64,000 bases of DNA from the NCBI GenBank assembly GCA_025517465.1, contig JAOPKE010000002.1, positions 434,001-498,000 of the forward strand, read 5' to 3'. A model generated the notes under the pieces. That model ran no database searches. It had not been told where the DNA came from and was given only the letters and a program-made list of their open reading frames with translations. The stretch comes from Halobacteria archaeon HArc-gm2. GTDB lineage: Archaea; Halobacteriota; Halobacteria; Halobacteriales; Haloarculaceae. This document shows, in pieces, positions 1-64,000 of the stretch. Both the position numbers and the translations under genes were made by a program. How positions within the stretch are numbered: position 1 is the first letter of the stretch; each line of letters starts with the position of its first letter.

Positions 1-1
1 C

Positions 2-1111
2 TCGTCGAACAGCTCGCGAACACCGCCGTCGGCCGATTCCAGAGCACCGCCGTCCGACGGCGACAGACCGACGCCCTCTGGCTCGGGCGACGACGGCGAC
101 GCGGAGACGGCTGACGGAACCTGGCGCGTCGTCGACACCGACGTCGAGAAGACGATGTACGACGTCACCCGGACGGCGAACGGCGTCTACGCCGTCGGCG
201 ACAGCGGGACCGTCGCCAGCCGCGGGGCCGGGGGCGAGTGGACTGTCGCCATCCCGGGCGGTCCGGCGGTCAAGCGCAACACGCTGACTGGCGTCGACGT
301 CACCGACGACGGCGAGCGGATCTGGTTCGCGGGCGCCAGCGGCGCCATCGGGATGTACGACACGACCACCGGCCGCAAGTACGACTACTCGGCGCCCATG
401 GAGATGACGAGCACCTGGGAAGCGATCGGTATCGCCGGCGAGCGCGGCGACGAACGCCTCTTCCTCGCGAACGGCTCGGGCGAGGTGCTCGAGGCCACGG
501 TCGACGATGACGGCTGCCCCGAATTCGGCGACCCGGTCAAGCCGGGAAGCGGGTCCACCATCCCCGCGCTGACCGTCCGCGAGGACGTCACGTACGCCGT
601 CGACACGAGCGGAAACGTCTTCGAGCGACGGGACGGCGAGTGGGCGACCGTCGGCATCGAGAACGCCCAGATCAACTTCACCGACGTCGACGTCGGTCCC
701 GACGGAAGCGTGCTCGTCACGGGCGGGGGCGGCATCGTCTATCGCTACGACGCGACCTGCGGGAACTGGACGCCGGTCGCGGTCGGCACGGTCGTCCTCC
801 GCGGGATCGACCGGTGTGAAGGGCGCCTCGCCGTCGTCGGCGACGGCGGCCACGCCTACGAACGCAGACCTCGCGAAGGCTGGACCGGCGTCGAGACGGG
901 CGTCGAGGCGACCCTGCACGGCATCGCGCTCGGCGAGACGGACGTCGCCGTCGGCGAAGGCGGCGTCATCGTCGAGCGCGAGGCTGGCAACCGGGCCGAC
1001 GGTGCGACCGAGGACCGGACCGATGCAGAGACCGGCGGCCGGGCGGAGACCGACTCGAACGTGGTGGTCGGTCCACGCTCCCTCGACGGCGACGACGGGG
1101 GTGACTCGTGA
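2..1111 (+). CDS. Beta-propeller (YCF48/BNR-like) surface protein, 5' end cut
   Basis: The frame is open to the left edge, so the N-terminus lies outside the window; the ATG at 155 is internal. The visible start is a Ser/Thr/Pro/Asp-rich linker of about 40 residues, typical of the stalk after a signal peptide or lipobox in exported haloarchaeal proteins. After it come about seven repeats of 40-50 residues, each closing with a Gly-rich turn (GDSGTVASR, GASGAIGMYD, GSGEVLEA, TSGNVFER, GGGIVYRYD, GDGGHAYER, GEGGVIVER). That pattern fits a seven-bladed propeller of the YCF48/BNR kind. The tail is acidic and polar. It overlaps the next gene by GTGA, so the two are probably cotranscribed. Ligand or role is unknown. 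Confidence 0.7.
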   Translation, partial: SSNSSRTPPSADSRAPPSDGDRPTPSGSGDDGDAETADGTWRVVDTDVEKTMYDVTRTANGVYAVGDSGTVASRGAGGEWTVAIPGGPAVKRNTLTGVDVTDDGERIWFAGASGAIGMYDTTTGRKYDYSAPMEMTSTWEAIGIAGERGDERLFLANGSGEVLEATVDDDGCPEFGDPVKPGSGSTIPALTVREDVTYAVDTSGNVFERRDGEWATVGIENAQINFTDVDVGPDGSVLVTGGGGIVYRYDATCGNWTPVAVGTVVLRGIDRCEGRLAVVGDGGHAYERRPREGWTGVETGVEATLHGIALGETDVAVGEGGVIVEREAGNRADGATEDRTDAETGGRAETDSNVVVGPRSLDGDDGGDS

Positions 1112-1422
1112 GCGTCGACGTCGCGACGGCGCTGTTCCAGATGGTGGCGCTGGCCGTGCCACCCATCGCCGTCCTGATCCAGATGCTGCGCAAGTCGGAG
1201 AACCTCCCCTGGCGTTACCGGAAGTGGAGTTTCGGGCTGGCGATCCTGAGCGTCGTCTCCTTCATCGCCACGGGCGCGCTGGTCGCCGCGTATCTGATCA
1301 TCCACACCGGTCCGCCTCTCCTCCTGCAGGCCGGCCTCGCGCTCGCCATCCTGGGACTCGTCCCCTTCTCGCTGTTCACCGGAATCCTCTACAAGGAACA
1401 CAAGTCCGAGCACGGACCCTAG
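1108..1422 (+). CDS. Small membrane protein, three predicted helices
   Basis: This 104-residue protein starts at a GTG that overlaps the stop codon of the propeller gene (GTGA), which implies translational coupling. Hydrophobic segments at about residues 6-24, 42-65 and 69-95 predict three membrane helices, with a charged loop (RKSENLPWRYRKW) between the first two. I do not recognise a family. Its position suggests it works with the exported propeller protein, perhaps as a membrane partner, but that is inference only. Confidence 0.65.
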   Translation: MSVDVATALFQMVALAVPPIAVLIQMLRKSENLPWRYRKWSFGLAILSVVSFIATGALVAAYLIIHTGPPLLLQAGLALAILGLVPFSLFTGILYKEHKSEHGP

Positions 1423-1462
1423 CCCGGTCCGTCCGGTGAACGTCGAGCGACGGGGATGAACG

Positions 1463-1470
1463 TTTTTAAC
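1463..1470 (+). promoter_or_regulatory. TATA-like box for the C2H2 protein gene
   Basis: The T/A run tttttaac is centred about 28 bases before the ATG at 1494, the spacing of a haloarchaeal leaderless promoter. Confidence 0.5.
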
Positions 1471-1493
1471 CTCCGGTCGCATGCGTTTCCACA

Positions 1494-1799
1494 ATGCCAC
1501 GCTGGGAGTGCGCCATCGAAGCCGACGGCGAAGTGTTCGACCGGGTCGAGGACCTCATCGTCCACCAGTCGACGAAACACGACCGCATCGAGTGCGAGGT
1601 CTGCGGTGCCGTGCTCCCCGATGGCTTCTTCGCCATCCGGCACGCCTTCGACGAACACAGCAGGGCCGAGTACGTCCGCGCCTACGACGCCGACGCCTCG
1701 GAGGTCCGCCGCCGCGAGAAGGTCAAGGAACGCATCGAGGCCGCGGCGGACATCCGCGAGGTCATCGACCGGCTCGAAGGCGGCGACGGCTCGATCTGA
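1494..1799 (+). CDS. Small C2H2-type zinc-finger protein
   Basis: A 101-residue protein with CEVC near residues 34-37 followed by H..H (RHAFDEH, about 49-55), the arrangement of one C2H2-like finger. The rest is a charged helical tail (about 60-98). Such short finger proteins are common in haloarchaea and most have no assigned function; nucleic-acid or protein binding is a guess. The start is supported by a TATA-like box 28 bases upstream, giving an almost leaderless transcript. It is monocistronic: the next gene is on the other strand. Confidence 0.65.
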   Translation: MPRWECAIEADGEVFDRVEDLIVHQSTKHDRIECEVCGAVLPDGFFAIRHAFDEHSRAEYVRAYDADASEVRRREKVKERIEAAADIREVIDRLEGGDGSI

Positions 1800-1888
1800 G
1801 CGGCGTTCCCGGCGCTCCTCTCGACGCGATTCCGACTCGCTCGTCCGTCCGTTTTTCAATACACACGCTATTCGGTTGCTAACTCTGG

Positions 1889-4333
1889 TTAGGCTCCCTG
1901 GCCGTCGGTTCCGACCGTCACGCTCGTCGTGGCTTCGACGGGCAGGCCGTGCTCGTCTATCCACAGCAGCTTCGCCGTCTCGGTGTCGGCCCCGAACCCC
2001 GCAGCGTCGACGTCGAACCGGAGCGACACCGCCCCGCTCCCGTCGGACGGCGTCTCGGTCGTCGTCCCAGTTTCCGTCTCGGTCGCGGTTTCCGTAGGCG
2101 TCTCGGTCGCCGTCGCGTTCTCCGTCGCCGTTCCGCTGTCCGTCGCCGTCTCGCTGTCCGTCGCCGTCTCGGTCGACTGGTCCGTTTCTGTCGCGCCGTC
2201 GCTCCCGGTCGCCGTCTGGGTCGCAGTCGCGGTTTCCGGCTCGGTCTCGGTCGTATCGCCGTATCCATCGTCGTCACCGTCGTCGCGGTCCTTTCGACCG
2301 TCGTCCCACCACCAGATCCAGCCGACCTCGTCGTCGTCGCCGCTGTCGCCGCCACCGCTGCCATCGCCACCGTCGCCGCCGTTGCCGTCGTCGTCTTCCC
2401 ACCACCACGACCAGCCGCCGTCGTCATCGTCGTCCCATCCGTGTGTTCCGAACACGCTCGCCTGGCTCCCCATCTCGTCGTGTCCGTCCTTCCACCAGGT
2501 CCACGGTGGGTAGTGGTCGTCGTCGCCGCCGTCGCCGCCGTGCCCGCCCCCGTCCTGTCCGTTGGTGCCGTCCCGTCCGTCAGTACCGTCCTGTCCGTCG
2601 GTGCCATCCCCATCCGGCGACTGCTCCTCGGTACCTTCCTGATCTCCGGAATCGTCTCCGTCGCCGACCGAATCCGGCGCGGCGCCGCCGCCCCGGTTGA
2701 CCGCCTCGATCGGTCCGAACCGGATCCGTCTGGCCGCCGCGGGGTCGAGCGACGCCTCCCCGTCGGCGGTGACCGTAACGTCGATCGTCTCCGCTGTCGT
2801 GTCGATCGTGCCGGCCGACGCGTCGCCGTCCGCGGACTGAACTTCCAGGGTCGCCTCGGTGGCGTTCGCCGGCGGCAGCGACCGGAGCGTCAGCGGCGGG
2901 ACGAGGTAGTTCCCGCGCCGCAGGGCCGTGATGAACGCCAGGAATCCGTCGTCCTCGACGTCGATGTCGACGGCGTCGTGGTTTATCGCGGCGTCGCCGT
3001 CGTTCGGGATCGATACGTCGGCGGAGAACTCGACGCCGTTCATCGCCTGTCGGACGTACACCATGTAGCCGTTGAACCGCATCAGTGCCAGGAAGTGCAG
3101 TCCCGACTTCCCGATATCGGCCGTGTTGAAGTCGCGTCGCAGGATCGTCGTGTCGTGACCGCCGTCCGACTCGCCGTCCGTATCGCGCCTGGAGAGGTCG
3201 AAGCGTGCGCGGGCGAGTTTCTGTTCGTGACCGACGACGCCCTGTTCTTCGGCGTCGGCCTGGGCGCGCCGCGCGACGTCGTCGTCCGCGTTCACGTCCC
3301 GCATCGGGAGGCCGTCGACGCCGCTGGTCCGACCGAGTTCGTTTCCGGTCTCTCCGACGTCGTCGGGACTGTGATGCGGGCTGTACATCCTCTCGACCCG
3401 TTCCTCGTGGGGTTGTTCGTACCACGAGTCGAGATCGATGCTGAGGTTCGAGACGTGCTGGATGCTCCCCTGGGCGAACACGCCCGGTGGCATCGGGCTG
3501 TCCGCGCCCAGCCGCTGGTCGTGGACCATCGACACGTCGTCTTCCGACGGAATGTTGTCCTCGAAGACCGACTGGAACCCCATCGACAGCGGCGCCTCCT
3601 CCGAGATGTTCTCGTCGCCGAACTCCTCCCTGGGCAGGCCGCCGCCCACGAACCCGGTCCGCCGGCCCGGGAACTCCGTCGGTCGCTCGAAGATCCCTTC
3701 GAAGGTCGCATCGATCGTGACGCCGTTGAGTTCGTCGCGCTCCCCCCAGAGCGCTTCCTCGGCGGCCAGCAGGTTAGCGACGTTGTCGCTGGCCAGGTCG
3801 AGCAGTATCTCGAACGGTTCGGCGGTCGGGTCCTCGTCGCCGACGGTGATGGCGTCGATGACGTCCTGGTGGGGTCGCAGGTCCACCCCCGGCGGGACGT
3901 CGTCGTTGAACCGCCCGAAGTACTCCGGCGAGTAGTTCGTCGTAAACAGTAACCCATCGTTGCTCCACTCGAAGGCCTCTTCGAGCTGGCGGAGTGCAGT
4001 CTCCATCTCCAGTCGGTCAGTCGCCGACGGCTCGCCGCTTTCCTGGTAGCTCATGAACAGCAGCACGTGATGTCTCGGTGGCGCCGCCAGACCCCGGGCG
4101 TCCGTGTCGAGGTACGCCGTCCAGGCGTGCTGACGATTGTCCCGGTCGGCCACGCTGGCGCTCCGTTGTGCGCTCGCCGTCCCCGTGAACTCGGTGAACC
4201 CCGTCACCGCAGACAGCGCGCTCGCGCCCCCGATGGCGAGCGCCGACTTCACGAATTCTCTCCTCTCTATCCCCCTCTGACTGTCGTGTGGTCCGGAGCC
4301 ATGCCGCTCCGAACTGGCATGCCTGCAAGGCAT
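1889..4333 (-). CDS. Large Tat-exported protein, possibly DyP-peroxidase-like, with Trp/Asp-rich tail
   Basis: I start this 814-residue protein at 4333 because it gives MPCRHASSERHG followed by a Tat signal (RREFVKSALAIGG, about residues 23-35, then a hydrophobic stretch ending in AQ), and a TATA-like box lies about 32 bases upstream. The frame is open further upstream but without a signal there. The core (about 60-460) has HDTTILRRDF followed by GLHFLALMRFNG, reminiscent of the proximal-haem segment of DyP-type peroxidases; the distal GxxDG motif is not evident, so that link is weak. The tail (about 520-760) is low complexity: Gly/Asp runs holding Trp clusters (WTWWKDG, WSWWWEDD, WIWWWDDG), then a Thr/Glu/Ala-rich stretch, then a short folded end. 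Probably an exported or wall-bound protein. Confidence 0.6.
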   Translation of the reverse strand: MPCRHASSERHGSGPHDSQRGIERREFVKSALAIGGASALSAVTGFTEFTGTASAQRSASVADRDNRQHAWTAYLDTDARGLAAPPRHHVLLFMSYQESGEPSATDRLEMETALRQLEEAFEWSNDGLLFTTNYSPEYFGRFNDDVPPGVDLRPHQDVIDAITVGDEDPTAEPFEILLDLASDNVANLLAAEEALWGERDELNGVTIDATFEGIFERPTEFPGRRTGFVGGGLPREEFGDENISEEAPLSMGFQSVFEDNIPSEDDVSMVHDQRLGADSPMPPGVFAQGSIQHVSNLSIDLDSWYEQPHEERVERMYSPHHSPDDVGETGNELGRTSGVDGLPMRDVNADDDVARRAQADAEEQGVVGHEQKLARARFDLSRRDTDGESDGGHDTTILRRDFNTADIGKSGLHFLALMRFNGYMVYVRQAMNGVEFSADVSIPNDGDAAINHDAVDIDVEDDGFLAFITALRRGNYLVPPLTLRSLPPANATEATLEVQSADGDASAGTIDTTAETIDVTVTADGEASLDPAAARRIRFGPIEAVNRGGGAAPDSVGDGDDSGDQEGTEEQSPDGDGTDGQDGTDGRDGTNGQDGGGHGGDGGDDDHYPPWTWWKDGHDEMGSQASVFGTHGWDDDDDGGWSWWWEDDDGNGGDGGDGSGGGDSGDDDEVGWIWWWDDGRKDRDDGDDDGYGDTTETEPETATATQTATGSDGATETDQSTETATDSETATDSGTATENATATETPTETATETETGTTTETPSDGSGAVSLRFDVDAAGFGADTETAKLLWIDEHGLPVEATTSVTVGTDGQGA

Positions 4334-4360
4334 CGCAAACAGGCAATAGCGCCCGTTACT

Positions 4361-4370
4361 CTTTAACTTT
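4361..4370 (-). promoter_or_regulatory. TATA-like box for the Tat-exported protein
   Basis: On the minus strand this reads aaagttaaag, centred about 32 bases before the start at 4333 inside an AT-rich stretch (4345-4400) that is unusual in this GC-rich window. Confidence 0.45.
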
Positions 4371-4586
4371 CTCTGTATATGTATATGAGAAAAATACATT
4401 CTGCTGGCGTACCATCTAGCCTGATTTATCATTGCTAATCGCGTGGAATATAAGCTGACCCGCTCGGGTGGTGTCGGACCGCGTCGTGAACTCCGGGGGC
4501 TGCACGCGAAGGTTGGCTGGGGGGCCGGTATGCTCGGCTTTCTCCGCGGCGGTGACCCGACGCGCGTATCACGGCCGGCTAACAAT

Positions 4587-4611
4587 GGGTCCGAGGCCAC
4601 TAGACGGACCC
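4587..4611. promoter_or_regulatory. Inverted repeat before the acidic protein gene, possible operator
   Basis: Seven-base arms gggtccg and cggaccc with an 11-base spacer end 10 bases before the ATG at 4621. The position suits an operator or a 5' mRNA hairpin. No clear TATA box is seen nearby, so the role is unproven. Confidence 0.3.
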
Positions 4612-4620
4612 GAGACGACA

Positions 4621-5412
4621 ATGTCACACCGAGACCCAGACTCCGAGTCTGACGTGCGCTTCGACAACTGGCCGGTCGAGGGCCGCGGTGAGTACACCGA
4701 CTGGGAGATCGACCAGTCCCCGACTGAACGGGGCGACGACGCCCGAAGTCAGATCGTCGAGGAGTACCGGATGGGGATGGCCGACGAGGAGTCCGACTGG
4801 TTCGGCTACGTCGGCCAGACCGACGAGGGTGGTCCGCTCATCTACGCACCCCACGAATCTTCCCTCTACCGCGGCGAGGTCGACGAGGACGAGGAGCGCG
4901 TCGTCCTCCGCGAGGAGAACCGACACGACGTCGACGACGAATCCCTCGGTGAGCACCTCGAACGCCTCGGCGAGGAACACGGGTGGACGTGGATCTCGTC
5001 GTTCGCCCGCGACCACATGGACGCGGACGAGCACGAGGAACCGAACGTCGAGCACCGGGACAGCGAGTTCCAGCGGCGCAACGTCCTCGACGACGACCCC
5101 TACGACCTGTCGTTCTACGCCGCTCACACGTTCACGGACGAGACCGGACGAGTCCACACCATCGACCGGTACTTCAACGTCTACCTGGACGAGGCGACCG
5201 CTGACGTCACCACCGTCGAAGTCGAGGAGGAGTACCTCGTCGCCGACGACCCGACGGCGGAGCGTCGCGCCGGCGACGCCACCATCGTCGACGAGAACGA
5301 ACGGGCCCTGGACGTCGACGCCGACTTCGACGAGACCAGCGGCGAGAGCTATCTCTCGGAGGAACTGGAGCAGTGGCACGAGGCCCACCGCGGGCTCGGG
5401 CGGGCGCAATGA
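4621..5412 (+). CDS. Acidic haloarchaeal protein of unknown function
   Basis: A 263-residue soluble protein beginning MSHRDPDSESD. It is very acidic, with no signal peptide or membrane segment. It has aromatic-rich patches (DWFGYVGQ near 60, YDLSFYAAHTF near 162, IDRYFNVYLD near 182) that suggest a beta-rich fold. I do not recognise a family. The start at 4621 was chosen over upstream in-frame codons because the upstream residues are basic and lack the acidic composition of the rest. It is not in an obvious operon; spt5 is convergent with it. Confidence 0.6.
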   Translation: MSHRDPDSESDVRFDNWPVEGRGEYTDWEIDQSPTERGDDARSQIVEEYRMGMADEESDWFGYVGQTDEGGPLIYAPHESSLYRGEVDEDEERVVLREENRHDVDDESLGEHLERLGEEHGWTWISSFARDHMDADEHEEPNVEHRDSEFQRRNVLDDDPYDLSFYAAHTFTDETGRVHTIDRYFNVYLDEATADVTTVEVEEEYLVADDPTAERRAGDATIVDENERALDVDADFDETSGESYLSEELEQWHEAHRGLGRAQ

Positions 5413-5477
5413 CCGGTCTGGGTCGCTAACGGACTGGTCTGCTGACAGCAGAAGCGCTCTTGCGACGGGCGACCGTT

Positions 5478-5578
5478 CTACCGCTCTTCGGAGTCGAGCA
5501 CGCGGATCTGGTCCCCGCGCACGGTGACGGGAATCGGGACCGTCGCTTCGTACAGTTCGACCGTGACCTGGTCCTCGC
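5478..5578 (-). pseudogene. Duplicated 3' end of spt5 (orphan fragment)
   Basis: These 101 bases repeat the last 101 bases of spt5 (5686-5786) with three mismatches, including the in-frame stop codon. Translated, the fragment gives the same C-terminal KOW end (DQVTVELYEATVPIPVTV and onward). It has no proper start of its own; the open frame upstream runs through a palindromic insert. This is a partial gene duplication, not a gene. Confidence 0.85.
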
Positions 5579-5685
5579 ACCTCCACGTTTTTCTTCGTCG
5601 GGTATCCTCGCTCACTCCGTTCGCTACGGGTACCACTCCTCGAAAAACGTGGGCGAAAAAAGCCGCTCGCTCCGCTCGCGGTATG
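5579..5685. repeat. 107-bp insert with inverted repeat between the spt5 3' copies
   Basis: The insert lies between two copies of the spt5 3' end. It holds an 11-base inverted repeat (ccacgtttttc at 5583-5593, gaaaaacgtgg at 5642-5652) and a second short one near 5662-5681 (ccgctcgc, gctcgcgg). It reads as a small palindromic intergenic element. Confidence 0.6.
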
Positions 5686-6123
5686 CTACCGCTCTTCCGA
5701 GTCAAGCACGCGGATCTGGTCCCCGCGCACGGTGACGGGAATCGGGACCGTCGCTTCGTACAGTTCGACCGTGACCTGGTCCTTGCCTTCGTCGATGCGC
5801 TGGACCTGGGCCTTCTCTCCCTTGAACGGCCCGGCGATGAGTTCGACGATGTCCCCCTCGGCGATGCCCTCGACGTCGGGCTTGGGCGAGAGGAAGTGCT
5901 CGACTTCCGTCATCGAGGACTGGCCCGGCACGACGCCGTTGGCGTGGGGGATCTCGTCGAGGATGCGCTCGAAGACGCTCTCGTCGTCGGCCTCGACCAT
6001 GACGTAGCTGGTCAGCGAGTCCGGCGCGAGGGCCGCGTGGATCGACGGCTCCTCGCGGTTGACGATCATGTCCGCGACGGTGCGTTCCTGACTGGCCGTG
6101 GTTTTGACTGCGTAGATACCCAT
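5686..6123 (-). CDS. spt5: Transcription elongation factor Spt5
   Basis: A 145-residue archaeal Spt5 (NusG homologue), the processivity factor that binds the RNA polymerase clamp, in archaea with Spt4. It shows the NGN domain (about 1-85, MGIYAVKTTASQERTVADMI) and a C-terminal KOW domain (about 90-145, GDIVELIAGPFKGEKAQV). Length is normal for the family. It starts four bases after the secE stop codon, the conserved archaeal secE-spt5 order. The last 101 bases are duplicated just downstream (5478-5578), so homologous exchange could shorten or lengthen this locus without changing the protein end. Confidence 0.96.
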   Translation of the reverse strand: MGIYAVKTTASQERTVADMIVNREEPSIHAALAPDSLTSYVMVEADDESVFERILDEIPHANGVVPGQSSMTEVEHFLSPKPDVEGIAEGDIVELIAGPFKGEKAQVQRIDEGKDQVTVELYEATVPIPVTVRGDQIRVLDSEER

Positions 6124-6127
6124 GCTA

Positions 6128-6307
6128 TCACGTCGGGACCGCGCCCGGTACGAAGTTCATTATCACGAAGATGGCGAAGCCGATCAGGCCGACGAGCACG
6201 ACTCCCGCGCCCGCGATGAGCGCGACCTGGGAGAACTCCTCCCACGAGGGCGTGCTCGCGAGCTTGAGCACGCGCACGTACGAGGTGAGGTCATAGGGTA
6301 CGTCCAT
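6128..6307 (-). CDS. secE: Protein translocase SecE (Sec61 gamma)
   Basis: A 59-residue protein beginning MDVPYDLTSYVRVLKLAS. An amphipathic helix (about 8-30) precedes one membrane helix (about 31-54), the standard layout of the gamma subunit that clamps SecY at the membrane. The ATG at 6307 fits the family length better than an upstream in-frame ATG, and a TATA-like box lies about 30 bases before it. It is followed after four bases by spt5, a conserved archaeal pairing. Confidence 0.93.
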   Translation of the reverse strand: MDVPYDLTSYVRVLKLASTPSWEEFSQVALIAGAGVVLVGLIGFAIFVIMNFVPGAVPT

Positions 6308-6331
6308 GGCGGTGGGTTGCAACCCCTTGCT

Positions 6332-6342
6332 TTTCTATATTG
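6332..6342 (-). promoter_or_regulatory. TATA-like box for secE-spt5
   Basis: The minus strand reads caatatagaaa, centred about 30 bases before the secE start. A perfect 10-base palindrome (ggttgcaacc, 6315-6324) lies between box and start. Confidence 0.55.
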
Positions 6343-6385
6343 CGATGGCGCGATGTTTCGGTCCCTACCAGTCGGCGACCCCGAT

Positions 6386-6562
6386 TCACTCCGCCGTCGT
6401 CGACTCGACGTCGTCCGAACCGCACTCCGGGCACTCCTCGTGGTCGACGTGGAACCGGGCGTCGCAGTCCCGACAGCGATAGTCCGCCTCTTCTTCGGCG
6501 GCCTGTTTCGCGTTCTGTTTGAACTCCTCGACTTCTCGGCCGAGTTTTTCGAAGAGACCCAT
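6386..6562 (-). CDS. Small zinc-ribbon protein
   Basis: This 58-residue protein has a charged N-terminal helix (MGLFEKLGREVEEFKQNAKQ) followed by CRDC (30-33) and CPEC (44-47), a four-cysteine zinc ribbon. Length and layout match small haloarchaeal zinc-ribbon proteins of unknown role. It starts at the ATG at 6562; longer forms would read through sequence with no protein character. It sits alone between secE and the DUF2270 gene. Confidence 0.75.
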   Translation of the reverse strand: MGLFEKLGREVEEFKQNAKQAAEEEADYRCRDCDARFHVDHEECPECGSDDVESTTAE

Positions 6563-6639
6563 CTGTCTGTCGACAAATCGACACCGGGACGGAAAAGCGT
6601 TGGCCAGGGGAGCACGAATGGGCCCGGACTCGACGACGC

Positions 6640-7347
6640 TCAGCCAGTCTGGTCGAGGTCGCCCCGGTCCGCCTCGTCGCTCGTCTCCGCGATGTCGGTC
6701 TGGCCCGGCCAGAACGCGATGGCGAAGAGGGTGACGTAGAGGAGACCGACGGCGGCGAACACCGCCCATCCCGGCACTCCCGAGACGCGGGCCGCTTCGA
6801 TCATCGACCCGTCGGCGCCGGTCAGCCGGATCAGCCACACGAGCAGCATGCCACACAGCAGCGGCAGGTACACCCGGCGGAGGCGGTGGGCCAGCGCCTG
6901 CCGGAGCGTGAGCTTCACCGTCGGTCGCCGGTAGTCCTCGCTCAGCTGCCGGCGCCAGTCGCGCTGTTCGACGCCCTCGGAGGGGTCCAGCGCGTTCGCG
7001 AACAGGTTCTCCTGCATCGAGCGCACACGGGACCGGAACACGTCGTAGCGCTGGAACCGGCGCGCCTCGATGACGAGGAAGACGACGCCGATGACGACCC
7101 CGACCAGGATGATGGCGTGGGCGACGTCCTCGCTGGAGAAGGCGTACGCCAGGATACCCGCGATGATAGTCACCGCCCAGTTCGTCGTCGAGTCCAGACG
7201 CGTGCGCCAGTTGACCTCCCGGTCGAGTTCGCCGCGGTACATGTGCGCGACCACCGACCCCAGCCCCGTGCTCTGGTCGACCATCTCGCGACCGATCTCG
7301 CTCTGTGCCGGTGCCTCCGGATCGAAGCCGTCGCGATCGCGAGCCAT
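6640..7347 (-). CDS. DUF2270 membrane protein
   Basis: A 235-residue integral membrane protein. Helix pairs are predicted at about 57-95 (WAVTIIAGILAYAF and IILVGVVIGVVFLVIEARRF) and about 155-220. The central loop is charged (RFQRYDVFRSRVRSMQENLFANALDP), a region characteristic of the DUF2270 family of archaeal membrane proteins. Function is unknown. It reads away from ftsZ1 in the same direction, with about 90 bases between them. Confidence 0.8.
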   Translation of the reverse strand: MARDRDGFDPEAPAQSEIGREMVDQSTGLGSVVAHMYRGELDREVNWRTRLDSTTNWAVTIIAGILAYAFSSEDVAHAIILVGVVIGVVFLVIEARRFQRYDVFRSRVRSMQENLFANALDPSEGVEQRDWRRQLSEDYRRPTVKLTLRQALAHRLRRVYLPLLCGMLLVWLIRLTGADGSMIEAARVSGVPGWAVFAAVGLLYVTLFAIAFWPGQTDIAETSDEADRGDLDQTG

Positions 7348-7440
7348 CGTGTCACGATTCTAAGGGGACGCGGGAGAAACGTCTGTCGACCGGGCGAATA
7401 GAGAGAGAATCGCAGAAGGGGAGTAGCGTCGGTCGTCGCG

Positions 7441-8607
7441 TTATTCGACGTAGTCGATGTCTTCGCCCACCTGCTTTGCGGCCTTCTCGCGTTCGGCTTC
7501 GGACTTCCCGTAGATCTGCGGGGACTCGACGCCGGTGACGACGATCATCGTCTCCATCTTCCCCTCGAAGTCCTCGTTGACGCTGGCGCCCCAGATGATA
7601 CGCGCGTCGGGGTCGATGCGGTCGTAGATCTCCTCGACGACGCCTTCGGCCTCTTCGATGGACATGTCAGGACCACCGACGACGTTGACGAGCGCACTGT
7701 TCGCGCCGTCGAACTCGACGTCGAGCAGGGGCGAGCGGAGGGCCGAACGGATCGAGTCCTGGGCCTTGTTCTCGCTGTCGGACTCGCCGAGGCCGATCAT
7801 CGCGACGCCACCGTTCTCCATGATGGTGCGAACGTCGGCGAAGTCGACGTTGACGAGGCCGGGCTTGGTGATGAGTTCGGTCATTCCCTTGACCGAGCGC
7901 ATCAGTACGCGGTCGCAGATCTTGAACGCGTCCTGCAGCGGCATCGACGGCGCGTAGTCGAGGAGGCGGTCGTTCGGGACGACGATGACGGTGTCGGAGA
8001 CAGAGCGGAGGCGTTCGAGGCCGGCGTCGGCGTTCGCGCGACGGCGCTCACCCTCCGCGGTGAAAGGAATCGTGACGATAGAGATAGTCAGGGCGCCCGC
8101 TTCCTGGGCGGCCTGGGCGACGACAGGGGCCGAGCCGGTGCCGGTTCCGCCACCGAGGCCGGCGGTGACGAACACCATGTCGGAGCCGGAGATGGACTGC
8201 TGGATGTCTTCGATGTTCTCCTGGGCGGCCTCCTCGCCGATCTTGGGGACCGAGCCCGCGCCACGGCCGCCGGTGCGCTTGCGGCCGATGAGGATCTTCG
8301 TGTCGGCCATGACCTCGTCGGCGAGGTGCTGGGCGTCGGTGTTGGCGGCCACGAGCTTCGCGCCGTGGATGCCCTCTTCCATCATCCGGGTGACGGTGTT
8401 CCCGCCGGCGCCCCCGCAGCCGACGACGGTGATCTTCGTCTCCAGGTCCTTGACGACGCTCGAGAGTTCGTCGTCCGTCATCGTCCCCGACGTGTTCATG
8501 TCGTCGGTCGTCTCGGGAGTGTTGGCCGCGTCCCGATCCCCGCCCGACGTGGGTTCCTCCCGTTCGTCTTCGGCCTCCTCGATGGCGTCGTCGATTATGC
8601 TGTCCAT
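7441..8607 (-). CDS. ftsZ1: Cell division protein FtsZ1
   Basis: A 388-residue tubulin-family GTPase that forms the division ring; in haloarchaea FtsZ1 acts with FtsZ2. Visible features are an acidic N-terminal extension (about 1-50), the G-box [10 protein letters not shown] (61-70), the tubulin signature [10 protein letters not shown] (152-161) and the T7 loop region (NVDFADV near 260). I start at [13 protein letters not shown], the typical FtsZ1 beginning; upstream in-frame codons precede a TATA-like box (taataac, about 33 bases upstream) and cannot be translated from that promoter. The next gene, dtdA, ends upstream on the same strand. Confidence 0.96.
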
Positions 8608-8723
8608 AATTTGAACGCTGATAACAGACCCGTCGTTATTAGCTTTCCCCCTCCGTCTGACGCCCGTCGGACTGATTCGCCAGACTGGGCGGTGACGGTA
8701 ACGTATCGTTTCAGTGCCGGTAA

Positions 8724-10100
8724 CTAGCAATTAAAGCGCCGTTTCCGCTCTCTACTGACGTCTTCGGGTTTGATAGTTCGGCCGTCGACCTCGACCGGTT
8801 CGCCGCTGGAAAGCCGACCGAACTTCGGCCCCTCGGGGACGCCGATCATCCGCGCCCGCTCCGGATCGAGCGCCTGCCGTCTGGCGATCAGCTCGTCGTC
8901 GCTCCGCGTGACCTCGTCGTACTTCGCCCGGAGGACGTCGGCGATTCCGTCGAGTATCCGGTCCCTGTCGCTCGCGTTCCGGACCGCGACGGGGCCCACG
9001 ACGCGCGTTCCGTTTTGCTCCGTGCCGAAGGCGACTGCGTCCTCGGAGACGGCGTCCAGCACGCCCTCGGCGTCGATGCCGCACGCTTCCGTGAGGAGGT
9101 CCGCCGAGATGGACACGACGTCGAAGTCGACGGGGGCCGCCGCGTCGTCGTCGGCGGCGGCGTCGTCGACGGCGCCCGCGACGTCACCGAACCGCAGTCC
9201 CTCGTCTACGGTCGTGATGGCCGCTTCCGCGCGTTCGACGAGGCCGAGCGGCACGCCGGTCGTCTCGCGGACCCAGGTCTCGCTGACGACGCGATAGCCC
9301 AGGGCCGCGATGGTCTCGCGCAGGGCCAGACGGTCGGCCTCCAGCAGGGCGTAGTCGGCCGCGCTCGCCTCGAACGCCTGCCGGACGACGTCCTCGTTGG
9401 CTTCGGGGTCACCCATCGCGTCGAGACACCAGTCGGCCGCGACGTGGCCGACGGCCCAGTCCGTCTCGCGGACGACGCGGTCGAACCGGGGAGCGTAGTG
9501 GCCGCCGCCGAACCCCACGAGCTGTCGACGGGACCTGTTCTCCCGGGGCGCGTCGGGAGCGACGCCTCGCAGGTCCAGGATGGCGCTGGCGACGGCGCGG
9601 GCGGCCGCTGGGTCGGCCCACTGGGCCTCGTCGCTGCCGACCTCGACGAACATCGAGGGGGCGCCGACGTCGCTCGGGCCGTGGTGCGTGCACTCCATCC
9701 CGACCTCGTACTCTCCGGGCGCGTGCTCGGCCAGCGCCTCGACGACGTGCCGGTGCGCGTTCGGACAAGCGCGAGCGAGGCCGCCGTCCGTGCCGCCGAA
9801 CTCCGCCTCGCCGAAGTTGCCAGTGTGGTGGGCGGTCAGCAGTTCGTCCGTCTCGCCGGCGTGGCGCGAGGCGAAGACGAGCAGGTCGGGGTCGTCGAAG
9901 ACGTCGGCGACGCGGGTCGTCTCGAGGTGGAGCGTCTCGAACGTCCGCAGTTCGGCGTCGTCGAGGTGGTACACCGTCCCGCCGCCGTCGGCGTCCGGTC
10001 GGGACTCGTCGACTGACTTCTCCCAGTCGGCCAGGTCGAGCAGGTGCTCGCCGACGTGCTCGGACGCGCTGTCGGCCCGGGAGACGACGATGGCGAGCAT
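8724..10100 (-). CDS. dtdA: D-aminoacyl-tRNA deacylase (GEK1/DtdA type)
   Basis: A 458-residue archaeal/plant-type deacylase that hydrolyses D-amino acids from mischarged tRNA, a zinc enzyme of the cytosol. Family motifs are clear: HHTGNFG (about 91-97), [12 protein letters not shown] (about 133-144) and GGGHYAPRF (about 199-207). Haloarchaeal versions carry the extended C-terminal region seen here. Its ATG overlaps the TGA of the upstream membrane-exchanger gene by one base (TGATG), so translation is probably coupled. Confidence 0.94.
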
Positions 10101-11440
10101 CAGTCGGCGTGCTCCGTCGACGGCTCACGCCAGATGGCCGAGCGAACAGTGTTCGCTGCGATACCGAAGATTTCCATGACTGCACCACGCCGTACCACGA
10201 AGAGACCGACCGCGAGCAGGACGTAGAGCACGATGTAGGCGTCGAGGAAGAGGAGACTCAGTTCCTCGGGGTTGGGGACGGTGAGAACTCGGAGGATGAG
10301 GAACTCGATGATCACCTGTGAGAGGAAGAGGGCGAGGAGCACGAGCGACTCCCGGACGGATATCTCGAAGTTGATCAGCAGCGCGATGGCGAACAGCGAC
10401 TGGGCGGCGGTCACCCAGATTTCGACCGACTGCTTGATGTCGAACTGGAGTGTTCCGATCTGGCCCAGGGCGATGCTGTAGACGACGGCCAGCGTCCCGA
10501 TCAGCAGCGTCCACTGGTTGAGCTTCGAGGAGATGAGCGCGTTGAAGCCGGCCGTCGAGCGCGCCTTGTTCACGAGCACCGCGACGACGATGAGTTCGGG
10601 CGTTTCACTGGCCAGCGGCGCGATCCACTGGATCATGAAGAACGCGGGGACGCCGTACTCCAGGCCCAGTTCTTCGAGGCCGTGAGCGAACGGCTCGACG
10701 GCGGTGAAGATCAGCGCACCGGAGAAGGCGAACAGCGCGAGGACGACCAGCGGCCGCCACGGTCGGGCCCACCCCTGGAAGTACGCTGGGACGCCGCCGT
10801 GTTCCTCCGGGGGCTCGACTTCGCCGCGGAGGATGATAACGATGTACGCGGCGTAGAGGCCGACGAGGACGACGGTGTCGAGCATGTCGATGCCCCCGCC
10901 GAAGGGGACGAGGAACGCCCAGACCGTCGCGAGGAAGAGGAAGACGATTTCGAGGCCGATGTCGCGGTCGAGCTGGACCGAGTCCGAGAGCCAGCCCGGT
11001 CGGTTCCGGACGGCGGGGTCGCCGGTGTGCATCGCGCGGTAGACGGTGAACAGGGCGATGCCGGACCAGCCGAGGCCGATGAGGATCCGGTTGGCACCGG
11101 TCATGTTCGCAATGGCGAGGTTGGCCGCTTCGGCGCCGCGGGGCGTGCCGGCGTAGGCGCCCGCGTTCCAGGCGTACAGGGCGTCGACGGCGTACTCCGG
11201 GGCGACGGCGAGGACGGCCAGCACGGCGATGGCGAAGGCCGTCGGCACGTCCTTCTCGGCGGTTTCGGCCGCCCAGGCCAGCAGGAACGACGCGCCGACG
11301 ACGCCGAGGCCACTGAGACCGACGGTGGCCAGCGTCGAGAGCGGATACCCGCTGGCGAAGGCAACTATCCACGGGGCTGTCAGCAGGAACGCTGCCCCGA
11401 CCGCGACCAGTGGATGGCGGAGACGACTCACTACTGCCAC
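10100..11440 (-). CDS. Sodium/calcium exchanger-like membrane protein
   Basis: About 446 residues with some eleven hydrophobic helices. Two acidic membrane motifs, [10 protein letters not shown] (about 78-87) and [17 protein letters not shown] (about 278-294), resemble the alpha repeats of the CaCA cation-exchanger superfamily, so cation:Na+ or H+ antiport is likely; the ion is not known. I chose the GTG at 11440 because a TATA-like box lies about 32 bases upstream; a GTG at 11431 is equally possible. Upstream in-frame sequence is a GC-rich tandem repeat and is unlikely to be coding. It is coupled to dtdA by a one-base overlap. Confidence 0.8.
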
Positions 11441-11468
11441 TGAATGCGGTTCGGTTTGAAACTGTTGC

Positions 11469-11477
11469 GAAATACCG
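11469..11477 (-). promoter_or_regulatory. TATA-like box for the exchanger-dtdA operon
   Basis: The minus strand reads cggtatttc, centred about 32 bases before the chosen GTG start at 11440. Confidence 0.4.
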
Positions 11478-11545
11478 AGCACCGGCCGGGAACCTGGCAC
11501 GTCCGGATCTGTCCGGAACCGGACGCGAGCGGATCTGTCCGGTGC

Positions 11546-11602
11546 CGGGCGCGCCCGGGGGTACCGGGCGCATCCGGGGGTACCGGGCGCGTCCGGGCCC
11601 AC
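11546..11602. repeat. Three 19-bp tandem repeats in a divergent promoter region
   Basis: Three head-to-tail 19-base units (11546-11564, 11565-11583, 11584-11602) share the pattern cgggcgc, two variable bases, ccgggggtac. Just upstream a 13-base string cggatctgtccgg occurs twice (11503-11515, 11530-11542). All lie between the divergent exchanger and aroE promoters. Confidence 0.7.
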
Positions 11603-11615
11603 CGCGAGCCGGTGC

Positions 11616-11623
11616 GATTTATG
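11616..11623 (+). promoter_or_regulatory. TATA-like box for aroE
   Basis: gatttatg is centred about 27 bases before the aroE ATG at 11647. Confidence 0.5.
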
Positions 11624-11646
11624 TTCCGCGCCCCACGCAATCGGGT

Positions 11647-12453
11647 ATGCAGGTCTACGGTCTCGTCGGGAACCCGGTCGGTCACTCGCTGTCGCCGCCG
11701 ATGCACGAGGCGGGCTATCGCGAGGTCGGCCTCGACGCCCGGTACGTCACGTTCGAACCGGACGCGGAAGACGCCGTCGCGGCGGTCGAGGGCGCCGACG
11801 CGCTCGGCGTCGCCGGTCTCAACGTCACCATCCCGTTCAAGCGGGACGTCCTCGAGGCGGTCGACCCCGACCCGCTGGCCGAACGCATCGGCGCGGTCAA
11901 CACCATCGACTTCGGCGAGGGGACGCCGACGGGGTACAACACCGACGCCGTGGGCGCCGTCCGGGCGCTCCGCGAGCACGACGTCGCCATCGAGGGAACG
12001 GCCGTCGTCGTCGGCGCGGGCGGCGCGGGCCGGGCCGTCGCCTTCGGTCTCGCCGACGAGGGGATGGCCGTCGAAATCGCCAATCGAACCGTCGAGACGG
12101 CCCACGACCTGGCAGCGGACGTCCCCGACGCCTCGGGCCACGGGCTGGACGACCTCGACGACCTCCTCACGGAGGCCGACGTGCTCGTCAACTGCACCAG
12201 CGTCGGGATGGACGAGGACCGGTCGCCGGTGCCGGCCGAGGCGCTTCACGGCGACCTGGCCGTGCTCGACGCGGTTTACTCGCCGATCGAGACGCGCTTG
12301 CTTCGGGACGCCGCGGCCGCCGGTGCCACGACGGTCGACGGCGCGTGGATGCTCCTGTTCCAGGGCGTCGAGGCGTTCGAACGCTGGACCGGCGAGCGGG
12401 CACCGGTCGACCAGATGAACGACGCGCTCCGCGACCGACTTCACGAGACGTAG
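11647..12453 (+). CDS. aroE: Shikimate dehydrogenase
   Basis: A 268-residue AroE that reduces 3-dehydroshikimate with NADPH in the shikimate pathway. It has the substrate motif [17 protein letters not shown] (about 8-24), the catalytic-Lys segment [10 protein letters not shown] (about 59-68), the NADP-binding loop [14 protein letters not shown] (about 122-135) and NCTSVGM. Start is fixed by a TATA-like box 27 bases upstream. It stands next to the chorismate-consuming pabBAC operon but is separated from it by the HhH gene. Confidence 0.96.
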
Positions 12454-12634
12454 GCGCCGATCTACTCCGCCGAGGCGGCCGTTCCGTCGAGCGATTCCGC
12501 CGACCGGGAGATGCGCCGCCGGGGGGCCCGGAGCCGAATTCAATCCCGGGGGATTCGCGGAGTCGCCGCCTCGCCGACCGCTCCCTGGCGAAATCTCGGA
12601 AGGGATTAAGTGCCGGCAATTAATAGACCACACC

Positions 12635-13339
12635 ATGGGTCTGATACAGAAGCTGAAATCCGCGCTCGGTCTCGACGGCGCGGACTCTCCCGACTCCGGG
12701 ACGGCCGCGCCGCGGGACGTCGACGTCACCGTGGAGCGCGAGCCGTCTTCGGAGTCCGAGGACGCCGTCAAGGGGACCGAAACGGCGGCGTCCCGGACCT
12801 CCGAGCGGGAGGAATCCGACGTGGGGGTCGGGACTGGGGAATCGAGCCAGGAGGAGACGCCGATCGAAGAAGCCGAACCCGACGCCGGTGACTCGCCGGT
12901 CGAAGCGGTCGACGACGAGACCGTCCAGACCGAGATCGAGGACGTCGGCGAGGGAGCCACCGACGCGGCGACTGAGGACGCGACGGACGACGCCTCGATC
13001 GAAGACGCCGAGGAGGAGGTGCCTGCCGCGGACGACGAGGAGGCGTCCGACGAAAGCGACGGTGACTCGTCTGTCGAGAGCGAGGACGCGGGATCCACCG
13101 AGGACCTCGACGAGGGGTCTGCCGAGGACGACGGGACCGAGGCTGGCGCAGCCGACGTCCCGGACGACCCGGTCACCGAGATCAGCGGCATCGGTCCGGC
13201 GTACGGTCAGCGACTGTCCGACGCCGGCGTCGAGACCGTCGCCGACCTCGCCGCGGCGGACCCCGACGAACTCGAATCGGCCACCGACATCTCCGCCGCC
13301 CGCATCGAGGGCTGGATCGACGCCGCCGCGGAATACTGA
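12635..13339 (+). CDS. Helix-hairpin-helix protein with long acidic linker
   Basis: A 234-residue protein in three parts: a short amphipathic start (MGLIQKLKSALGL), a disordered Glu/Asp/Ser/Thr-rich linker (about 15-175), and a C-terminal helix-hairpin-helix domain (about 180-234) with ISGIGPAYGQRLSDAGVETV, the pattern of DUF4332-like and non-specific DNA-binding HhH domains. DNA binding is likely for the end domain; the overall role is unknown. A TATA-like stretch (gattaag) lies about 28 bases before the ATG. Confidence 0.75.
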   Translation: MGLIQKLKSALGLDGADSPDSGTAAPRDVDVTVEREPSSESEDAVKGTETAASRTSEREESDVGVGTGESSQEETPIEEAEPDAGDSPVEAVDDETVQTEIEDVGEGATDAATEDATDDASIEDAEEEVPAADDEEASDESDGDSSVESEDAGSTEDLDEGSAEDDGTEAGAADVPDDPVTEISGIGPAYGQRLSDAGVETVADLAAADPDELESATDISAARIEGWIDAAAEY

Positions 13340-13383
13340 CGGTATCGTAAGGGAATTAGTCGGACCGCTTCTTTCTCTCTCCA

Positions 13384-14973
13384 ATGCCGACCGTCACGAC
13401 CGACCGGGACGCGTTTCTCGGCCTCGCGGCCGACGCCCCGGCGACTGCCCGGGTCCCCGTCGAGGTCCGCGTCGCGGTCGACGACCCGTTCCTCGCCTAC
13501 CGGCGGGCGCGCGACGGCGACGAGGCCTGCGGCGTCTATCTCGGGACCACCGGCGGCCAGTCCGGGTGGGGGTACTTCGCGACGACGCCGGCCCGGTTCG
13601 AAGAGGTGGGGCCGGACGACGGCTCCGCGCTCGCCGCACTCGAGTCGTTCCTCGACGAGGAGCGACTCGTCCGGGGCGATTGCGACGTCCCGTACCCCTG
13701 CGGCGCCATCGGGTGGCTCTCCTACGACGTCGTGCGTGAACTGGAGGACCTTCCGGAGTCGGCCGTCACCGACCGCGCGTTGCCTCGCCTCCAGGTCGCT
13801 GCGTACGACCGCATCGCCGCGTGGGAGGAACCCAGGAACGACGCAGACGGAGACGACGCGGAGGACGACGGGTCAGGGGACGACGCCGATGGAGACGCCG
13901 CGGACGGCGAGGGCGACGCTGACGACGAGGGCGAGGGAGACGCTGACGACGAGGGCGAGACGACGCTCCGGGTGACCGCCTGTCCGCGCCTCGACGAGTT
14001 CGAGAGCCCGGGCGTCGCCTACGCCTTCGGCCGCCAGCACGCTCTCGAACTGGCGAGGCGGGCCGTCAACGGCGACCCACTGGTCGGGGAGCCGCCGGTC
14101 CAGACCGACCGCGCGACCTTCGAGAGCGACTGCACGCGCGAGGCCTACGCCGAGCGCGTCCGTCGCGTCAAGGAGTACGTCCGCGAGGGCGATACCTTCC
14201 AGGCCAACGTCTCCCAGCGCCTCGTCGCGCCTGCGGCGGTCCACCCCGTCGACGCCTTCGACGCGCTCCGGGAGGTGAACCCGGCGCCCTACTCCGCGCT
14301 CGTGGAGTTCCCCGGCGTCGACCTGGTGAGCGCCAGTCCGGAACTCCTGCTCGAACGCGACGGGGACCGCCTCCTCACTGAGCCCATCGCGGGAACGCGC
14401 CCGCGCGGGGAGTCCCCCGAAGCCGACGACGACCTGGAGGCCGACCTGCTCGGCGACGAGAAGGAGCGCGCCGAACACGCCATGCTCGTCGACCTGGAGC
14501 GCAACGACCTCGGGAAGGTCAGCGAATTCGGCTCCGTCGACGTCCCGGAGTATCGCCGCGTCGACCGCTACTCCGAGGTGATGCACCTCGTTTCGAAGGT
14601 CGAAGGTCGCCTGCGTGACGACCGGGACCTCACCGACGCCGTTGCGGCCGTTTTTCCCGGCGGTACCATCACCGGCGCGCCCAAGCCCAGGACGATGGAG
14701 ATCATCGACGAACTGGAGGCCACCCGGCGCGGGCCCTACACGGGATCCATCGGCATCTTCGGCTTCGACGGCCGCGCGACGCTGAACATCCTCATCCGGA
14801 CGCTCGTCCGCTACCGGAGCCGGTACTACCTCCGGGTCGGCGCGGGCATCGTCCACGATTCGGTCCCCGAACGGGAGTACGAGGAGACGCTGGACAAGGG
14901 CCGCGCACTGATCAACGCCGTCGACGCTGCCCTCGACGACCGGACCGAGCTGACCGTGGAGGGGTCGGAATGA
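13384..14973 (+). CDS. pabB: Chorismate-utilising synthase component I, probably PabB
   Basis: A 529-residue chorismate-binding enzyme of the TrpE/PabB family. It should combine chorismate with ammonia from the glutaminase encoded next. Core motifs: PIAGTRPRG (about 337-345), [16 protein letters not shown] (about 361-376) and [18 protein letters not shown] (about 424-441). I call it PabB because genes for the glutaminase and a class IV lyase follow in the same operon. However, the PIAGT sequence has Ala where classical PabB has Lys (PIKGT), so anthranilate-type chemistry cannot be ruled out. A pure Asp/Gly/Glu insertion (about 140-192) interrupts the N-terminal domain. Confidence 0.8.
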
Positions 14974-15629
14974 CTGCGGGAACCGCCGGATCAGCATCAG
15001 CAGCCGAGGACCTCTCGCCCACCGTCCTCGTGATAGACAACTACGACTCCTTCGCCTACAACCTCGTCCAGTACGTGGGTGAAGTCGTCCTGCGCCTGGG
15101 CGGAGACGCCGACGACGTCGTCGTCCGGCGGAACGACGCCGTCGACGTCGATGGGATCCGGAAGTTGGACCCGGACGGCATCGTCGTCTCGCCGGGCCCC
15201 GGCACGCCCGAGGAGGCGGGCGTCTCGATGCCGATATTCGCCGACCTCGACTATCCGACGCTGGGCGTCTGCCTGGGCCACCAGGCGCTGTGTGCCGCCA
15301 ACGGCGCGCCGGTGGGCCACGCCGAGGCCGTCGTCCACGGCAAGTCCTCGGCGATGACCCACGACGGCGAGGGCGTCTTTGCCGACTTGCCCGACCCGCT
15401 CGAAGTCGGTCGGTACCACTCGCTCGCCGTCGAGCGGGACGACCTGCCCGACTCGCTGGAGCTGACGGCTCACACCGAGGACGAGTCCGACGGTGAGGCG
15501 GGCGTCGTCATGGCCGTCCGCCACGAGGACCGTCCCCACGTCGGTGTCCAGTTCCATCCCGAGAGCATCCTGACCGAACACGGCAAACAACTCGTCGAGA
15601 ACTTCGTCCTCAGATGCAATACCACGTGA
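14970..15629 (+). CDS. pabA: Aminodeoxychorismate/anthranilate synthase glutaminase
   Basis: A 219-residue class I glutamine amidotransferase that feeds ammonia to component I. The triad is visible: nucleophile Cys in [10 protein letters not shown] (about 97-106) and His-Glu in VQFHPESIL (about 191-199). The N-terminal [20 protein letters not shown] is typical of TrpG/PabA. The ATG overlaps the pabB stop codon (ATGA). The end overlaps the next gene by 16 bases. Operon context favours PabA over TrpG. Confidence 0.87.
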
Positions 15630-16489
15630 ACGGCGACCTGGTCCCGGCAGAAGATGCGACCGTTAGCGTCGCGGACCGCGGCTTTCAGTACGGCGACGCC
15701 GTCTTCGAGACGCTGCGGGCCTACGGCGGCGAGTGCTTCGCGTGGGACGCTCACCGCGAGCGCCTCCAGCGGACCGCCGAGACGCTCGGTTTCGGCGACG
15801 CAGTACCGGACGATTTGCGCGAGCGCGTCGCCGAGACGCTCGACGCCAACGGCCTGACGGACGCGTACGTCAAGGTCTCGGTGACGAGAGGCGTCCAGCC
15901 CGGGAAGCTCACACCCGCCGCGGAGGTGGACCCGACCGTCGTCGTCATCGTCAAGGAACTCCCCCGGGGCGGCACCGACGGCGACCGGGTCTGGGACGAC
16001 TTCGCCACGGTGCAGACGGTCCGGACCCGGCGAATCCCGGACGAAGCGCTCCCGACGGACGCCAAGACCCACAACTACCTCAACGGGATCCTGGGCCGCC
16101 TGGAACTCCGCCGGGCCGCGACGGCCGACCACAGCGCCGACGAGTGCCTGATGCGCGACGTGGACGGTACCGTCGTCGAGGGCGCGACGAGCAACCTCTT
16201 CTTCGTCACGGAGAACGGCCTCCGGACGCCCGCCGCGGACCTGGACCTGCTGCCCGGCGTCACTCGCTCGGTCGTGATGGATCTCGCCGACGCCGAGGAC
16301 TTCCCGGTCGAGACCGGCCGCTACTCCGTCGACGCGGTCCGGAACGCGGACGAGGCGTTCCTCACGAACTCGACGTGGGAGATCTGCCCGATCGCGAGTG
16401 TGGATGGCATCGAAATCGGTAGTGGGCCGATGACGAAACTCCTCCAGCGCCTGTTCGACGAGCGCGTTGAGGAACTGCACTACGGGTGA
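15614..16489 (+). CDS. pabC: Aminodeoxychorismate lyase-like class IV aminotransferase
   Basis: A 291-residue PLP enzyme of fold type IV. The start [24 protein letters not shown], the PLP-Lys region (DAKTHNYLNGIL, about 154-165) and EGATSNLFFV (about 191-200) are typical of PabC/IlvE/D-amino-acid aminotransferases. Overlap with the glutaminase gene points to PabC: conversion of aminodeoxychorismate to p-aminobenzoate and pyruvate for folate-type cofactors. By sequence alone a branched-chain aminotransferase role is not excluded. Confidence 0.82.
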   Translation: MQYHVNGDLVPAEDATVSVADRGFQYGDAVFETLRAYGGECFAWDAHRERLQRTAETLGFGDAVPDDLRERVAETLDANGLTDAYVKVSVTRGVQPGKLTPAAEVDPTVVVIVKELPRGGTDGDRVWDDFATVQTVRTRRIPDEALPTDAKTHNYLNGILGRLELRRAATADHSADECLMRDVDGTVVEGATSNLFFVTENGLRTPAADLDLLPGVTRSVVMDLADAEDFPVETGRYSVDAVRNADEAFLTNSTWEICPIASVDGIEIGSGPMTKLLQRLFDERVEELHYG

Positions 16490-16625
16490 GATGTGTGTGA
16501 CGGGATGGGACAGGACTGACCGTAACTCGTTCTCCGTATTCGTCCCTGGATTCTTCGGTACGTGTGTGAAGTGACCAGTTGGTTCGTCGAGATCTCGATG
16601 GAAGAAACAAGACCGCTAACACTCA

Positions 16626-17084
16626 GAAAGCCCTCGGCGCGCTCGTAGCTCCGCGGCTCGTTGCGCTCCTCGCTGACGCTGTCGTTCGAAAGACGCGCAG
16701 CGTCTTTCGTGATGACGAGAGAGCTTCGCTCTCTCGAACCACGGTGCTTACGTCGCCGGGGAGCCGACGACCGCGCCTCGCCCTTTCAGTCCTCCAGGTT
16801 CCGCAGCCCTGCCCTTCCCCTGGTCACGAGGGCCTCGCTGTTGCTCGGCCACTCGCTCCCGGCCGAGCGGTTGCGGAGCGGTCAGGACGCGTGATTCGCG
16901 CCGGACGGCGCGAATCCGGGGAGGAGTGGCGGACTCAATCGCTCGCGCGTTTCATCGCGCGATCGATGCAGGGCCTGGTGGAATGAAAGGGCGAGGTGCG
17001 CTGGCCGAAGCACGGATCCGCAAGCACGCGAGGAACGAGCGCGCGCAGCGTGGTCCGCGCGAGGCGAGCGCGCCGAGGGCTTTC
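16626..17084. repeat. Element A1: full inverted-pair structured repeat
   Basis: First of five copies of a dispersed element (label mine). It lies in a 726-base gene-free gap between convergent genes. Ends are perfect 20-base inverted repeats (16626-16645, 17065-17084). Inside come a nearly perfect second inverted pair (16773-16798, 16974-17001), paired hairpins joined by TGATGAC (16687-16735), and a central hairpin 16893-16916 with a GGAC loop. Shared similarity runs about 20 bases beyond the left end. The flanks 16490-16600 and 17105-17215 show nothing else I recognise. Confidence 0.85.
16687..16735 (+). ncRNA. Covarying hairpin pair of element A1 (candidate structured RNA)
   Basis: Hairpin one has 10-base arms cgaaagacgc and gcgtctttcg around gca. 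The linker is tgatgac. Hairpin two has 8-base arms gagagagc and gctctctc around ttc. The same layout recurs in A2 (right arm), A3 and A5 with different, still-pairing stems. Transcription is not shown, so RNA identity is inference; a DNA-level structure is the alternative. Confidence 0.5.
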
Positions 17085-17215
17085 AAAGTGCTTGTTTTCA
17101 TGCTCTCTGTTGGAACCCCGGAACAACTGATCGCTCAGTTCTTGATCTGTATCGAACGTTTTCACTTCGTTGAGAATCCCACACCGCCCGGACAGTCCAG
17201 AACCAATGGATTTGA

Positions 17216-17362
17216 TCAGAGCTGTCGTCGGACGAGCACCACGATACCCACTACCAGCAACAGGATGCCCCAGTACAGCGAGTCGTAGGGGAGCACCTTC
17301 AGCAGCAGCGTCACGAGTCCGGACGTGAACAGGGACCAGCCGACAGTCGTCTGGTAGGTCAT
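17216..17362 (-). CDS. Small two-helix membrane protein
   Basis: A 48-residue protein (MTYQTTVGWSLFTSGLV start) with hydrophobic stretches at about 8-24 and 29-45 and a basic end (RRQL). Small haloarchaeal membrane proteins of this kind are often downstream of an unrelated gene; here it lies 46 bases downstream of the GNAT gene on the same strand. No function known. Confidence 0.5.
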   Translation of the reverse strand: MTYQTTVGWSLFTSGLVTLLLKVLPYDSLYWGILLLVVGIVVLVRRQL

Positions 17363-17408
17363 ACGACACGTTCGCCCTCGGCGTCCGTAAACCCTCGCTC
17401 GCTGACAG

Positions 17409-17933
17409 CTACTCGCGCCACTCGGCTTCGAGCAGGCCGTACTCGTAGAGGTCGACGTGCTCGCCGTCGACGAAGGCGTGGTCGCGCCGGACGCCCTCGC
17501 GTTCGAAGCCGACTTTCTCCAGGACGCGCTGGGAGGCTTCGTTGGGGGCGTAGACGTCGGCCCCGACCTTGTGTAGGCGGCGTTCGTCGAAGGCGTACCG
17601 AACCAGGCACCGGACGGCGTCGGTGGCGTACCCGTTGCCCCAGTGGTCCGGGTGGACCATGTAGCCCACCTCGGCGTAGCCCCAGGGGTAGGGGTCGAGG
17701 TGGAGACCGGCGATGCCGACGGGTTCGTGGTCGACAGCGAGAACGAACGAGGGTCCGTCATCGTCCTGGCGCTCGTACCACTCGCGTTCGTCCTCGGCGG
17801 TCTTCGGGGCGAACGCGCCGACGCCGCGGCGGACCTCGGGGTGGTTGACGACGCGCTGGGCGAACGCCAGGTCGTCCTCGTCGACGACCCGGAGCGTGAC
17901 CGTCTCGCTGCGGAGGAACGTGGGTCCCGGCAT
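17409..17933 (-). CDS. GNAT N-acetyltransferase, RimJ/RimL-like
   Basis: A 174-residue acetyltransferase of the RimJ/RimL group. Visible are the early strand TVTLRVVDEDDL, the strand-4 and pyrophosphate-loop region AEVGYMVHPDHWGNGYATDAV (about 88-108, with the acetyl-CoA loop GNGYAT) and the late motif NEASQRVLEKVGFEREG (about 132-148). Members acetylate protein N-termini or small molecules; the target here is unknown. The start at 17933 gives the usual family length. Confidence 0.88.
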   Translation of the reverse strand: MPGPTFLRSETVTLRVVDEDDLAFAQRVVNHPEVRRGVGAFAPKTAEDEREWYERQDDDGPSFVLAVDHEPVGIAGLHLDPYPWGYAEVGYMVHPDHWGNGYATDAVRCLVRYAFDERRLHKVGADVYAPNEASQRVLEKVGFEREGVRRDHAFVDGEHVDLYEYGLLEAEWRE

Positions 17934-18040
17934 GGGCGGAGCGTCGGACTGTACCGCTTTCAGGATTTCCCCGGCGTGCGATCCAGTGACAACGTTGGAT
18001 CTGGACCACGCTTAAGCCGCCCCTGGCGGAACCACCAGGT

Positions 18041-18523
18041 ATGCTCGACGCCGGCGACCCAGCGCTCGACTTCGACTTGCCGCGACCGACGACCGGGGGG
18101 AGCGAGACGTATCGGCTCTCGGCGGCGGCCCGTGAGGGACCGGTCGTCCTCGCGTTCTATCCGGTCACGGACACAGCGGAGTCGGCGGAGCTGCTCCGCG
18201 AGCTTGCGTCAGTCGACTGGGGGGCGGTCACGGATAGCCTCTCCGTCCTCGCCGTCGGCGTCGGTCCCCGCGCGAGTCACGACCGACTGGTCGAACAGGT
18301 CGACGTCCCGTTCTCCCTGCTGCTCGACCAGGACGGCTTCTTCGCCGAGCGGTACGGGATCCTCGAACCCCTCGACGAACGAGCCGTTCGGGTGCGACCG
18401 GCGCTGTTCGTCGTCGGCGAGGACTGTTTCGTCCGATACGCGTGGGCCGCGAACGACTCGGCGCGGGATCCCGGAGAGGGTCTGCCACTCGACGAGATCA
18501 GGTCGGCAGTCGCCTCGGGCTGA
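18041..18523 (+). CDS. Redoxin-fold protein lacking the peroxidatic cysteine
   Basis: A 160-residue AhpC/TSA-like protein. The fold signature is present (ALDFDLPRPTTGG, then VVLAFYPVTDTAESAELL at about 35-52, then PFSLLLDQDGFFAERYGI). In active peroxiredoxins the segment after FYP reads T-x-x-C; here it reads DTAESAE with no Cys, and only one Cys exists near residue 128. Peroxidase activity is therefore unlikely; a binding or structural role is possible. A TATA-like box (cttaagcc) lies about 27 bases upstream of the ATG. Confidence 0.78.
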   Translation: MLDAGDPALDFDLPRPTTGGSETYRLSAAAREGPVVLAFYPVTDTAESAELLRELASVDWGAVTDSLSVLAVGVGPRASHDRLVEQVDVPFSLLLDQDGFFAERYGILEPLDERAVRVRPALFVVGEDCFVRYAWAANDSARDPGEGLPLDEIRSAVASG

Positions 18524-18568
18524 CGCGGAGTCGAATCGCTCAAGCCCTCCCACTCGCAACGCCACGCC

Positions 18569-19252
18569 ATGGGAACGCCGCTGGAGTCACGCGAGGCACA
18601 GGCCGAGGCGGTCGTCGAGCGCCTCCACGAGGAGTACCCCGATTCCGCCATCTCGCTGCGGTACTCGAACAGGCTGGAACTGCTCGTCGCCGTCGTCCTC
18701 TCCGCGCAGTGTACCGACGAGCGAGTCAACGAGAAGACGAAAGACCTCTTCGAGAAATATCAGTCCGCCGCCGACTACGCGGACGCCGACGAGGAGCAAC
18801 TGGCCGAGGACATCTACGGCATCACCTTCCACAACAACAAGGCGGGCTACCTGAAGGAGGCCGGCGAGATCATGGTCGAGGAGTACGACGGCGAGGTGCC
18901 CGACTCGATGTCGGGCCTCACCGACCTGCCCGGCGTCGGCCGCAAGACCGCCAACGTCGTCCTCCAGCACGGCCACGACATCGTCGAGGGCATCGTCGTC
19001 GACACCCACGTCCAGCGCCTCTCTCGCAGGCTGGGTATCACGGAGGAGGAGACGCCACCGAAGATCGAGGAAGACCTGATGCCCGTCGTCCCCGAGGACG
19101 AGTGGCAGCAGTTCACGCACCTCCTCATCGACCACGGGCGCGCGGTCTGTACGGCCCGGAATCCCTCCTGTGAGGGCTGCGTCCTGGCCGACATCTGTCC
19201 CTCGGCGAAGACCGACAGCGACGTCGACCTCGCCAGCGGCGAGGCGTGGTGA
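18569..19252 (+). CDS. nth: Endonuclease III
   Basis: A 227-residue bifunctional DNA glycosylase/AP lyase for oxidised pyrimidines in base-excision repair. The HhH motif LPGVGRKTANVVL carries catalytic Lys126, and VVDTHVQRLSRRLG carries catalytic Asp145. The [4Fe-4S] loop is C194-x6-C201-x2-C204-x5-C210. Length is standard. A second, divergent endonuclease III gene lies at 56.3-57.1 kb. Confidence 0.95.
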   Translation: MGTPLESREAQAEAVVERLHEEYPDSAISLRYSNRLELLVAVVLSAQCTDERVNEKTKDLFEKYQSAADYADADEEQLAEDIYGITFHNNKAGYLKEAGEIMVEEYDGEVPDSMSGLTDLPGVGRKTANVVLQHGHDIVEGIVVDTHVQRLSRRLGITEEETPPKIEEDLMPVVPEDEWQQFTHLLIDHGRAVCTARNPSCEGCVLADICPSAKTDSDVDLASGEAW

Positions 19253-19302
19253 GGAAGGAACTAACGGACAGGTTTTTGCCAGTTCGCGCCCCGCGTTGGA
19301 CC

Positions 19303-19605
19303 ATGTGCCTCGACGTCACGAGCCTGGGCGGCCGCGTCCGTTTGCGCCCGCTCGGCGTCCTCGCGGGCCTGGTCGCGGCCATCGTCGCCGGCGAGTACGC
19401 GGTGGGGACGGTCATCGAGCGGGTCGTCGACGGCGGCGGCCAGTTCCCGGCGTGGCTCCCGCACGCGAGGTCGGTCGGCGAGACCGCAGTCATCTACTTC
19501 GTGGCCTTCGACTTCCTCACGTTCGTCGTCCTCCCCGCGGTGCTGGTGTGGGTCGGGTACGTCCACGGACGCCACCACGCCACGAGGGCCGGTGAGCGCG
19601 GATAG
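19303..19605 (+). CDS. Small membrane protein
   Basis: About 100 residues with hydrophobic segments at roughly 14-37 and 57-83 and a basic end (HGRHHATRAGERG). I chose the ATG at 19303; a GTG at 19246 overlapping the nth stop would add 19 residues and would imply coupling. No family recognised. Confidence 0.5.
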   Translation: MCLDVTSLGGRVRLRPLGVLAGLVAAIVAGEYAVGTVIERVVDGGGQFPAWLPHARSVGETAVIYFVAFDFLTFVVLPAVLVWVGYVHGRHHATRAGERG

Positions 19606-19650
19606 TCCGCGGCGGTCAGTTTCCGAAACGGCGATACCGACGGGCCAGAG

Positions 19651-19660
19651 ACTTTTATCG
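19651..19660 (+). promoter_or_regulatory. TATA-like box for the GH3 gene
   Basis: acttttatcg is centred about 26 bases before the ATG at 19682, which also supports that start. Confidence 0.5.
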
Positions 19661-19681
19661 GTCCCCTTCGAGGCGTGTGTC

Positions 19682-21925
19682 ATGCCAACTGTCCCCTACC
19701 GGGACCCCGGCGAGGACGTCGAGACCCGCGTGGCGGACCTGCTCGGCCGGATGACCGTCGAAGAGAAAGTCGGCCAGCTACTGGTCGAACCAGCGACTGG
19801 GTCGGTCGACGAGGTGGTCGACACGGTCACGTCGAACGTCGACCGGCACCACCTCGGGCAGGCATCGCCGTTCGGGCGGGAAGACGCCCCGGACACGCCC
19901 GAGGCGATGGTCGAGGTGGCCAACGCCATCCAGGAGTACGCCGTCGGGGAGACGCGCCTGGGCATCCCACTGTTGCTCATCTCCAACGCCGTCCACGGCA
20001 ACGCCTACGCCAAGGGCGCTGCCGTCGCGCCCCACAACCTCGGCATGGCGGCGACGCGGGACCCCGCACTACTCGAAGAGATGGCGTCGGTCACGGCAAC
20101 GGAACTCGCCGTGACGGGCGCCCACCAGAACTACGACCCCATCTGCGACGTCGGGCGCGAACCGCGGTGGGGGCGGGTCTTCGAGACGTTCGGGGAGAGC
20201 CCGCGCCTCTGCGGGGCGATGGGCGCGGCGAAGGTCCGCGGCTACCAGGGCGACGGCATCGCGGGCGACGAGACCGTCCTCGCCACGGTCAAGCACTTCC
20301 CGGCCTACGGCGAACCGGTCCGGGGCGAGGACGGCGCGGTCAACGAACTCTCCGAGAGCACCTTCCGCCGGATGCACCTGCGCGCCCACGCGGAGGCCAT
20401 CGAGGCCGGCGGCGGTGCCGAAGCGGTGATGCCCAGTTACGCGGCCGTCGACGGGTTCCCAGTCCACGGAACCCGAAAGTATCTGGGCGACCTGCTCGAC
20501 GATCTCGACTTCGACGGGTTCGTCGTCTCCGACCACCACGGCGTCCGGATGCTCCACGACGACCACCGGGTGACCGGGTCGCTCCGCGAGAGCACCCTGG
20601 CGTCCGTCGACGCGGGGATGGACGCCTTCCTCGACCAGCCCGCTGCTGGGACGTACGCGGACGCGCTCGTGGGTCTGGTCGAGTCGGGCGAAATCGACGA
20701 GGAACGCCTCGACGAGAGCGTCGCGCCCGTCCTCGAAGCCAAGTTCGAAAGCGGGCTGTTCGAGGACCCCTACGTCGACCTGGAGCGAGCGAAAGAGACC
20801 CTGCGGACCGACGATCACCGCGAGGTGGCCCTCGACGCGGCCAGGGAGTCGATGACGCTGCTCCAGAACGAGGGAGAGATCCTCCCGTTCGACCCGACTG
20901 TTTCGGAGGTGCTCGTCGCCGGCCCGAACGCCGACGACCTGGACCACCAGTTCGGCGGGTGGAGCCGCGGCGACAACGAGGACGGCGTCTCCGTCCGCGA
21001 CGGAGTCGAGGCGGTGACCAGCAGCGAGACGACGGTCACCTTCGAACAGGGCGCGACGATGACGGAGTCCCGGGACCTCGACGCCGTCGCCCGGAAAGCC
21101 GATGACGCGGACGTCGCCGTGGTGGCGGTGGGCGAGAGCCAGTACATCCACGAGTTCGCCCTCGCGGAGAAGAGCGGCGAGACCGGCGAGTTCCCGACGC
21201 GCTCGCAACTCGCGCTGCCCGACGCCCAGCGCGAACTCGTCGAGACGGTCGTCGACAGCGCCACGCCCACCGCGGTCGTGCTGGTGACCGGTCGGCCGCT
21301 GGCCATCGCGGACGTGGCCGACGCCGCACCGGCGCTCCTGATGGCCTACTACCCCGGCAGCGAGGGCGGGACGGCCGTCGCGGAGACGCTGTTCGGCGAG
21401 CACAATCCGTCCGGAACGCTCCCCATCTCGATGCCGCGCTCGGCGGGGCACCTGCCGACGCGGTTCAACCGCTACCGGGACACCGACGTCGTCGGCCCGC
21501 ACGAACACCCCGTCTCCTACGACCCGCTCTTTCCCTTCGGCCACGGCCTGAGCTACACCGAGTTCACCGTCGAGAACCTCTCGCTGTCCGCCCAGACCGC
21601 GACGCCCGAGGAAACTGTCGAGGCCACGGTGACGGTCCGAAACGCGGGCGAACGGCCGGGCGCGACCGCCGTCGACTGCTACGTCTCCGACGTGCAGAGC
21701 TCGCGCGTGACGCCAGTGCGTGAGCTCGGTGACTTCGCCCGGGTGGAACTGGACGCGGGACAGGGGGTAGAGGTCACGCTCAGCGTGGACGTGAGCGACT
21801 TCGGCGTCCGCCAGCCCGAGGGGGAGCGCGTCGTCGAACCGGGTACGTTCGAGGTACGCGTCGCCGGCGAGACGGCCACGTTCGATGTCGTCGAGGGAGC
21901 CGACGGGTGCCGTGACGGTCAGTAG
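19682..21925 (+). CDS. Glycoside hydrolase family 3 beta-glycosidase
   Basis: A 747-residue GH3 enzyme (beta-glucosidase or beta-xylosidase type). Domain order: N-terminal TIM barrel (about 10-345), alpha/beta sandwich (about 385-600), fibronectin-III-like end (about 645-740). The catalytic nucleophile Asp lies in FVVSDHHGV (about 280-288). Other marks are VGREPRWGR, VKHFPAYGEP and the GHGLSYTEF junction. There is no signal peptide, so it probably acts in the cytosol on imported oligosaccharides. The 3' end overlaps a convergent membrane gene by 7 bases. Confidence 0.93.
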   Translation: MPTVPYRDPGEDVETRVADLLGRMTVEEKVGQLLVEPATGSVDEVVDTVTSNVDRHHLGQASPFGREDAPDTPEAMVEVANAIQEYAVGETRLGIPLLLISNAVHGNAYAKGAAVAPHNLGMAATRDPALLEEMASVTATELAVTGAHQNYDPICDVGREPRWGRVFETFGESPRLCGAMGAAKVRGYQGDGIAGDETVLATVKHFPAYGEPVRGEDGAVNELSESTFRRMHLRAHAEAIEAGGGAEAVMPSYAAVDGFPVHGTRKYLGDLLDDLDFDGFVVSDHHGVRMLHDDHRVTGSLRESTLASVDAGMDAFLDQPAAGTYADALVGLVESGEIDEERLDESVAPVLEAKFESGLFEDPYVDLERAKETLRTDDHREVALDAARESMTLLQNEGEILPFDPTVSEVLVAGPNADDLDHQFGGWSRGDNEDGVSVRDGVEAVTSSETTVTFEQGATMTESRDLDAVARKADDADVAVVAVGESQYIHEFALAEKSGETGEFPTRSQLALPDAQRELVETVVDSATPTAVVLVTGRPLAIADVADAAPALLMAYYPGSEGGTAVAETLFGEHNPSGTLPISMPRSAGHLPTRFNRYRDTDVVGPHEHPVSYDPLFPFGHGLSYTEFTVENLSLSAQTATPEETVEATVTVRNAGERPGATAVDCYVSDVQSSRVTPVRELGDFARVELDAGQGVEVTLSVDVSDFGVRQPEGERVVEPGTFEVRVAGETATFDVVEGADGCRDGQ

Positions 21926-22407
21926 ACGTACCGGATCACGAACCGGGCGAGGCCGACCACGTAGGCCAGGATCCAGAAGATGACGTAGCCGAAGACGCCG
22001 ATGCGGACGCGGGAGCGCCAGTGGCTCATCGTCGGCCCGCCGATCTCGTCGAGCAGGACGTCCTCGTCGTACTCCTCGTAGAGGTCGTGTTCGAACTTCG
22101 CCCGGAAGATACGGACGATGCCCGTGAAGCCGAACGCGAGCAGGGCGTAGGCCTGGAGGCCGAGAACGGCGTGCAGCGCCGAGAGGCCACCGAACTGGTC
22201 GGGGAGCCGCGGCGCCATCCAGAACAGGAGCGGGACGGTCGTCAGGACGAGGCCGGTGACGACGAACTTGAGGTGGTGCATCAGCACGCCCCAGGTGACC
22301 GGCTCCGTCTCGATGATGTAGTAGGCGCCGTAGAGGAAGCAGGGCAGGCTCAGCGTGACGGCGACGAGCACGACCGTCGATATCGCGGCCGGCGAGAGGC
22401 CCTGCAT
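21919..22407 (-). CDS. Four-helix membrane protein beside the bc complex genes
   Basis: A 162-residue protein with four predicted helices (about 5-30, 36-62, 76-100, 133-158). Histidines lie in or near helices (LMHHLKFVV, LHAVLGLQAY), but haem binding is only a thought. It resembles small membrane proteins that accompany haloarchaeal cytochrome bc genes (possibly the DUF7321 family; not checked). The bc operon begins about 1.3 kb away on the other strand, with two regulators between. Confidence 0.65.
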   Translation of the reverse strand: MQGLSPAAISTVVLVAVTLSLPCFLYGAYYIIETEPVTWGVLMHHLKFVVTGLVLTTVPLLFWMAPRLPDQFGGLSALHAVLGLQAYALLAFGFTGIVRIFRAKFEHDLYEEYDEDVLLDEIGGPTMSHWRSRVRIGVFGYVIFWILAYVVGLARFVIRYVY

Positions 22408-22471
22408 GGCCCCGGCTATGCAGGTCGTTCGCTAAAGGATGCCGAAGTCCGTCGCTCGCCGGGTAGTCGGT

Positions 22472-22825
22472 CTAGTCGGTCCGCTCGGCCGCCCAGTCGA
22501 GCAGCGGGACGAGGGAGTCGGTCTCCGTCGTGGTCGCGACCGTCGTCCGGTCCTCGTCGTAGCGGAGGTAGCCCGCGTCTGCGAGCTTCGGGAGGTGAAT
22601 GTGGTGGAGCCTGACGTAACACCGTTCGACGGCGTCGGCTGATACGTCCCGCGCGTCAGCGTTCCGTTCCCTGGCGACCACGTCCCGGGCCAGGTCGGCG
22701 CTACCGACAGGCCCGTCGGCCGCGAGGAGACATCGGAGAAGGCAGCGGCGGCGCTCGTCGGCCAGGACCGTGACGGTGTCGGCGGGAAAATCCGTACGGA
22801 GAGTCGTCGTCTGGGAGGTAGTCAT
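22472..22825 (-). CDS. Winged-helix protein, DUF7344-like
   Basis: A 117-residue haloarchaeal winged-helix protein: an N-terminal helix (VLADERRRCLLRCLLAAD), a recognition-helix region and the typical LHHIHLPKLADAGYLRYD segment (about 72-89). These one-domain regulators are abundant in haloarchaea. Target genes are unknown; it sits between bc-complex genes and the HTH_10 regulator on the same strand. Confidence 0.82.
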   Translation of the reverse strand: MTTSQTTTLRTDFPADTVTVLADERRRCLLRCLLAADGPVGSADLARDVVARERNADARDVSADAVERCYVRLHHIHLPKLADAGYLRYDEDRTTVATTTETDSLVPLLDWAAERTD

Positions 22826-22911
22826 CGATTAGACGGTGGGCGCCGATCCGTTTGAGAAACCTGTCTCAGCTGTCCCACTCCTTAAGTAGCCCCCAGTGAG
22901 ACGAGCGGCCG

Positions 22912-23589
22912 TCACCTCTCGTCTTCGTCGTCCCGGTCACCTCCGCCGTCGATAACGAGGGTGCTGTCGACGAGACTCGCCGTCCCACGCCGGATACGAG
23001 CAGAGACGGCGTTCGCCGAGATCCCGAGCGCCGCGGCGATGTCGCTCGTCGAGGACCGACGCGGCACGTCGAAGTAGCCGCCGCTGAAGGCGGTGACCAG
23101 CGCGTCGCGCTGTTCGGGAGTCAGGTCGTACTCGCGCTGTCTGGGCGCCGTCGGCTGATAGAGCCGGACGACCTCGAAGTTGCGACCCGCTTCGCGGAAG
23201 TGGTCCTGGAACTCCCCGACGTGGTGCTCCTCGGCGAACCGGAGCGTGAGGTGCCAGGTGCCGTCCGCTCCGGTCGCTTCGACCATCGCACCGTGGTGGT
23301 CGACCACCGCGTCGATCAGGTCTCGGAACGCCTGTTCCCAGACGACCACGTACAGCACGCCGTCGCCGGTGTCCTCCGAGACGTCGGCCGATTCGATCGA
23401 CGGATCCGCTCGAAGCGCGTCCCGGAACTCGTCGGCGTCGCAGCCGGACCCCCACAGGAACGGCATCACCTGCATCGTGCTGTGGGTCGCCATCCGTTCG
23501 GCCTCGACGACGACCGACGGGTGCTCTGTCAGCGCCTCGTCGAGCGCGAACGACGACGACGGGATCGAGAACTCCCCGATGACGCTCAT
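22912..23589 (-). CDS. HTH_10 (Bat-like) transcription regulator
   Basis: A 225-residue regulator: an N-terminal sensing domain (about 1-150) of the kind found in haloarchaeal Bat-related proteins, then the HTH_10 domain (about 155-215) with LTPEQRDALVTAFSGGYFDVPR and SDIAAALGISANAVSARIRRG. In the typical family the helix ends ...HLRRAQ; here it reads RIRRGTASLV. Being divergent from the bc-complex operon, it may control it, but no operator is evident. Confidence 0.85.
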   Translation of the reverse strand: MSVIGEFSIPSSSFALDEALTEHPSVVVEAERMATHSTMQVMPFLWGSGCDADEFRDALRADPSIESADVSEDTGDGVLYVVVWEQAFRDLIDAVVDHHGAMVEATGADGTWHLTLRFAEEHHVGEFQDHFREAGRNFEVVRLYQPTAPRQREYDLTPEQRDALVTAFSGGYFDVPRRSSTSDIAAALGISANAVSARIRRGTASLVDSTLVIDGGGDRDDEDER

Positions 23590-23710
23590 TGTCCCGCGTA
23601 GGATACGTGGGTTGAAAAGGGACGTGCCAGGTCCCGTCGCCTTCCGTCGGTTTCGACAGGGATCTGCCGTTCACTCCCCCCTGCAGCGCCGCCAGCGTTG
23701 CAACGTCGCG

Positions 23711-23720
23711 GCGTTTATGC
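23711..23720 (+). promoter_or_regulatory. TATA-like box for the first bc-cluster gene
   Basis: gcgtttatgc is centred about 30 bases before the ATG at 23745. Confidence 0.5.
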
Positions 23721-23744
23721 GGCTACGGGCCACAGTTTCGCACA

Positions 23745-24542
23745 ATGAGCGACGCCGAGGACGAACAGTACTCGGACCGTGGGGAGGGCGAAAGCGAGTC
23801 GGTCCAGGAGCTACGCGACGCCGTCGACGAGAAGTACGACTTCGAGAACTTCGGGCCGGCGGAGATGGCGGAGATGTCCATCGACGAGTGGCAGGCGGCG
23901 TTCGACCCCGAGACGTGGATCACCGGTGCGGAACTCATCGACCGCGTCGAGGCGGACCTGAAGACCCGGGTCCGGAACCGCGAGGTGTTCGCGCGCGTCG
24001 AGCGCTACGAGGACCCGCCCCGGTTGCTGGCGTACTCCGAGAACTCGTACGCGATGATCTACCCCGACGGGAGCGTCGAGGGCGAGGGGACCGTCCTCCG
24101 TGACGTCAAGCCCACCGTGGCGCTGTGTTCGATGGAGTCCTACGACGCCCCCGAAGCGCCGGACGGTCCCGTCCTCCCGCGCCCGGACGAGGTCCCCGAG
24201 GGCGGAAGCGAACTCGGCAACAACATGCTCCAGGTCATCGCCGGCATCCAGATCATCGCGGGCGTCGTGCTACTGGGTGGCGGCGTGTTCTCGTTCGGCA
24301 CGCGGGGAACGAATGCCCTGCTGTTGATCATCGCTGGACTCGGCTTCCTCGCTATCGGGGTCGTTCTCTTCGTGGTCGTGGCCAACGCGCGGCTCTCGGA
24401 CACGTTCCGCGCCGAGGAGTTCCGCGACCGACTCCGGGGGGTCGGCCTCGAAGACGGGGAACGGCCCGAGTTCCTGCCGCCGGCGCCCGGCGAGGAGGCG
24501 GCGGCGGACGACGCCGGAGAGACCCGTTCCGAACGGTCGTGA
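23745..24542 (+). CDS. bc-cluster membrane protein (DUF7319-like)
   Basis: A 265-residue protein: acidic soluble domain (about 1-155, including FDPETWITGAELIDRVEADLKTR split around residue 60) followed by two membrane helices (about 158-180 and 185-212) and an acidic tail. It stands directly before halocyanin in the bc cluster, as in other haloarchaea, so a role in assembling or regulating the complex is likely. DUF7319 is from memory, not checked. Confidence 0.7.
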   Translation: MSDAEDEQYSDRGEGESESVQELRDAVDEKYDFENFGPAEMAEMSIDEWQAAFDPETWITGAELIDRVEADLKTRVRNREVFARVERYEDPPRLLAYSENSYAMIYPDGSVEGEGTVLRDVKPTVALCSMESYDAPEAPDGPVLPRPDEVPEGGSELGNNMLQVIAGIQIIAGVVLLGGGVFSFGTRGTNALLLIIAGLGFLAIGVVLFVVVANARLSDTFRAEEFRDRLRGVGLEDGERPEFLPPAPGEEAAADDAGETRSERS

Positions 24543-24570
24543 CGGTTCCTGCCGGCGGTATTCGGTGGGT

Positions 24571-24580
24571 TTATACAAAC
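24571..24580 (+). promoter_or_regulatory. TATA-like box for the halocyanin operon
   Basis: ttatacaaac is centred about 29 bases before the ATG at 24604 and fits a near-leaderless transcript covering halocyanin to cytochrome b. Confidence 0.6.
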
Positions 24581-24603
24581 CGGGGACTGAAATTCGGACG
24601 TAC

Positions 24604-25371
24604 ATGAACAGGCGGGAATTTCTACTGAGTGCTGGGGGCGCCACCGGTGGTGCAGCGGCCCTCAGCGCCGCCGGCCCTGCTGCCGCCCAGGAGACCGAGA
24701 CCGCCACCGGCACGCCGGGTGGTGGCGGGAACGAGACCGGCGGTGGCAACGAAACCAGCGGCGGGAACGAGACCGGCGGTGGCAACGAAACCAGCGGTGG
24801 CGACGGTGGCGGTGGCGGTGGCAGTGCCGGACCGCCGGACTACGGCACCTGGTTCAGCAACGTCGACAACTACGGCGGCGAAACTGTCGACGCCAGGGGC
24901 CAGAGCGAGGTCACCATCACCGTCGGTGCGGAGGGTAACGGCGGCGCGTTCGCGTTCGACCCGCCAGCCGTCCACGTCGACGCCGGCGCCACGCTGGTGT
25001 TCGAGTGGACCGGCGAAGGCGGCGCGCACAACGCCGTCGGCAACGACGGCACCATCGACTCGGGCGACCCCGTCGGCGAGGCCGGTGTCAACTACGAGGT
25101 CGCCATCGAGGAAGACGGCATCTACCAGTACGTCTGTGAACCCCACGAAGGCCAGGGGATGAAAGGCGCCGTCGTCGTCGGCAGCGACTACCCCACCGTC
25201 GACACGAGCGGTGGCGGGGGCACGCCCGTCAACCCCGAACACATGGGCGTCCCCTTCCAGGCGCACTTCGTCGGCATCTCGACGGTGCTCGCCATCCTCG
25301 CCACGCTCGTGTTCACCTTCTTCACGCTCAAGTACGGTGAATCGGCCAACACCAAGGGAGGGAACGACTGA
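24604..25371 (+). CDS. hcy: Halocyanin, membrane-anchored blue copper protein
   Basis: A 255-residue plastocyanin-like electron carrier. It has a Tat signal (MNRREFLLSAGG), a linker with four NET sequons in Gly-rich repeats (about 38-75), a cupredoxin domain (about 98-195) with copper ligands His142, Cys178, His181 and Met186, and a C-terminal membrane helix (about 218-243). It should take electrons from the Rieske/cytochrome b complex in place of cytochrome c. The gene overlaps the next by one base. Confidence 0.93.
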   Translation: MNRREFLLSAGGATGGAAALSAAGPAAAQETETATGTPGGGGNETGGGNETSGGNETGGGNETSGGDGGGGGGSAGPPDYGTWFSNVDNYGGETVDARGQSEVTITVGAEGNGGAFAFDPPAVHVDAGATLVFEWTGEGGAHNAVGNDGTIDSGDPVGEAGVNYEVAIEEDGIYQYVCEPHEGQGMKGAVVVGSDYPTVDTSGGGGTPVNPEHMGVPFQAHFVGISTVLAILATLVFTFFTLKYGESANTKGGND

Positions 25372-25766
25372 TGTCCTCGAGTGGCTCCACCTACGGTGAC
25401 ATCCACCGCTACGAACAGCCCCGCGAGAGCACGGCTGCCGCGCTCGCGATCGTCCTTCTGACGGTCGTCGAGGTCGTGTTCGTCGGGCTGTTCACCTACG
25501 GCATCATCGCCCAGTGGGCAGGGACGAACGCCCCGCTGGGGAACATGTTCCTCGGGGGCGTCCTCGCGGTCATCTTCATCGACCTGGCGTTCATCATGGT
25601 GCTCTACCGCAAAGAGTTCCTCCCCGACGTGATGATCGTCAAGAAACGCCGCCGAAAGTGGGAGGACCTCTACGTCCGAGAGGGTGACGTCGAGGGGACG
25701 CCCATCGCCGACGAGGACCCGTGGGAGAGCGTCAAACGCGCGGTCTACCCCTACTACAAGAAATAG
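25371..25766 (+). CDS. bc-cluster small membrane protein (DUF7318-like)
   Basis: A 131-residue protein with two membrane helices (about 20-45 and 52-76) and a basic cytoplasmic segment (KKRRRKWEDLYVREGD) near 85-100. It lies between halocyanin (one-base overlap) and the Rieske gene (four-base gap), so it is almost surely part of the bc operon and likely a subunit or assembly factor. Confidence 0.78.
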   Translation: MSSSGSTYGDIHRYEQPRESTAAALAIVLLTVVEVVFVGLFTYGIIAQWAGTNAPLGNMFLGGVLAVIFIDLAFIMVLYRKEFLPDVMIVKKRRRKWEDLYVREGDVEGTPIADEDPWESVKRAVYPYYKK

Positions 25767-25769
25767 ATC

Positions 25770-26630
25770 ATGCCACTGGACGAAGACAAATATCCGGCCG
25801 AATCTGGACGCCGCCGTTTCGTCAAAGGCGTCGTGGGCAGCGCAGCGCTCTCGAGCGTCGGTGCGGGCGGTGCCGCAGCGCTCGACGCGACCACCGGGCC
25901 TCTCGGGGCCGGCGGTGGCCGAACGAACTTCTTCGGTATCGAGAACACCGCGGGCCCGGCGCCGCGCGGGATGCCGATCATTCCCATCGAGATTACCGAC
26001 GCTGGCGAGCTACGGGGCCAGACGCCACAGACCGTCGAGGAGATCGACGAGGGCGGCGGCGGGTTCAACGGGAGCGGCGTCCCGTACACCTGGTCCTGGT
26101 TCCAGTACTGCGGGATCCAGTCGTACGCGGGGTTGAATCCCGAGGCGGACGAGGACAACTTCTTCCGCGCCACGCCCGGCACCTACGACTGGATGAGCGA
26201 CGTCGAGGGCGGCGAACCCCTCACCGTCGACATGTTCGACGACTACGAGTCCTGGAACAACGACATCGGGAGTGCCGGCGTCGGCAAACCCGCGACCGCG
26301 AGCTGGCGCTCGGAGGGACCGGACGCACAGACCATTCCCGTCCAGGTCCTCCGGAGCAAGCGCGTGACCCAGATGGTCAACGGCGAGGGTCCCTACAGCG
26401 ACCTCGACGAGAGCGTCAGGACCTTCCTCGAGGGCGCGACGTCCCAGGACTTCATGGTCTGGCTGAACAAGTGTACCCACTTCTGCTGTGTCCCGGGCTT
26501 CAAGGCCTACGGAGACAGCGCCCGGTTCGACGCCGAGAACCGGGTGTACTGCCAGTGCCACCAGTCGGTGTACGACCCGTTCAGCCCCGTGCAGAAGGAC
26601 TTCGTGGCCCTGCCGCGACCGGACGAGTGA
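25770..26630 (+). CDS. petA: Rieske iron-sulfur subunit of the bc complex
   Basis: A 286-residue Rieske protein that passes electrons from menaquinol to halocyanin. Cluster box one is CTHFCC (ligands Cys235 and His237) and box two CQCH (Cys261 and His264), with Cys240 and Cys263 placed to form the usual disulfide. A Tat-like RRRFVKG (about 14-20) precedes the hydrophobic anchor. A long segment between anchor and cluster domain (about 80-210) is larger than in bacterial Rieske proteins. It lies five bases before the cytochrome b gene. Confidence 0.94.
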   Translation: MPLDEDKYPAESGRRRFVKGVVGSAALSSVGAGGAAALDATTGPLGAGGGRTNFFGIENTAGPAPRGMPIIPIEITDAGELRGQTPQTVEEIDEGGGGFNGSGVPYTWSWFQYCGIQSYAGLNPEADEDNFFRATPGTYDWMSDVEGGEPLTVDMFDDYESWNNDIGSAGVGKPATASWRSEGPDAQTIPVQVLRSKRVTQMVNGEGPYSDLDESVRTFLEGATSQDFMVWLNKCTHFCCVPGFKAYGDSARFDAENRVYCQCHQSVYDPFSPVQKDFVALPRPDE

Positions 26631-26634
26631 TACA

Positions 26635-27438
26635 ATGAGTCTCGAACGCAAAGACGAACACGAACACGGAAGCTGGATGGAATCGCGGGACCTGACCGCG
26701 ATCGAACAGATCTATCTGACGACGCTTATCTGGCTCGACAAGCGCCTGCGCGTCGTGGACTACCTCGAGATCCTGGAGGACATGTACTACAAGGTCAACC
26801 TCCAGATGCCCAAGAGCCACACGGAGCAGTACAACCTGGACAACAAGTTCTGGTACTGGTATCCGCTGTACGCGCTCGGGTCGTTCTCGACCATCGCCTA
26901 CATCGTCGCGGCGGTGTCGGGCGCCCTGCTGGGCTTCTACTACGCGCCCGCGGCCGCCAACGCCAACGGCCAGCCCACCATCGCCTACGAGCAGATCACC
27001 TTCATCATGACGCAGCTGAACTTCGGGTTCTTCCTCCGGTCGCTCCACCGGTGGGCGGCCCAGTTCATGGTCGCGGCGGTCTTCCTCCACATGCTGCGGG
27101 TCTACTTCACGGGCGCGTACAAGGAACCCCGCGAGCTCAACTGGATCATCGGCATCGTCCTCATCTCGCTGACGATGGTGTTCGGATACACGGGCTACCT
27201 GCTCCCCTGGGACCAGCTGGCGTTCTGGGCCGGCCAGATCGGCGTCGAGATGTCGCTGTCGATTCCGCTCATCGGCGAGTGGGTCGCACAGCTGATGTTC
27301 GGGGGCTTCACGCTGAGCCAGTCGACGCTCCAGCGGATGTACATCCTGCACGTGTTCTTCCTCCCGTTCGTCACGACCGCACTCATCGCGGTGCACATCG
27401 GCATCGTCTGGATGCAGGGCATCGCGGAACCACACTAG
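26635..27438 (+). CDS. petB: Cytochrome b, N-terminal half (b6-like)
   Basis: A 267-residue four-helix haem protein. The two bis-His pairs are seen: SLHRWAAQFMVAAVFLHM (His-x13-His) and ILHVFFLPFVTTALIAVH (His-x14-His). GYTGYLLPWDQLAFW is typical of cytochrome b. It holds both b haems and the quinol site together with the next gene product. The ATG at 26635 comes four bases after the Rieske stop codon. Confidence 0.95.
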   Translation: MSLERKDEHEHGSWMESRDLTAIEQIYLTTLIWLDKRLRVVDYLEILEDMYYKVNLQMPKSHTEQYNLDNKFWYWYPLYALGSFSTIAYIVAAVSGALLGFYYAPAAANANGQPTIAYEQITFIMTQLNFGFFLRSLHRWAAQFMVAAVFLHMLRVYFTGAYKEPRELNWIIGIVLISLTMVFGYTGYLLPWDQLAFWAGQIGVEMSLSIPLIGEWVAQLMFGGFTLSQSTLQRMYILHVFFLPFVTTALIAVHIGIVWMQGIAEPH

Positions 27439-27442
27439 TACA

Positions 27443-28213
27443 ATGACAGACGACACCACTTCCGACGACGTTCGCACGGACGGTAGCGGCGGTACAGGCA
27501 TCGTCCCACCGGACGACGAGACCCCGACCTGGTCCGAGCGCAAGCAGCGCACCCAGGGGCTCTCCAGGCTGACGTACGAATACTTCGAGCGGGCCCGCCG
27601 CGAGGACCAGGACCTGCGCCAGCAGTCCGACTACGTCGAGCGCGACGTCCTGGGCTTCCCGGCCTGGCCCCACGAGATGATCCGCAACCTCGCGCTGACG
27701 AGCTTCTTCGTCGGCATCATCATCTTCCTCTCGGCCGCGCTCCCGCCCCACATCGGTCCGCCGGCCAACGCCTCCAGCACCCCGGCGGTCATCCTGCCCG
27801 ACTGGTACCTCTACTGGTCGTTCGGGCTGTTGAAGCTGGGCTTCCTCAACCCCGAACTGGCCATCCTCGGGGACACGAAGCTGCTGGCCGACCGGACCTA
27901 CGGCGTCCTGGCCAACGTCGTCATCGTCGGCTTCATCGCCATCGTTCCCTTCCTGAACAAGGGGAGCGCCCGGCGACCCGTCGAGCAGCCGTTCTGGGCC
28001 GCCGTCGGCATGTCCGGCGTGATCTTCTCGATCACCATCGCCGCGCTGTCGGTCAAGAACCTGCTCCCGATGGACTCGAAGCTCCTGCAGGACCTGACCT
28101 TCCTGTTGCCCTTCGTCGGCGCGTTCATCACCTACGCGGTGTTGCGGACGATGCGCGAGGGGTACATGTTCAACCTCAACCGTCGGTACTACCGCTTGCG
28201 ACCGCCGAAATAG
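27443..28213 (+). CDS. Cytochrome b, C-terminal half (subunit IV-like)
   Basis: A 256-residue protein with a soluble start (about 1-75) and helices at about 83-105, 135-165, 183-205 and 210-235. PDWYLYWSFGLLKLGF is the PEWY-like quinol-site motif region in a PDWY variant. With the preceding gene it makes the split cytochrome b typical of haloarchaea. The four-base gap to the previous gene shows the operon. Confidence 0.9.
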   Translation: MTDDTTSDDVRTDGSGGTGIVPPDDETPTWSERKQRTQGLSRLTYEYFERARREDQDLRQQSDYVERDVLGFPAWPHEMIRNLALTSFFVGIIIFLSAALPPHIGPPANASSTPAVILPDWYLYWSFGLLKLGFLNPELAILGDTKLLADRTYGVLANVVIVGFIAIVPFLNKGSARRPVEQPFWAAVGMSGVIFSITIAALSVKNLLPMDSKLLQDLTFLLPFVGAFITYAVLRTMREGYMFNLNRRYYRLRPPK

Positions 28214-28382
28214 CGGTTCCGCGCTGCGAGTCTTTTCCGTCCGTGTTCGTTTTCCAGCGTCTCTCACGCCGACAAGCGACAGCGTCGTGTCGCGCAAGCC
28301 CGCGAGCGACGTGGTGAGTGGGCCAGTCCCCGTCGGCACGAACTCGCCGCAGTAAAGTACGTGCCGCCCGTTCCCGTCCGTA

Positions 28383-28703
28383 ATGACTGACAACCGGTCG
28401 GAGGGCGTCGACGAGCCGGACGCGCGGACGCGCGACGTCGTCGTGCCCCTCCGGGTGTACAAGACGGTGACCGTCTTCTCGACGCTGTTCGCCGTCGCCG
28501 CCGTCGTCGGCGGCTTCCTCCTCATCGACCAGGCGACCGACCGGGCGACGCTGCCGACATCCGAGATAGATCCGGTGGTCGCCATCGCCGGCATTGGACT
28601 CATCGTCCTCGGTGCGGGGACATACGCCTTCTCGACGCGTTTCCGCACTGCGGAAATGGGAAAGTCTAAAGACGACGCCGACGAACCCTCTGATAATGGC
28701 TGA
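28383..28703 (+). CDS. bc-cluster small membrane protein (DUF7315-like)
   Basis: A 106-residue protein: charged start, two helices (about 31-50 and 62-84), acidic tail. It overlaps the next gene by 8 bases. Its place at the end of the bc cluster is conserved in haloarchaea as I recall it; molecular role unknown. The 169 bases before it hold no feature I can name. Confidence 0.72.
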   Translation: MTDNRSEGVDEPDARTRDVVVPLRVYKTVTVFSTLFAVAAVVGGFLLIDQATDRATLPTSEIDPVVAIAGIGLIVLGAGTYAFSTRFRTAEMGKSKDDADEPSDNG

Positions 28704-28962
28704 CGAATTCGCGAAAGGCTTCGGCATCTTCGTGGTCGCCGGTCTCGGGTGGATGACCCTGGCGGGCTGGTACCGGACGCCGTCGTTCGAAGGGACACAG
28801 CTCACCGGCGCGCCACCCGAGGCTGCGACGGTGTACGACCAGATCGGTCTCTTCCTCGAGCCCGTGCTGTTCTGGTTCATGATCCTCGGCCCGCTCACGT
28901 TCTGGATTCTCATCCCCGCGTTCGAGCGCGCGCGCGATTCGTACGCCGAACGCACGCAGTAA
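28696..28962 (+). CDS. bc-cluster small membrane protein (DUF7314-like)
   Basis: An 88-residue protein beginning MADEFAKGFGIFVVAGLGWM, with helices at about 8-26 and 48-75. The start inside the previous gene points to coupled translation. Likely an accessory subunit of the bc complex by position only. Confidence 0.72.
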   Translation: MADEFAKGFGIFVVAGLGWMTLAGWYRTPSFEGTQLTGAPPEAATVYDQIGLFLEPVLFWFMILGPLTFWILIPAFERARDSYAERTQ

Positions 28963-29121
28963 TCTGTTTTCGCGGCCGGGTTCCCCGCTCTGGGACGTTC
29001 TTCAGTATCGTCCGAGGACGCCAGACGGCTTCGATTCGATTGCTATCGGGAGATTGCGAGTGTAACGATCAGACGGATCTGTGTGAACGGGCGCTGGAAG
29101 GAAGAGAGACGACAACACCTC

Positions 29122-29576
29122 GAAAGCCCTCGGCGGGCTGGAGTCGCGCGGACCACGCTGCGCGCGCTCGTTCCTCGCGTGCTTGCGGGCCCGTGCTTCC
29201 TCCAGCCCGCCTCGCCCTTTCAGTCCTCCAGGGCCAGCACAGCACCGCAGCCCTGCCCTCCCCCTGGTCGCGCGATGAAACGCGCTCCCGGCCGACCGCC
29301 GCGGTTGCGGGGCGGTCAGGAAGCGTGTCGCTCGCCGGACGGCGAGCGACCGGGGAGGTTTGGTGGAATTAATCGCAAGCGCGTGGCGAAGCCCGCGCGA
29401 GCGAGGCTGTCCCTGGAGGAATGAAAGGGCGAGGTGCGCTCGGCGAAGCCCGGCGAAGTAAGCACCGAACGGAGTGAGGCGCGTGGTTCGAGAGACCGAA
29501 GGTCTCTCGTCATCACGAAAATCTCCGATTTTCGGACGACAGCGAGCCGCGCGAGTTGAGCGAGCCGAGGGCTTTC
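29122..29576. repeat. Element A2: full inverted-pair structured repeat
   Basis: Second full copy, in an 859-base gap between the convergent bc operon and the DUF7313 gene. The left half-unit has a closing stem ggcgggctggag / ctccagcccgcc, fully complementary yet different from other copies. The right half-unit carries the hairpin pair in reverse (29486-29538). The central hairpin is 29327-29350 (arms gtcgctcgcc and ggcgagcgac, loop GGAC). Similarity continues about 25 bases past the right end. Bases 28963-29100 and 29640-29821 show nothing else. Confidence 0.83.
29327..29350 (+). ncRNA. Central covarying hairpin of element A2 (candidate structured RNA)
   Basis: Ten-base stem with GGAC loop, flanked by conserved ggcggtcagga before and ccggggagg after. 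The matching hairpins in A1 (16893-16916) and, on the minus strand, A4 (45904-45927) keep loop and flanks while the stem bases change in pairs. Expression is not shown. Confidence 0.5.
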
Positions 29577-29821
29577 TGGGTGTTGGCGGTCCCGGTATCG
29601 ACACCAGAGAGCGACCGAAGGCGTTCAACGTGTTCGCGTCGGTACTGACGCCGGCGCTGGGAACCGCACAAAATCGTTACACTCACTCCCGCTCTCGAAC
29701 GACTGGGAGCGTCGAACCAGTCACTCACGGGTTTGCCAGACCGGCGACAGCGGAGAAACGGCGGAATCGACAAGAGCGTTCGGCACAGCGAAGCGGGAAA
29801 TCCAGAGAGAACCGACGGGCG

Positions 29822-30259
29822 CTACACGAGCGAGTCGATGGAGCCGGTGAAGGCGACCTGGAAGACCACGTACAACAGCGCGAGGACCCAGGCACCGATG
29901 GCCGCCTTGGGTCGGTCGAGCGGGAGATCGCGTCGGGCTTCGACCTTGCGCGACTCGAACTCGAAGAAGTCGGTGATGACCATCCCGACCACGAGCACGG
30001 AGGTGACGAGGCCGCCGTGGTGGTGGACGGTGAGGAAGTAAAACGAGGCGAGCACGAGCACGAGGTTCGTCACCTCGTGGGGGACCCATCGGGTGATGGC
30101 GTCGGCGCCGTCGTCCTCGTACTGGTCGACGTATCGCCGCTGGGCGAGGAACCGGGTCACCATGTTGACCAGGACGAGTGCCAGTATCACGATCTCGATC
30201 TGGCCCTGGAGCGCGGCGTCCAGCGGCCCGAACAGGTTCACGAACGGCTCCGTCTGCAT
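29822..30259 (-). CDS. DUF7313-like membrane protein
   Basis: A 145-residue protein with four helices (about 16-36, 58-80, 82-100, 118-140). Segments NMVTRFLAQRR and DFFEFESRKVEARRDLPLDRPKAA resemble a haloarchaeal membrane family I recall as DUF7313. I start at the ATG at 30259 because a TATA-like run (cactaatgg on the minus strand, about 30283-30291) lies 28 bases before it; a GTG at 30277 adds six residues. Confidence 0.7.
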   Translation of the reverse strand: MQTEPFVNLFGPLDAALQGQIEIVILALVLVNMVTRFLAQRRYVDQYEDDGADAITRWVPHEVTNLVLVLASFYFLTVHHHGGLVTSVLVVGMVITDFFEFESRKVEARRDLPLDRPKAAIGAWVLALLYVVFQVAFTGSIDSLV

Positions 30260-30368
30260 ATCTTGCACTGTGTCCACCGTCCATTAGTGTCTTTCCAATT
30301 TCCAGCGGGTAGAATCCGGCAAATCTGTCGAAGAGTGACAGTTTTGCCGGTGGGCTGTGGTCCGTCGG

Positions 30369-31109
30369 CTAGAATTCCGGGTCGCTCGCCGGCGTCAGGG
30401 CGACGTCGACGGACCCGTCGGGCGTGACGGTGACCGGCTCGCCAGCGGCGACGGTGGCTACCTCGCGGTCGTCGGCGACCAGCGTCACCGGTGTCTCGTC
30501 GCGTTCGACCGTGAGCCGGAGGTCCTCGAGGGGGAGGACCCAGTGGTCGGGGTTGGTGGCGAAGGGGGCGATGGGGGCGACGGGTCCGACGCTCGTTCCC
30601 GGGGCGACGAGCGGACAGCCGAGCCGGTGGGCGTAGCCGGTCGAGCCGGCGGGCGTCGCGACGACGACGCCGTCCGCGCGGAACTGGCCGACGTGGCTGT
30701 CCCCGCTGGCCACTGCGTACTCCGAGATGTGGGCGACTTCCGCCGTCAGCAGCGACACGTCGGCGACGGCGCTGGCGACCCGCTCGCCGTCGTACTCGAC
30801 GCGAAGGACGGGATACGACTGCGTCTCGGCGTCACCGGCGAGGACTGTATCGATCGCTGCCGCGGCGGACTCGGTCGCGACGGACCGGAATCCCACGTCG
30901 ACGTCGACCGGCAGGACCGGTAGCGTGGGGGCGGACCGAGCGAGTCGCGCGAAGGCGGCGTCACCGACGGCGACGGCGAGAGCCGGCGACGCGGCCAGCA
31001 CGGATTCGACGTCGCCCACGCGCGAGCGGGCGCCCGCCGACGTGACGGCCGCCTCCAGGTCCGCCGTCGCGTCGCCGACGACGCCGACGAGCGGCTCCCC
31101 GTCGTTCAT
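30369..31109 (-). CDS. NAD kinase-like protein with altered GGDG motif
   Basis: A 246-residue protein of the NAD kinase fold. The C-terminal half keeps the signature ADGVVVATPAGSTGYAHRLG (about 145-164), close to the DGxxxxTPTGSTAY motif. The N-terminal GGDGT loop that contacts the phosphate donor is replaced by AVGDAAF (about 47-53). The catalytic Asp may remain, but two glycines are gone. It may be a paralogue with weak or changed activity; haloarchaea usually have another, canonical NAD kinase elsewhere. Confidence 0.75.
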   Translation of the reverse strand: MNDGEPLVGVVGDATADLEAAVTSAGARSRVGDVESVLAASPALAVAVGDAAFARLARSAPTLPVLPVDVDVGFRSVATESAAAAIDTVLAGDAETQSYPVLRVEYDGERVASAVADVSLLTAEVAHISEYAVASGDSHVGQFRADGVVVATPAGSTGYAHRLGCPLVAPGTSVGPVAPIAPFATNPDHWVLPLEDLRLTVERDETPVTLVADDREVATVAAGEPVTVTPDGSVDVALTPASDPEF

Positions 31110-31211
31110 GATTCGAAACTCAGGCCAGGCGGAGAAAAAGCTGCTGACCTCGCCCGACGCACGGGGACGCTATCGAGGGACCGAGCGCTGGCGGACCGGC
31201 GACACCGCCGC

Positions 31212-32444
31212 TCAGATACCGAGTCTATCCCGGGCGAACTGGGCGAGCAGCGGGAGGTCCGAGAGGTGCATGAGATTCCGCATCGCGAGCCGGTTACCGT
31301 TGTTCACCTGCTCCAGGGTGTCCTCGTCCGTGGCGCGCAGGTCGGCCATCAGGCGGTCGTAGCGCTCGTTGGGGGCGAGATAGAGGAGCTGGGTCATGAG
31401 CAGTCGGGGGCGCATCTGCGGGGCGACGTCGCGGTGCCACAGCTCGTCGTAGGTCGACAGCGCCGCGGCGGAGGTGTCGGGCTCCTCGGGCGTGAGACAG
31501 GCGTCTGCGGTGATTGCCGCCGCCCGTGCCGACTTCATGCCGGAGTGGATCCCCTCGCCCCACAGCGGATCGATCGTCGGGACGGTGTCGCCGATGGCCA
31601 TGAAGTTGTCCGTGCTCATCCCCTCCGGGGGCTGGATGTGGGCCGACCCGCGGTGTTGCTTGCCCTCGATTCGCTCGGCGTCGTCGAAGCGCGGGTCGCG
31701 GTCGATCCAGTAGTCGAGGTAGTCGTCGATGCCCATCCCCTCTTTCGCGTAGGCGTCGTGGGAGTCGTTCTGGATGTAACAGAGGCCGACTTTCGCGGTG
31801 TCGGCTCCGGTGTGGAAAATCCACGAGTAGCCGCCCGGCGCCAGGTCGTGGTCCAGGCGGAGCATCATCGAGTCGCGAAGGTCGGCGAACTCGGAGTGGT
31901 TCACGGCGACGCCCTCGAACTCGTACTCGATGCCGATGGCCTGGTGTTCGCGTTCGAGGCCGGTGACGTCGAGTTTCTTGGCCAGCGGCGCGGCCGGGCC
32001 CGTCGCGTCGACGACGACGTCCGCGTACACCTCTTCGGAGCCGTCGTACCTGACGCCGACGATCTCGCCGCCGTCCATGATGGGTGCCGAGACGCGGGAG
32101 TCGAACCGGTACTCTGCCCCTCGCTCGCGACCGTCGCGGACGAGGAAGCGCTTGAAGTCGGCGAACTCCAGGACGGCGCCCGCCTGGTCGCGCACGTAGT
32201 GTTCGCTGGGCGATTCGAGAACGACCTTGTCGGTGTAGTGCATCACGACGTCGTCGGGGATGCCGAACGACGCCATCATCGACGGGAAGGTGCCGGCTGT
32301 GGACTTGTTGCTCTGACGCGGGAACTGGTCTTCGGGCTCGGTTTCGAGCACGAGGACGTCGTAGTTCCTCGCCGCCAAATCGCGGGCACACTGGGCGCCG
32401 GCCGGCCCGGCCCCGGCTATAACCACGTCAAAGCGATCGCTCAT
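31212..32444 (-). CDS. Digeranylgeranylglycerophospholipid reductase family protein
   Basis: A 410-residue FAD enzyme that saturates the isoprenoid chains of archaeal membrane lipids. It has the FAD Rossmann motif VVIAGAGPAGAQCARDLA (about 7-24), QSNKSTAGTF near 44, and the second FAD motif FMAIGDTVPTIDPLWGEGIHSGM (about 291-313). The family also contains menaquinone and other prenyl reductases, so the exact substrate is inferred. It is divergent from a gene for a possible isoprenoid-synthase-like protein. Confidence 0.88.
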   Translation of the reverse strand: MSDRFDVVIAGAGPAGAQCARDLAARNYDVLVLETEPEDQFPRQSNKSTAGTFPSMMASFGIPDDVVMHYTDKVVLESPSEHYVRDQAGAVLEFADFKRFLVRDGRERGAEYRFDSRVSAPIMDGGEIVGVRYDGSEEVYADVVVDATGPAAPLAKKLDVTGLEREHQAIGIEYEFEGVAVNHSEFADLRDSMMLRLDHDLAPGGYSWIFHTGADTAKVGLCYIQNDSHDAYAKEGMGIDDYLDYWIDRDPRFDDAERIEGKQHRGSAHIQPPEGMSTDNFMAIGDTVPTIDPLWGEGIHSGMKSARAAAITADACLTPEEPDTSAAALSTYDELWHRDVAPQMRPRLLMTQLLYLAPNERYDRLMADLRATDEDTLEQVNNGNRLAMRNLMHLSDLPLLAQFARDRLGI

Positions 32445-32612
32445 AGCATCAGGTCATGCGTACCCACTAATAGTCTTGCTGAATTTGCCAGGTGAATGCG
32501 GTCCAGTGGCCGGGTTGTGCACCGCGACGGCGACGCTGTTCTCGAAAGCGTAAAGGCCACACCGGACACAGCACCGGGAAAGCGCGGGGACCGGGGCCCG
32601 CGGGGATACATC

Positions 32613-33773
32613 ATGGTCATGAAGACAGGCGCTGGCTGGCTCGCTGACAGCGCGACGTTGCCGACGGCGCTTCGCGCGGTGCTTGGGTACTACGCCGACG
32701 CAGGCGTGTTCGACTACGGCAGCCTCTCGCTCAAGCGCGAGATCGACGAGCGCACCGAGCGGATGGTCGACGACGTGTTCGGACTCGTCGAGGACGCCCT
32801 CGCCGAGGAGTTCGACCGTCCCTCGGTGGCGTTCGACTACGACACCAAGCTGGTTCTCCCGGCCCAGCTAACCCTCGGGTACGTCTACCGCTCTGCCAGG
32901 CAGCGAGCGGCCTCCGATCCCGTCACTGACGAGATAGCCATCGGCGTCCCCGAAGTCGACGAGACGGCCCTCGAGGAGGGCCCCTCACAGCAACTCTCGC
33001 CACGCGAGATGGTCGTCCGTGCCGAGCAGATGACCTCCCTCTCCATCGAGGCGCTGGTCGACGGCGACATGCGCGACGCCATCAACGACGACGAGTTCGA
33101 GGACTTCTCGGTCGACTTCGAGGCCGACCCCCGGCGCGTCGCCGAGGTCGCCCAGGCGGCGCTCCAGGCCGACCTGGACGCCAAGCTGGAGGGGCTTCCC
33201 CCGGTCGTCGAGGAGACCTACACGCGGGCCGTCGACTACTCGGAAGCGCACCAGGACCGGGACGACCAGTTCCGCGAGATGATGAGCGCGGCCGAGGACG
33301 GCGACCAGTCGGCGCTGCGCGACGTCCGCGAGCAGTACAAGTTCGCCGACTTCGAGGAGCCCATCGAGCTGTTCGACGAGAGCGAACGCAACCTGCCGTA
33401 TCTCAAGACACAGTACGCCCGCGTCGGTGTCCTCTACGACGGCATGATCGGTCTCTATCGGCTGGCCGGTCTGGACGTCAACGACGACTTCGCGAAGGCA
33501 ATCGTGCTCGCCATCATCGGCGCCCAGGTGTGGCTCGACGACGTCGACGACTACGTCGACGACCGCCGGAACGGGCAACTGACGCCCGTCACCGCGGAGT
33601 ACCTCCTCGCGCCGGACGAGGACGCGGGCTACCGGCGCGTCGTCGACGTCACCGAGCAGTACCTCGACCTGGCCAAGACCTACGCGACGCGGGCGGACTC
33701 GCCCCTGACCGGTATCGCCGTCGAGTACATCTATCGGTCCGGCGAACCCGAGGTACTGCCCGGAAGTCCGTAG
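32613..33773 (+). CDS. Helical haloarchaeal protein, possibly isoprenoid-synthase-like
   Basis: A 386-residue soluble, mostly helical acidic protein. I do not recognise it firmly. The C-terminal part has AKAIVLAIIGAQVWLDDVDD then YVDDRRNGQLTPVTAEYLL (about 287-325): an Asp-rich patch on a hydrophobic helix, like the DDxxD region of isoprenoid synthases, but the usual second Asp motif is not obvious. The ATG at 32613 begins MVMKTGAGWLADS; upstream in-frame residues look non-coding. Its head-to-head neighbour is a prenyl-lipid reductase, which makes an isoprenoid link attractive but unproven. Confidence 0.55.
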   Translation: MVMKTGAGWLADSATLPTALRAVLGYYADAGVFDYGSLSLKREIDERTERMVDDVFGLVEDALAEEFDRPSVAFDYDTKLVLPAQLTLGYVYRSARQRAASDPVTDEIAIGVPEVDETALEEGPSQQLSPREMVVRAEQMTSLSIEALVDGDMRDAINDDEFEDFSVDFEADPRRVAEVAQAALQADLDAKLEGLPPVVEETYTRAVDYSEAHQDRDDQFREMMSAAEDGDQSALRDVREQYKFADFEEPIELFDESERNLPYLKTQYARVGVLYDGMIGLYRLAGLDVNDDFAKAIVLAIIGAQVWLDDVDDYVDDRRNGQLTPVTAEYLLAPDEDAGYRRVVDVTEQYLDLAKTYATRADSPLTGIAVEYIYRSGEPEVLPGSP

Positions 33774-33830
33774 CGAAGGGGCTCGACGGATTCGCGGCTG
33801 TCGCTCTCTCCTTCGCTAGACGTGCTGCAG

Positions 33831-33840
33831 TTTTACCAGG
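33831..33840 (+). promoter_or_regulatory. TATA-like box for the DUF1349 gene
   Basis: ttttaccagg is centred about 26 bases before the ATG at 33861 and argues against the upstream in-frame start at 33822. Confidence 0.45.
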
Positions 33841-33860
33841 GCGCGCGCGTATCGATTCGC

Positions 33861-34391
33861 ATGGAGTGGTACAACGAACCGCCGAGCTGGCGCGAGGAGG
33901 GCGACCGCCTCGTGGTCCAGGCCGGCCCGGAGACGGACTGCTGGCGCGTGACGCTGCACGACTACGTCGCGGACGACGCGCACTTCTACCATCGAGCGGT
34001 CGACGGCGACTTCACCGCGACCGTCGAATTCGCTGGCGACTACGGGTCCCAGTACGACCAGGCAGGGTTGATGATCCGCGACAGTGACGAACGCTGGCTG
34101 AAGTGCGGGGTCGAGTACGTCGACGGCGCCCAGCAAGCGAGTGCCGTCGTCACCCGGGAGTTCTCCGACTGGTCGGTCGTTCCCCTCGACGACGACCCGG
34201 AGTCGGTCTGGATCCGCGTCGAACGGACCGGCCCCGCGGTCGAGGTGTTCTTCTCCCGCAACGGCCGGGAGTTCACGATGATCCGTCAGGCCTACCTCAC
34301 GGAGACGGAGACGCTCCGGGTCGGGCCGATGGCAGCGGCTCCGCGCGGTGACGGCTTCGAAACGGTCTTCGAAAACTTCGACGTCGCGTAA
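33861..34391 (+). CDS. DUF1349 beta-sandwich protein
   Basis: A 176-residue concanavalin-like protein of the DUF1349 family, related to yeast Ree1-like proteins. Typical strands are seen: CWRVTLHDYVADDAHFYH, DYGSQYDQAGLMIRDSDERWLKCGVEY (in two parts, about 52-78) and WIRVERTGPAVEVFFSRNG (about 114-132). Carbohydrate binding is suspected for the family; no ligand is known here. The 3' end meets the convergent korB stop with one base between. Confidence 0.85.
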   Translation: MEWYNEPPSWREEGDRLVVQAGPETDCWRVTLHDYVADDAHFYHRAVDGDFTATVEFAGDYGSQYDQAGLMIRDSDERWLKCGVEYVDGAQQASAVVTREFSDWSVVPLDDDPESVWIRVERTGPAVEVFFSRNGREFTMIRQAYLTETETLRVGPMAAAPRGDGFETVFENFDVA

Positions 34392-34392
34392 C

Positions 34393-35256
34393 TCAGTAGA
34401 ACTCGCGAACGAGGTCCATCGCTCCCTCGGGGGCGCCGTCGGGGATTTCGGCCATGCTGCCCTCGATGCCCTGGCGCTGCTCGTAGGGGACGCTGTCCTC
34501 GTCCTGGTAGAGGACGCCCATGTACTCCGTCTCGGTCTCGCGGATCTTGTCCATCGCCGCGTCCGAGTCGTGGCGGTCGTGGTCGGTCTCGTCGAGGTCG
34601 ACCAGCGAGTCGCGGAAGTAGTCGTAGGTGTCGACGTCGTTGAACGTGACACACGGGGAGTAGACGTTGACGAAGCCGAAGCCGTCGTGCTCGATGGCCT
34701 CCTGAACCAGCTCGGCGTGGCGCTGGGAGTCCGAGGAAAAGGACTGGGCGACGAACGTCGCGCCCGCGGCCATCGCGAGCGCCTTGGGGTTGACCGGGGC
34801 CATCTGCGGACCCTCGGGCGACGTGGACGTCTCGAAGTCCTCGCGCGAGGTCGGCGAGGCCTGGCCCTTGGTGAGGCCGTAGATGCGGTTGTCCATGACG
34901 ACGTAGCTCATGTCGACGTTTCGGCGGACGGCGTGGATGAAGTGGCCCGCGCCGATGGAGAAGCCGTCGCCGTCGCCGCCGGCGACCATCACTTCCAGGT
35001 TCGGGTTGGCCATCTTCACGCCGACGCCGACGGGCAGGGCGCGACCGTGGACCCCGTGCAGCGCGTAGCTGTGCATGTAGGTCCCTATCTTGCCGGAACA
35101 GCCGATGCCGGCGACCACGAACGTGTTGTCGGGGTCGTTGCCGGTCTCGGCCAGCGCCTTCATCATGCCGTTCATCGTCCCGAAGTCACCGCAGCCGGGA
35201 CACCACGTCGGTTGCTTGTCGGACTTGAAGTCGGTAAATCGGACGTCTGAGCTCAT
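34393..35256 (-). CDS. korB: 2-oxoacid:ferredoxin oxidoreductase, beta subunit
   Basis: A 287-residue TPP-binding subunit that, with KorA, oxidises 2-oxoacids to acyl-CoA and reduces ferredoxin, the haloarchaeal substitute for 2-oxoacid dehydrogenases. The [4Fe-4S] cysteines are in WCPGCGDFG (near 18-26), GIGCSGKIG (near 50-58) and YSPCVTF (near 200). The TPP site is GGDGDGFSIGAGH (about 93-105). Start overlaps the korA stop codon (ATGA). Confidence 0.95.
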   Translation of the reverse strand: MSSDVRFTDFKSDKQPTWCPGCGDFGTMNGMMKALAETGNDPDNTFVVAGIGCSGKIGTYMHSYALHGVHGRALPVGVGVKMANPNLEVMVAGGDGDGFSIGAGHFIHAVRRNVDMSYVVMDNRIYGLTKGQASPTSREDFETSTSPEGPQMAPVNPKALAMAAGATFVAQSFSSDSQRHAELVQEAIEHDGFGFVNVYSPCVTFNDVDTYDYFRDSLVDLDETDHDRHDSDAAMDKIRETETEYMGVLYQDEDSVPYEQRQGIEGSMAEIPDGAPEGAMDLVREFY

Positions 35257-37016
35257 GCTTTCACCTCGGCTTCGTCGGCCATCGCGGCCTTGATCTCCGC
35301 GGCGAGTTCGTCGGCGTCGAAGCGGACGCCGTCGTACTTGTTGACGCGGTCGACGCGTTCGAGCACGTCGTGTTCGATGACGTCGGCGAACTGCCCCGTC
35401 GCGTTACACTCGACGACGATGGTCTGCTCGGCCTGTTCGACCTCCTCGGTCAGGTCCGGGCGCGGGAAGATGTAGGGGACGGAGATGAAGCGGACCTCGA
35501 TGTCCTCGTCTTCGAGGAACTCCATCCCTTCGCGCATCGCGCCCTCGTTCGAACCCCAGGAGATGACCAGCGTGTCGGCGTCGGGGTTGCCGAACTCGCG
35601 GTAGTCCCAGTCTTCGCGCTCGATGGCGGTCTCGACCTTCTGCTCGCGTTTCTCGACCTGTTCTTTGCGGACCTCGGTATCCTCGGTCCGGCGACCGAGG
35701 GCGTCGTGTTCGAGACCCGTCGTCATGTGCGCGCCGCCGGAGGTTCCGGGGAACGTCCGCGGCGAGATGCCGTCGGCCGCGGGGAAGTGGGGCTGGAACT
35801 GGTCCTTCTCGTTCATCCAGCCGTCGATGTCCTCCTCGTCGACGACGTTGCCGCGCTCGATCTCGACCTCGTCCATGTCGAAGGCCTCCGGCTTGAACGT
35901 CTGCTCGGTGACGGCCATCGCGAGGTCGGAGACGAGGTACACCGGCGTCTGGTACTTCTCGGCGAGGTTGAACGCCTCGACGGTCTTCCAGAAACACTCC
36001 GAGATAGTCGTCGGCGCGACGACGAACCGCGGAATCTCGCCGTGGCCGCCGTACAGCGTCATGTTGAGGTCGCCCTGTTCCTGCTTGGTCGGCATCCCGG
36101 TCGAGGGACCGGAACGCATCACGTCACAGATGACCAGCGGCGTCTCGGTGGTCGCGACCAGACCGAACGTCTCGGTCATCAAGTCGATCCCCGGACCGGA
36201 CGTCGCGGTCATCGCGCGCGCTCCGGCGCGGGCCGCACCCAGCGCCATGTTGATGGCCGCGAGTTCGTCCTCCGCCTGGACGACTTTCCCGCCGAACTGG
36301 TCGACGCGGCCGGTCATGTACTCCATCACTTCCGTCGCGGGGGTGATGGGGTAACCGGCGTAGAACCGGCAGCCGGCGGCGATGGCGCCCATCCCGATGG
36401 CCTGGTCGCCGTTGATGAGGACGTAGTCCTCGTCGGACGTCTGGAGTTCGTAGCCGAAGTCGTGGTCGTACTCCTCCTGGACGTACTCCTGGCCCTTGCG
36501 CGCGGCCTGCATGTTGTTCTCGACGATGGCCTCCCCCTTGTCGCCGAAGCGCTTCTCCAGGGACTCGTCGAGGTTCTCGATGGGGAACTGCGATACTTCG
36601 CAGGCCGCACCGAGTGCGACGACGTTTGCCATGATGGCCCCGCCGGCCTCCTCCGCGAGGCGCTTGAGCGGAACTTCGAGGCCGATCATCTCGTCGGGCA
36701 CCTCGACGTTCTGCATCGTCGTGCGCTCGCCGTCGTAGATGATGACGGAGCCCTCGTGCAGTTCGTCGAGGTTCTCGTCGATCGTGCGTTCGGTGAGCGC
36801 GATGAGCAGGTCGAGGCGGTCCACGACACTCTGGACGCGGTCGAGCGACGTCCGGATCTTGTATGCCGTGTACCCACCGCGGATACGCGACGCGAAGTCC
36901 TTGGACGTGAAGACGTGCCGACCGGCCCGCGAGAGTGCCTGGGCGAAGATCTTCCCGGTAGAGTCGATTCCATCGCCGGCTTCGCCGCCGATGGCCCAGT
37001 TGAGGTCGTCGGGCAT
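35253..37016 (-). CDS. korA: 2-oxoacid:ferredoxin oxidoreductase, fused gamma-alpha subunit
   Basis: A 587-residue subunit: gamma domain first (about 1-190; GGEAGDGIDSTGKIFAQAL), then the alpha/pyrimidine domain with YPITPATEVMEYM (about 224-236) and TSGPGIDLMTETFGL. The family KorA/PorA and partner KorB use 2-oxoglutarate or pyruvate; the substrate cannot be read from sequence by eye. I start at MPDDLNWAIGGEAGDG; the frame runs further upstream but through the divergent flavin reductase gene. Confidence 0.95.
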   Translation of the reverse strand: MPDDLNWAIGGEAGDGIDSTGKIFAQALSRAGRHVFTSKDFASRIRGGYTAYKIRTSLDRVQSVVDRLDLLIALTERTIDENLDELHEGSVIIYDGERTTMQNVEVPDEMIGLEVPLKRLAEEAGGAIMANVVALGAACEVSQFPIENLDESLEKRFGDKGEAIVENNMQAARKGQEYVQEEYDHDFGYELQTSDEDYVLINGDQAIGMGAIAAGCRFYAGYPITPATEVMEYMTGRVDQFGGKVVQAEDELAAINMALGAARAGARAMTATSGPGIDLMTETFGLVATTETPLVICDVMRSGPSTGMPTKQEQGDLNMTLYGGHGEIPRFVVAPTTISECFWKTVEAFNLAEKYQTPVYLVSDLAMAVTEQTFKPEAFDMDEVEIERGNVVDEEDIDGWMNEKDQFQPHFPAADGISPRTFPGTSGGAHMTTGLEHDALGRRTEDTEVRKEQVEKREQKVETAIEREDWDYREFGNPDADTLVISWGSNEGAMREGMEFLEDEDIEVRFISVPYIFPRPDLTEEVEQAEQTIVVECNATGQFADVIEHDVLERVDRVNKYDGVRFDADELAAEIKAAMADEAEVKA

Positions 37017-37190
37017 TCTAGCGCGTGGGTATCCGTTGCCTATGGAAAAACCTTCTGTAAACGCCTGGAGACCCGAAGGCTGTGGGTTTTGCCTCTTTTC
37101 CGGTTGCGAATAGTGTACTCGATTCCGAGTGATCTGTTCGGCCCGCTCACGGACCGAAACCGGCTTGCCGGTAATCGCCCAAGCGAGCCT

Positions 37191-37922
37191 ATGGATCCAA
37201 CGAAGACTGCCGTCCGGGCCGTCCGTGACGTCGGTCCCGACGCGGTCGCCATCGATCTGGAATCGCCGACCGAGTTCGACGCCCAGCCGGGACAGTTCGT
37301 CAAGCTGACGTTCGACCTGGCCGACAAGCTGGAGTTCGAGGCCATCGAGCGCCTCGCCGCCGAGGGCGAACTCGACGTCGAGACGGCCGACGAACTCGAA
37401 CGCGGCGACGAGGTGCTCGTCTCCCGCTTCTACACCATCTCCTCGCCCGACGTCGGCGACACCTTCGAGATAACCGTCGGCATCGACCCTGACGGAACCC
37501 TCGCCCCGGTCCTCGGCGACCTCTCGGCCGGCGACGTCGTCACCGTCTCCGGCCCCTTCGGGAACGACTACTACGAGGGCGAGGACCCCGCCGTGATTCT
37601 CGCTGGCGGCCCCGGCGTCGGCCCCGCCGTCGGCATCGCCGAGCGCGCCCTCTCGGACGGGAACCGCGCCGCTGTCGTCTACCAGGACGACGCCCCCATC
37701 CACGAAGAGCGTCTCGCCGACATTCGGGAACAGGGCGCCACTGTCACGCTGCTGGCCGCGGGCGAGGACCTGTCCCCCGCCGTCGCAGACGTTCTCGACG
37801 ACTACGGCGCCGACAGCCAGCTCTTCGTCTACGGCTTCGCCGACTTCATCGACGACGCGACGTCGGCCATCGACGCCGCCGGTGGGGATTCGGAAGGCGC
37901 CAAGATCGAGAACTTCGGCTAG
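37191..37922 (+). CDS. FAD-binding oxidoreductase, ferredoxin/NADP-reductase-like
   Basis: A 243-residue flavoprotein. The FAD-binding barrel has SRFYTISSPDVGDTFEITV (about 77-95, RxYS-like) and the NAD(P) domain starts VILAGGPGVGPAVGIAERAL (about 132-151). It lacks an iron-sulfur domain. An insertion rich in Glu/Leu (about 42-68) separates the early strands. Lying head-to-head with korAB, it could move electrons between ferredoxin and NAD(P)H, but that is inference. Confidence 0.82.
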   Translation: MDPTKTAVRAVRDVGPDAVAIDLESPTEFDAQPGQFVKLTFDLADKLEFEAIERLAAEGELDVETADELERGDEVLVSRFYTISSPDVGDTFEITVGIDPDGTLAPVLGDLSAGDVVTVSGPFGNDYYEGEDPAVILAGGPGVGPAVGIAERALSDGNRAAVVYQDDAPIHEERLADIREQGATVTLLAAGEDLSPAVADVLDDYGADSQLFVYGFADFIDDATSAIDAAGGDSEGAKIENFG

Positions 37923-37995
37923 GATCTGTTGGTCTCGGTTTTACAGTTGGCTCATTTTCGTTCGTCGTCCTTGCAGTAGATACCGCAAACAACTC

Positions 37996-38164
37996 GAAAG
38001 CCCTCGGCGCGCTCGGGTCCCGGGACTCGCTGTCGTTCGAGAGAGCGGAGCTCTCTCGTGATGACGAAAGGCGCGCAGCGCCTTTCGAACCACGCGCCTC
38101 ACTCCGTTCGGTGCTTGCTTCGTCCGGGTTCCCCGAGCGCACCTCGCCCTTTCAGTCCACCAGG
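37996..38164. repeat. Element A3: solitary half-unit
   Basis: A single half-unit in a 377-base gap between convergent genes. It begins gaaagccctcggcgcgctcg and ends cctcgccctttcagtccaccagg, with both ends pairing through ggcgcgctcgg / ccgagcgcacc. It contains hairpins cgagagagc-gga-gctctctcg (38038-38058) and cgaaaggcgc-gca-gcgcctttcg joined by TGATGAC. A stretch like the start of the central part of full copies follows to about 38225. No right half is present. Confidence 0.8.
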
Positions 38165-38299
38165 GAACCGCAACCGCAGCCCTCCCCTCCCCCGGTCGGC
38201 CGACGAGACGGCCTCCCGGCCGTGTGGTGCTGTAAGGACGTTTCGGGGAAGGACTGGACGGTCGCAGAGAATTCGACGGAGACGGGGAATCCGGGCTCG

Positions 38300-38467
38300 C
38301 TACATCGCACCGGCGACGCCGCTGCCGATAGCGGCGCCGCAGTCGCCGCAGCCGACGAGGTAGAACCGCTTCGAGGCCGTGAAGAAGCCGGTCGTCGAGT
38401 CCATGTCGAGGAACTCGACGTCGTCAGCCTCGGTCAGTTCCGACTCGCAGTGGGGACAGTGCACCAT
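38300..38467 (-). CDS. Small CxxC zinc protein, downstream paralogue
   Basis: A 55-residue protein: MVHCPHCESELTEADDVEFL start with CPHC (4-7) and a second pair CGDC (40-43), one zinc-ribbon-like fold, then GAAIGSGVAGAM. It is a clear paralogue of the gene just upstream, with two bases between stop and start. Function unknown. Confidence 0.72.
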   Translation of the reverse strand: MVHCPHCESELTEADDVEFLDMDSTTGFFTASKRFYLVGCGDCGAAIGSGVAGAM

Positions 38468-38469
38468 CG

Positions 38470-38655
38470 TTACGCTGCCCCCGCGTTCGATTTGGCGCCG
38501 GCGACGCCGGAGCCGAGCGTTCGGCCGCAGGCGGCGCAGTTGGCGGTGTAAAACCGCTTGGAGGCTCTGATGAATCCGGTCTTTGCGTCGGTCTCGACGA
38601 ACTCGATGTCGTCGGCGTCGTCGAGGGTCGTCTCGCATTCAGGGCAGTGTACCAT
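38470..38655 (-). CDS. Small CxxC zinc protein, upstream paralogue
   Basis: A 61-residue protein with CPEC (4-7) and CAAC (40-43). It shares with its neighbour the frame MVHCP, DD-EF, TGF-ASKRFY and GSGVAGA, so the two arose by tandem duplication and may form a heterodimer or differ in partner. First gene of a two-gene operon. Confidence 0.72.
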   Translation of the reverse strand: MVHCPECETTLDDADDIEFVETDAKTGFIRASKRFYTANCAACGRTLGSGVAGAKSNAGAA

Positions 38656-38740
38656 TGCGCACGGGGCATCGACCGACGCCGAAAAATAACTGTGGGTCGC
38701 TTCGACTGGAACCGAGCGTCAGTTCGCACACCCCCGGAAA

Positions 38741-38750
38741 AGATATACCC
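38741..38750 (+). promoter_or_regulatory. TATA-like box for the HTH/zinc-ribbon regulator
   Basis: agatataccc is centred about 26 bases before the ATG at 38771. Confidence 0.55.
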
Positions 38751-38770
38751 GCCATCATCCAAGGTCTGGT

Positions 38771-39061
38771 ATGCGCGAGGCAAGTCGGACGACCCGCCAG
38801 CGCATCGCCGACCGACTCCGGGACGACGCCCTCCAGGCGGGGGCCATCGCCCGGGAGTTCGAAATACAGACCAGCGACGCGCTCAGTCACGTCGAGCACA
38901 TCTCGAAGTCGCTGGACTCGACCGACGAGCAGTTGCTCGTCGCGCCGCCCACCTGCGAGGAGTGCGGCTTCGACGCCTTCGACGACCTGGTCAACCGGCC
39001 GAGTCGCTGTCCGGAGTGCAAGAGCGAGTCCGTGACGGAACCGGCCTATCGGATCAACTAG
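38771..39061 (+). CDS. HTH domain fused to zinc ribbon, predicted regulator
   Basis: A 96-residue protein: winged-helix-like part (about 1-55; RQRIADRLRDDALQAGAIAREF, HVEHISKSL) followed by a zinc ribbon with CEEC (62-65) and CPEC (80-83). This architecture is an archaeal family of predicted transcription regulators. Targets are unknown. Confidence 0.82.
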   Translation: MREASRTTRQRIADRLRDDALQAGAIAREFEIQTSDALSHVEHISKSLDSTDEQLLVAPPTCEECGFDAFDDLVNRPSRCPECKSESVTEPAYRIN

Positions 39062-39122
39062 CAGCGAGCGGGGGTCTCAGCCCGGTTCGCAGCCCCGTTC
39101 ACGGAGCGACGCGTCGTCGCCG

Positions 39123-39545
39123 TTAGCTCCCGGAGAAGCCGATCCGACTGCCCGACGAGAGATCTTCGTCCGCCGCGGGCCCGAGGTGCTCGAACGCGTA
39201 GCGGTCGTCGGCGAGGTAGACGGCACCGTCCTCGACGGCTATCTCCACGGCTTCGAGCGTGGCGCCTTCGCAGGGACCGAAGTTGCAGTACCCTGAGTCC
39301 ATCTCGAAGTACGCGCCGTGTTTCTCGCAGACGAGTTCGTCGTTTCGGAGCGCCGCACCGGACCCGGAGTCCAGGCGCACGTCGGTCCAGTGCTGACAGT
39401 AGTTCTCGTAGGCGACGACGCCGTCGGTCAGGCGGAGCAGGATGGCCTCGACGCGCTCGTCGCCGTCGGCGACTGTCGCGGTGAACAGCAGGCTCCCGTC
39501 CTCGGGCACCTCGTCCAGGGCGACGATCCGGCGTGAGTCGTCCAT
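39123..39545 (-). CDS. Rieske-type [2Fe-2S] protein
   Basis: A 140-residue soluble Rieske domain. Ligands are in YCQHWTDV (Cys50, His52) and CEKHGAYF (Cys73, His76), followed by NFGPCEGATLEAVEIAVEDG. The pattern is that of Rieske ferredoxins that feed oxygenases rather than of bc-complex subunits; no oxygenase lies next to it. Electron donor role is inferred. Confidence 0.88.
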   Translation of the reverse strand: MDDSRRIVALDEVPEDGSLLFTATVADGDERVEAILLRLTDGVVAYENYCQHWTDVRLDSGSGAALRNDELVCEKHGAYFEMDSGYCNFGPCEGATLEAVEIAVEDGAVYLADDRYAFEHLGPAADEDLSSGSRIGFSGS

Positions 39546-39667
39546 GCTGGCCCGAGCGTTCGCGAGTCACCGATTTGAATCCCGCGGTCCAGAGGGGCCG
39601 GTCCGCCGAGGTCGCCCAACCGCCGGCCCGCCCGAACGTTCATTTGGTGAGTTCCGCTATCTAGCCC

Positions 39668-41245
39668 ATGAGCGAACCCGAGGCGCCCGCGGTGTCGTTC
39701 CCCCTCAAGGAGCGCGCGATGGACGAGGCGCCGGTCGGTATCACCATCACTGACGCGACTCAGCCCGACAACCCGCTAATCTACGTCAACGAGGCGTTCG
39801 AGCGCGTGACGGGCTATCCCCGAGAAGAGGTCCTCGGTCGCAACTGCCGCCTGCTGCAGGGGCCGGAGACGCGCGAGGAACCGGTGCGGACGCTCCGCGA
39901 GGCCGTCGACGCGGGCGAGTCGGTCACCGTCGAACTGCGCAACTACCGCAGAGACGGCGAGGAGTTCTGGAACGAGGTGACCATCGCGCCCATCGAGGGC
40001 GAGGACGGCGAGCCGGTGAACTTCGTCGGCTTCCAGAACGACGTCACGCGCCGGAAGGCCGCGGAGATGGCGCTCGAGGACGAACGCGAACGCCTCGACG
40101 TCGTCTTCCGCCGCGTCGAACGGCTCCTCGACGCCGTGACGACGGCCATCATCGCACCGACGTCCCGGAGCGACCTGGAGCGCGCAGTGTGCGAGGGACT
40201 GGTCGACGCCGGTCCCTACGAGGCGGCCTGGATCGGAACCGTCGACGCCGCGGGCGAGTTACTCTCGGCGTCGAGTACGACGGGCGACCACCCGGGGCTT
40301 CCTGAAGGGGGCGTCCGCGTCGATACCGACCATCCCGCGGCGGTCGCCTGCCGAGAAGGGACGATTCAGGGCCTCCACGGGCTCTCGGATGGCAACGGCG
40401 GAGCCGGTGACGACGGCCAGCAGATAGCCGTTCCGTTGCGTCACGGCGACTCCGAGTACGGCGTCATCACGCTCGTCGCCCCTGCCGGGCTCCGCGTCGA
40501 CGAGCGTGAGGCGACGGTCCTGACGGCGCTCGGGCGAGCCATCGCCGCCGCGCTGTCCGCGGTCGAGACCCGGCGCATCCTCGTCGCGGACGACGTCGTC
40601 GACGTCGAGCTATCGGTGCGCGACGACGACCTCTTCTTCGTCAGGATCTCCGAACAGGTGGACTGTCGGCTGACCTACGAGGGGGCAGTGGCGGATGCCG
40701 ACGTGCCGTCGCTGTACTTCACGGCCACCGGCGCGCCGGTCGAGGCCATCCTCGAGGCCGCCGCGGACTGTCAGGACGTCGTCGCGGTGTCGACGGTCAT
40801 CGAGGACGGGGAGCAACACCTGCTGGAGTTCGAACTCGGCCGGGACCCGCTCGTCGGTCGACTCGCCGCCTTCGGCGCGGAGACGCGATCCATCGTCGCC
40901 GAGGAGGGGGAGGCGTCGGTCGAGTTTACCCTCCCCGCGGGGGCGGACCTGCGCTCGCTCGTCGAGCGCGTCCGCGAGGAGTACCCCGACACGGAGCTGC
41001 GGTCGACTGCCCACCGTGAACGGCCGCCCGAGACCAAACAGGAGTTCTTCACGCGCGTCGAGACGGCGCTGACCGACCGACAGCTCGCGGCCCTCCAGAC
41101 GGCCTTCGTCGGCGGCTTCTTCGACCGGCCACGGCGGGCGACCGGCGACGAACTCGCCGCGTCGATGGACCTCACGCGGTCGACGTTCCACCAGCACCTC
41201 CGGGTCGCCCAGCGAAAGCTCCTCGCGGAGTTCTTCGAGCGGTAG
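39668..41245 (+). CDS. bat: Bat-type PAS/LOV-GAF-HTH_10 regulator
   Basis: A 525-residue regulator. Domains: PAS (about 15-125) with GRNCRLLQGPET, the flavin-cysteine motif of LOV photoreceptors (Cys60); GAF (about 150-300); a Bat-specific region (about 315-455); and HTH_10 (about 460-525) with LTDRQLAALQTAFVGGFFDRPR split before LAASMDLTRSTFHQHLR. Bat is known to control bacterio-opsin and carotenoid genes in Halobacterium. Here it stands 53 bases upstream of crtB on the same strand, so light or oxygen control of bacterioruberin synthesis is likely. Flavin binding is inferred. Confidence 0.9.
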   Translation: MSEPEAPAVSFPLKERAMDEAPVGITITDATQPDNPLIYVNEAFERVTGYPREEVLGRNCRLLQGPETREEPVRTLREAVDAGESVTVELRNYRRDGEEFWNEVTIAPIEGEDGEPVNFVGFQNDVTRRKAAEMALEDERERLDVVFRRVERLLDAVTTAIIAPTSRSDLERAVCEGLVDAGPYEAAWIGTVDAAGELLSASSTTGDHPGLPEGGVRVDTDHPAAVACREGTIQGLHGLSDGNGGAGDDGQQIAVPLRHGDSEYGVITLVAPAGLRVDEREATVLTALGRAIAAALSAVETRRILVADDVVDVELSVRDDDLFFVRISEQVDCRLTYEGAVADADVPSLYFTATGAPVEAILEAAADCQDVVAVSTVIEDGEQHLLEFELGRDPLVGRLAAFGAETRSIVAEEGEASVEFTLPAGADLRSLVERVREEYPDTELRSTAHRERPPETKQEFFTRVETALTDRQLAALQTAFVGGFFDRPRRATGDELAASMDLTRSTFHQHLRVAQRKLLAEFFER

Positions 41246-41267
41246 TACCCTACTAGTCCGGCATCCG

Positions 41268-41275
41268 GCTTATGG
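41268..41275 (+). promoter_or_regulatory. TATA-like box for the crt operon
   Basis: ggcttatgg lies about 27 bases before the crtB ATG at 41299. A Bat-binding site would be expected just upstream; none is obvious by eye in the 25 bases before it. Confidence 0.45.
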
Positions 41276-41298
41276 TACTGACAGCACAACTATAGGTA

Positions 41299-42372
41299 AT
41301 GAGTCAGCCATCCGAAGGGTCCCGCGACGGCGGAGCCTCGACGACGCCGGCCGAACCTGTCGCCGAGAGTAAAGCTATCCAGCGGCGGACCGGTGCGACG
41401 TTCCACCTGGCGACGCGCGTGCTCCCGCGGCGCGTCCGTCACGCGACGTACGTCCTCTACGCGTTCTTCCGCGTCGCCGACGACGTCGTCGACGACCCCG
41501 ACCCGGGGCCGCCGGCCGAGCAGCGCCGGGAACTCGAACGGATGCGCGAGGCTGCCCACGGACGGACCGATAGCGACGACGCCGTGGTGACCGCGTTCCA
41601 CCGTATCGCCGACGAACACGGCGTTTCGCCCACCGAGATCGACGAGTTCGTCGACGCCATGCTGCGGGACGTCGAGGGGGCGGACTACGAGACGTACGAG
41701 GACCTGGAGGCGTACCTCCGGGGCTCGTCGGTGGCGGTTGCCAATATGATGCTCGCGGTGATGGACCCGCCGCAGGCCGACGAGGCGCGACCCCACGCCC
41801 GTGCCCTCGCGGAGGCGTTCCAGCTGACGAACTTCGTCCGCGACGTCAAGGAGGACGTTTGGGATTACGACCGCGTCTACCTCCCGAAGGCGACGCTGCG
41901 CGAGCACGGCGTGAGTACGGACGACGTGCGCGCGCTCGAGCCCTCACCGGCGGTGCGCGAGGCCGTCCGGACGGAACTCCGCCGGACCGAGCGGCGCTAC
42001 CGGGACGGCGTCGCGGGCATCCGGATGCTCCCCCCGGACTGCCAGTTCGCGGTCCTGCTGTCGGCGACGCTGTACGCCGAGCACCACCGGCTCATCAGGG
42101 CGCGAAACTTCGACGTCCTGACCGGCCGACCGTCGCTCTCGACGGCCCGGCGGCTGGTCGTCCTCGCCCGGACCTGGGCCGCCTGGAAACGTTTCGACGA
42201 CCCCGAGACGGTGTTCTACCACGTCAGTCCCGTTCCGGAGACGGAAGACGTCCCGCAGGAGGTTCAGGCGACCAGTGCGGGACGACGTGGTCGGCTCTCC
42301 TCGGCGATCAGGGACCGAACACCCCAGGGCCTCGGCGCCGTCGGCTCGGTCGTCCCCTGGAGGAGCGACTGA
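41299..42372 (+). CDS. crtB: Phytoene synthase
   Basis: A 357-residue squalene/phytoene synthase family enzyme that joins two geranylgeranyl diphosphates. Both Asp motifs are present: RVADDVVDDPD (about 58-68) and QLTNFVRDVKEDVWDYDRVY (about 175-194). It lies first in a crtB-crtD-lyeJ-cruF operon whose genes overlap; its TGA overlaps the crtD ATG by one base (TGATG). The C-terminal 40 residues are polar and probably disordered. Confidence 0.94.
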   Translation: MSQPSEGSRDGGASTTPAEPVAESKAIQRRTGATFHLATRVLPRRVRHATYVLYAFFRVADDVVDDPDPGPPAEQRRELERMREAAHGRTDSDDAVVTAFHRIADEHGVSPTEIDEFVDAMLRDVEGADYETYEDLEAYLRGSSVAVANMMLAVMDPPQADEARPHARALAEAFQLTNFVRDVKEDVWDYDRVYLPKATLREHGVSTDDVRALEPSPAVREAVRTELRRTERRYRDGVAGIRMLPPDCQFAVLLSATLYAEHHRLIRARNFDVLTGRPSLSTARRLVVLARTWAAWKRFDDPETVFYHVSPVPETEDVPQEVQATSAGRRGRLSSAIRDRTPQGLGAVGSVVPWRSD

Positions 42373-43979
42373 TGGCGGCCGGCTCCGACGCCGAGGTCGT
42401 CGTGGTCGGCGCCGGCTTCGGCGGCCTCTCCACGGCGTGCTACCTCGCCGACGCCGGCCTCGACGTCACCGTCGTCGAGAAGAACGAGTCGCTGGGTGGC
42501 CGGGCGAGCGTCCTCGAACGCGACGGGTTCCGCTTCGACATGGGGCCCTCGTGGTACATGATGCCCGACGTCTTCGAGCGCTTCTTCGGCCACTTCGACC
42601 GCGAGCACACCGAGTTCTACGAACTGACTCGCCTCGACCCCCACTACCGGGTGTTCTTCAAGGACGGCGAGGAGGGGACGGGCTCGACCGGTCCGGGTGC
42701 CGGACCGGCCCAGCGCGGCGTCGACCAGGTCGACGTAACGCCCGACCGCGCCGCTATGCGCCGCCTCTTCGAGTCCTACGAACCGGGGGCCGGCGCCGCG
42801 CTCGATAGCTACCTCGAACAGGCCGCCGAAACCTACGAGGTGGGCATGGAGCAGTTCGTCTACACCGACCGCGGCTCGTTCCGGGACTACCTGGACTGGG
42901 ACGTGCTCCGGAACGCCCGCGGGCTGGGCCTGCTCGGGTCGATGCAGGACCACGTCTCGGACTACTTCGACCACCCGAAGCTTCAGCAGCTCGTCCAGTA
43001 CTCGCTGGTGTTCCTGGGCGGGTCGCCGACGAACACCCCCGCGCTGTACAACCTGATGAGCCACGTGGACTTCGAACTCGGCGTCCACTACCCGGAGGCC
43101 GTCGGCGACTTCTCCCCGCCGAACCGCGAGACGGTCTCGCCCGGCGGGATGGGCACCGTCGTCGACGTGATGGCGGCCCTCGGCGCCGAGATGGGCGTTA
43201 CCTACCGCACCGGCGTCGAAGTCGACCGGATCACGGGCGAGCGGGGGAACTTCACCCTCGAAACGAGCCAGGGGCCCGTGACGGCGGACCTGGTCGTGAG
43301 CGACGCCGACTACGCCCACACGGAGAAGCACCTGCTCGCCCCCGAGGACCGGCAGTTCGACGACGATTACTGGGATTCGCGGACGTACGCCCCCTCCGCC
43401 TTCCTGCTGTACCTCGGCGTCGAGGGCGACGTCGATCCGCTGGAACACCACACGCTCGTACTCCCCGAGGACTGGACCGACCACTTCGAGAAGATATTCG
43501 ACGACCCGTCGTGGCCCGACGACCCCGCATACTACTGCTGTGTCCCCTCGGAGACGGACCCGACCGTGGCGCCCGAGGGCCACAGCAACCTCTTCGTGCT
43601 CGTCCCCATCGCCCCGGGGCTGGAGGACGGGCCGGAAGCGAGGGAGGCGGCCCGTGACGCGCTGCTCGACGACCTCGCCGAGAACGTTGGCGTCGACCTG
43701 CGCGACCGCATCGTCGTCGAGGAGCAGTTTACCGTCTCGGAGTTCGCCGACCGGTACAACGCCGAGCAGGGGTCGGCGCTGGGGCTCGCCCACACGCTCA
43801 GACAGACCGGGCCGCTCCGGCCGGACCACCGCTCGTCGGCGCTCGACGGCCTCTACTTCACCGGTGGGTTTACGCGTCCCGGCATCGGCGTTCCGATGTG
43901 TCTGATCAGCGGTGAACACGCGGCCAGCGCCGTCCTCGCCGATCTCGACGGCGATCGACGGATCCAGCGTCCTGCATGA
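42372..43979 (+). CDS. crtD: Carotenoid 3,4-desaturase (CrtD-type phytoene desaturase)
   Basis: A 535-residue FAD enzyme of the CrtI family. FAD motif VVVGAGFGGLSTACYLADAG (about 9-28) with the GGR loop (ESLGGRASVLERDGFRFD) and the C-terminal FTGGFTRPGIGVPMCLISGE (about 496-515). Its place directly before lyeJ and cruF matches the bacterioruberin cluster in which CrtD introduces the 3,4 double bonds; a phytoene-to-lycopene role is the alternative. An insertion with Gly/Asp (about 98-115) is unusual. Overlaps lyeJ by ATGA. Confidence 0.92.
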   Translation: MAAGSDAEVVVVGAGFGGLSTACYLADAGLDVTVVEKNESLGGRASVLERDGFRFDMGPSWYMMPDVFERFFGHFDREHTEFYELTRLDPHYRVFFKDGEEGTGSTGPGAGPAQRGVDQVDVTPDRAAMRRLFESYEPGAGAALDSYLEQAAETYEVGMEQFVYTDRGSFRDYLDWDVLRNARGLGLLGSMQDHVSDYFDHPKLQQLVQYSLVFLGGSPTNTPALYNLMSHVDFELGVHYPEAVGDFSPPNRETVSPGGMGTVVDVMAALGAEMGVTYRTGVEVDRITGERGNFTLETSQGPVTADLVVSDADYAHTEKHLLAPEDRQFDDDYWDSRTYAPSAFLLYLGVEGDVDPLEHHTLVLPEDWTDHFEKIFDDPSWPDDPAYYCCVPSETDPTVAPEGHSNLFVLVPIAPGLEDGPEAREAARDALLDDLAENVGVDLRDRIVVEEQFTVSEFADRYNAEQGSALGLAHTLRQTGPLRPDHRSSALDGLYFTGGFTRPGIGVPMCLISGEHAASAVLADLDGDRRIQRPA

Positions 43980-44809
43980 GCACGCTCGTCCGCCTCCTCC
44001 GACTGTCCCGCCCCCGGTTCTGGCTCTATCTGGCCGGGCCCGTACTCGTGGGGCTGTCGTTCGGCGCGGACGCACTGGCGGACCTGGTGACACCGCTCTC
44101 GCTCGCGCTCGTCGCCTACTTCCTCCTCCCCGCGAACGTCTTCCTCTACGGCGTCAACGACGTCTTCGACGCCGACGTCGACCGAGAGAACCCGAAGAAA
44201 GACGAGAAGGAGGTTCGGTATCGGGGGAACGTCTGGACGCTGGTCGCCGTCGTGACCACCCTCTTCCTCGGTGCCGGCCTCGTCGCATGGTCGCCTCCCG
44301 CTGCCCGCCCCTGGCTCGTCGGCTTCTTCCTCCTCGGTGCGGCCTACAGCGCACCGCCGCTCCGCCTGAAGACGCGCCCGCCGCTCGACTCGCTGTCGAA
44401 CGGCCTGTACATTCTCCCCGGTGCCGCGGCCTACGCGGCCCTGACGGGAACGGCGCCACCACTCGCGGCACTTGCCGGCGGGTGGCTCTGGACGATGGCG
44501 ATGCACACCTACTCCGCCGTGCCCGACATCGAACCGGACCGCCGGGCCGGCATCGAGACGCTGGCGACGGTGCTGGGCCGCGACCGCGCGCTGGCCTACT
44601 GCGCCGTCTGCTGGCTCCTCTCGGCGGCCGCCTTCGCCCTGCTCGACCCGCGCGCCGGCCTCCTCTTACTCGTCTACCCCGCCCTCGTCGTGATTATCGC
44701 CCTCCGCGACGTCGACGTCGACCGGGCGTACTGGTGGTATCCCGGCGTCAACGCCGTCGTCGGCGCGGTGTTCACCGTCGCCGGCCTGTGGGGTGTCGTC
44801 GGTGCCTGA
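43976..44809 (+). CDS. lyeJ: Lycopene elongase (UbiA family)
   Basis: A 277-residue integral membrane prenyltransferase, adding C5 units to lycopene and hydrating the ends on the way to bacterioruberin. UbiA Asp motifs are clear: NDVFDADVDRENPKKD (about 60-75) and DIEPDRRAGIETLAT (about 184-198). About eight helices are predicted. Overlap with both neighbours shows coupled expression. Confidence 0.93.
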   Translation: MSTLVRLLRLSRPRFWLYLAGPVLVGLSFGADALADLVTPLSLALVAYFLLPANVFLYGVNDVFDADVDRENPKKDEKEVRYRGNVWTLVAVVTTLFLGAGLVAWSPPAARPWLVGFFLLGAAYSAPPLRLKTRPPLDSLSNGLYILPGAAAYAALTGTAPPLAALAGGWLWTMAMHTYSAVPDIEPDRRAGIETLATVLGRDRALAYCAVCWLLSAAAFALLDPRAGLLLLVYPALVVIIALRDVDVDRAYWWYPGVNAVVGAVFTVAGLWGVVGA

Positions 44810-45656
44810 CGCGCCGACGGCCGACGGAGTGATTTCCGACGCGACGCTCGCGCGACTCGAACGCCTCGTTCGCGAGAACCGCTTCACCATCGCCGTCGTC
44901 TTCCCGGCCGTCGGTGCGGTCACGCTCGTCGCGAGCGCTGCTGACCTCCTGCCACCGCTACTGGCGTACAACCCGCTGTTCGTCCTCGTGGGGACGCTCG
45001 TCATGCGCCTGCCCCTCGTCACCGCGCTCGGCCCGTTGCTCGACCGCCGGGCCATCGGCGTCCTCTCGGTCCTCGTGGCCTACACCTACGTCATCGAGGC
45101 CGTGGGGCTGGCGACCGGCTTCCCCTACGGCGACTTTCGCTACCTCGCAGACGTCGGGCCGATGGTCGGCGGCGTCCCGGTGGCCCTGCCGCTCTTCTTC
45201 GTCCCGCTCGCGCTGAACGCCTACCTGCTGGCGACGCTGTTGCTGGGTTCGAGAGCGAGGCGAGGGCTCGTCCTGGTGCCCCTCGCCGTCGGCCTCCTGC
45301 TCGTCGTCGACCTCGTCCTCGACCCGGCGGCGGTCGCCATCGGCTTCTGGACCTACGACGGCGGCCCGTACTACGGCGTCCCCGTCTCGAACTACCTGGG
45401 CTGGCTGCTGAGCGGCAGTGTGGCGGTGGGCCTGATCCACGCCGCTTTCGACCGCGCTGCGCTCCTGGGCCGCCTGGAGACCTGCCCGTTCGCGCTCGAC
45501 GACCTGGTGAGCTTCACCCTGCTCTGGGGCGTCATCAACGTCGTCGCCGGCAACTGGGTCCCAGTGGGTTTCGCACTGGTGCTCGTGGCCGGGCTGGCGC
45601 GGACGGAGCGCTTCGACCTGGCGACGCCGGACTCGGCAGAACTCGGCTGGGGATGA
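44793..45656 (+). CDS. cruF: Bisanhydrobacterioruberin hydratase CruF
   Basis: A 287-residue membrane protein of the carotenoid hydratase CruF family (COG2324), the last step to bacterioruberin. Seven or eight helices; typical segments are GFPYGDFRYLADVGP (about 108-122), DLVLDPAAVAIGFWTYDGGPYYGVP (in the 170-195 region) and SNYLGWLLSG. The GTG at 44793 overlaps lyeJ; a GTG at 44802 is possible. Acidic residues in membrane segments match the family. Confidence 0.92.
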   Translation: MSSVPDAPTADGVISDATLARLERLVRENRFTIAVVFPAVGAVTLVASAADLLPPLLAYNPLFVLVGTLVMRLPLVTALGPLLDRRAIGVLSVLVAYTYVIEAVGLATGFPYGDFRYLADVGPMVGGVPVALPLFFVPLALNAYLLATLLLGSRARRGLVLVPLAVGLLLVVDLVLDPAAVAIGFWTYDGGPYYGVPVSNYLGWLLSGSVAVGLIHAAFDRAALLGRLETCPFALDDLVSFTLLWGVINVVAGNWVPVGFALVLVAGLARTERFDLATPDSAELGWG

Positions 45657-45736
45657 GTGTGTGGGTGGTACAAGTGAGCTACGTATCGATCAGAGGGTGT
45701 CGACGTTCCAGCAGAGTGCATGAAAACGAACACGTC

Positions 45737-46128
45737 GAAAGCCCTCGGCGCGCTCGACTCGCGCGGCTCGCTGCGCTCCTCGCTCCGCTGCGGTGCTTGC
45801 ATCGCCGTGCTTCGCCGACCGCACCTCGCCCTTTCAGTCCTCCAGGCACGGCCTCGCTCGCGCGATGAAACGCGCTCGCGGTTGACTCCGCCACTCCTCC
45901 CCGGATTCGCGGCGTCCGCCGCGAATCACGCGTCCTGACCGCTCCGCAACCGCCCGGCTGTGGGCCGGGAGCGCGTTTCATCGCGCGACCAGGGGAAGGG
46001 CAGGGCCGCGGTACGGTGCCTGGGGGAATGAAAGGGCGAGGCGGGCTCCGGGAACCCCGGACCGATAAGCACGCGAGGGACGAGCGCGCGCAGTCGGTCC
46101 GCGGGACCGGAGCACGCCGAGGGCTTTC
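45737..46128. repeat. Element A4: full inverted-pair structured repeat, reversed centre
   Basis: Third full copy, in a 697-base gap between cruF and rtcB. The centre is inverted relative to A1 and A2: its hairpin (45904-45927, arms gattcgcggc and gccgcgaatc) matches them on the minus strand. The pair gatgaaacgcgctc / gagcgcgtttcatc (45865-45878, 45968-45981) flanks the centre. A further copy of the terminal sequence lies outside (46161-46180). Nothing else is seen in 45657-45715 or 46200-46353. Confidence 0.83.
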
Positions 46129-46353
46129 GAGTTGTTTGCGGTCCCAGTATCGACGCCAGAGAGCGCGCCGAGGGCTTTCGACGACTAGCTGTCGTTGCTC
46201 ATTTCACCAACGCAACCGAGAATCAAATAATCTGTACACAGCCATACGAATCATCCAGCGTCTACCACTCTCCATCGAAGCGTCTCCCCAGAGAGTCACG
46301 CACACGGTCCCGTCAGCTACAAGCCCGCGAGTCGAGTACGGCCACACCACGCT

Positions 46354-47922
46354 ATGGCGATAGAGCTGACGGGCGCGCACACGACGGCGCGCGTGCTGGT
46401 CGACGACGACTCGCTGGCCGAAGACGATTCACTGTCCGCGGACGACTCGTTGGCCGAGGACGACTCGCTGGTCGAAGAGTCTGCGCTGGCCCAGATCCAG
46501 GAGCTGATCGACCACCCGGCGTTCACCGAGCCGGTGCGCATCATGCCGGACACCCACGTCGGCGCCGGCGCGCCGATCGGGTTCACCATGCCGCTGGCCG
46601 AGCGCATCGTCCCGAACATCGTCGGGGTCGACGTGGGCTGTGGGATGGCGGCGGCGAACCTGGGCGAGGAATTGCCGCTCGCCGACGCCGAGCGCGAGCG
46701 GCGCGTCCGCGACGCGGTCCCGATGGGCCGCGACGTGCACGACTACGACGACGCGCCCCACCTGGTGAACGAGTTCCCGTTCGAGCGGGCCAACCGCGTC
46801 TTCGAGCGATTCGACGAGGCCTTCCAGGAACGGTTCGGCGAGCCCGTCGACCCTATCGAGTTCGACTTCGACGGGTACGACGGGGAGTACTTCGAGGCGC
46901 TCTGCGAGCGCGTGCTGGCCAGCCAGCGCCAGGGGATGGGCCACGTCATCCAGAGCGTGGGGACCCTGGGTGGCGGGAACCACTTCGTCGAGTTCGCCCG
47001 GGCCAGCGAGGCGGGCGACTACTGGCTGGTCGTCCACAGCGGGTCGCGCTACCTCGGCAAGTCCGTCGCCGAGTACTGGCAGGGTACGGCCTCCGACCGA
47101 CGAAACGTCGAGCGCATCCGGGAAGCCATTCCCGACGACTACCACGAGTACCTCGAGTTCGACCCGGCGACGGTCGAGGGCCGCGACCTCTACGAGTGGG
47201 TCACCGGCGGCAAGGGCGAGTCCCACATCCGCAAACAGCGGGTCCGCGACGACTTCGAGGGGAGCGACATCGAGGACGTCTTCGACGCGCTATCGAAGCT
47301 CCGGCCGAGCGACGTCGTGACCGACGAGGCCGGCGACGAGTCCGACGACGGCGAGGGTGGCGGTGACGGCGAAGCCGCCGCCGGCCGCAACACCGACCTC
47401 GACTGGCTCGAAGGCCGCGAGGCTCATGGATACTACGTCGACATGCTGTTCGCCCAGCAGTACGCGCGCTGGAACCGCGAGCGGATGGTCGACGCCATCT
47501 GCGACGCGCTCGGCGTCGACCCCACGGACCGCTTCCAGTCCATCCACAACTACGTCGACTTCGCGGACCTGACCATCCGCAAGGGTGCGACGCCCGCCCG
47601 CGACGGGCAGCGCCTCGTCGTCCCGTTCAACATGGCCGACGGCTCGCTGCTGGCCCGCGGGAGAGGAAACGACGAGTATCACCAGACCGCGCCCCACGGC
47701 GCCGGTCGCACGATGAGCCGCGGCGCCGCCCACGACGCCATCGGGATGGACGAGTTCGCCGACGCCATGGACGGCATCTACTCCGAGTCGGTCATCGAGT
47801 CGGTCCGCGACGAGGCGCCGATGGCGTACAAGCCCGCCGAGGCCATCGCCGAGGCGATCGAACCGACCGCCGAGGTCGTCGACTGGCTGGAACCGGTTCA
47901 CAACCTGAAGGCGACGGAGTGA
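46354..47922 (+). CDS. rtcB: RNA-splicing ligase RtcB with repeat insertion
   Basis: A 522-residue RtcB that joins RNA 2',3'-cyclic phosphate and 5'-OH ends, needed for tRNA splicing in archaea. Metal-site motifs are VGVDVGCGMAAANL (about 89-102) and GTLGGGNHFVEF (about 206-217); the guanylated His lies in TAPHGAGRTMSRGAA (about 446-460). Two haloarchaeal insertions are odd: an N-terminal heptad-like repeat DDSLAED/DDSLSAD/DDSLAED/DDSLVEE (about 18-44) and an acidic Gly-rich loop (about 328-350). No archease gene is adjacent. Confidence 0.94.
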   Translation: MAIELTGAHTTARVLVDDDSLAEDDSLSADDSLAEDDSLVEESALAQIQELIDHPAFTEPVRIMPDTHVGAGAPIGFTMPLAERIVPNIVGVDVGCGMAAANLGEELPLADAERERRVRDAVPMGRDVHDYDDAPHLVNEFPFERANRVFERFDEAFQERFGEPVDPIEFDFDGYDGEYFEALCERVLASQRQGMGHVIQSVGTLGGGNHFVEFARASEAGDYWLVVHSGSRYLGKSVAEYWQGTASDRRNVERIREAIPDDYHEYLEFDPATVEGRDLYEWVTGGKGESHIRKQRVRDDFEGSDIEDVFDALSKLRPSDVVTDEAGDESDDGEGGGDGEAAAGRNTDLDWLEGREAHGYYVDMLFAQQYARWNRERMVDAICDALGVDPTDRFQSIHNYVDFADLTIRKGATPARDGQRLVVPFNMADGSLLARGRGNDEYHQTAPHGAGRTMSRGAAHDAIGMDEFADAMDGIYSESVIESVRDEAPMAYKPAEAIAEAIEPTAEVVDWLEPVHNLKATE

Positions 47923-48058
47923 GGCTGGTATCCCGGGGGCGAGAGTTTTTACGGAGAGAGGGTGCCAGACGGCCCGATGCATCCACGTCGACGAAGCGAA
48001 GGCAGGGCATATGGGATCTGTACCATAACGGCTTTTCCGGACAAGCGCCTACGGTAGG

Positions 48059-48349
48059 ATGGATGGCGACGATCCGGTTGTCCGTCGGTACGAGCGGATT
48101 CACGGTAACACTCACGTTGAGAGCGTCACTATCCGTCGAACGGACGACGAGACGTACCCCTCGGGGTGGAAGTACTCGCTACACTACGGCGAAATCGGCG
48201 GCGAGACCCTGCTTCGATACGACAACGCTCACGAGCGAACGAAGGGTCACGAGAAACACACGCGGTCGTCCGTCGAACTGATCGAGTTTCCCGGAATGGA
48301 AGCCCTGTACCGACGATTCAAGCGGGAGAAAGAACGCCTACCGCCGTGA
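48059..48349 (+). CDS. TumE-family toxin
   Basis: A 96-residue protein with the TumE/DUF6516 pattern: RRYERIHGNTHVES, then YSLHYGEIGGETLLRYDNAH (about 39-58), then GHEKHTRSS and a basic end. TumE toxins belong to a toxin-antitoxin family whose partner is a DNA-binding TumA protein, and such a gene follows. A second in-frame ATG is not far (48063 is out of frame), so 48059 is used. A TATA-like box at 47944-47953 (gtttttacgg) would give a leader of about 85 bases. Confidence 0.78.
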   Translation: MDGDDPVVRRYERIHGNTHVESVTIRRTDDETYPSGWKYSLHYGEIGGETLLRYDNAHERTKGHEKHTRSSVELIEFPGMEALYRRFKREKERLPP

Positions 48350-48375
48350 CAACGAAGCCAGAGGCCCATTACAGC

Positions 48376-48780
48376 ATGACGACACTGAAAGTGACCGTCG
48401 GCGAGGCGGACCGACTCGAACGGGAGACCATACAGCGTATTCGCGCTGCAGAGCGCGGTGAGCCGCTGGACGACGACCAGCCAGTACTCAACTTCGATGA
48501 CTACGCGACCCTCGCGGAGTTTCTCCGGGAGACCAATCTCGAACTCCTCGAAGCGATCCGGCGGGAGGGCCCGGACAGCATTCGCGCCGCCGCCTCGCTC
48601 GTCGACCGGGACTACCGCGAAGTCCACCGGAACCTGAAGACGCTCGAATCACTCGGTCTCGTGCGACTCAACGATGACGGTGCCGGCACCGCGAAGACGC
48701 CCATCGTCGAATACGACGACATCGAGATATCCATTTCGCTCGGTGAGCCGACGGACGACTCCCAGAGCGTCACGACGTAG
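48376..48780 (+). CDS. TumA-like antitoxin (HVO_A0114-type DNA-binding protein)
   Basis: A 134-residue protein starting MTTLKVTVGEADRLERET. It has the wHTH region LELLEAIRREGPDSIRAAASL (split near 68) and VDRDYREVHRNLKTLESLGLV (about 83-102), very close to the haloarchaeal HVO_A0114 family that pairs with TumE. It should neutralise the toxin and repress the operon. A GTG at 48346 overlapping the toxin stop (GTGA) is an alternative start that would couple the two genes. Confidence 0.82.
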   Translation: MTTLKVTVGEADRLERETIQRIRAAERGEPLDDDQPVLNFDDYATLAEFLRETNLELLEAIRREGPDSIRAAASLVDRDYREVHRNLKTLESLGLVRLNDDGAGTAKTPIVEYDDIEISISLGEPTDDSQSVTT

Positions 48781-48812
48781 ACCGATACAGGCCAGCGGGG
48801 ACCGGCGTTCTC

Positions 48813-49955
48813 TCAGAGCCCGAGTTCTCGCCCCAGCACCATCCGTTGTATCTCGCTCGTCCCCTCGCCGATCTCCATGAGTTTGGCGTCCCGGTAAAAC
48901 CGCTGGGGAGCGAAGTCGGTGGTGTAGCCGTAGCCGCCGAGCACCTGGACGGCGTCCTCGGCGACCTCCCGGCAGATCTCGCTGGCGTCCAGTTTCGCCA
49001 TCGACGAGATCCGCGTGACGCCTTCCCCGTCGTCGTACGCCGTCGCCGCTTTGTGCGTCAACAGCCGCGCCCGCTCGATCTTCCGGTCCATCGCGACGAG
49101 CATGTCGCGGACGGCGTCGAACTTCCCGATGGGCTGGCCGAACTGCTCGCGCTCTTTGGCGTACGAGAGCGCCGCCTCGAACGCACCTTGCGCCAGCCCC
49201 ACGGAGAGCGCGGCGATGGAGATGCGGCCGCCGTCGAGCGTCGCCTTCGTCTGGTCCCAGCCGTCGCCTTCCTCGCCGAGGAGTCGATCGGCGGGAATGC
49301 GGCAGTCGGTGAACTGGATTTCGCAGGTCGGCGAGGCGTTGAGCCCCATCTTGTCCCACACCGTCGTGACCTCGAAGCCGTCGTCGTGCTCCGGGTCGAC
49401 GATAAAGGTCGAGATGCCGTCGTAGCCCGCACCGGGTTCGGTGACTGCCTTCACGAGTATCGACCCCGCGACGGAGGCGTTGGTGATGAACTGCTTGGTC
49501 CCGTTCAGCACGTACTCGTCCCCGTCACGCTCAGCGGTCGTCTCCATGTCACTCGCGTCGCTCCCGCTCCCGGGTTCGGTGAGGGCCCAGCCGCCGAGGT
49601 ACTCCCCCGTCGCCAGTGGCCGGAGCCATCGTTCTTTCTGTTCGTCGCTCCCGAAGTTCTCGATAGGCTTCGACGCCAGCGAGGTGTGCGCCGCGTAGGA
49701 GAGCCCGACGCTCCCGGAGACGCGCCCGAGTTCCTCCGTCACGAGCGTGTACAGCAACTGGTCGCCGCCGAGGCCGCCCCACTCCTCCGCGACTGGGACC
49801 CCGAGCATATCCAGATCGGCGAGCTGGTCGAATATCTCCGCGGGAAACCGGTGTTCGTCCTCGATCTCCTGGGCGACCGGCGCGATCTCTGCCTCGCAGA
49901 ACTCTCGGACGGAGTCGCGGATCATCCGGTGCTCGTCCGGGAGGTCGAAGTTCAT
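48813..49955 (-). CDS. Acyl-CoA dehydrogenase
   Basis: A 380-residue FAD enzyme of the acyl-CoA dehydrogenase family, catalysing alpha-beta dehydrogenation of acyl-CoA. Signature segments: ALTEPGSGSDASDMETTA (about 124-141), QVLGGYGYTTDFAPQRFYRD (about 334-353) and MEIGEGTSEIQRMVLGREL with the catalytic Glu. Start at MNFDLPDEHRMIRDSV, the normal beginning. Chain-length preference cannot be told. Confidence 0.95.
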   Translation of the reverse strand: MNFDLPDEHRMIRDSVREFCEAEIAPVAQEIEDEHRFPAEIFDQLADLDMLGVPVAEEWGGLGGDQLLYTLVTEELGRVSGSVGLSYAAHTSLASKPIENFGSDEQKERWLRPLATGEYLGGWALTEPGSGSDASDMETTAERDGDEYVLNGTKQFITNASVAGSILVKAVTEPGAGYDGISTFIVDPEHDDGFEVTTVWDKMGLNASPTCEIQFTDCRIPADRLLGEEGDGWDQTKATLDGGRISIAALSVGLAQGAFEAALSYAKEREQFGQPIGKFDAVRDMLVAMDRKIERARLLTHKAATAYDDGEGVTRISSMAKLDASEICREVAEDAVQVLGGYGYTTDFAPQRFYRDAKLMEIGEGTSEIQRMVLGRELGL

Positions 49956-50078
49956 GGATCGCGATTCGTCCTGTGGGAATATATAGCATTCCACGTGTGC
50001 GAGATCGAGCACTGGCATTTTGCCGGCCATACGAACGACGCCACCAACAACCCCAAACCCCTGCCGTTGACAAATCCA

Positions 50079-50255
50079 CGAGGTGGGACTGAAAGGGGCG
50101 GACGGCTCGGGGAAGGCGCGGGAAGCAAGCACTGGAGCGAACGGAGTGAGCGAAGGGCGTGGTTCGAAAGGCGCTTCGCGCCTTTCGTCATCACGAGAGA
50201 GCGAAGCTCTCTCGAACGACAGCGACCGCCCCGAGCCGAGCCGTTCGGGGCTTTC
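50079..50255. repeat. Element A5: solitary, divergent half-unit
   Basis: A single half-unit in reverse orientation between divergent promoters (394-base gap, 49956-50349). Its closing stem is ggacggctcgg / ccgagccgt, which differs from other copies but still pairs. Hairpin pair in reverse: cgaaaggcgc-ttc-gcgcctttcg (50165-50187), GTCATCA, cgagagagc-gaa-gctctctcg. Similarity to the outside flank (cttggcggtc) follows. It is the only copy close to gene starts. Confidence 0.78.
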
Positions 50256-50349
50256 TGGTTCTTGGCGGTCTTGAATCCCTCCGCCAGAGTGGATACTGGT
50301 TTTGCTAGAACCGAACCACTAACACGGGGCAACGCGTTACAGTGAGCAG

Positions 50350-51150
50350 ATGGCGTTTCGCCGATTCCTCCGCGGTCGCGTCCCCTGGGAGACGCTGGAG
50401 GGGGTCGTGGCCGAGGTCGCGCGCCGGTACGACCAGCCCGGGGTCCGCGTCGAGTTCCTGGAGGCGGACAACTGGCTGTCGACGCCGATGGTGGTCGACG
50501 ACGAGTGGTTCGTCAAGGTGGTCACGGAGCAGAACTCCGTCGTCCACGCGCTGTTGACGGCCGGCCGGAACCTGGGGGCCTTTTCCTCCGGGCGGGAGGG
50601 GTTCTTCGAGCACTTCGGGACGCCCTACGAGATGGCCGAACACGAACTCGAAGCGACGCGGAAGATGCGCGAAATCGGCGTCAACGCGCCCGAACCGGTC
50701 GAGGCTTTCGAGTACGACGGCGTGGGCGTCCTGGTGCTCGAGTACCTGCCCGAGTTCGAGACGCTGGAGGAACTCGACCCCGACGTCGTCGCCGAGCACG
50801 CGCCGACGGTGTTCGACTTCCTCCTCCGGATGCACGACGCCGGGCTAGCCCACGGCGACTTCCGCGGCGAGAACGTGCTCGTCTCCGGCGGCGACCTCTA
50901 CTTCATCGACGCGACGAACGTCCGGGACGAGGCCATCGAGGACGCCCGGTCCTACGACCTGGCCTGCGCGCTCGGGGCCCTCGAACCGCTGGTCGGCGCG
51001 CGCGTCGCCGTGCCCGCGGCGGCCAGTCACTACGACTCGGCGGCGCTGCTCTCGGCCGAGGAGTTCCTCGATTTCGTCAACATCCGCCCGGACCACGACT
51101 TCGACGCCGCGGCGCTGCGGGGCGAAATCGAGAAGATAGCGACGGCGTGA
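50350..51150 (+). CDS. RIO1-like protein kinase/ATPase
   Basis: A 266-residue protein with a minimal RIO/Bud32-like kinase core. The catalytic loop is LAHGDFRGENVLV (about 165-177, HGD-x4-N) and the metal motif YFIDAT (about 183-188, Asp). The N-terminal part (about 1-80) holds FVKVVTEQ with the likely ATP Lys. Haloarchaea have several such RIO-like genes besides Rio1 and Rio2; target unknown. Confidence 0.8.
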   Translation: MAFRRFLRGRVPWETLEGVVAEVARRYDQPGVRVEFLEADNWLSTPMVVDDEWFVKVVTEQNSVVHALLTAGRNLGAFSSGREGFFEHFGTPYEMAEHELEATRKMREIGVNAPEPVEAFEYDGVGVLVLEYLPEFETLEELDPDVVAEHAPTVFDFLLRMHDAGLAHGDFRGENVLVSGGDLYFIDATNVRDEAIEDARSYDLACALGALEPLVGARVAVPAAASHYDSAALLSAEEFLDFVNIRPDHDFDAAALRGEIEKIATA

Positions 51151-51169
51151 GGGCGAACCTCGGCGAGGG

Positions 51170-51724
51170 TTACTCGGCGTCGGCGGGGACGTCGAAGTCG
51201 TGGTAGTGCTCGCCTTTCTCCTTCGAGAGGATGTTCAGCGCCGCGGCCGCCCCGTCGCCGGCGGAGATGACCGCCTGCCACTCCTCGGCACGGACCATCG
51301 CGCCGGTCGCGTAGGCGTCGTCCACGCTCGTCTCCATCGCCACGCCGACGTCGACGACGTCTTCGTCGGTGAACGCACAGCCCAGGCTCTCCGCGAGGTC
51401 GCGCTTGGCGCCGGTCGCCAGCACGACGTAGGGAGCCTCGTGCTCGTCGTCCTCGGTGGAGACGGTGAAGCCGCCGCCGGTCTCCTCGACGCCGCTGACC
51501 TGTTCTTCGCGGAGTTCCGCGCCGAAATCTTCGACCTGCGCGCGGGCGTCATCCACGAACTCCGTTCCGTCCTCACTCTCGATGCCGAGGTAGTTGAACA
51601 GGTGCGCCTTGTGCATCCAGGTCTCGTCCGTGTCGAAGACGACGGTGTCGAGGTCGTTCTTCGCGGTGAACAGCGCTGCGCTCAGGCCGGCGGGGCCGCC
51701 GCCGACGATCAGGACATCTGTCAT
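51170..51724 (-). CDS. Short FAD-dependent oxidoreductase, TrxR-like
   Basis: A 184-residue flavoprotein with one Rossmann FAD domain: DVLIVGGGPAGLSAALFTA (about 3-21) and GAMVRAEEWQAVISAGDGAAAALNIL at the end. It resembles thioredoxin reductase but lacks the NADPH domain and the CxxC redox pair, so it is not a thioredoxin reductase. Such short forms are common in haloarchaea; role unknown. Confidence 0.8.
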   Translation of the reverse strand: MTDVLIVGGGPAGLSAALFTAKNDLDTVVFDTDETWMHKAHLFNYLGIESEDGTEFVDDARAQVEDFGAELREEQVSGVEETGGGFTVSTEDDEHEAPYVVLATGAKRDLAESLGCAFTDEDVVDVGVAMETSVDDAYATGAMVRAEEWQAVISAGDGAAAALNILSKEKGEHYHDFDVPADAE

Positions 51725-51764
51725 ACGATGGAGTGGGGCCCACTCCGAGAAAAAGATGTGGTAC

Positions 51765-52244
51765 CTAGCCGAGGAGTTCCCGTGTCCGACGGTGCCGGTA
51801 TCGGAACATCGGTTCGAAGCCGACGACAGCGAAGGGGTCGACGACGCGACCGACCGGACCGCCGAGGAGTTCGTACTCGACGCGGTCGTGGACCAGCGTC
51901 CCGTCGCCCTCGGCCGTGAAACGGTGCGTGTGCTCCCAGAACGCGAATGGGCCGTCGACCATCCCGTCGCGGAAGAGCGCGTGTCCCTCGCGCTCCCGTC
52001 GGTCGACGATCACCGAGGTCCACCGCTGGCGCGGGCCGACGCCGAACGGCCGGATCGAGGAGACGATAGTGGCCCCTTCCTCCAGAACGTCGGGGTCCAG
52101 CTGACCGTCGGGACCGGTCGCCTCCTCGATGCGGAGGTTCATCCAGTCGGGGGTCAACGCCTCGAGGCCGTCCCCGCTGGAGTGAAACTCCCAGACGTCT
52201 TCGAGCGGCGCGTCGACGTGCGTGGACCGCTCGTACACGGGCAT
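51765..52244 (-). CDS. SRPBCC-fold protein
   Basis: A 159-residue START/SRPBCC-like protein. It begins PVYERSTHVDAPLEDVWEFHSS, typical of the fold, with GPRQRWTSVIVDRRER (about 72-87) and HTHRFTAEGDGTLVHDRVEYEL (in two parts near 104-125). The fold binds hydrophobic ligands; haloarchaeal members are unassigned. Start at 52244 avoids nine extra residues. Confidence 0.82.
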   Translation of the reverse strand: MPVYERSTHVDAPLEDVWEFHSSGDGLEALTPDWMNLRIEEATGPDGQLDPDVLEEGATIVSSIRPFGVGPRQRWTSVIVDRREREGHALFRDGMVDGPFAFWEHTHRFTAEGDGTLVHDRVEYELLGGPVGRVVDPFAVVGFEPMFRYRHRRTRELLG

Positions 52245-52332
52245 GTCCGCTGGTTGGGTCTGGAGAAGCAAAACGACCGGGGTACCGGTCAGTCGGCCCC
52301 TGGCGGCCGGGGGACGACGTTCCGCTGACGGG

Positions 52333-53175
52333 TCAGCGGCGCTTCAGTTCGCCGGCGCGTTCGAGAATCCGTTCGGCCTGGTTGATCTGCGGCGCGTCGA
52401 TCATCTCTCCCTCGACGACGAAGACGCCCCGGCCCTCGGCGTCGGCGTCCCGCTTCGCCGTCATGATCGTCCGGGCCCACTCGACCCGTTCCGGGTCCGG
52501 CCTGAACGCGTCGTGGATCACGTCGACCTGTGCCGGGTGGATGGCGAGCTTCCCGTCGTATCCCAGGTGGCAGCCCCGGCGGGCGTCGTCCCGGAGCCCC
52601 GCTTCGTCCTCGTATTTTGTGTAGTGCGTGTCGATCAGGTCGACGCCCGCGGCCCGCCCGGCCAGGACCACGTGCTGGCGGGCGTAGGATAGTTCAGAGC
52701 CCTGGGCAGACCGCGTCGCGCCGATGTTGCCTGCGAGGTCTTCGGCGCCGAAGACCAGCGCTGACGTGGGTGCGGCGGTCGCGATGTCGGTCGCGCCCAG
52801 GACGCCCTCGGCGGACTCGACGAGCGCGATGATGGGCAGCGGCGCGTTGCGGTTCCGGAGCTTTCGGAACAACATCCGGACCTCGTCCGGACCCGACGTC
52901 TTTGGGAGCATCACGCTGTCTGGCGCCGCGCGCTCGAGGACGACGTCGAGGTCGTGGGTGGCGCCGTGGTCGATGGGATTGACTCTGACGGCGAGTTCGC
53001 AATCGACGTCGAGATCGGCGACGGCGTCCCGAACGTCCTCGCGTGCGACGTCCTTCCGGTCGGGGGCGACGCCGTCTTCCAGGTCGAACACCACCGCGTC
53101 CGCGCCGCTCGTCGCCGCCTTCCGGAGTTTGTCTGGCTGGTCGCCCGGCGAGATGAGGACGCTCCTGCGGACCAT
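52333..53175 (-). CDS. HpcH/HpaI-type CoA ester lyase
   Basis: A 280-residue member of the citrate lyase beta/CitE-malyl-CoA lyase family. Motifs: AVVFDLEDGVAPDRK (about 26-40), LAVRVNPIDH (about 61-70), ALVESAEGVLGA and GAEDLAGNIGATRS (metal and substrate site). Haloarchaeal relatives cleave methylmalyl- or citramalyl-CoA in the methylaspartate cycle and related paths; the substrate is not settled here and no partner genes lie nearby. Confidence 0.88.
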   Translation of the reverse strand: MVRRSVLISPGDQPDKLRKAATSGADAVVFDLEDGVAPDRKDVAREDVRDAVADLDVDCELAVRVNPIDHGATHDLDVVLERAAPDSVMLPKTSGPDEVRMLFRKLRNRNAPLPIIALVESAEGVLGATDIATAAPTSALVFGAEDLAGNIGATRSAQGSELSYARQHVVLAGRAAGVDLIDTHYTKYEDEAGLRDDARRGCHLGYDGKLAIHPAQVDVIHDAFRPDPERVEWARTIMTAKRDADAEGRGVFVVEGEMIDAPQINQAERILERAGELKRR

Positions 53176-53341
53176 AGCCCCCGTTGGGACCGAACGCACG
53201 TAACTCCGATTGCCGGATAGACGCCAGACTGCTGATCGACGGACCGTTAGGTCGACGCGACCGACGCGTACGGGCTGTCCAGTGCCAGAGAGCAGTGTAT
53301 GGAGCCAGTACTACTAAGCGGAGCCGAACTGAGTACAACAC

Positions 53342-54325
53342 ATGGAGTACAAACGGCTCGGTACCACGGGACTGGAGGTCTCACCGATCTGCTTCGGCAC
53401 CTGGCGCTTCGGCAAGGAACACGAGGACAGCGGGGTAATGGAGACCGACCGCGAGGGCGCTCACGAACTGCTCGACGCCTTTGCAGACCGCGGCGGGAAC
53501 TTTATCGACACGGCGAACGGCTACGGCGAGGGCCGGAGCGAGAAATGGATCGGCGAGTGGCTCGCCGACCGGGACCGCGAGGACTTCGTCGTCGCTTCGA
53601 AGTGCTACTGGTCCGACGTCTCGCGCTTCCAGGAGAACCTCTCCCGGAAGAACGTCCGCGCCGAGGTGGAGGGGTCGCTCGAAAAGCTGGACACCGACTA
53701 CCTCGACATCCTCTACCTGCACCGCTTCGACGACGAGACGCCCATCGAGCGCACCCTGCGCACCGTCGACGACCTGGTCAGTGAGGGGAAGGTCCACTAC
53801 GTCGGCATCTCGACGTGTGACGCCTGGAAGCTGGCGAAGGGCCTCTGGCAAGCTGACGTGAATAACTACGAGGCATTCACCGTCACCCAGCCCCAGTACT
53901 CGGCGACCCACCGCGACCCCGTCGCGAACTATCTGGACGTCTGCGCCGACCAGGACCTGGCGGTCTGCCCGTACTCGCCGCTTCACGGCGGCTTCCTCAC
54001 GGGCAAGTACGAGCGCGTCGGCGACGGCGAAGTGGAGGCGCCGGACGGCTCCCGAGCCGACCTGGACGAGCACTTCGAGGACTGGTACCTCTCGGAACGC
54101 GCCTGGGACGTCCTCGACGAGGTCCGTGCGGTCGCCGACGAGGCCGACGCGACGCCCGCCCAGGTCTCGTTGCGCTGGCTGATGGACCACGAGCGATTCA
54201 CCTGCGTGCCGATCATCGGTGCGCGGACCGTCGACCAGCTGGACGAGAACCTCGGCGCCGTCGACGTCGAACTGACCGACAAGCAGTTCGAGCGCATCGA
54301 CGCGGCCGGGCAGGCCGACGCCTGA
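53342..54325 (+). CDS. Aldo/keto reductase
   Basis: A 327-residue NADPH-dependent reductase of the AKR superfamily (AKR11-12-like). The tetrad is visible: Asp and Tyr in FIDTANGYGEG (about 51-61), Lys in VVASKCYW (about 80-87), His in ILYLHRFD (about 121-128). GARTVDQLDENLGAV is the C-terminal cofactor segment. A TATA-like run (ctactaagcg, 53311-53320) is about 26 bases upstream. Element B1 begins at the last base of its stop codon. Confidence 0.92.
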   Translation: MEYKRLGTTGLEVSPICFGTWRFGKEHEDSGVMETDREGAHELLDAFADRGGNFIDTANGYGEGRSEKWIGEWLADRDREDFVVASKCYWSDVSRFQENLSRKNVRAEVEGSLEKLDTDYLDILYLHRFDDETPIERTLRTVDDLVSEGKVHYVGISTCDAWKLAKGLWQADVNNYEAFTVTQPQYSATHRDPVANYLDVCADQDLAVCPYSPLHGGFLTGKYERVGDGEVEAPDGSRADLDEHFEDWYLSERAWDVLDEVRAVADEADATPAQVSLRWLMDHERFTCVPIIGARTVDQLDENLGAVDVELTDKQFERIDAAGQADA

Positions 54326-54406
54326 TAGTGGTGGTTGTAAACCCTTGCCGGCGTTCGACGGGACCGGCGCCATCTAACGCCGGTAATACGTTACAACCAC
54401 CACTAT
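54325..54406. repeat. Element B1: inverted repeat downstream of the reductase
   Basis: Perfect 16-base ends (54325-54340 atagtggtggttgtaa, 54391-54406) with an inner stem ccggcgtt / aacgccgg (54348-54355, 54376-54383). It starts at the aldo/keto reductase stop codon and ends 35 bases before the stop of the convergent PIN gene. It could act as a two-way terminator or be a small mobile palindrome. Confidence 0.85.
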
Positions 54407-54440
54407 AAGACTGCGCCCACTGCTCGGCAATTCCGCACTT

Positions 54441-54923
54441 TCAGACTTCGTCCAGTTTCTTCTGTATCTTGGTGTAGACCTGCGGGCTGAGATTCATTCC
54501 TTCGTCGACGAGGTCGTACAGGAGGTCGCTCGCTTCGTCCGCGCTCAGCGTTTCTTCCTTCGTGCATTTCAGGAGCAGCGTCGTCACCCACCAGCATTCG
54601 ACGTCGTGGCTTCGACCGACCGTTATCAGCCCCTTGTCGTTCGCCAGGAGTACCCTTTCTCCGGCCTCGGCGTGCAGGATAACGGACGCGTCGATGACCG
54701 CGATCCCCTCTAGTGACGCTACCTCCTCCGCGCTGGGATGTGGTTCGACCACGTCCGCGTCGTCGAGAAACGCTTTGAGGGCGGCAGTCCCCGGCTTCCC
54801 ACCGGTGAGGAGTTCGTCCCGAACGCCATCGGTCGTCCGAACGTCGTCGAAGGCCGCTCCGATCAGATCGAGCCGGCCGACCCGCGACAGCGGGATCAGC
54901 GCGGAGGAATCGACGACGACCAT
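54441..54923 (-). CDS. PIN-domain toxin (DUF3368 type)
   Basis: A 160-residue PIN protein, a presumed ribonuclease toxin. Acidic catalytic candidates lie in VVVDSSALIPL (Asp5), DGVRDELLTG (about 33-42), IAVIDASVILHAE (about 74-86) and LLANDKGLI (about 92-100), the order of DUF3368/VapC-like proteins. A C-terminal helical region follows (about 120-160). It overlaps the antitoxin gene by one base (TGATG). Confidence 0.86.
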   Translation of the reverse strand: MVVVDSSALIPLSRVGRLDLIGAAFDDVRTTDGVRDELLTGGKPGTAALKAFLDDADVVEPHPSAEEVASLEGIAVIDASVILHAEAGERVLLANDKGLITVGRSHDVECWWVTTLLLKCTKEETLSADEASDLLYDLVDEGMNLSPQVYTKIQKKLDEV

Positions 54924-55216
54924 CAGATTCGATCCAGGTCGCGATCGAGATCCTCGGCCGTGTACCCGACGTCCAGCCCCTCCTCGGAGGCGAGAGTCAG
55001 CATCTCGACGTAGCTCAGGTCCGCTATCTCCGCCGCTTTCCGGAGCGTTACAGCGTGGTCACCGAGGAGGTCGAGAGCCCGTTCCTTTCGCCACTCTTCC
55101 AGGCCCTGCCTGATGAGCCGGCGGAGGACCTCCGACCGGTCCGCACTCATCTCTGCTTCGAGTTCCGAGAGCGCGTTCTCGTCGTCCTCGGGGATGCGAG
55201 TGGTGACAGTCTCCAT
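54923..55216 (-). CDS. UPF0175-family antitoxin
   Basis: A 97-residue protein: ribbon-helix-helix start (METVTTRIPEDDENALSELE, about 1-48) followed by the UPF0175 segment KAAEIADLSYVEMLTLASEE (about 60-79). These pair with DUF3368 PIN toxins as an operon, as here. It should bind the toxin and repress its own promoter. AT-rich sequence just upstream (55217-55256, gttacgatacagtatagatg) probably holds promoter and operator. Confidence 0.87.
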   Translation of the reverse strand: METVTTRIPEDDENALSELEAEMSADRSEVLRRLIRQGLEEWRKERALDLLGDHAVTLRKAAEIADLSYVEMLTLASEEGLDVGYTAEDLDRDLDRI

Positions 55217-55316
55217 CGTTACGATAACTGACGTTACGATACAGTATAGATGTAACGACCCATCCGGCTCCGATCAGGAGAAGAATTCGACGCCAACCGG
55301 ACGTGGTCGGTGGCTC

Positions 55317-55483
55317 ATAGTGGTGGTTGTAAGCCCTTTCCGGCGTCCGGCCGAACTGCGTGAGGCCGGGCTCGATAGACGAATGGAGTGAGCGCGGGCT
55401 CGACGGACGAGCAGAGCGAGTCCGTCGGCGTTCGACGTGGCCGATGCCGTCGAACGCCGGAAAAAAGTTACAACCGTCACTAT
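55317..55483. repeat. Element B2: longer inverted repeat upstream of the antitoxin
   Basis: The same ends as B1 (55317-55332; 55468-55483 with two mismatches) but a longer interior (about 135 bases) with short complementary strings (ccggcgtccg, cgaacgccgg). The right end touches the stop codon of the stranded endonuclease III end, giving the same TGATAGTG context as B1 at the reductase gene. Confidence 0.8.
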
Positions 55484-55607
55484 CAGTCCGCCTCCGACAC
55501 CTCGCTCGGATCCACCACGTCGCCGTCCACGGGATAGACGCCGACCTGGTCGCAGAGATCCTCGATAGGACAGGCGTCCGGGCCGTCGAGACACGCCGGC
55601 TTCCGGG
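55483..55607 (-). pseudogene. Stranded original C-terminus of endonuclease III
   Basis: Translated, this gives RKPACLDGPDACPIEDLCDQ, then VGVYPVDGDVVDPSEVSEAD and a stop. It matches the C-terminus of the gene at 56287-57126 in kind (same cysteine spacing) and is GC-rich like the rest of the window. The first 40 bases in gene direction are identical to 56366-56405. It has no start and is separated from its gene by an AT-rich insertion. Confidence 0.85.
55568..55607. repeat. 40-bp direct repeat, left copy (possible attachment site)
   Basis: Identical over all 40 bases to 56366-56405, 798 bases away. It lies inside endonuclease III coding sequence over the iron-sulfur loop. The two copies bracket the AT-rich insertion, as attL and attR would. 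Confidence 0.85.
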
Positions 55608-55671
55608 TGGATACGCTACCGGTAAATCCCAGGAACAGGTTTAACCAGCTATTATGGGGGTAGCTGGTTTT

Positions 55672-55935
55672 TTATCCGAAGATTTGCGAGGCGACCTTGA
55701 CTAATCCCATGAAAAGCAGTCCAACCACGACCCAGTGGACTACTTTTCCGAGATCTCGAGACATCTCCGCTGGTAGTCCTGCTTCAAGCAGGAACCCCGA
55801 AATTCCAGACGCTATACCGTTTGCTACCCCGAAAACCATCCCGAGCAGAATCATCCCGGCTACAAGTACCCCGAGGATGAGGAGTAGCAATTTTTCATCC
55901 GGTCCAATGGCGCTTTGATTTCGAGAGGCCATCAT
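55672..55935 (-). CDS. Small two-helix membrane protein in the insertion
   Basis: An 87-residue protein with hydrophobic segments at about 16-36 (LLLLILGVLVAGMILLGMVF) and 65-84, and a short amphipathic part between (LLEAGLPAEMSRDLGK). Gly-rich stretches (GVANGIASGISG) follow the first helix. It resembles in size and build the small membrane proteins of haloarchaeal viruses and plasmids, but I recognise no family. Base composition differs from neighbouring genes. Confidence 0.55.
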   Translation of the reverse strand: MMASRNQSAIGPDEKLLLLILGVLVAGMILLGMVFGVANGIASGISGFLLEAGLPAEMSRDLGKVVHWVVVGLLFMGLVKVASQIFG

Positions 55936-56177
55936 GTCAGCCGAGAGTTGGTTATCTAATAAGTTTTGGGGTGGTGTGAGAGATTTTAATCAGCTTATAT
56001 CGAGCTTTATGACTCTCAATGCACTCGAATTAGGAAATGAGTGCATATATAGATTGTATATAAATTGTTGCCGTTTCGAATGCTCTCTGTTAGAAACTGA
56101 ATCATTTTTTAAGCGGCTGGAAACCCTCAAAACGGGGAATACAGGAACTTAATATATTGATTGCCGCTACAGGGTTC

Positions 56178-56224
56178 TGCAACGGTGTTTTGCAACACTC
56201 TCAGGGGTATTTTGCAACACTTTC
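56178..56224. repeat. TGCAAC repeats near the right attachment copy
   Basis: ttttgcaacactctc (56188-56202) and ttttgcaacactttc (56210-56224) are 22 bases apart, and a shorter tgcaac lies at 56179-56184. The spacing of two helical turns suits binding sites for a replication or recombination protein. Confidence 0.5.
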
Positions 56225-56286
56225 TGGAATCTATTACATTGGTGATTCTGGGAAGTGTCCTTGATAAGAATCCTCAAAGCAACGAG

Positions 56287-57126
56287 TTACTCTATAGCTT
56301 CTGCGGGGTCGCAAACTTCACCTGATTCAATGGAAACCCCAACTCGGTCACATATGTCGACTAATGGACAGGCGTCCGGGCCGTCGAGACACGCCGGCTT
56401 CCGGGCGGTGCAGTACTCGCGCCCGAACTGGATCATGGCGGTGTGACCGAAGCCACATTTCTCGCCGGGAACCGCCTCCTCCAGCGCTTCGCGGACGCCC
56501 TCGTGGTCCGCGTCGGCGGGCGCGACGCCCAGCCGGCGAGCGATGCGGTGGACGTGCGTGTCGACGGGGAAGACGCCGGGCTGGCCGCCGGCGAACAGCA
56601 GGACGCAGTCGGCCGTCTTGGGGCCGACGCCGTTCATCGCCAGCAGCGTGTCCCGGACCTCCTCCGGGTCGCCCTCGCGGACGAACTCGTCGAACCCCGC
56701 CGCGGAGCCGTACTCCTCGACGACGCGTTCGGCGATTTCGACGATCCGGGCCGACTTCTGGTTGTACAGCCCTGCCGACGAGATGGTCTCGGCCAGGTGG
56801 CTCTGTTCGGCCTCGGCGAGCGCGACGGCGAGATCGGGATCGAGGTCGTCGTCCCCATTGTCTTCGCCGTCTGGCGCATACCGGTCCATCAGCGCGTCGT
56901 GGGCCGGCTGACTCGCCACGTCGGAGGTGTTCTGGCTGAGGATCGTTCGTACCAGACACTCGAAGGCGTCCCGCCCGCCGTAGGTCTTCGTCCAGTACAT
57001 TTCGCCGAGACGGTCGACGACTTCTTCTGCGCGGGTGTCGGCCTCGGCCGGGTCGAACGCCGCCGCGACGCCGCCGCCAGACGCGCCGCCGCTGATGTTC
57101 TCCGTCGGCTCCGGGTCGTCGGTCAT
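56287..57126 (-). CDS. Second endonuclease III-like glycosylase, C-terminus replaced by insertion
   Basis: A 279-residue HhH-GPD DNA repair enzyme. Catalytic Lys170 in MNGVGPKTADCVLLF and Asp189 in FPVDTHVHRIARRLG; the iron-sulfur loop is C239-x6-C246-x6-C253-x5-C259. An acidic loop (about 86-98) is inserted. The last 26 residues (from Pro254, with Cys259) are encoded by the AT-rich insertion, not by native DNA, yet restore the fourth cysteine in frame. The start at MTDDPEPTEN is 94 bases from the divergent NmrA gene. Confidence 0.9.
   Translation of the reverse strand: MTDDPEPTENISGGASGGGVAAAFDPAEADTRAEEVVDRLGEMYWTKTYGGRDAFECLVRTILSQNTSDVASQPAHDALMDRYAPDGEDNGDDDLDPDLAVALAEAEQSHLAETISSAGLYNQKSARIVEIAERVVEEYGSAAGFDEFVREGDPEEVRDTLLAMNGVGPKTADCVLLFAGGQPGVFPVDTHVHRIARRLGVAPADADHEGVREALEEAVPGEKCGFGHTAMIQFGREYCTARKPACLDGPDACPLVDICDRVGVSIESGEVCDPAEAIE
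56366..56405. repeat. 40-bp direct repeat, right copy (possible attachment site)
   Basis: Identical to 55568-55607. It encodes the iron-sulfur loop of the endonuclease III gene. Base composition changes sharply at its left edge. Confidence 0.85.
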
Positions 57127-57220
57127 GTCCGTCTGTAGCCGCGCGTCGCCAATAACACCTCCCAACTCGGAGACGGGTTCCGCCGGCGGCTTCTTCACCG
57201 GCACAGCCCAACTCGTGGTC

Positions 57221-58099
57221 ATGACCGTTCTCGTCACCGGTGCGACGGGCACCGTCGGATCCCGCGTCGTCGCCGCGCTCACCGCCGCGGACGAACCCTA
57301 TCGTGTGGCCGCTCGCGACACGGCGCGCGCCCGAGAGTCGATCGACGCTGACTCGGCAGTCTCGTTCGACTTCGAGAAACCGGAGACGTGGGGCGACGCG
57401 CTCGATGCCGTCGACCGGCTGTTCCTCGTGCGACCGCCGCAACTCTCCCGGGTGGGCGCCATCACCGACTTCGTGGACGCCGCGGAGCGGGTCGGCGTGG
57501 ACCACGTCGTCGTTCTCTCCGTCCTCGGCGCCGAGAAGAACCCGTTGCTGCCCCACCGACGGATCGAGCGCCACGTCGAGGGGACGGGCCTCGAGTGGAC
57601 GTTCGTCCGGGCGTCGTTCTTCATGCAGAACTTCCTCGAAGAGCATCGCGAGGAGGTGCGCGACGGCGTGTTATTCGTCCCGGCCGGCGACGGAACGACC
57701 AGTTTCGTCGACGCGCGCGACGTCGCCGCCGTGGCCGCCGCAGCGCTGACCGAACCCGATCACGGCGAGCGGGCCTACGACGTGACTGGTCCGGAGGCAC
57801 TGACGTACGACGAGGTCGCAGCGGTGTTCAGCGACGTCCTCGACCGGCCCGTGACGTACGCGAACCCGTCGCTGCCGAGATTCGCCTGGGAGACCTACCG
57901 GCGCGGGACGTCGCTCGGCAAGACCCTGGTGATGAGCGGCATCTACACGACGGCCAGGTTCGGCCTCGCGGGACGAGTGGCCGACGACGTTCGGACTGTA
58001 CTGGGCCGCGACCCGATCGACTTCCGGACGTTCGTCGATGACCACGCGAGCGACTTCGCCGTCGAGCGGTCACCCACGCGATCGCACCCCCGGAACTGA
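57221..58099 (+). CDS. NmrA-like NAD(P)-binding protein
   Basis: A 292-residue atypical short-chain dehydrogenase. MTVLVTGATGTVGSRVVAAL holds the GxxGxxG nucleotide loop (about 7-13). Other typical segments are HVVVLSVLGAEKNPLLPHRR (about 104-123), WTFVRASFFMQNFLE and SFVDARDVAAVAAAAL. NmrA-like proteins sense NAD(P) or reduce quinones and small carbonyls; role unknown here. Confidence 0.88.
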   Translation: MTVLVTGATGTVGSRVVAALTAADEPYRVAARDTARARESIDADSAVSFDFEKPETWGDALDAVDRLFLVRPPQLSRVGAITDFVDAAERVGVDHVVVLSVLGAEKNPLLPHRRIERHVEGTGLEWTFVRASFFMQNFLEEHREEVRDGVLFVPAGDGTTSFVDARDVAAVAAAALTEPDHGERAYDVTGPEALTYDEVAAVFSDVLDRPVTYANPSLPRFAWETYRRGTSLGKTLVMSGIYTTARFGLAGRVADDVRTVLGRDPIDFRTFVDDHASDFAVERSPTRSHPRN

Positions 58100-58181
58100 G
58101 GGTCTCTCCTGGGCGCTCGTACTTTTCTGGGTGCCAGTGCAGGCGCGTCGCGAATGCGTACTCGATTCCGGCTCTCTGCCG

Positions 58182-58613
58182 TTACTCGAGGGAGAACGTC
58201 GCAGTCACGTCCGCGCCGTCCGCGAGGGCCGCCACCAGGTCCCGGTCGAGGTCCGCGGCCGCCCCGTCGGCCTCGACCATCACCGTTCGGTCGTCGACGT
58301 AGTCGCTGGTCCGGCAGACGAAGCTCCGGTCGCCGTCGAAGGTCAGGTCGGGGTGACCGCTGCCGGTGACGGTCTCGGACTTCCCGCCGGCTTCGATAGT
58401 TAGCGATATCGTCGCGTCGGCGTCCCGGCACGCCTCGACGAACGCGTCGTCGAAGTCCGCGGGGACGCGGTCGGCTTCGATGGCGAGGATGCAGTCGCCC
58501 GCCGGCGTCAGAAAGTCGTCGCTCGTGAGTTCCAGCGTGCTCGAGTGTTCGGCGCTCACGTTCTCGTGTCCGTGCCCGTGGACCACTTCGGTCGTCTCCC
58601 GCCCGTCGTTCAT
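58182..58613 (-). CDS. DUF371 protein
   Basis: A 143-residue archaeal DUF371 protein. The motif VVHGHGHENVSAEHSSTLEL (about 10-29) and LTPAGDCILAIEADRVPADF (about 35-54) are characteristic. It is conserved across archaea without known function. The start at MNDGRETTEV places the His-rich motif at the usual distance. Confidence 0.88.
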   Translation of the reverse strand: MNDGRETTEVVHGHGHENVSAEHSSTLELTSDDFLTPAGDCILAIEADRVPADFDDAFVEACRDADATISLTIEAGGKSETVTGSGHPDLTFDGDRSFVCRTSDYVDDRTVMVEADGAAADLDRDLVAALADGADVTATFSLE

Positions 58614-58638
58614 ACCCCCGCTTTCCCGTCGGCCCACT

Positions 58639-58818
58639 TCAGCGAGTCGACTCGGAATCGCGTGCGACCGTGACCGTGACGGCGCCACAGCGGCACTCGT
58701 AGGCACGCCGCTCGCCACCCTCGGTCCGGAACGTGAGCGTCGGTTCGTCGGCGAGGCGCCGCTCGCAGTTCTCCCCGTCACACGTCGCCGTGGTCTCGTT
58801 CCGGAGTTCCTCTATCAT
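58639..58818 (-). CDS. Small Cys-rich zinc protein
   Basis: A 59-residue protein with Cys13 and Cys18 (CDGENC) and Cys42 and Cys44 (CRC), probably binding zinc. It lies 25 bases upstream of the DUF371 gene on the same strand, so the two may be one operon. Function unknown. Confidence 0.68.
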   Translation of the reverse strand: MIEELRNETTATCDGENCERRLADEPTLTFRTEGGERRAYECRCGAVTVTVARDSESTR

Positions 58819-58990
58819 ACATCCGAGTCCACGGGGAACGGATATGAAGGTCCGCCTCCCCCGGAGTGGAAGTGAAAGTGTGGGCCGGCGCGGCGATGAA
58901 CCCGACGAGCGACCACAGCGCCGAACCCGAGGCGACCGCCGGTTGCGAAACGGAGTCACCGTGGGTGGTATGCGAACACTAGCCGTAACA

Positions 58991-59006
58991 GTTACAACCA
59001 CCATAG
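58991..59006. repeat. Element B3: single end of the B repeat
   Basis: gttacaaccaccatag matches one end of B1/B2 (ttacaaccaccactat, one base missing). No partner end is seen nearby. It lies 17 bases before the DUF2062 GTG start. Confidence 0.5.
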
Positions 59007-59022
59007 TGCAACAACTGCGCAA

Positions 59023-59601
59023 GTGTTCCAGAGAGTTCGCGGGCGCGTCACCGGGAATCTCGGTCGTGCGAAGCGCATGCTTCGCCGCTCGTTCTCCGGA
59101 GACCACTCGACCGAGGAGATCGCCCGGAGCTTCGGGCTCGGCGTGTTCATCACGATGCTGCCGACGCTCGGCGTCGGCTTTCTCGTCTTCCTCGTCCTCG
59201 CGGCCGTCTTCGATAGCATGAGCAAACTCGCGCTCGTCGCCTCCGCCGTCGTCTTCAACCCGGTGGTCAAGTGGGGCGTCTACGGGCTCAGTCTCGGACT
59301 GGGGATGTTCCTGCTCGGTCCGGTCGAGGGAGTCACGGTGACCGACGCGTCGCTGTCCGCCGCGCCGGCTGTCGTCCTCCGACTGGTGGTGGGCAACGTC
59401 ATCCTCGCCGTCGCCGTCGCCGCCGTCAGCTACGTCGTCTCGTTCCGGTTTATCGACCGCTACGCGGACACGGCCGCCGAGTACATCGACGACGTGAGCG
59501 ACCACGTCACCGCCCCGTTCGGCGGGACGGGCGAGGATCGGGACTCGGTCGAGGGCCCGGACGTTGGCCCAGACGGTGACGACCCCCGGGGCTGTGACTG
59601 A
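59023..59601 (+). CDS. DUF2062 membrane protein
   Basis: A 192-residue protein of the DUF2062 family. The soluble start (about 1-33) is basic; EEIARSFGLGVFITMLPTLG (about 31-50) is the family mark; helices lie at about 37-62, 66-92, 107-140. The tail is acidic. Function unknown. It begins with GTG; no better start is near. Confidence 0.85.
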   Translation: MFQRVRGRVTGNLGRAKRMLRRSFSGDHSTEEIARSFGLGVFITMLPTLGVGFLVFLVLAAVFDSMSKLALVASAVVFNPVVKWGVYGLSLGLGMFLLGPVEGVTVTDASLSAAPAVVLRLVVGNVILAVAVAAVSYVVSFRFIDRYADTAAEYIDDVSDHVTAPFGGTGEDRDSVEGPDVGPDGDDPRGCD

Positions 59602-59703
59602 CGTCCGGGCCGCCGACACGCGCTGGCGTTCTCCCGACTGGGTCGAGAGACCCTTCTAACGTCAGCGAACGAACTACTACGGCGAGTACAGGGGGTAAAG
59701 TAC

Positions 59704-61563
59704 ATGCCCGCGGAGAACAGCGCAACGTACATGTCGCTGGAGTGGCGAGGTGCGGCAGTCGAATCCGGGTCCGGCGTCCCGTCGGCGACGACGTGGCAGG
59801 ACGTCGACGTCCCCGGACGACCGGTCAAGTTTGCCGGTGACGACGCCGTCGCCTATCGAACCGAGTTCGCAGACCCCCGGGAGGCCGACGACGAGCACGC
59901 CGTCCTCGTCCTGGAGGGAGTTTTCGCACACGCCCGCGTCTGGCTCAACGGTGACGAGCTGGCCGAACACGACGCGTACTTCGACCCGCTCCGTGTCTCC
60001 CTGCCCGTCGAGGACGAGAACGAACTGGTCGTCGAGTGCCGGGCCCCCGAGGACCGGTTCGGCGGGATATACGACACCGACCGCGTTCCCCAAAACGCGT
60101 CGGTCCCGGGTATCTGGTGGGGCGCGACCATCGAGACCCACCCCGATCCCTACGTCGAATCGCTGAGCGTCGCCCCTCGCATCGGCGAGGGGGAACCCAC
60201 GGTCGCCGTCGAAGCGACCGTCGTCACCGACCAGCCTCTCGACGACCGGATGACCCTGTCGATACGGCCGGAGGGCGACGTCCGTGGCGGCGGGATGATG
60301 AACCGCGCGGCCGTCGAGACGGCCCCCGGGCGAACGACAGTCTCCCACGAGGTGGAGGTCCGCGACGGCTCGCTCTGGTGGCCCCACGACCTGGGTGACC
60401 AGCCCCGCTATACGTTGCGCGCGAAGCTGGCCGACTCTGAGCGGACCACCGTCACGGGGCTCCGGAGCGTCGACTACGACGAGGACGGCCTCCTCGTCAA
60501 CGGCGAGCGCGTCGCGGCCCGCGGCGTCAACTTGACCGACGCCACCGCGGCCGACGTCGAACGCGCTGCCCGGGCGAACGCGAATCTCGTCCGGGCCCAC
60601 GCGCACGTCCTCTCCCCCGAGGTGTACGAGGCCTGCGACGAACAGGGGCTGCTCGTCTGGCAGGACCTCCCGCTGACCGGACCCGGCGAGTTCGACGTCG
60701 AGCGCGGACAGGACCTGGCCGAGCGCCTCCTCCGGGCCCGACGGAACCGACCCAGCCTGGCCGCCGTCTCCGTTCACGACGAGCCGATGCCGGACCTCGG
60801 CGACGGACTCGGAACTGGCGCCGTCGACCGCCTCCGCTATCGCTGGCGCGCGTGGCGCGCGAGCTACGACAGGGAACCGGCAGACTCCGTCGCCGAGGTC
60901 GTCTCAGAAGTGCCGACGTTCCCCGTCGTCGGTCCGGCCGGCATCGGCCCGGACGCCGCGACGATCTATCCCGGCTGGACCTTCGGCGAGGCCGGCGACG
61001 TCGACTGGCTCTGTGACCGCTTCGACCTGGGGGACGTCGTCGCGGAGTTCGGCGCCGGCGCGCTCGCGGCCGACGACCCCGCCGACGAGACGGACTTCGA
61101 CGCCGACCGACACGCGGCGCGCGTCGGCAGCGGCGTCGACGAGTCCCAGGACTACCAGGCGGACGTCCTCGGCACCGTCGCCGAACGGCTGCGATTGCGC
61201 GGGACGAACGTCCTGGCCGCCTACGCGCTCCGCGACGTCGGTGACGCCGGGATGGGCGTGCTCGCCCGGGACGGCAGCGAGAAGACCGCCTTCGACCGAC
61301 TCGCTGCGGCCTACCAGCCCGTCCAGGGCGTCCTTTCGGACCCGACGCCGGGCGAGAGCGACGTCGTGGTCATTCACGACCGCCCCTCGCCGGCGACCGT
61401 CACGGTCGAGTGGGACGTCGACGGCGAGCGAGAGCAGGAGGAACTGAAAGTGGGCGCCTACGGTCGCGTCGACGTGACGACGCTCTCCCTTTCCGAGGGC
61501 GACGCCGTCACTATCGCCGTGGCCACCGACGACGCCGTAGCGCACAACGAGTACCGTATTTAA
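59704..61563 (+). CDS. Glycoside hydrolase family 2-like protein
   Basis: A 619-residue GH2-type protein: sugar-binding jelly roll (about 1-155; AHARVWLNGDELAEHDAYFD), immunoglobulin-like part (about 155-265), and a TIM barrel (about 265-530). The nucleophile Glu is plausible in VVAEFGAGAL (about 445-454). The acid/base position reads SVHDEPMP (about 357-364) where active GH2 enzymes usually have Asn-Glu, so Asp replaces Asn. Activity is uncertain. No signal peptide. ATG at 59734 is an alternative start. Confidence 0.78.
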   Translation: MPAENSATYMSLEWRGAAVESGSGVPSATTWQDVDVPGRPVKFAGDDAVAYRTEFADPREADDEHAVLVLEGVFAHARVWLNGDELAEHDAYFDPLRVSLPVEDENELVVECRAPEDRFGGIYDTDRVPQNASVPGIWWGATIETHPDPYVESLSVAPRIGEGEPTVAVEATVVTDQPLDDRMTLSIRPEGDVRGGGMMNRAAVETAPGRTTVSHEVEVRDGSLWWPHDLGDQPRYTLRAKLADSERTTVTGLRSVDYDEDGLLVNGERVAARGVNLTDATAADVERAARANANLVRAHAHVLSPEVYEACDEQGLLVWQDLPLTGPGEFDVERGQDLAERLLRARRNRPSLAAVSVHDEPMPDLGDGLGTGAVDRLRYRWRAWRASYDREPADSVAEVVSEVPTFPVVGPAGIGPDAATIYPGWTFGEAGDVDWLCDRFDLGDVVAEFGAGALAADDPADETDFDADRHAARVGSGVDESQDYQADVLGTVAERLRLRGTNVLAAYALRDVGDAGMGVLARDGSEKTAFDRLAAAYQPVQGVLSDPTPGESDVVVIHDRPSPATVTVEWDVDGEREQEELKVGAYGRVDVTTLSLSEGDAVTIAVATDDAVAHNEYRI

Positions 61564-61643
61564 CGTCTCCCGACGACGTGTGAACCCGTGGCACGCGGTT
61601 TCTCACGGGTGTGAGCGGTCACCACGGTGTTCGTTGTACCGCA

Positions 61644-61654
61644 ATGTTTAAAGG
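61644..61654 (+). promoter_or_regulatory. TATA-like box upstream of the coiled-coil gene
   Basis: atgtttaaagg would place transcription near 61677 and leave a leader of about 135 bases before the ATG at 61814, long for a haloarchaeal mRNA. No closer box is clear. Confidence 0.3.
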
Positions 61655-61813
61655 AAATCGACCAGTACGTACAGGTACCAGAACGTCTCCGGCGTTCGGG
61701 CAGTATCGCATTCCGCCCAGTATGACAGGGAACCCTTGTTATCGGCGTCAGCCCACTGAGAGGAATACGACTGCCCAGCGCCGTGGCGGTCATGGAATCG
61801 AGGATTAACAACA

Positions 61814-62704
61814 ATGGCAGAATCGATAGACGAATCCAAAAACGTAGAAGTCACAGACGAAGATCTCGAAAACAAATCCAAGGGCGAGCTCATCAAGCTC
61901 GCCGGCCAGCTCCGCGACCGACGGAACGACCTGAACCAGCTGGCATCCGAGCGGGCGTCCAGCCGGGACGACCTCAACGCGAAGACCCGTGAGAAGGTCA
62001 ACGAGGCCCAGGAACACCGCGAGCAGCGCGACGAGCTCAACGAGCAGGTCCAGGAGCACAAGGAACAGCGAAACGAGCTCAACGCGGAGGCCAACAAGCT
62101 CTTCGACAAGGTCGACAAGATGAAGAACGACCTCGAGCTCGACGAGGGAAAGTCCGTCGACAAGCTCGAGTCCGAAATCGAAGACCTGGAGTTCAAACAG
62201 CAGACCGAGGTGCTCAGTAGCGACGACGAGCGCGAACTCATCGAGAAGATCGAGGAGAAACGCGAGCAACTCGCCGAGAAGAAGGAGAAACTCGACCAGA
62301 CGGGCGACCTCGACGGCCTCAAGGAGGAGGCAGAGGAGGTCCGCTCCGAAGCCTCGACCCACCACCAGAAGGTGACGGAACTCGCCGACGAGGCCCAGAA
62401 GCACCACAACGAGATGATCGAGGCCTATCGCGAGGCCGACGACATCCGCGACGACGCCGACGAGATGCACGAGAAGTTCGTGGACGCCCAGGAGGCCGCC
62501 GACCAGCACCACGAGGACTTCGTCCGCGTCCAGAAGCGCCTCCGCGAACTGGACAAGAAAGAGGAGAAGGCCGAACGCTCCGCCCGCGAGGAGAAGCAGG
62601 AGGCCGCCAAGGAGGAGGCCGAGGAGATCTATCAGAAGTTCAAGGAAGGCGAGACCCTCGACACCGAGGACCTGATGAAGCTGCAGAAGGCCGGCAAGCT
62701 CTAG
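61814..62704 (+). CDS. Long coiled-coil protein (COG1340-like)
   Basis: A 296-residue protein that is coiled coil almost throughout (about 15-270), rich in Glu, Lys, Gln and Asp, with repeats such as EHREQRDELNEQVQEHKEQR (about 57-76). It matches an archaeal coiled-coil family often mislabelled phosphoserine phosphatase. His-rich turns (STHHQKV, QKHHNEM, DQHHEDF) recur every 20-35 residues. Likely an abundant structural protein; role unknown. The preceding 250 bases hold an inverted repeat (cccgtg / cacggg) but no gene. Confidence 0.85.
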   Translation: MAESIDESKNVEVTDEDLENKSKGELIKLAGQLRDRRNDLNQLASERASSRDDLNAKTREKVNEAQEHREQRDELNEQVQEHKEQRNELNAEANKLFDKVDKMKNDLELDEGKSVDKLESEIEDLEFKQQTEVLSSDDERELIEKIEEKREQLAEKKEKLDQTGDLDGLKEEAEEVRSEASTHHQKVTELADEAQKHHNEMIEAYREADDIRDDADEMHEKFVDAQEAADQHHEDFVRVQKRLRELDKKEEKAERSAREEKQEAAKEEAEEIYQKFKEGETLDTEDLMKLQKAGKL

Positions 62705-62894
62705 ACCCGGTCTCTTTTCTCTCTACGCCGTTCTCGAACCACCGAGCGACTGCTATCGCGTAGGTGACCACTGACCGGCCCGGCTGCACGTAACGGCTGT
62801 TTCACCCGCCCGACACAGACTCGCCCACGGCGCGTCACGAGTTCTCAGCACGGTCCCGTTACCCCTTTCACCGGCGATAACGAACTCTCCGGCG

Positions 62895-63560
62895 ATGTCC
62901 CTGGCCGCGACGCTGGTCGGTGGGATGGTCTTTGGGCTCGCGCTGGCGGCGCCACCGGGGCCGATGAACGCCGTCATCGCGACGGAGAGCGTGCTCCGTG
63001 GCTGGGGCGCGGGCTTCCGCGCCGGACTGGGAGCGATGGTCGCGGACGTCTGTTTCTTCCTGCTGGCGCTGGTCGGCCTGGTCGCGTTCGTCCAGCGCTC
63101 GCCGGACGTCAGGACCGCGCTGTTCGTCGCCGGTGGCCTGCTGATGATCTACTTCGCCTACGGCGCCGTCGCGAGCGCCCGCTCGTTCGTCGACGAGGAA
63201 CTCGAAGAAGGCAAGGGCTTTCGCAAGGCGTTCGTCCTGGCGCTCACGAACCCGTTCCAGATCGTCTTCTGGCTGACCGTCGGCGTCGGCTTGCTCGAAC
63301 CGGGCCAGCTCGACGTGCTGGCGGCCCTGCCCGTCGTCGGCCAGTCGCTCGCCGGACGCGCCGTCGTCCAGACCGGCGAGCCGGCGATAATCGTCGGCCT
63401 GTTCGCCGGCGTCGTCGTCTGGATTCTGGGCTTTCCGGCGGCACTCGTCTCGGCCCGGCGCCGTGTGGATTCGGTCGCGCCGGTGGTCGCGTGGCTCTCG
63501 GCGGCGGTGCTGGCCGGGTCGGGCCTGCTCTTCCTCGCGGAAGCGGCGTCGCGGCTCTAG
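62895..63560 (+). CDS. LysE/RhtB-family exporter
   Basis: A 221-residue membrane protein with six helices. The signature AAPPGPMNAVIA (about 18-29) and ALTNPFQIVFWLTVG (about 115-129) mark the LysE/RhtB amino-acid and metabolite exporters. The substrate is unknown. Its stop overlaps the stop of the convergent HD gene by 3 bases. Confidence 0.9.
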   Translation: MSLAATLVGGMVFGLALAAPPGPMNAVIATESVLRGWGAGFRAGLGAMVADVCFFLLALVGLVAFVQRSPDVRTALFVAGGLLMIYFAYGAVASARSFVDEELEEGKGFRKAFVLALTNPFQIVFWLTVGVGLLEPGQLDVLAALPVVGQSLAGRAVVQTGEPAIIVGLFAGVVVWILGFPAALVSARRRVDSVAPVVAWLSAAVLAGSGLLFLAEAASRL

Positions 63561-64000
63561 TCGCCGCCCATGCCGGAGGCCATGTCAACGACGGCCTCCT
63601 CGCCGTCCATCTCGGCCACTTCGCCCTCGAGCCACTCCTGGAACCAGCGGGCGCGCTTGAGTCGGCGCTGGAGGACGGCCTCGGCGGTCTCGCTCTCGAT
63701 CCGGTCGCGAGCGTCGCGGCCCCGCTCGACGACGCGGCCGACCATCTCGGCGGCGTCCATGTGCGAGCGGGCCTCGTAGCCCATCCGTAACAGCATCAGC
63801 GCCGTCCCGTTGGCGCCGACCTTGTCGAGGATGTCCGCCTCGATGAGACACTGGGTCTCCATCGGCAGGTCGGTCACGTCACCCTGGTAGGAGTGGTCGC
63901 GGATGGCCGTGCACACCTGGTCGACGAACGAGTCGGGGTAGTCGCCGTGGGCCGTGAGGTACTCGCGGGCGATGTCCGCGCCCGCGTCGGCGTGGACGTC
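63557..64000 (-). CDS. HD-domain phosphohydrolase, 5' end cut
   Basis: The frame is open to the right edge; 147 residues of the C-terminal part are visible. TAIRDHSY and CLIEADILDKVGANGTALML match the later His and Asp motifs of HD hydrolases of the YedJ/RNase Y-like group. The first HD doublet lies outside the window. A helical tail (RLKRARWFQEWLEGEVAEM) follows. Substrate unknown. Confidence 0.8.
   Translation of the reverse strand, partial: DVHADAGADIAREYLTAHGDYPDSFVDQVCTAIRDHSYQGDVTDLPMETQCLIEADILDKVGANGTALMLLRMGYEARSHMDAAEMVGRVVERGRDARDRIESETAEAVLQRRLKRARWFQEWLEGEVAEMDGEEAVVDMASGMGGD

Follow-up and report, generated by a model that had tools for sequence, protein, structure and literature searches.

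The central hairpin at positions 29327 to 29350 (plus strand) of the window, that is, of the whole 64,000-nucleotide stretch of HArc-gm2 DNA that was analysed, raises the question of what makes the two strands of its stem change together from one copy to the next, strong covariation usually being taken as a sign of a functional RNA. The hairpin, GTCGCTCGCC-GGAC-GGCGAGCGAC, has a 10-bp stem and a GGAC loop and belongs to the copy A2; its coordinates in the original prediction were exact, its siblings lie in A1 (16893 to 16916, plus strand, GATTCGCGCC-GGAC) and A4 (45904 to 45927, minus strand, GATTCGCGGC-GGAC), and the flanks GCGGTCAGGA and CCGGGGAGG are indeed conserved in all three. It forms the core of a full element of about 480 bp, a palindrome composed of an arm unit of about 109 nt, the centre and an inverted arm. 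The A2 core (29285 to 29358, plus strand) reads CTCCCGGCC..GCGGTCAGGAAGCGT, hairpin, CCGGGGAGG; to its left lies an arm unit (29122 to 29230, plus strand, C11:463122-463230) that matches the arm model and reads GAAAGCCC..CCCTTTC..TCCA, and to its right an inverted arm unit (29414 to 29576, minus strand, L009:1810-1972), the loop of which holds an additional hairpin. A1 has a left arm with an enlarged loop (16626 to 16796, plus strand) and an inverted right arm (16976 to 17084, minus strand), and A4, relative to its own centre, has a left arm of the CCCG type (46021 to 46128, minus strand, C11:480021-480128) and a right arm of the CGCG type (45737 to 45844, plus strand, C11:479737-479844). The truncated copy A3 (37996 to 38221, plus strand) consists of a left arm and the decayed start of a centre, a similar truncation being present in a congener. 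Further partial units of about 51 bp often lie outside the arms, such as that outside A4 at 46129 to 46179 (minus strand, GAAAGCCCTCGGCGCGCTCTCTGG..CAACAACTC), and at three places (L033 right, L021 right, L025 left) these outer units stand in tandem with up to 3 extra copies. The element contains no transposase gene and A2 no called gene, the long open frames of the latter either crossing its edges or being short.

BLAST against the HArc-gm2 genome itself (G000, 4.25 Mb) returned 183 matches, distributed over 40 scored places that all contain the core, and a centre model built from 41 sequences (R1) gave 82 matches at E<=0.01, or about 80 centres, while an arm model built from 40 sequences (R2) gave at least 150 matches. 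The 80 centres used for further analysis omit a partial second match in L105 and a weak match in L144, and L143 yielded no hairpin. With genes called around the centres by a simple codon score, 73 of the 80 loci had a gene on each side and an intergenic centre (25 convergent, 33 tandem and 15 divergent pairs, as compared to 24, 66 and 23, respectively, for the other gene pairs of these loci), in 3 the centre lay inside a frame that had itself been called, and the remaining 4 were incomplete. R1 found the centre in 3 of the 194 genomes of the class, namely G000, its congener G138 and G165 of another genus; copy numbers from the multi-genome model searches, which scored at most 19-23 candidates per genome, are lower bounds. 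Of the 69 hits in G138, 57 were examined (12 being left out), and of the 23 in G165, 15. R2 found the arm in 161 of the 194 genomes and in 56 of 65 genera, and the arm is, judged by these matches, a class-wide haloarchaeal unit. A phage origin was rejected, as phages and viral contigs both gave 0 matches, and a scan of named genomes, from which near relatives may be missing, yielded 3 bacterial records that seem to match by chance.

The element also had BLAST matches in 59 haloarchaeal plasmid records, most of them, among the matches listed, to the left arm. The backbones of haloarchaeal plasmids carry a single arm unit at a conserved position (L049, L050, L052, L054, L232-L241), and in the 14 plasmids in which it was aligned it adjoins genes that are short and either regulatory or hypothetical. 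In about half of these plasmids or more, an SSB/RPA-like gene, assigned as such by product name or by weak OB-fold Pfam matches, follows some 500-700 bp downstream of the arm, that position being taken in the remainder by a hypothetical gene or by one for TFB or a histidine kinase; two larger plasmid views place primase and primase-associated genes near the arm, with a named VirB4 gene in one. The plasmid arm, often upstream of an SSB/RPA-like OB-fold gene, is a possible candidate for a single-strand site. In two genera of one family (L179 of G149 and L180 of G066) the arm lies, in opposite orientations, upstream of a gene that resembles the one for the helicase Hef.

The covariation of the stem, claimed from A1, A2 and A4, proved to be strong throughout the genome when 41 copies were aligned and covariation statistics were run. 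In the central 10-bp stem 97.2% of cells are paired, 8 of the 10 pairs show two-sided changes, and the covariation score of 0.617 compares to 0.192 for shuffled alignments (0 of 500 reaching it), a control that ignores relatedness, and to at most 0.078 with the partner slid, which abolishes the signal. The arm stems, with 93.9% of cells paired, score 0.318 as compared to 0.104 when shuffled (again 0 of 500), and the arms of other genomes, plasmids and solo copies score 0.410 as compared to 0.116, albeit that these alignments (A8, A9, A10), being fitted to the arm model, lean towards its structure and that A9 includes some loci entered twice, identical rows being counted once. The covariation of central stem and arms against shuffles rules out a chance hairpin. 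The loop, which had been described as fixed, is not so across the genome: GGAC is found in only 85 of 124 standard-length hairpins from the two species, with GCCA in 24, GTCC in 6, GGAG in 4, GCTA in 2, and GAAC, GAAG and GACA in 1 each, and other loops, including GTTC, occur in the third genome. In a minority the four-base tip has flipped alone, from GGAC to GTCC. The original prediction had staked the covarying stem on changes being paired in further copies, which holds for most, a minority of 17 of the 124 standard-length hairpins having one or more unpaired positions. In G165 the boxes GGTCAGGAAGCGT and CGGGGAGG are kept around different stems that are still paired. A few centres (L132, L137, L140, L142, L227) have an enlarged hairpin of about 70 nt instead of 20-24 nt, the insert being alike in both species.

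One-sided intermediates differ between arms and centre. Of the 1072 cells in arm helices 2-4 of G000, 3 hold G·T, as compared to 33 with A·C, most of them at a single pair, and the rarity of G·T argues against stepwise RNA compensation in the arms; arm helix 6 has a near-invariant G·U. The central hairpins of the three genomes contain 32 G·T as compared to 7 A·C (16/6, 14/1 and 2/0), mostly at the outermost pair, an excess that leaves room for a strand-specific role that the centre may have.

The proposal that centre and arms behave as separate modules was borne out, as distance correlations from module to module are mostly near zero. The exceptions among 48 complete copies are the left arm with the right part of the centre (0.31, p 0.012), the left arm with the hairpin (0.15, p 0.002) and the hairpin with the right part of the centre (0.10, p 0.024). 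In a separate test on 19 standard-length copies the paired halves of one arm correlate at 0.69 and 0.65, as compared to 0.20 and 0.02 (left arm) and 0.52 and 0.35 (right arm) for the arm halves with the loop. Copies with a common hairpin share their flanks at 0.581 against a null of 0.547 (sd 0.016) and at 0.537 against 0.487 (sd 0.020), and as this excess is only slight no long conversion tracts are seen.

Comparison of the flanks of the 80 G000 centres with those of the 57 G138 centres examined (out of 69) yielded 48 orthologous pairs, one of which was dropped since its sides were inconsistent, leaving 47 pairs that represent 46 G000 sites and 45 G138 loci. The flanks of these pairs have a median identity of 93.1%, and mean identities of the modules are 0.826, 0.828, 0.773, 0.806 and 0.818 at orthologous sites as compared to 0.817, 0.790, 0.735, 0.798 and 0.791, in the same order, for non-orthologous copies; by this measure the interiors of orthologous elements are hardly more alike than those of unrelated copies. 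Aligned identity stays at about 0.5-0.7 up to 250 bases from the centre, passes through 0.74 at the edge and reaches 0.83-0.91 at about 350-600 bases. Identical hairpins are present at 6 of the 47 sites against 2.9 expected (p 0.056) and hairpins of the same class at 19 against 13.0 expected (p 0.03), so that a trace of common ancestry remains. Hairpin alleles that are common in G000 recur in G138, and simple saturation by point mutation was rejected since it would not yield shared alleles of 20-24 nt at different addresses. Ten of the 48 pairs (including the inconsistent, unused one) matched on one side only; moreover, left and right flanks of G000 elements at L026, L033 and L153 are re-paired at the G138 elements L068 and L213, and synteny breaks therefore fall at elements. 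Three G000 sites without a matched orthologue were tested in G138, where one showed a deletion of the core with both outer arm stubs kept and fused, another was occupied by a solo arm that belongs to a different subtype, and the third had a centre match, so that lack of a matched orthologue did not always mean an empty site. The A2 site is empty of the element in three congeners.

At the 38 sites with both flanks matched, orientation is kept in 33 and reversed in 5, and the inversion at fixed sites that the original prediction envisaged thus does occur, albeit as a turning of the element. In the flipped pairs the readable arms retain their type relative to the centre, so that it is whole elements that turn and not the centre between fixed arms. 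The outer arms, taken earlier to be symmetrical, are not, arms of the CCCG type making up 33 of 63 left arms and 4 of 64 right arms in G000, relative to the centre. The arms of A4, the copy in which the centre was thought to have inverted, are co-oriented with it (CCCG left, CGCG right), and the congener orthologue has the same orientation; judging from this comparison, A4 most likely simply lies in the other orientation. A centre that inverts between its own arms, as first read, would account for the 5 reversed sites, but is very improbable given that arm types turn along with the centre where they can be read and are tied to its orientation, and that the orientation of A4 is the same in both species.

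Comparison of the genomes establishes shared addresses (most of the sites compared) with scrambled contents, inversions, breakpoints and mosaics, and we consider it fairly probable that the covariation results mainly from the exchange of entire hairpins among old MITE-like palindromes, and not from stepwise RNA compensation. Such exchange would proceed by homologous recombination at ectopic positions or by gene conversion between copies, for which the short invariant blocks GCGGTCAGGAnGCGT and CCGGGGAGG and the GAAAG/CTTTC ends could provide homology; a hairpin would be replaced whole, both stem strands changing together, so that covariation would appear almost without one-sided intermediates, and occasional mismatched hybrids would be cleared either through another exchange or through correction templated by the hairpin. 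A DNA palindrome would be expected to give rise to inverted tips and interior deletions as by-products. The enzymatic route of exchange and the absence of an RNA role are what we infer. Several points weigh against module exchange: the evidence for recombination comes from comparison of sequences, the central hairpin has more G·T than A·C, in favour of a strand-specific role for it, the unpaired boxes persist in another genus, which is more than a passive repeat requires, some module pairs correlate (0.31, p 0.012, for the left arm and the right part of the centre), and copies with a common hairpin share only slightly more flank.

The same boxes, together with the strong covariation, the G·T excess (chiefly at the outermost pair), the near-invariant G·U of arm helix 6 and a fold z-score near -13 for the whole element, would suit a structured RNA, with transcription of the centre and perhaps also of the arms, selection on every copy for folding, and change of the stems by ordinary compensatory mutation. 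This is rather unlikely, however, as the variable arm helices nearly lack one-sided G·T (3 of 1072 cells as compared to 33 A·C), discrete hairpin alleles are reshuffled among loci, the inverted arms mean that a single transcript reads one arm as the other strand, both strands fold about equally well, and Rfam gave 0 matches at gathering score in the window. We do not think that an RNA function is needed to explain the element, although the centre may possibly have one. Repeated transposition into hot target sites, where one copy disappears and a new one takes its place, agrees with presence and absence, such as the empty A2 site in three congeners, with the different solo arm at one G138 site and with the near-identical G114 copies with terminal inverted repeats; yet 33 of 38 shared sites retain their orientation, as compared to about half under random insertion, contents are mosaic inside single elements and both outer arm stubs are retained at the core-deleted site, which together make this distinctly unlikely. 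Integron attC sites combine constant boxes with an intervening hairpin that varies yet stays paired, a layout to which the HArc-gm2 centre may be likened by resemblance only. A dedicated recombinase that swaps hairpins at the conserved boxes, as in a cassette system, would fit the fixed boxes around a variable hairpin, their retention across two genera and the behaviour of hairpins as units, but scarcely deserves credence because the slight excess of similarity near a common hairpin extends past the boxes, as generic recombination would give. An unlikely and broader conception is that of a hairpin-shuffling system in which about 80 fixed addresses are continually re-dealt one repertoire of structured DNA modules, built from the arm unit that is also found near primase and SSB/RPA-like genes of T4SS-type plasmids and that may be a single-strand site, and in which exchange may be guided by the boxes instead of being generic homologous recombination.

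For whole-hairpin exchange as we favour it, gene conversion, which is efficient in polyploid haloarchaea (PMC8223754), is the likely machinery, the published accounts consulted being concerned with equalising genome copies and not with dispersed repeats (PMC8223754, PMC11276520). The MITEs, SMRs and PATEs of Haloquadratum walsbyi include SMRs of about 110 bp and MITEs mostly below 500 bp, the types within a class being mostly homogeneous (PMC3119063). They resemble the HArc-gm2 repeat in being non-coding, transposase-free and multi-copy, with inverted ends in MITEs and SMRs, and the 'SwitchRepeats' (positions at which the repeat is a different one or is turned around) and 'Delete_Repeatcore' reported there represent the same phenomenology as our shared sites with other repeats (PMC3119063); the HArc-gm2 copies differ in that they are mosaics, strongly diverged from one another, whose hairpin covaries and whose arm unit is class-wide. 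The repeat looks like an old non-autonomous haloarchaeal mobile element of the MITE type by its sequence, having no transposase gene and inverted ends (inverted arms in G000, a terminal inverted repeat in G114). As an inverted arm pair it is unlike a PATE, which has near-terminal palindromes and no terminal inverted repeats, and at about 480 bp it is unlike an SMR (about 110 bp with inverted ends and without target duplication), a solo arm of comparable size being present elsewhere. Bacterial REPs are palindromic units of 20-40 bp with sequence tags, as compared to about 480 bp and structured arms in the HArc-gm2 element. What is shared with REP, BIME and REPIN sequences, as far as the sources describe them, is the abundance of intergenic palindromes and the mosaic assembly of units (PMC3733652, PMC2817692, PMC3116915). 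Our searches of the open literature found no published description of the repeat family, a transposase-free repeat of haloarchaea that is of a known kind and the novelty of which lies in its unusual shuffling structure. The two relatives display the covariation expected of a functional RNA with whole hairpins swapped and nearly no intermediates, and as the hairpins swap between loci, covariation in dispersed prokaryotic repeats can arise from module exchange. The dozens of sites shared by the two species are a natural record of archaeal ectopic recombination, and the work draws attention to an arm unit that plasmid backbones share with most of the haloarchaeal genomes examined.

Two related forms of the palindrome were also observed. 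G000 harbours a second, smaller subtype (L156:972-1211 on C3 and L157:978-1241 on C11) in which two inverted arms, GAAAGCCCC..CCCCTTTC, are separated by a short spacer and the centre is missing. The congener G114 (L175-L178) has elements of about 370 bp that are about 97% identical and carry the terminal repeat GTAGTGTTCAGATAAG; a possible 10-bp direct repeat, read by eye, adjoins one of the four copies, and two types of outer stem are reciprocally recombined between copies (L175 as compared to L178).

Follow-up and report, generated by a model that had tools for sequence, protein, structure and literature searches.

The endonuclease III gene (nth) of Halobacteria archaeon HArc-gm2 almost certainly carries a foreign element whose insertion restored the 3′ end of the gene that it interrupted. 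The account of this insertion that we prefer, if only moderately, is that its 758 bp represent a minute integrative element, non-autonomous and joined to nth in a site-specific manner by a recombinase acting in trans. The gene lies in a stretch of 64,000 nucleotides that was analysed as a whole and is called the window here. Other genomes are given by G numbers where they must be told apart.

Results

The 3′ end of nth

The product of the interrupted gene matches the Pfam families HhH-GPD (E=3.5e-19) and EndIII_4Fe-2S (E=3e-4) as well as TIGR01083 (E=1.2e-32, under the curated cut-off), and is 88% identical in amino acids to the nth product of G006, a genome of the same genus. The genome has a second endonuclease III-like gene, at positions 18593-19207 of the window (+ strand; G000:C11:452593-453207), and the disrupted nth is thus not its sole gene of this kind. 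The features of the region are listed in Table 1.

Table 1. Features at the 3′ end of nth (positions in the window).
Feature	Position	Strand	Basis or remark
nth (endonuclease III), chimeric: host body and element-supplied C-terminus, 279 aa	56287..57126	-	Pfam, TIGR01083, identity to G006
Element-supplied nth 3′ end (last 25 codons and stop), AT-rich codons	56287..56365	-	GC3 break
att-like copy, nth side	56366..56405	-	40 bp, identical to the other copy and to G006
Inserted element bounded by the two copies	55608..56365		758 bp; 798 bp including one repeat copy; 44.9% GC
Three GTTGCARAA repeats, spacers 13 and 4 bp	56175..56218	-	Also in the G103 element
Gene for 87-aa protein, predicted hairpin of two long helices	55672..55935	-	54% identity to the G103 element protein
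Inverted repeat followed by a T run, terminator-like	55643..55669	+	Not above chance, mean 1.1 in shuffles
att-like copy, far side	55568..55607	-	40 bp
Stranded original nth C-terminus and stop codon	55483..55607	-	38/40 residues and 113/123 bases as in G006 nth

Direct comparison shows that the two 40-mers are identical and 758 bases apart. Mismatches bound both copies (A/T before, T/C after), and the 40 bp form the exact core of a longer, 73-nt repeat with 81% identity over its whole length. An exact repeat of this length cannot have arisen by chance. One end of the insert thus has its direct repeat in a readable gene, which runs to ...CPLVDICDRVGVSIESGEVCDPAEAIE and a stop, and the other has it in a stranded gene end, where the left copy opens the frame TRKPACLDGPDACPIEDLCDQVGVYPVDGDVVDPSEVSEAD, closed by a stop at 55483-55485. 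GC makes up 44.9% of the insert but 69.8% of the nth body and 63.2% of the left flank, and the composition of nth breaks accordingly, GC3 being 0.36 in the last 25 codons and 0.89 in the preceding ones. The end supplied by the element is nevertheless homologous and in frame, and the chimeric gene retains all four cysteines of the Fe-S cluster (CPLVDIC against CPIEDLC). The original prediction had described this architecture from the letters alone, i.e. the identical repeats and their spacing, an endonuclease III body to the right of the second copy, a stranded in-frame C-terminus to the left of the first, and a replacement C-terminus with its cysteine motif drawn from the AT-rich insert; all of it is borne out.

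One might suppose that the two copies are alike because this part of the gene changes little. Yet the 40-mer shows no special conservation, with a third-position conservation of 0.54 against 0.61 upstream, and the nth genes of the compared relatives other than G006 differ from it at 5-9 of its 40 bases. Hence, the exact identity of the two copies calls for an explanation by recombination.

The empty site

In G006 nth is uninterrupted: it ends in CPIEDLCDQVGVYPVDGDVVDPSEAPEAD and a stop, contains the exact 40-mer, and the 758-bp element is absent. Only 22 bp lie there between the stop of nth and that of an aldo/keto reductase gene; in the window the insert, the stranded end and a further insertion lie between these two genes. 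An uninterrupted version of the gene had been named as something to look for in relatives, and old paralogy of the two C-termini as an observation that would count against an insertion. Since G006 has the uninterrupted gene together with the stranded C-terminus and the 40-mer, the two C-termini are not old paralogues. Against G006, the stranded piece has 10 differences in 123 bases, none of them within the 40-mer, and the nth body has 80 in 712. The stranded end has therefore diverged no faster than the body of the gene, and by this measure the insertion is young.

Tandem C-termini of nth do resemble a partial duplication, and one might speculate that the 3′ end of the gene was duplicated locally, or is paralogous, with AT-rich filler between the copies and no mobility at all. 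This is at odds with the composition of the insert and the element-like codon use of the new C-terminus, with a relative from another family that has this gene in the same place (see below), and with the empty site, unless G006 has precisely lost the insert. We regard such a duplication as very improbable. Two matches to the nth C-terminus at E<=1e-4 occur in only 3 of 392 genomes of the order, namely those of the window, G005 and G307.

Some other observations concern this locus. No close relative of the window nth was found in the congeners G001 and G002. Beyond the stranded end lie two palindromic MITE-like repeats (54326-54405 and 55318-55482), whose 15-bp ends read TAGTGGTGGTTGTAA, one end with 2 mismatches. 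They enclose a weakly PIN-like gene (54441-54923) and a UPF0175/ribbon-helix-helix gene (54923-55216), possibly a toxin-antitoxin pair. The block made up of these repeats and genes is wholly missing in G006.

Content of the insert

The insert contains one convincing gene, encoding 87 aa, for which AlphaFold2 predicts two long helices with a mean pLDDT of 90. Neither Pfam nor PHROGs gave a match to the protein. Among 392 genomes of the order its sole relative is found in G103, which belongs to another family; the two are 54-56% identical and the G103 gene also adjoins nth, directly behind it. The two genes differ at 33, 17 and 58 first, second and third codon positions, respectively, in 82 codons, a pattern that indicates constraint on the protein. 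We take the gene as putatively serving a cargo or maintenance function.

The insert and G103 also have in common a triple repeat, GTTGCAAAA, found in only these two among 281 haloarchaeal genomes. Its GTTGCARAA units are placed between nth and the gene for the 87-aa protein, with spacers of 11 and 4 bp in G103, and even the looser pattern of two units has no other occurrence in the genome of the window. The two elements are collinear (C-terminus, repeats, gene) and similarly spaced. The sole match to the triple repeat in viral contigs, L076, was discarded: it is a simple TTTTGCAACC array, and the genes of this contig resemble those of an unrelated tailed phage. Rfam gave no matches within 53000-58000.

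Insertions at the same gene end in other haloarchaea

We found insertions at the 3′ end of nth in five other haloarchaea: G103, G307 (a Natronomonas MAG), G005 (MAG QS_4_62_28, of the genus of the window), G015 and G391 (Halobiforma nitratireducens). In all five, nth has an in-frame addition of about 40-47 residues, which we call the linker, followed by a second ...EKCGFGHTA and a new C-terminus. The junction lies some 15-20 codons earlier than in the window, and GC3 falls there in every case, from 0.80-0.92 to 0.29-0.66. They have a short core, near AAATGYGGSTTCGG, upstream of the one in the window; the window element thus uses a different position in the gene end. As the cores differ in this way (ARKPACLDG in the window, near KCGFG in the relatives), a single common recombinase cannot simply be assumed. 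Beyond the cargo, old nth ends could be read by eye in four of the five genomes, with an intact frame in G307 and broken ones in G103, G015 and G005; the limits of the core in decayed copies were likewise judged by eye.

The cargo varies. That of G103 is the relative of the 87-aa protein, and the others are a lipoprotein-like protein with a small protein (G307), a Tat-signal protein (G005), a CAAX protease (G015) and an HsdS-type protein at the end of the contig (G391). The four relatives seen whole measure about 1.0-2.2 kb, the G391 contig stopping at 3,278 bp, inside its element. The far end of the element in G307 carries a broken gene for an Arc-like ribbon-helix-helix protein (L035, 11000-11370), possibly the trace of a larger parent. 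The HsdS-type specificity gene behind nth of G391 (L053, 2583-3269) lies at the end of its contig, and this element may carry a restriction system.

When pairs of genomes are compared over 32 codons of the linker, third positions differ 14-21 times and second positions 0-8 times; the linker is conserved at the protein level. The linkers of G015 and G307, which share a genus, resemble each other less than do those of G103 and G005, which belong to different families; this speaks for horizontal spread. Searches with one genome per species, covering 146, 125, 28 and 170 genomes of four families and a sample of 391 genomes of the class, returned only these five linker-type genes. G327 seemed to be another at first look, but turned out to have a normal nth. 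The linker is not an intein by our assessment: the extra stretch measures only about 40-47 residues and has no significant match to the Pfam intein families, the motifs having been checked by eye. A predicted structure of a linker-type enzyme was set aside for its mean pLDDT of 45, and about 30 over the linker.

Integrases, free forms and other mobile elements

As far as the elements could be seen, which for G391 means up to the end of the contig, none contains an integrase. Nor was there one near nth in the six carrier genomes, in which PF00589 matches lie elsewhere. The original prediction of an integrative element that preserves its target therefore stands as regards the insertion and the restoration of the target, both evident from G006 and the five relatives; the insert itself encodes no integrase, and the mechanism of integration is one that we infer.

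Two other kinds of element were considered and rejected. A casposon or another DNA transposon does not fit, for no pair of inverted repeats was found at the ends of the insert and its three largest ORFs match no Cas1 or transposase family. A haloarchaeal virus, e.g. a pleolipovirus, does not fit either: the 87-aa protein matches nothing in Pfam or PHROGs and has no relatives in the phage, plasmid or viral-contig collections. The viral contigs contained neither the exact 40-mer nor anything related to the 87-aa protein, to the linker, to the C-terminus of nth or to the lipoprotein of G307, and the insert matched nothing in the phage and plasmid collections. No free form bearing an attP was found in the viral, phage and plasmid collections searched. 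The plasmid collection held one plasmid-borne nth, with the linker part missing. The lipoprotein carried by G307 has one relative on a Halobaculum plasmid, with no integrase among its annotated neighbours.

Mechanism of integration

We suggest that the element once formed a circle of about 798 bp, in which a 40-bp copy of part of the Fe-S coding segment of nth was followed by a diverged nth C-terminus of the element's own. An exchange between this site and nth on the chromosome would have split the gene near codon 254, so that the host body would now run into the C-terminus of the element and the original C-terminus would be left stranded on the far side. Conservative recombination of a circle with a copy of the gene end in its att site would fit the exact identity of the 40 bp, the abrupt ends, the empty site and the repeated use of this gene end. 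The recombination was probably site-specific rather than homologous. The join would then have been made by a site-specific recombinase, most likely of the tyrosine type, and since the element has none this enzyme would have been supplied in trans.

Homologous recombination, by a single crossover between nth and a circle carrying a fragment of its 3′ end, would require no site-specific recombinase. It would agree with an element devoid of such a gene, with 40 bp of perfect identity set in diverged sequence, and with a core whose dyad symmetry does not exceed that of shuffled sequences. But 40 bp is short for homologous recombination, and the same gene end was hit in six genomes of several genera, five of which share a common, shorter core. 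We consider a homologous crossover improbable.

Because the elements lack an integrase and the PF00589 matches lie elsewhere, the element either moved in trans or is a trimmed remnant. In the second case, the ancestor would be a larger provirus or plasmid that entered nth by means of an integrase of its own and was then reduced to little more than its two ends and one gene. The lack of any remaining recombinase is in line with such a history, and the broken Arc-like gene that ends the G307 element and the HsdS-type gene at the contig end of G391 hint at larger parents. Yet the sizes of the four whole relatives and the collinearity and similar spacing of the window and G103 elements imply that the loss would have had to recur alike, and the window insertion is already minimal while its stranded tail suggests that it is young. 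A remnant seems to us a possible but rather doubtful origin. We slightly favour movement in trans, with an element that had no integrase already when it moved and was not trimmed later.

Discussion

Elements as small as these seem to consist of little beyond the repair of their target, one or two genes and short repeats. One might speculate, and we do so tentatively, that they belong to a family of integrase-less haloarchaeal cassettes that are moved in trans and share the Fe-S end of nth as landing site. Each would bring a C-terminal segment, five of them with the peptide of some 40-47 residues, and integration would thus alter the enzyme. If the cassettes do move in this way, haloarchaea have in nth a natural landing pad for cargo of a single gene. 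In the linker-type relatives, codon-position differences place an element-encoded peptide under protein-level selection inside a repair enzyme of the host.

That a DNA-repair gene is the target was correctly predicted, nth being identified as such, but protein-coding targets, including repair genes, are not new (icd, mutL, dusA, and the target of BJ1). SpyCI of Streptococcus pyogenes targets the DNA-repair gene mutL (PMC4129442); unlike the window element it uses the 5′ end of the gene and is associated with a mutator phenotype. The dusA-specific genomic islands also have a protein-coding target and provide it with a structurally suitable replacement end (PMC4482086), but they are large islands or prophages of bacteria, with a known integrase family, and use the 5′ end of the gene. 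Among archaeal elements in protein genes, BJ1 lies in the HMG-CoA reductase gene and casposons in the 3′ region of the aEF-2 gene (PMC8371274, PMC4046053). In contrast to the window element, BJ1 is a whole virus; casposons bring a Cas1 gene of their own and are bounded by terminal inverted repeats, and we found neither feature here. Our search of the open-access literature, subscription papers being outside its scope, found no report of integration into an archaeal nth. Elements without a recombinase of their own have a precedent in the integrase-less vibriophages, which are integrated by XerC/XerD of the host (PMC4246890); for the window element a supply in trans is what we suppose.

The restoration of the 3′ end of the target is already known from e14 and phage 21, which insert within the coding sequence of the E. 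coli icd gene, near its 3′ end, and duplicate a 165-bp segment, so that the 54 residues of the C-terminus can still be read in an intact frame and a partial copy, icdC, remains beyond the element (PMC11148124, PMC4129442). The window element likewise restores the 3′ end and leaves a partial copy beyond. Unlike e14, which has the integrase gene intE, it carries no integrase; it also differs in its size of 0.8 kb, its archaeal host, its DNA-repair target and its strongly diverged replacement end. It thus works like an element of the e14 type without being a full member of that class, of which an integrase is part. What is new is nth as a target, the minute form without integrase, and the linker. 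The solution that phages use at icd recurs in archaea, on a gene of DNA repair.
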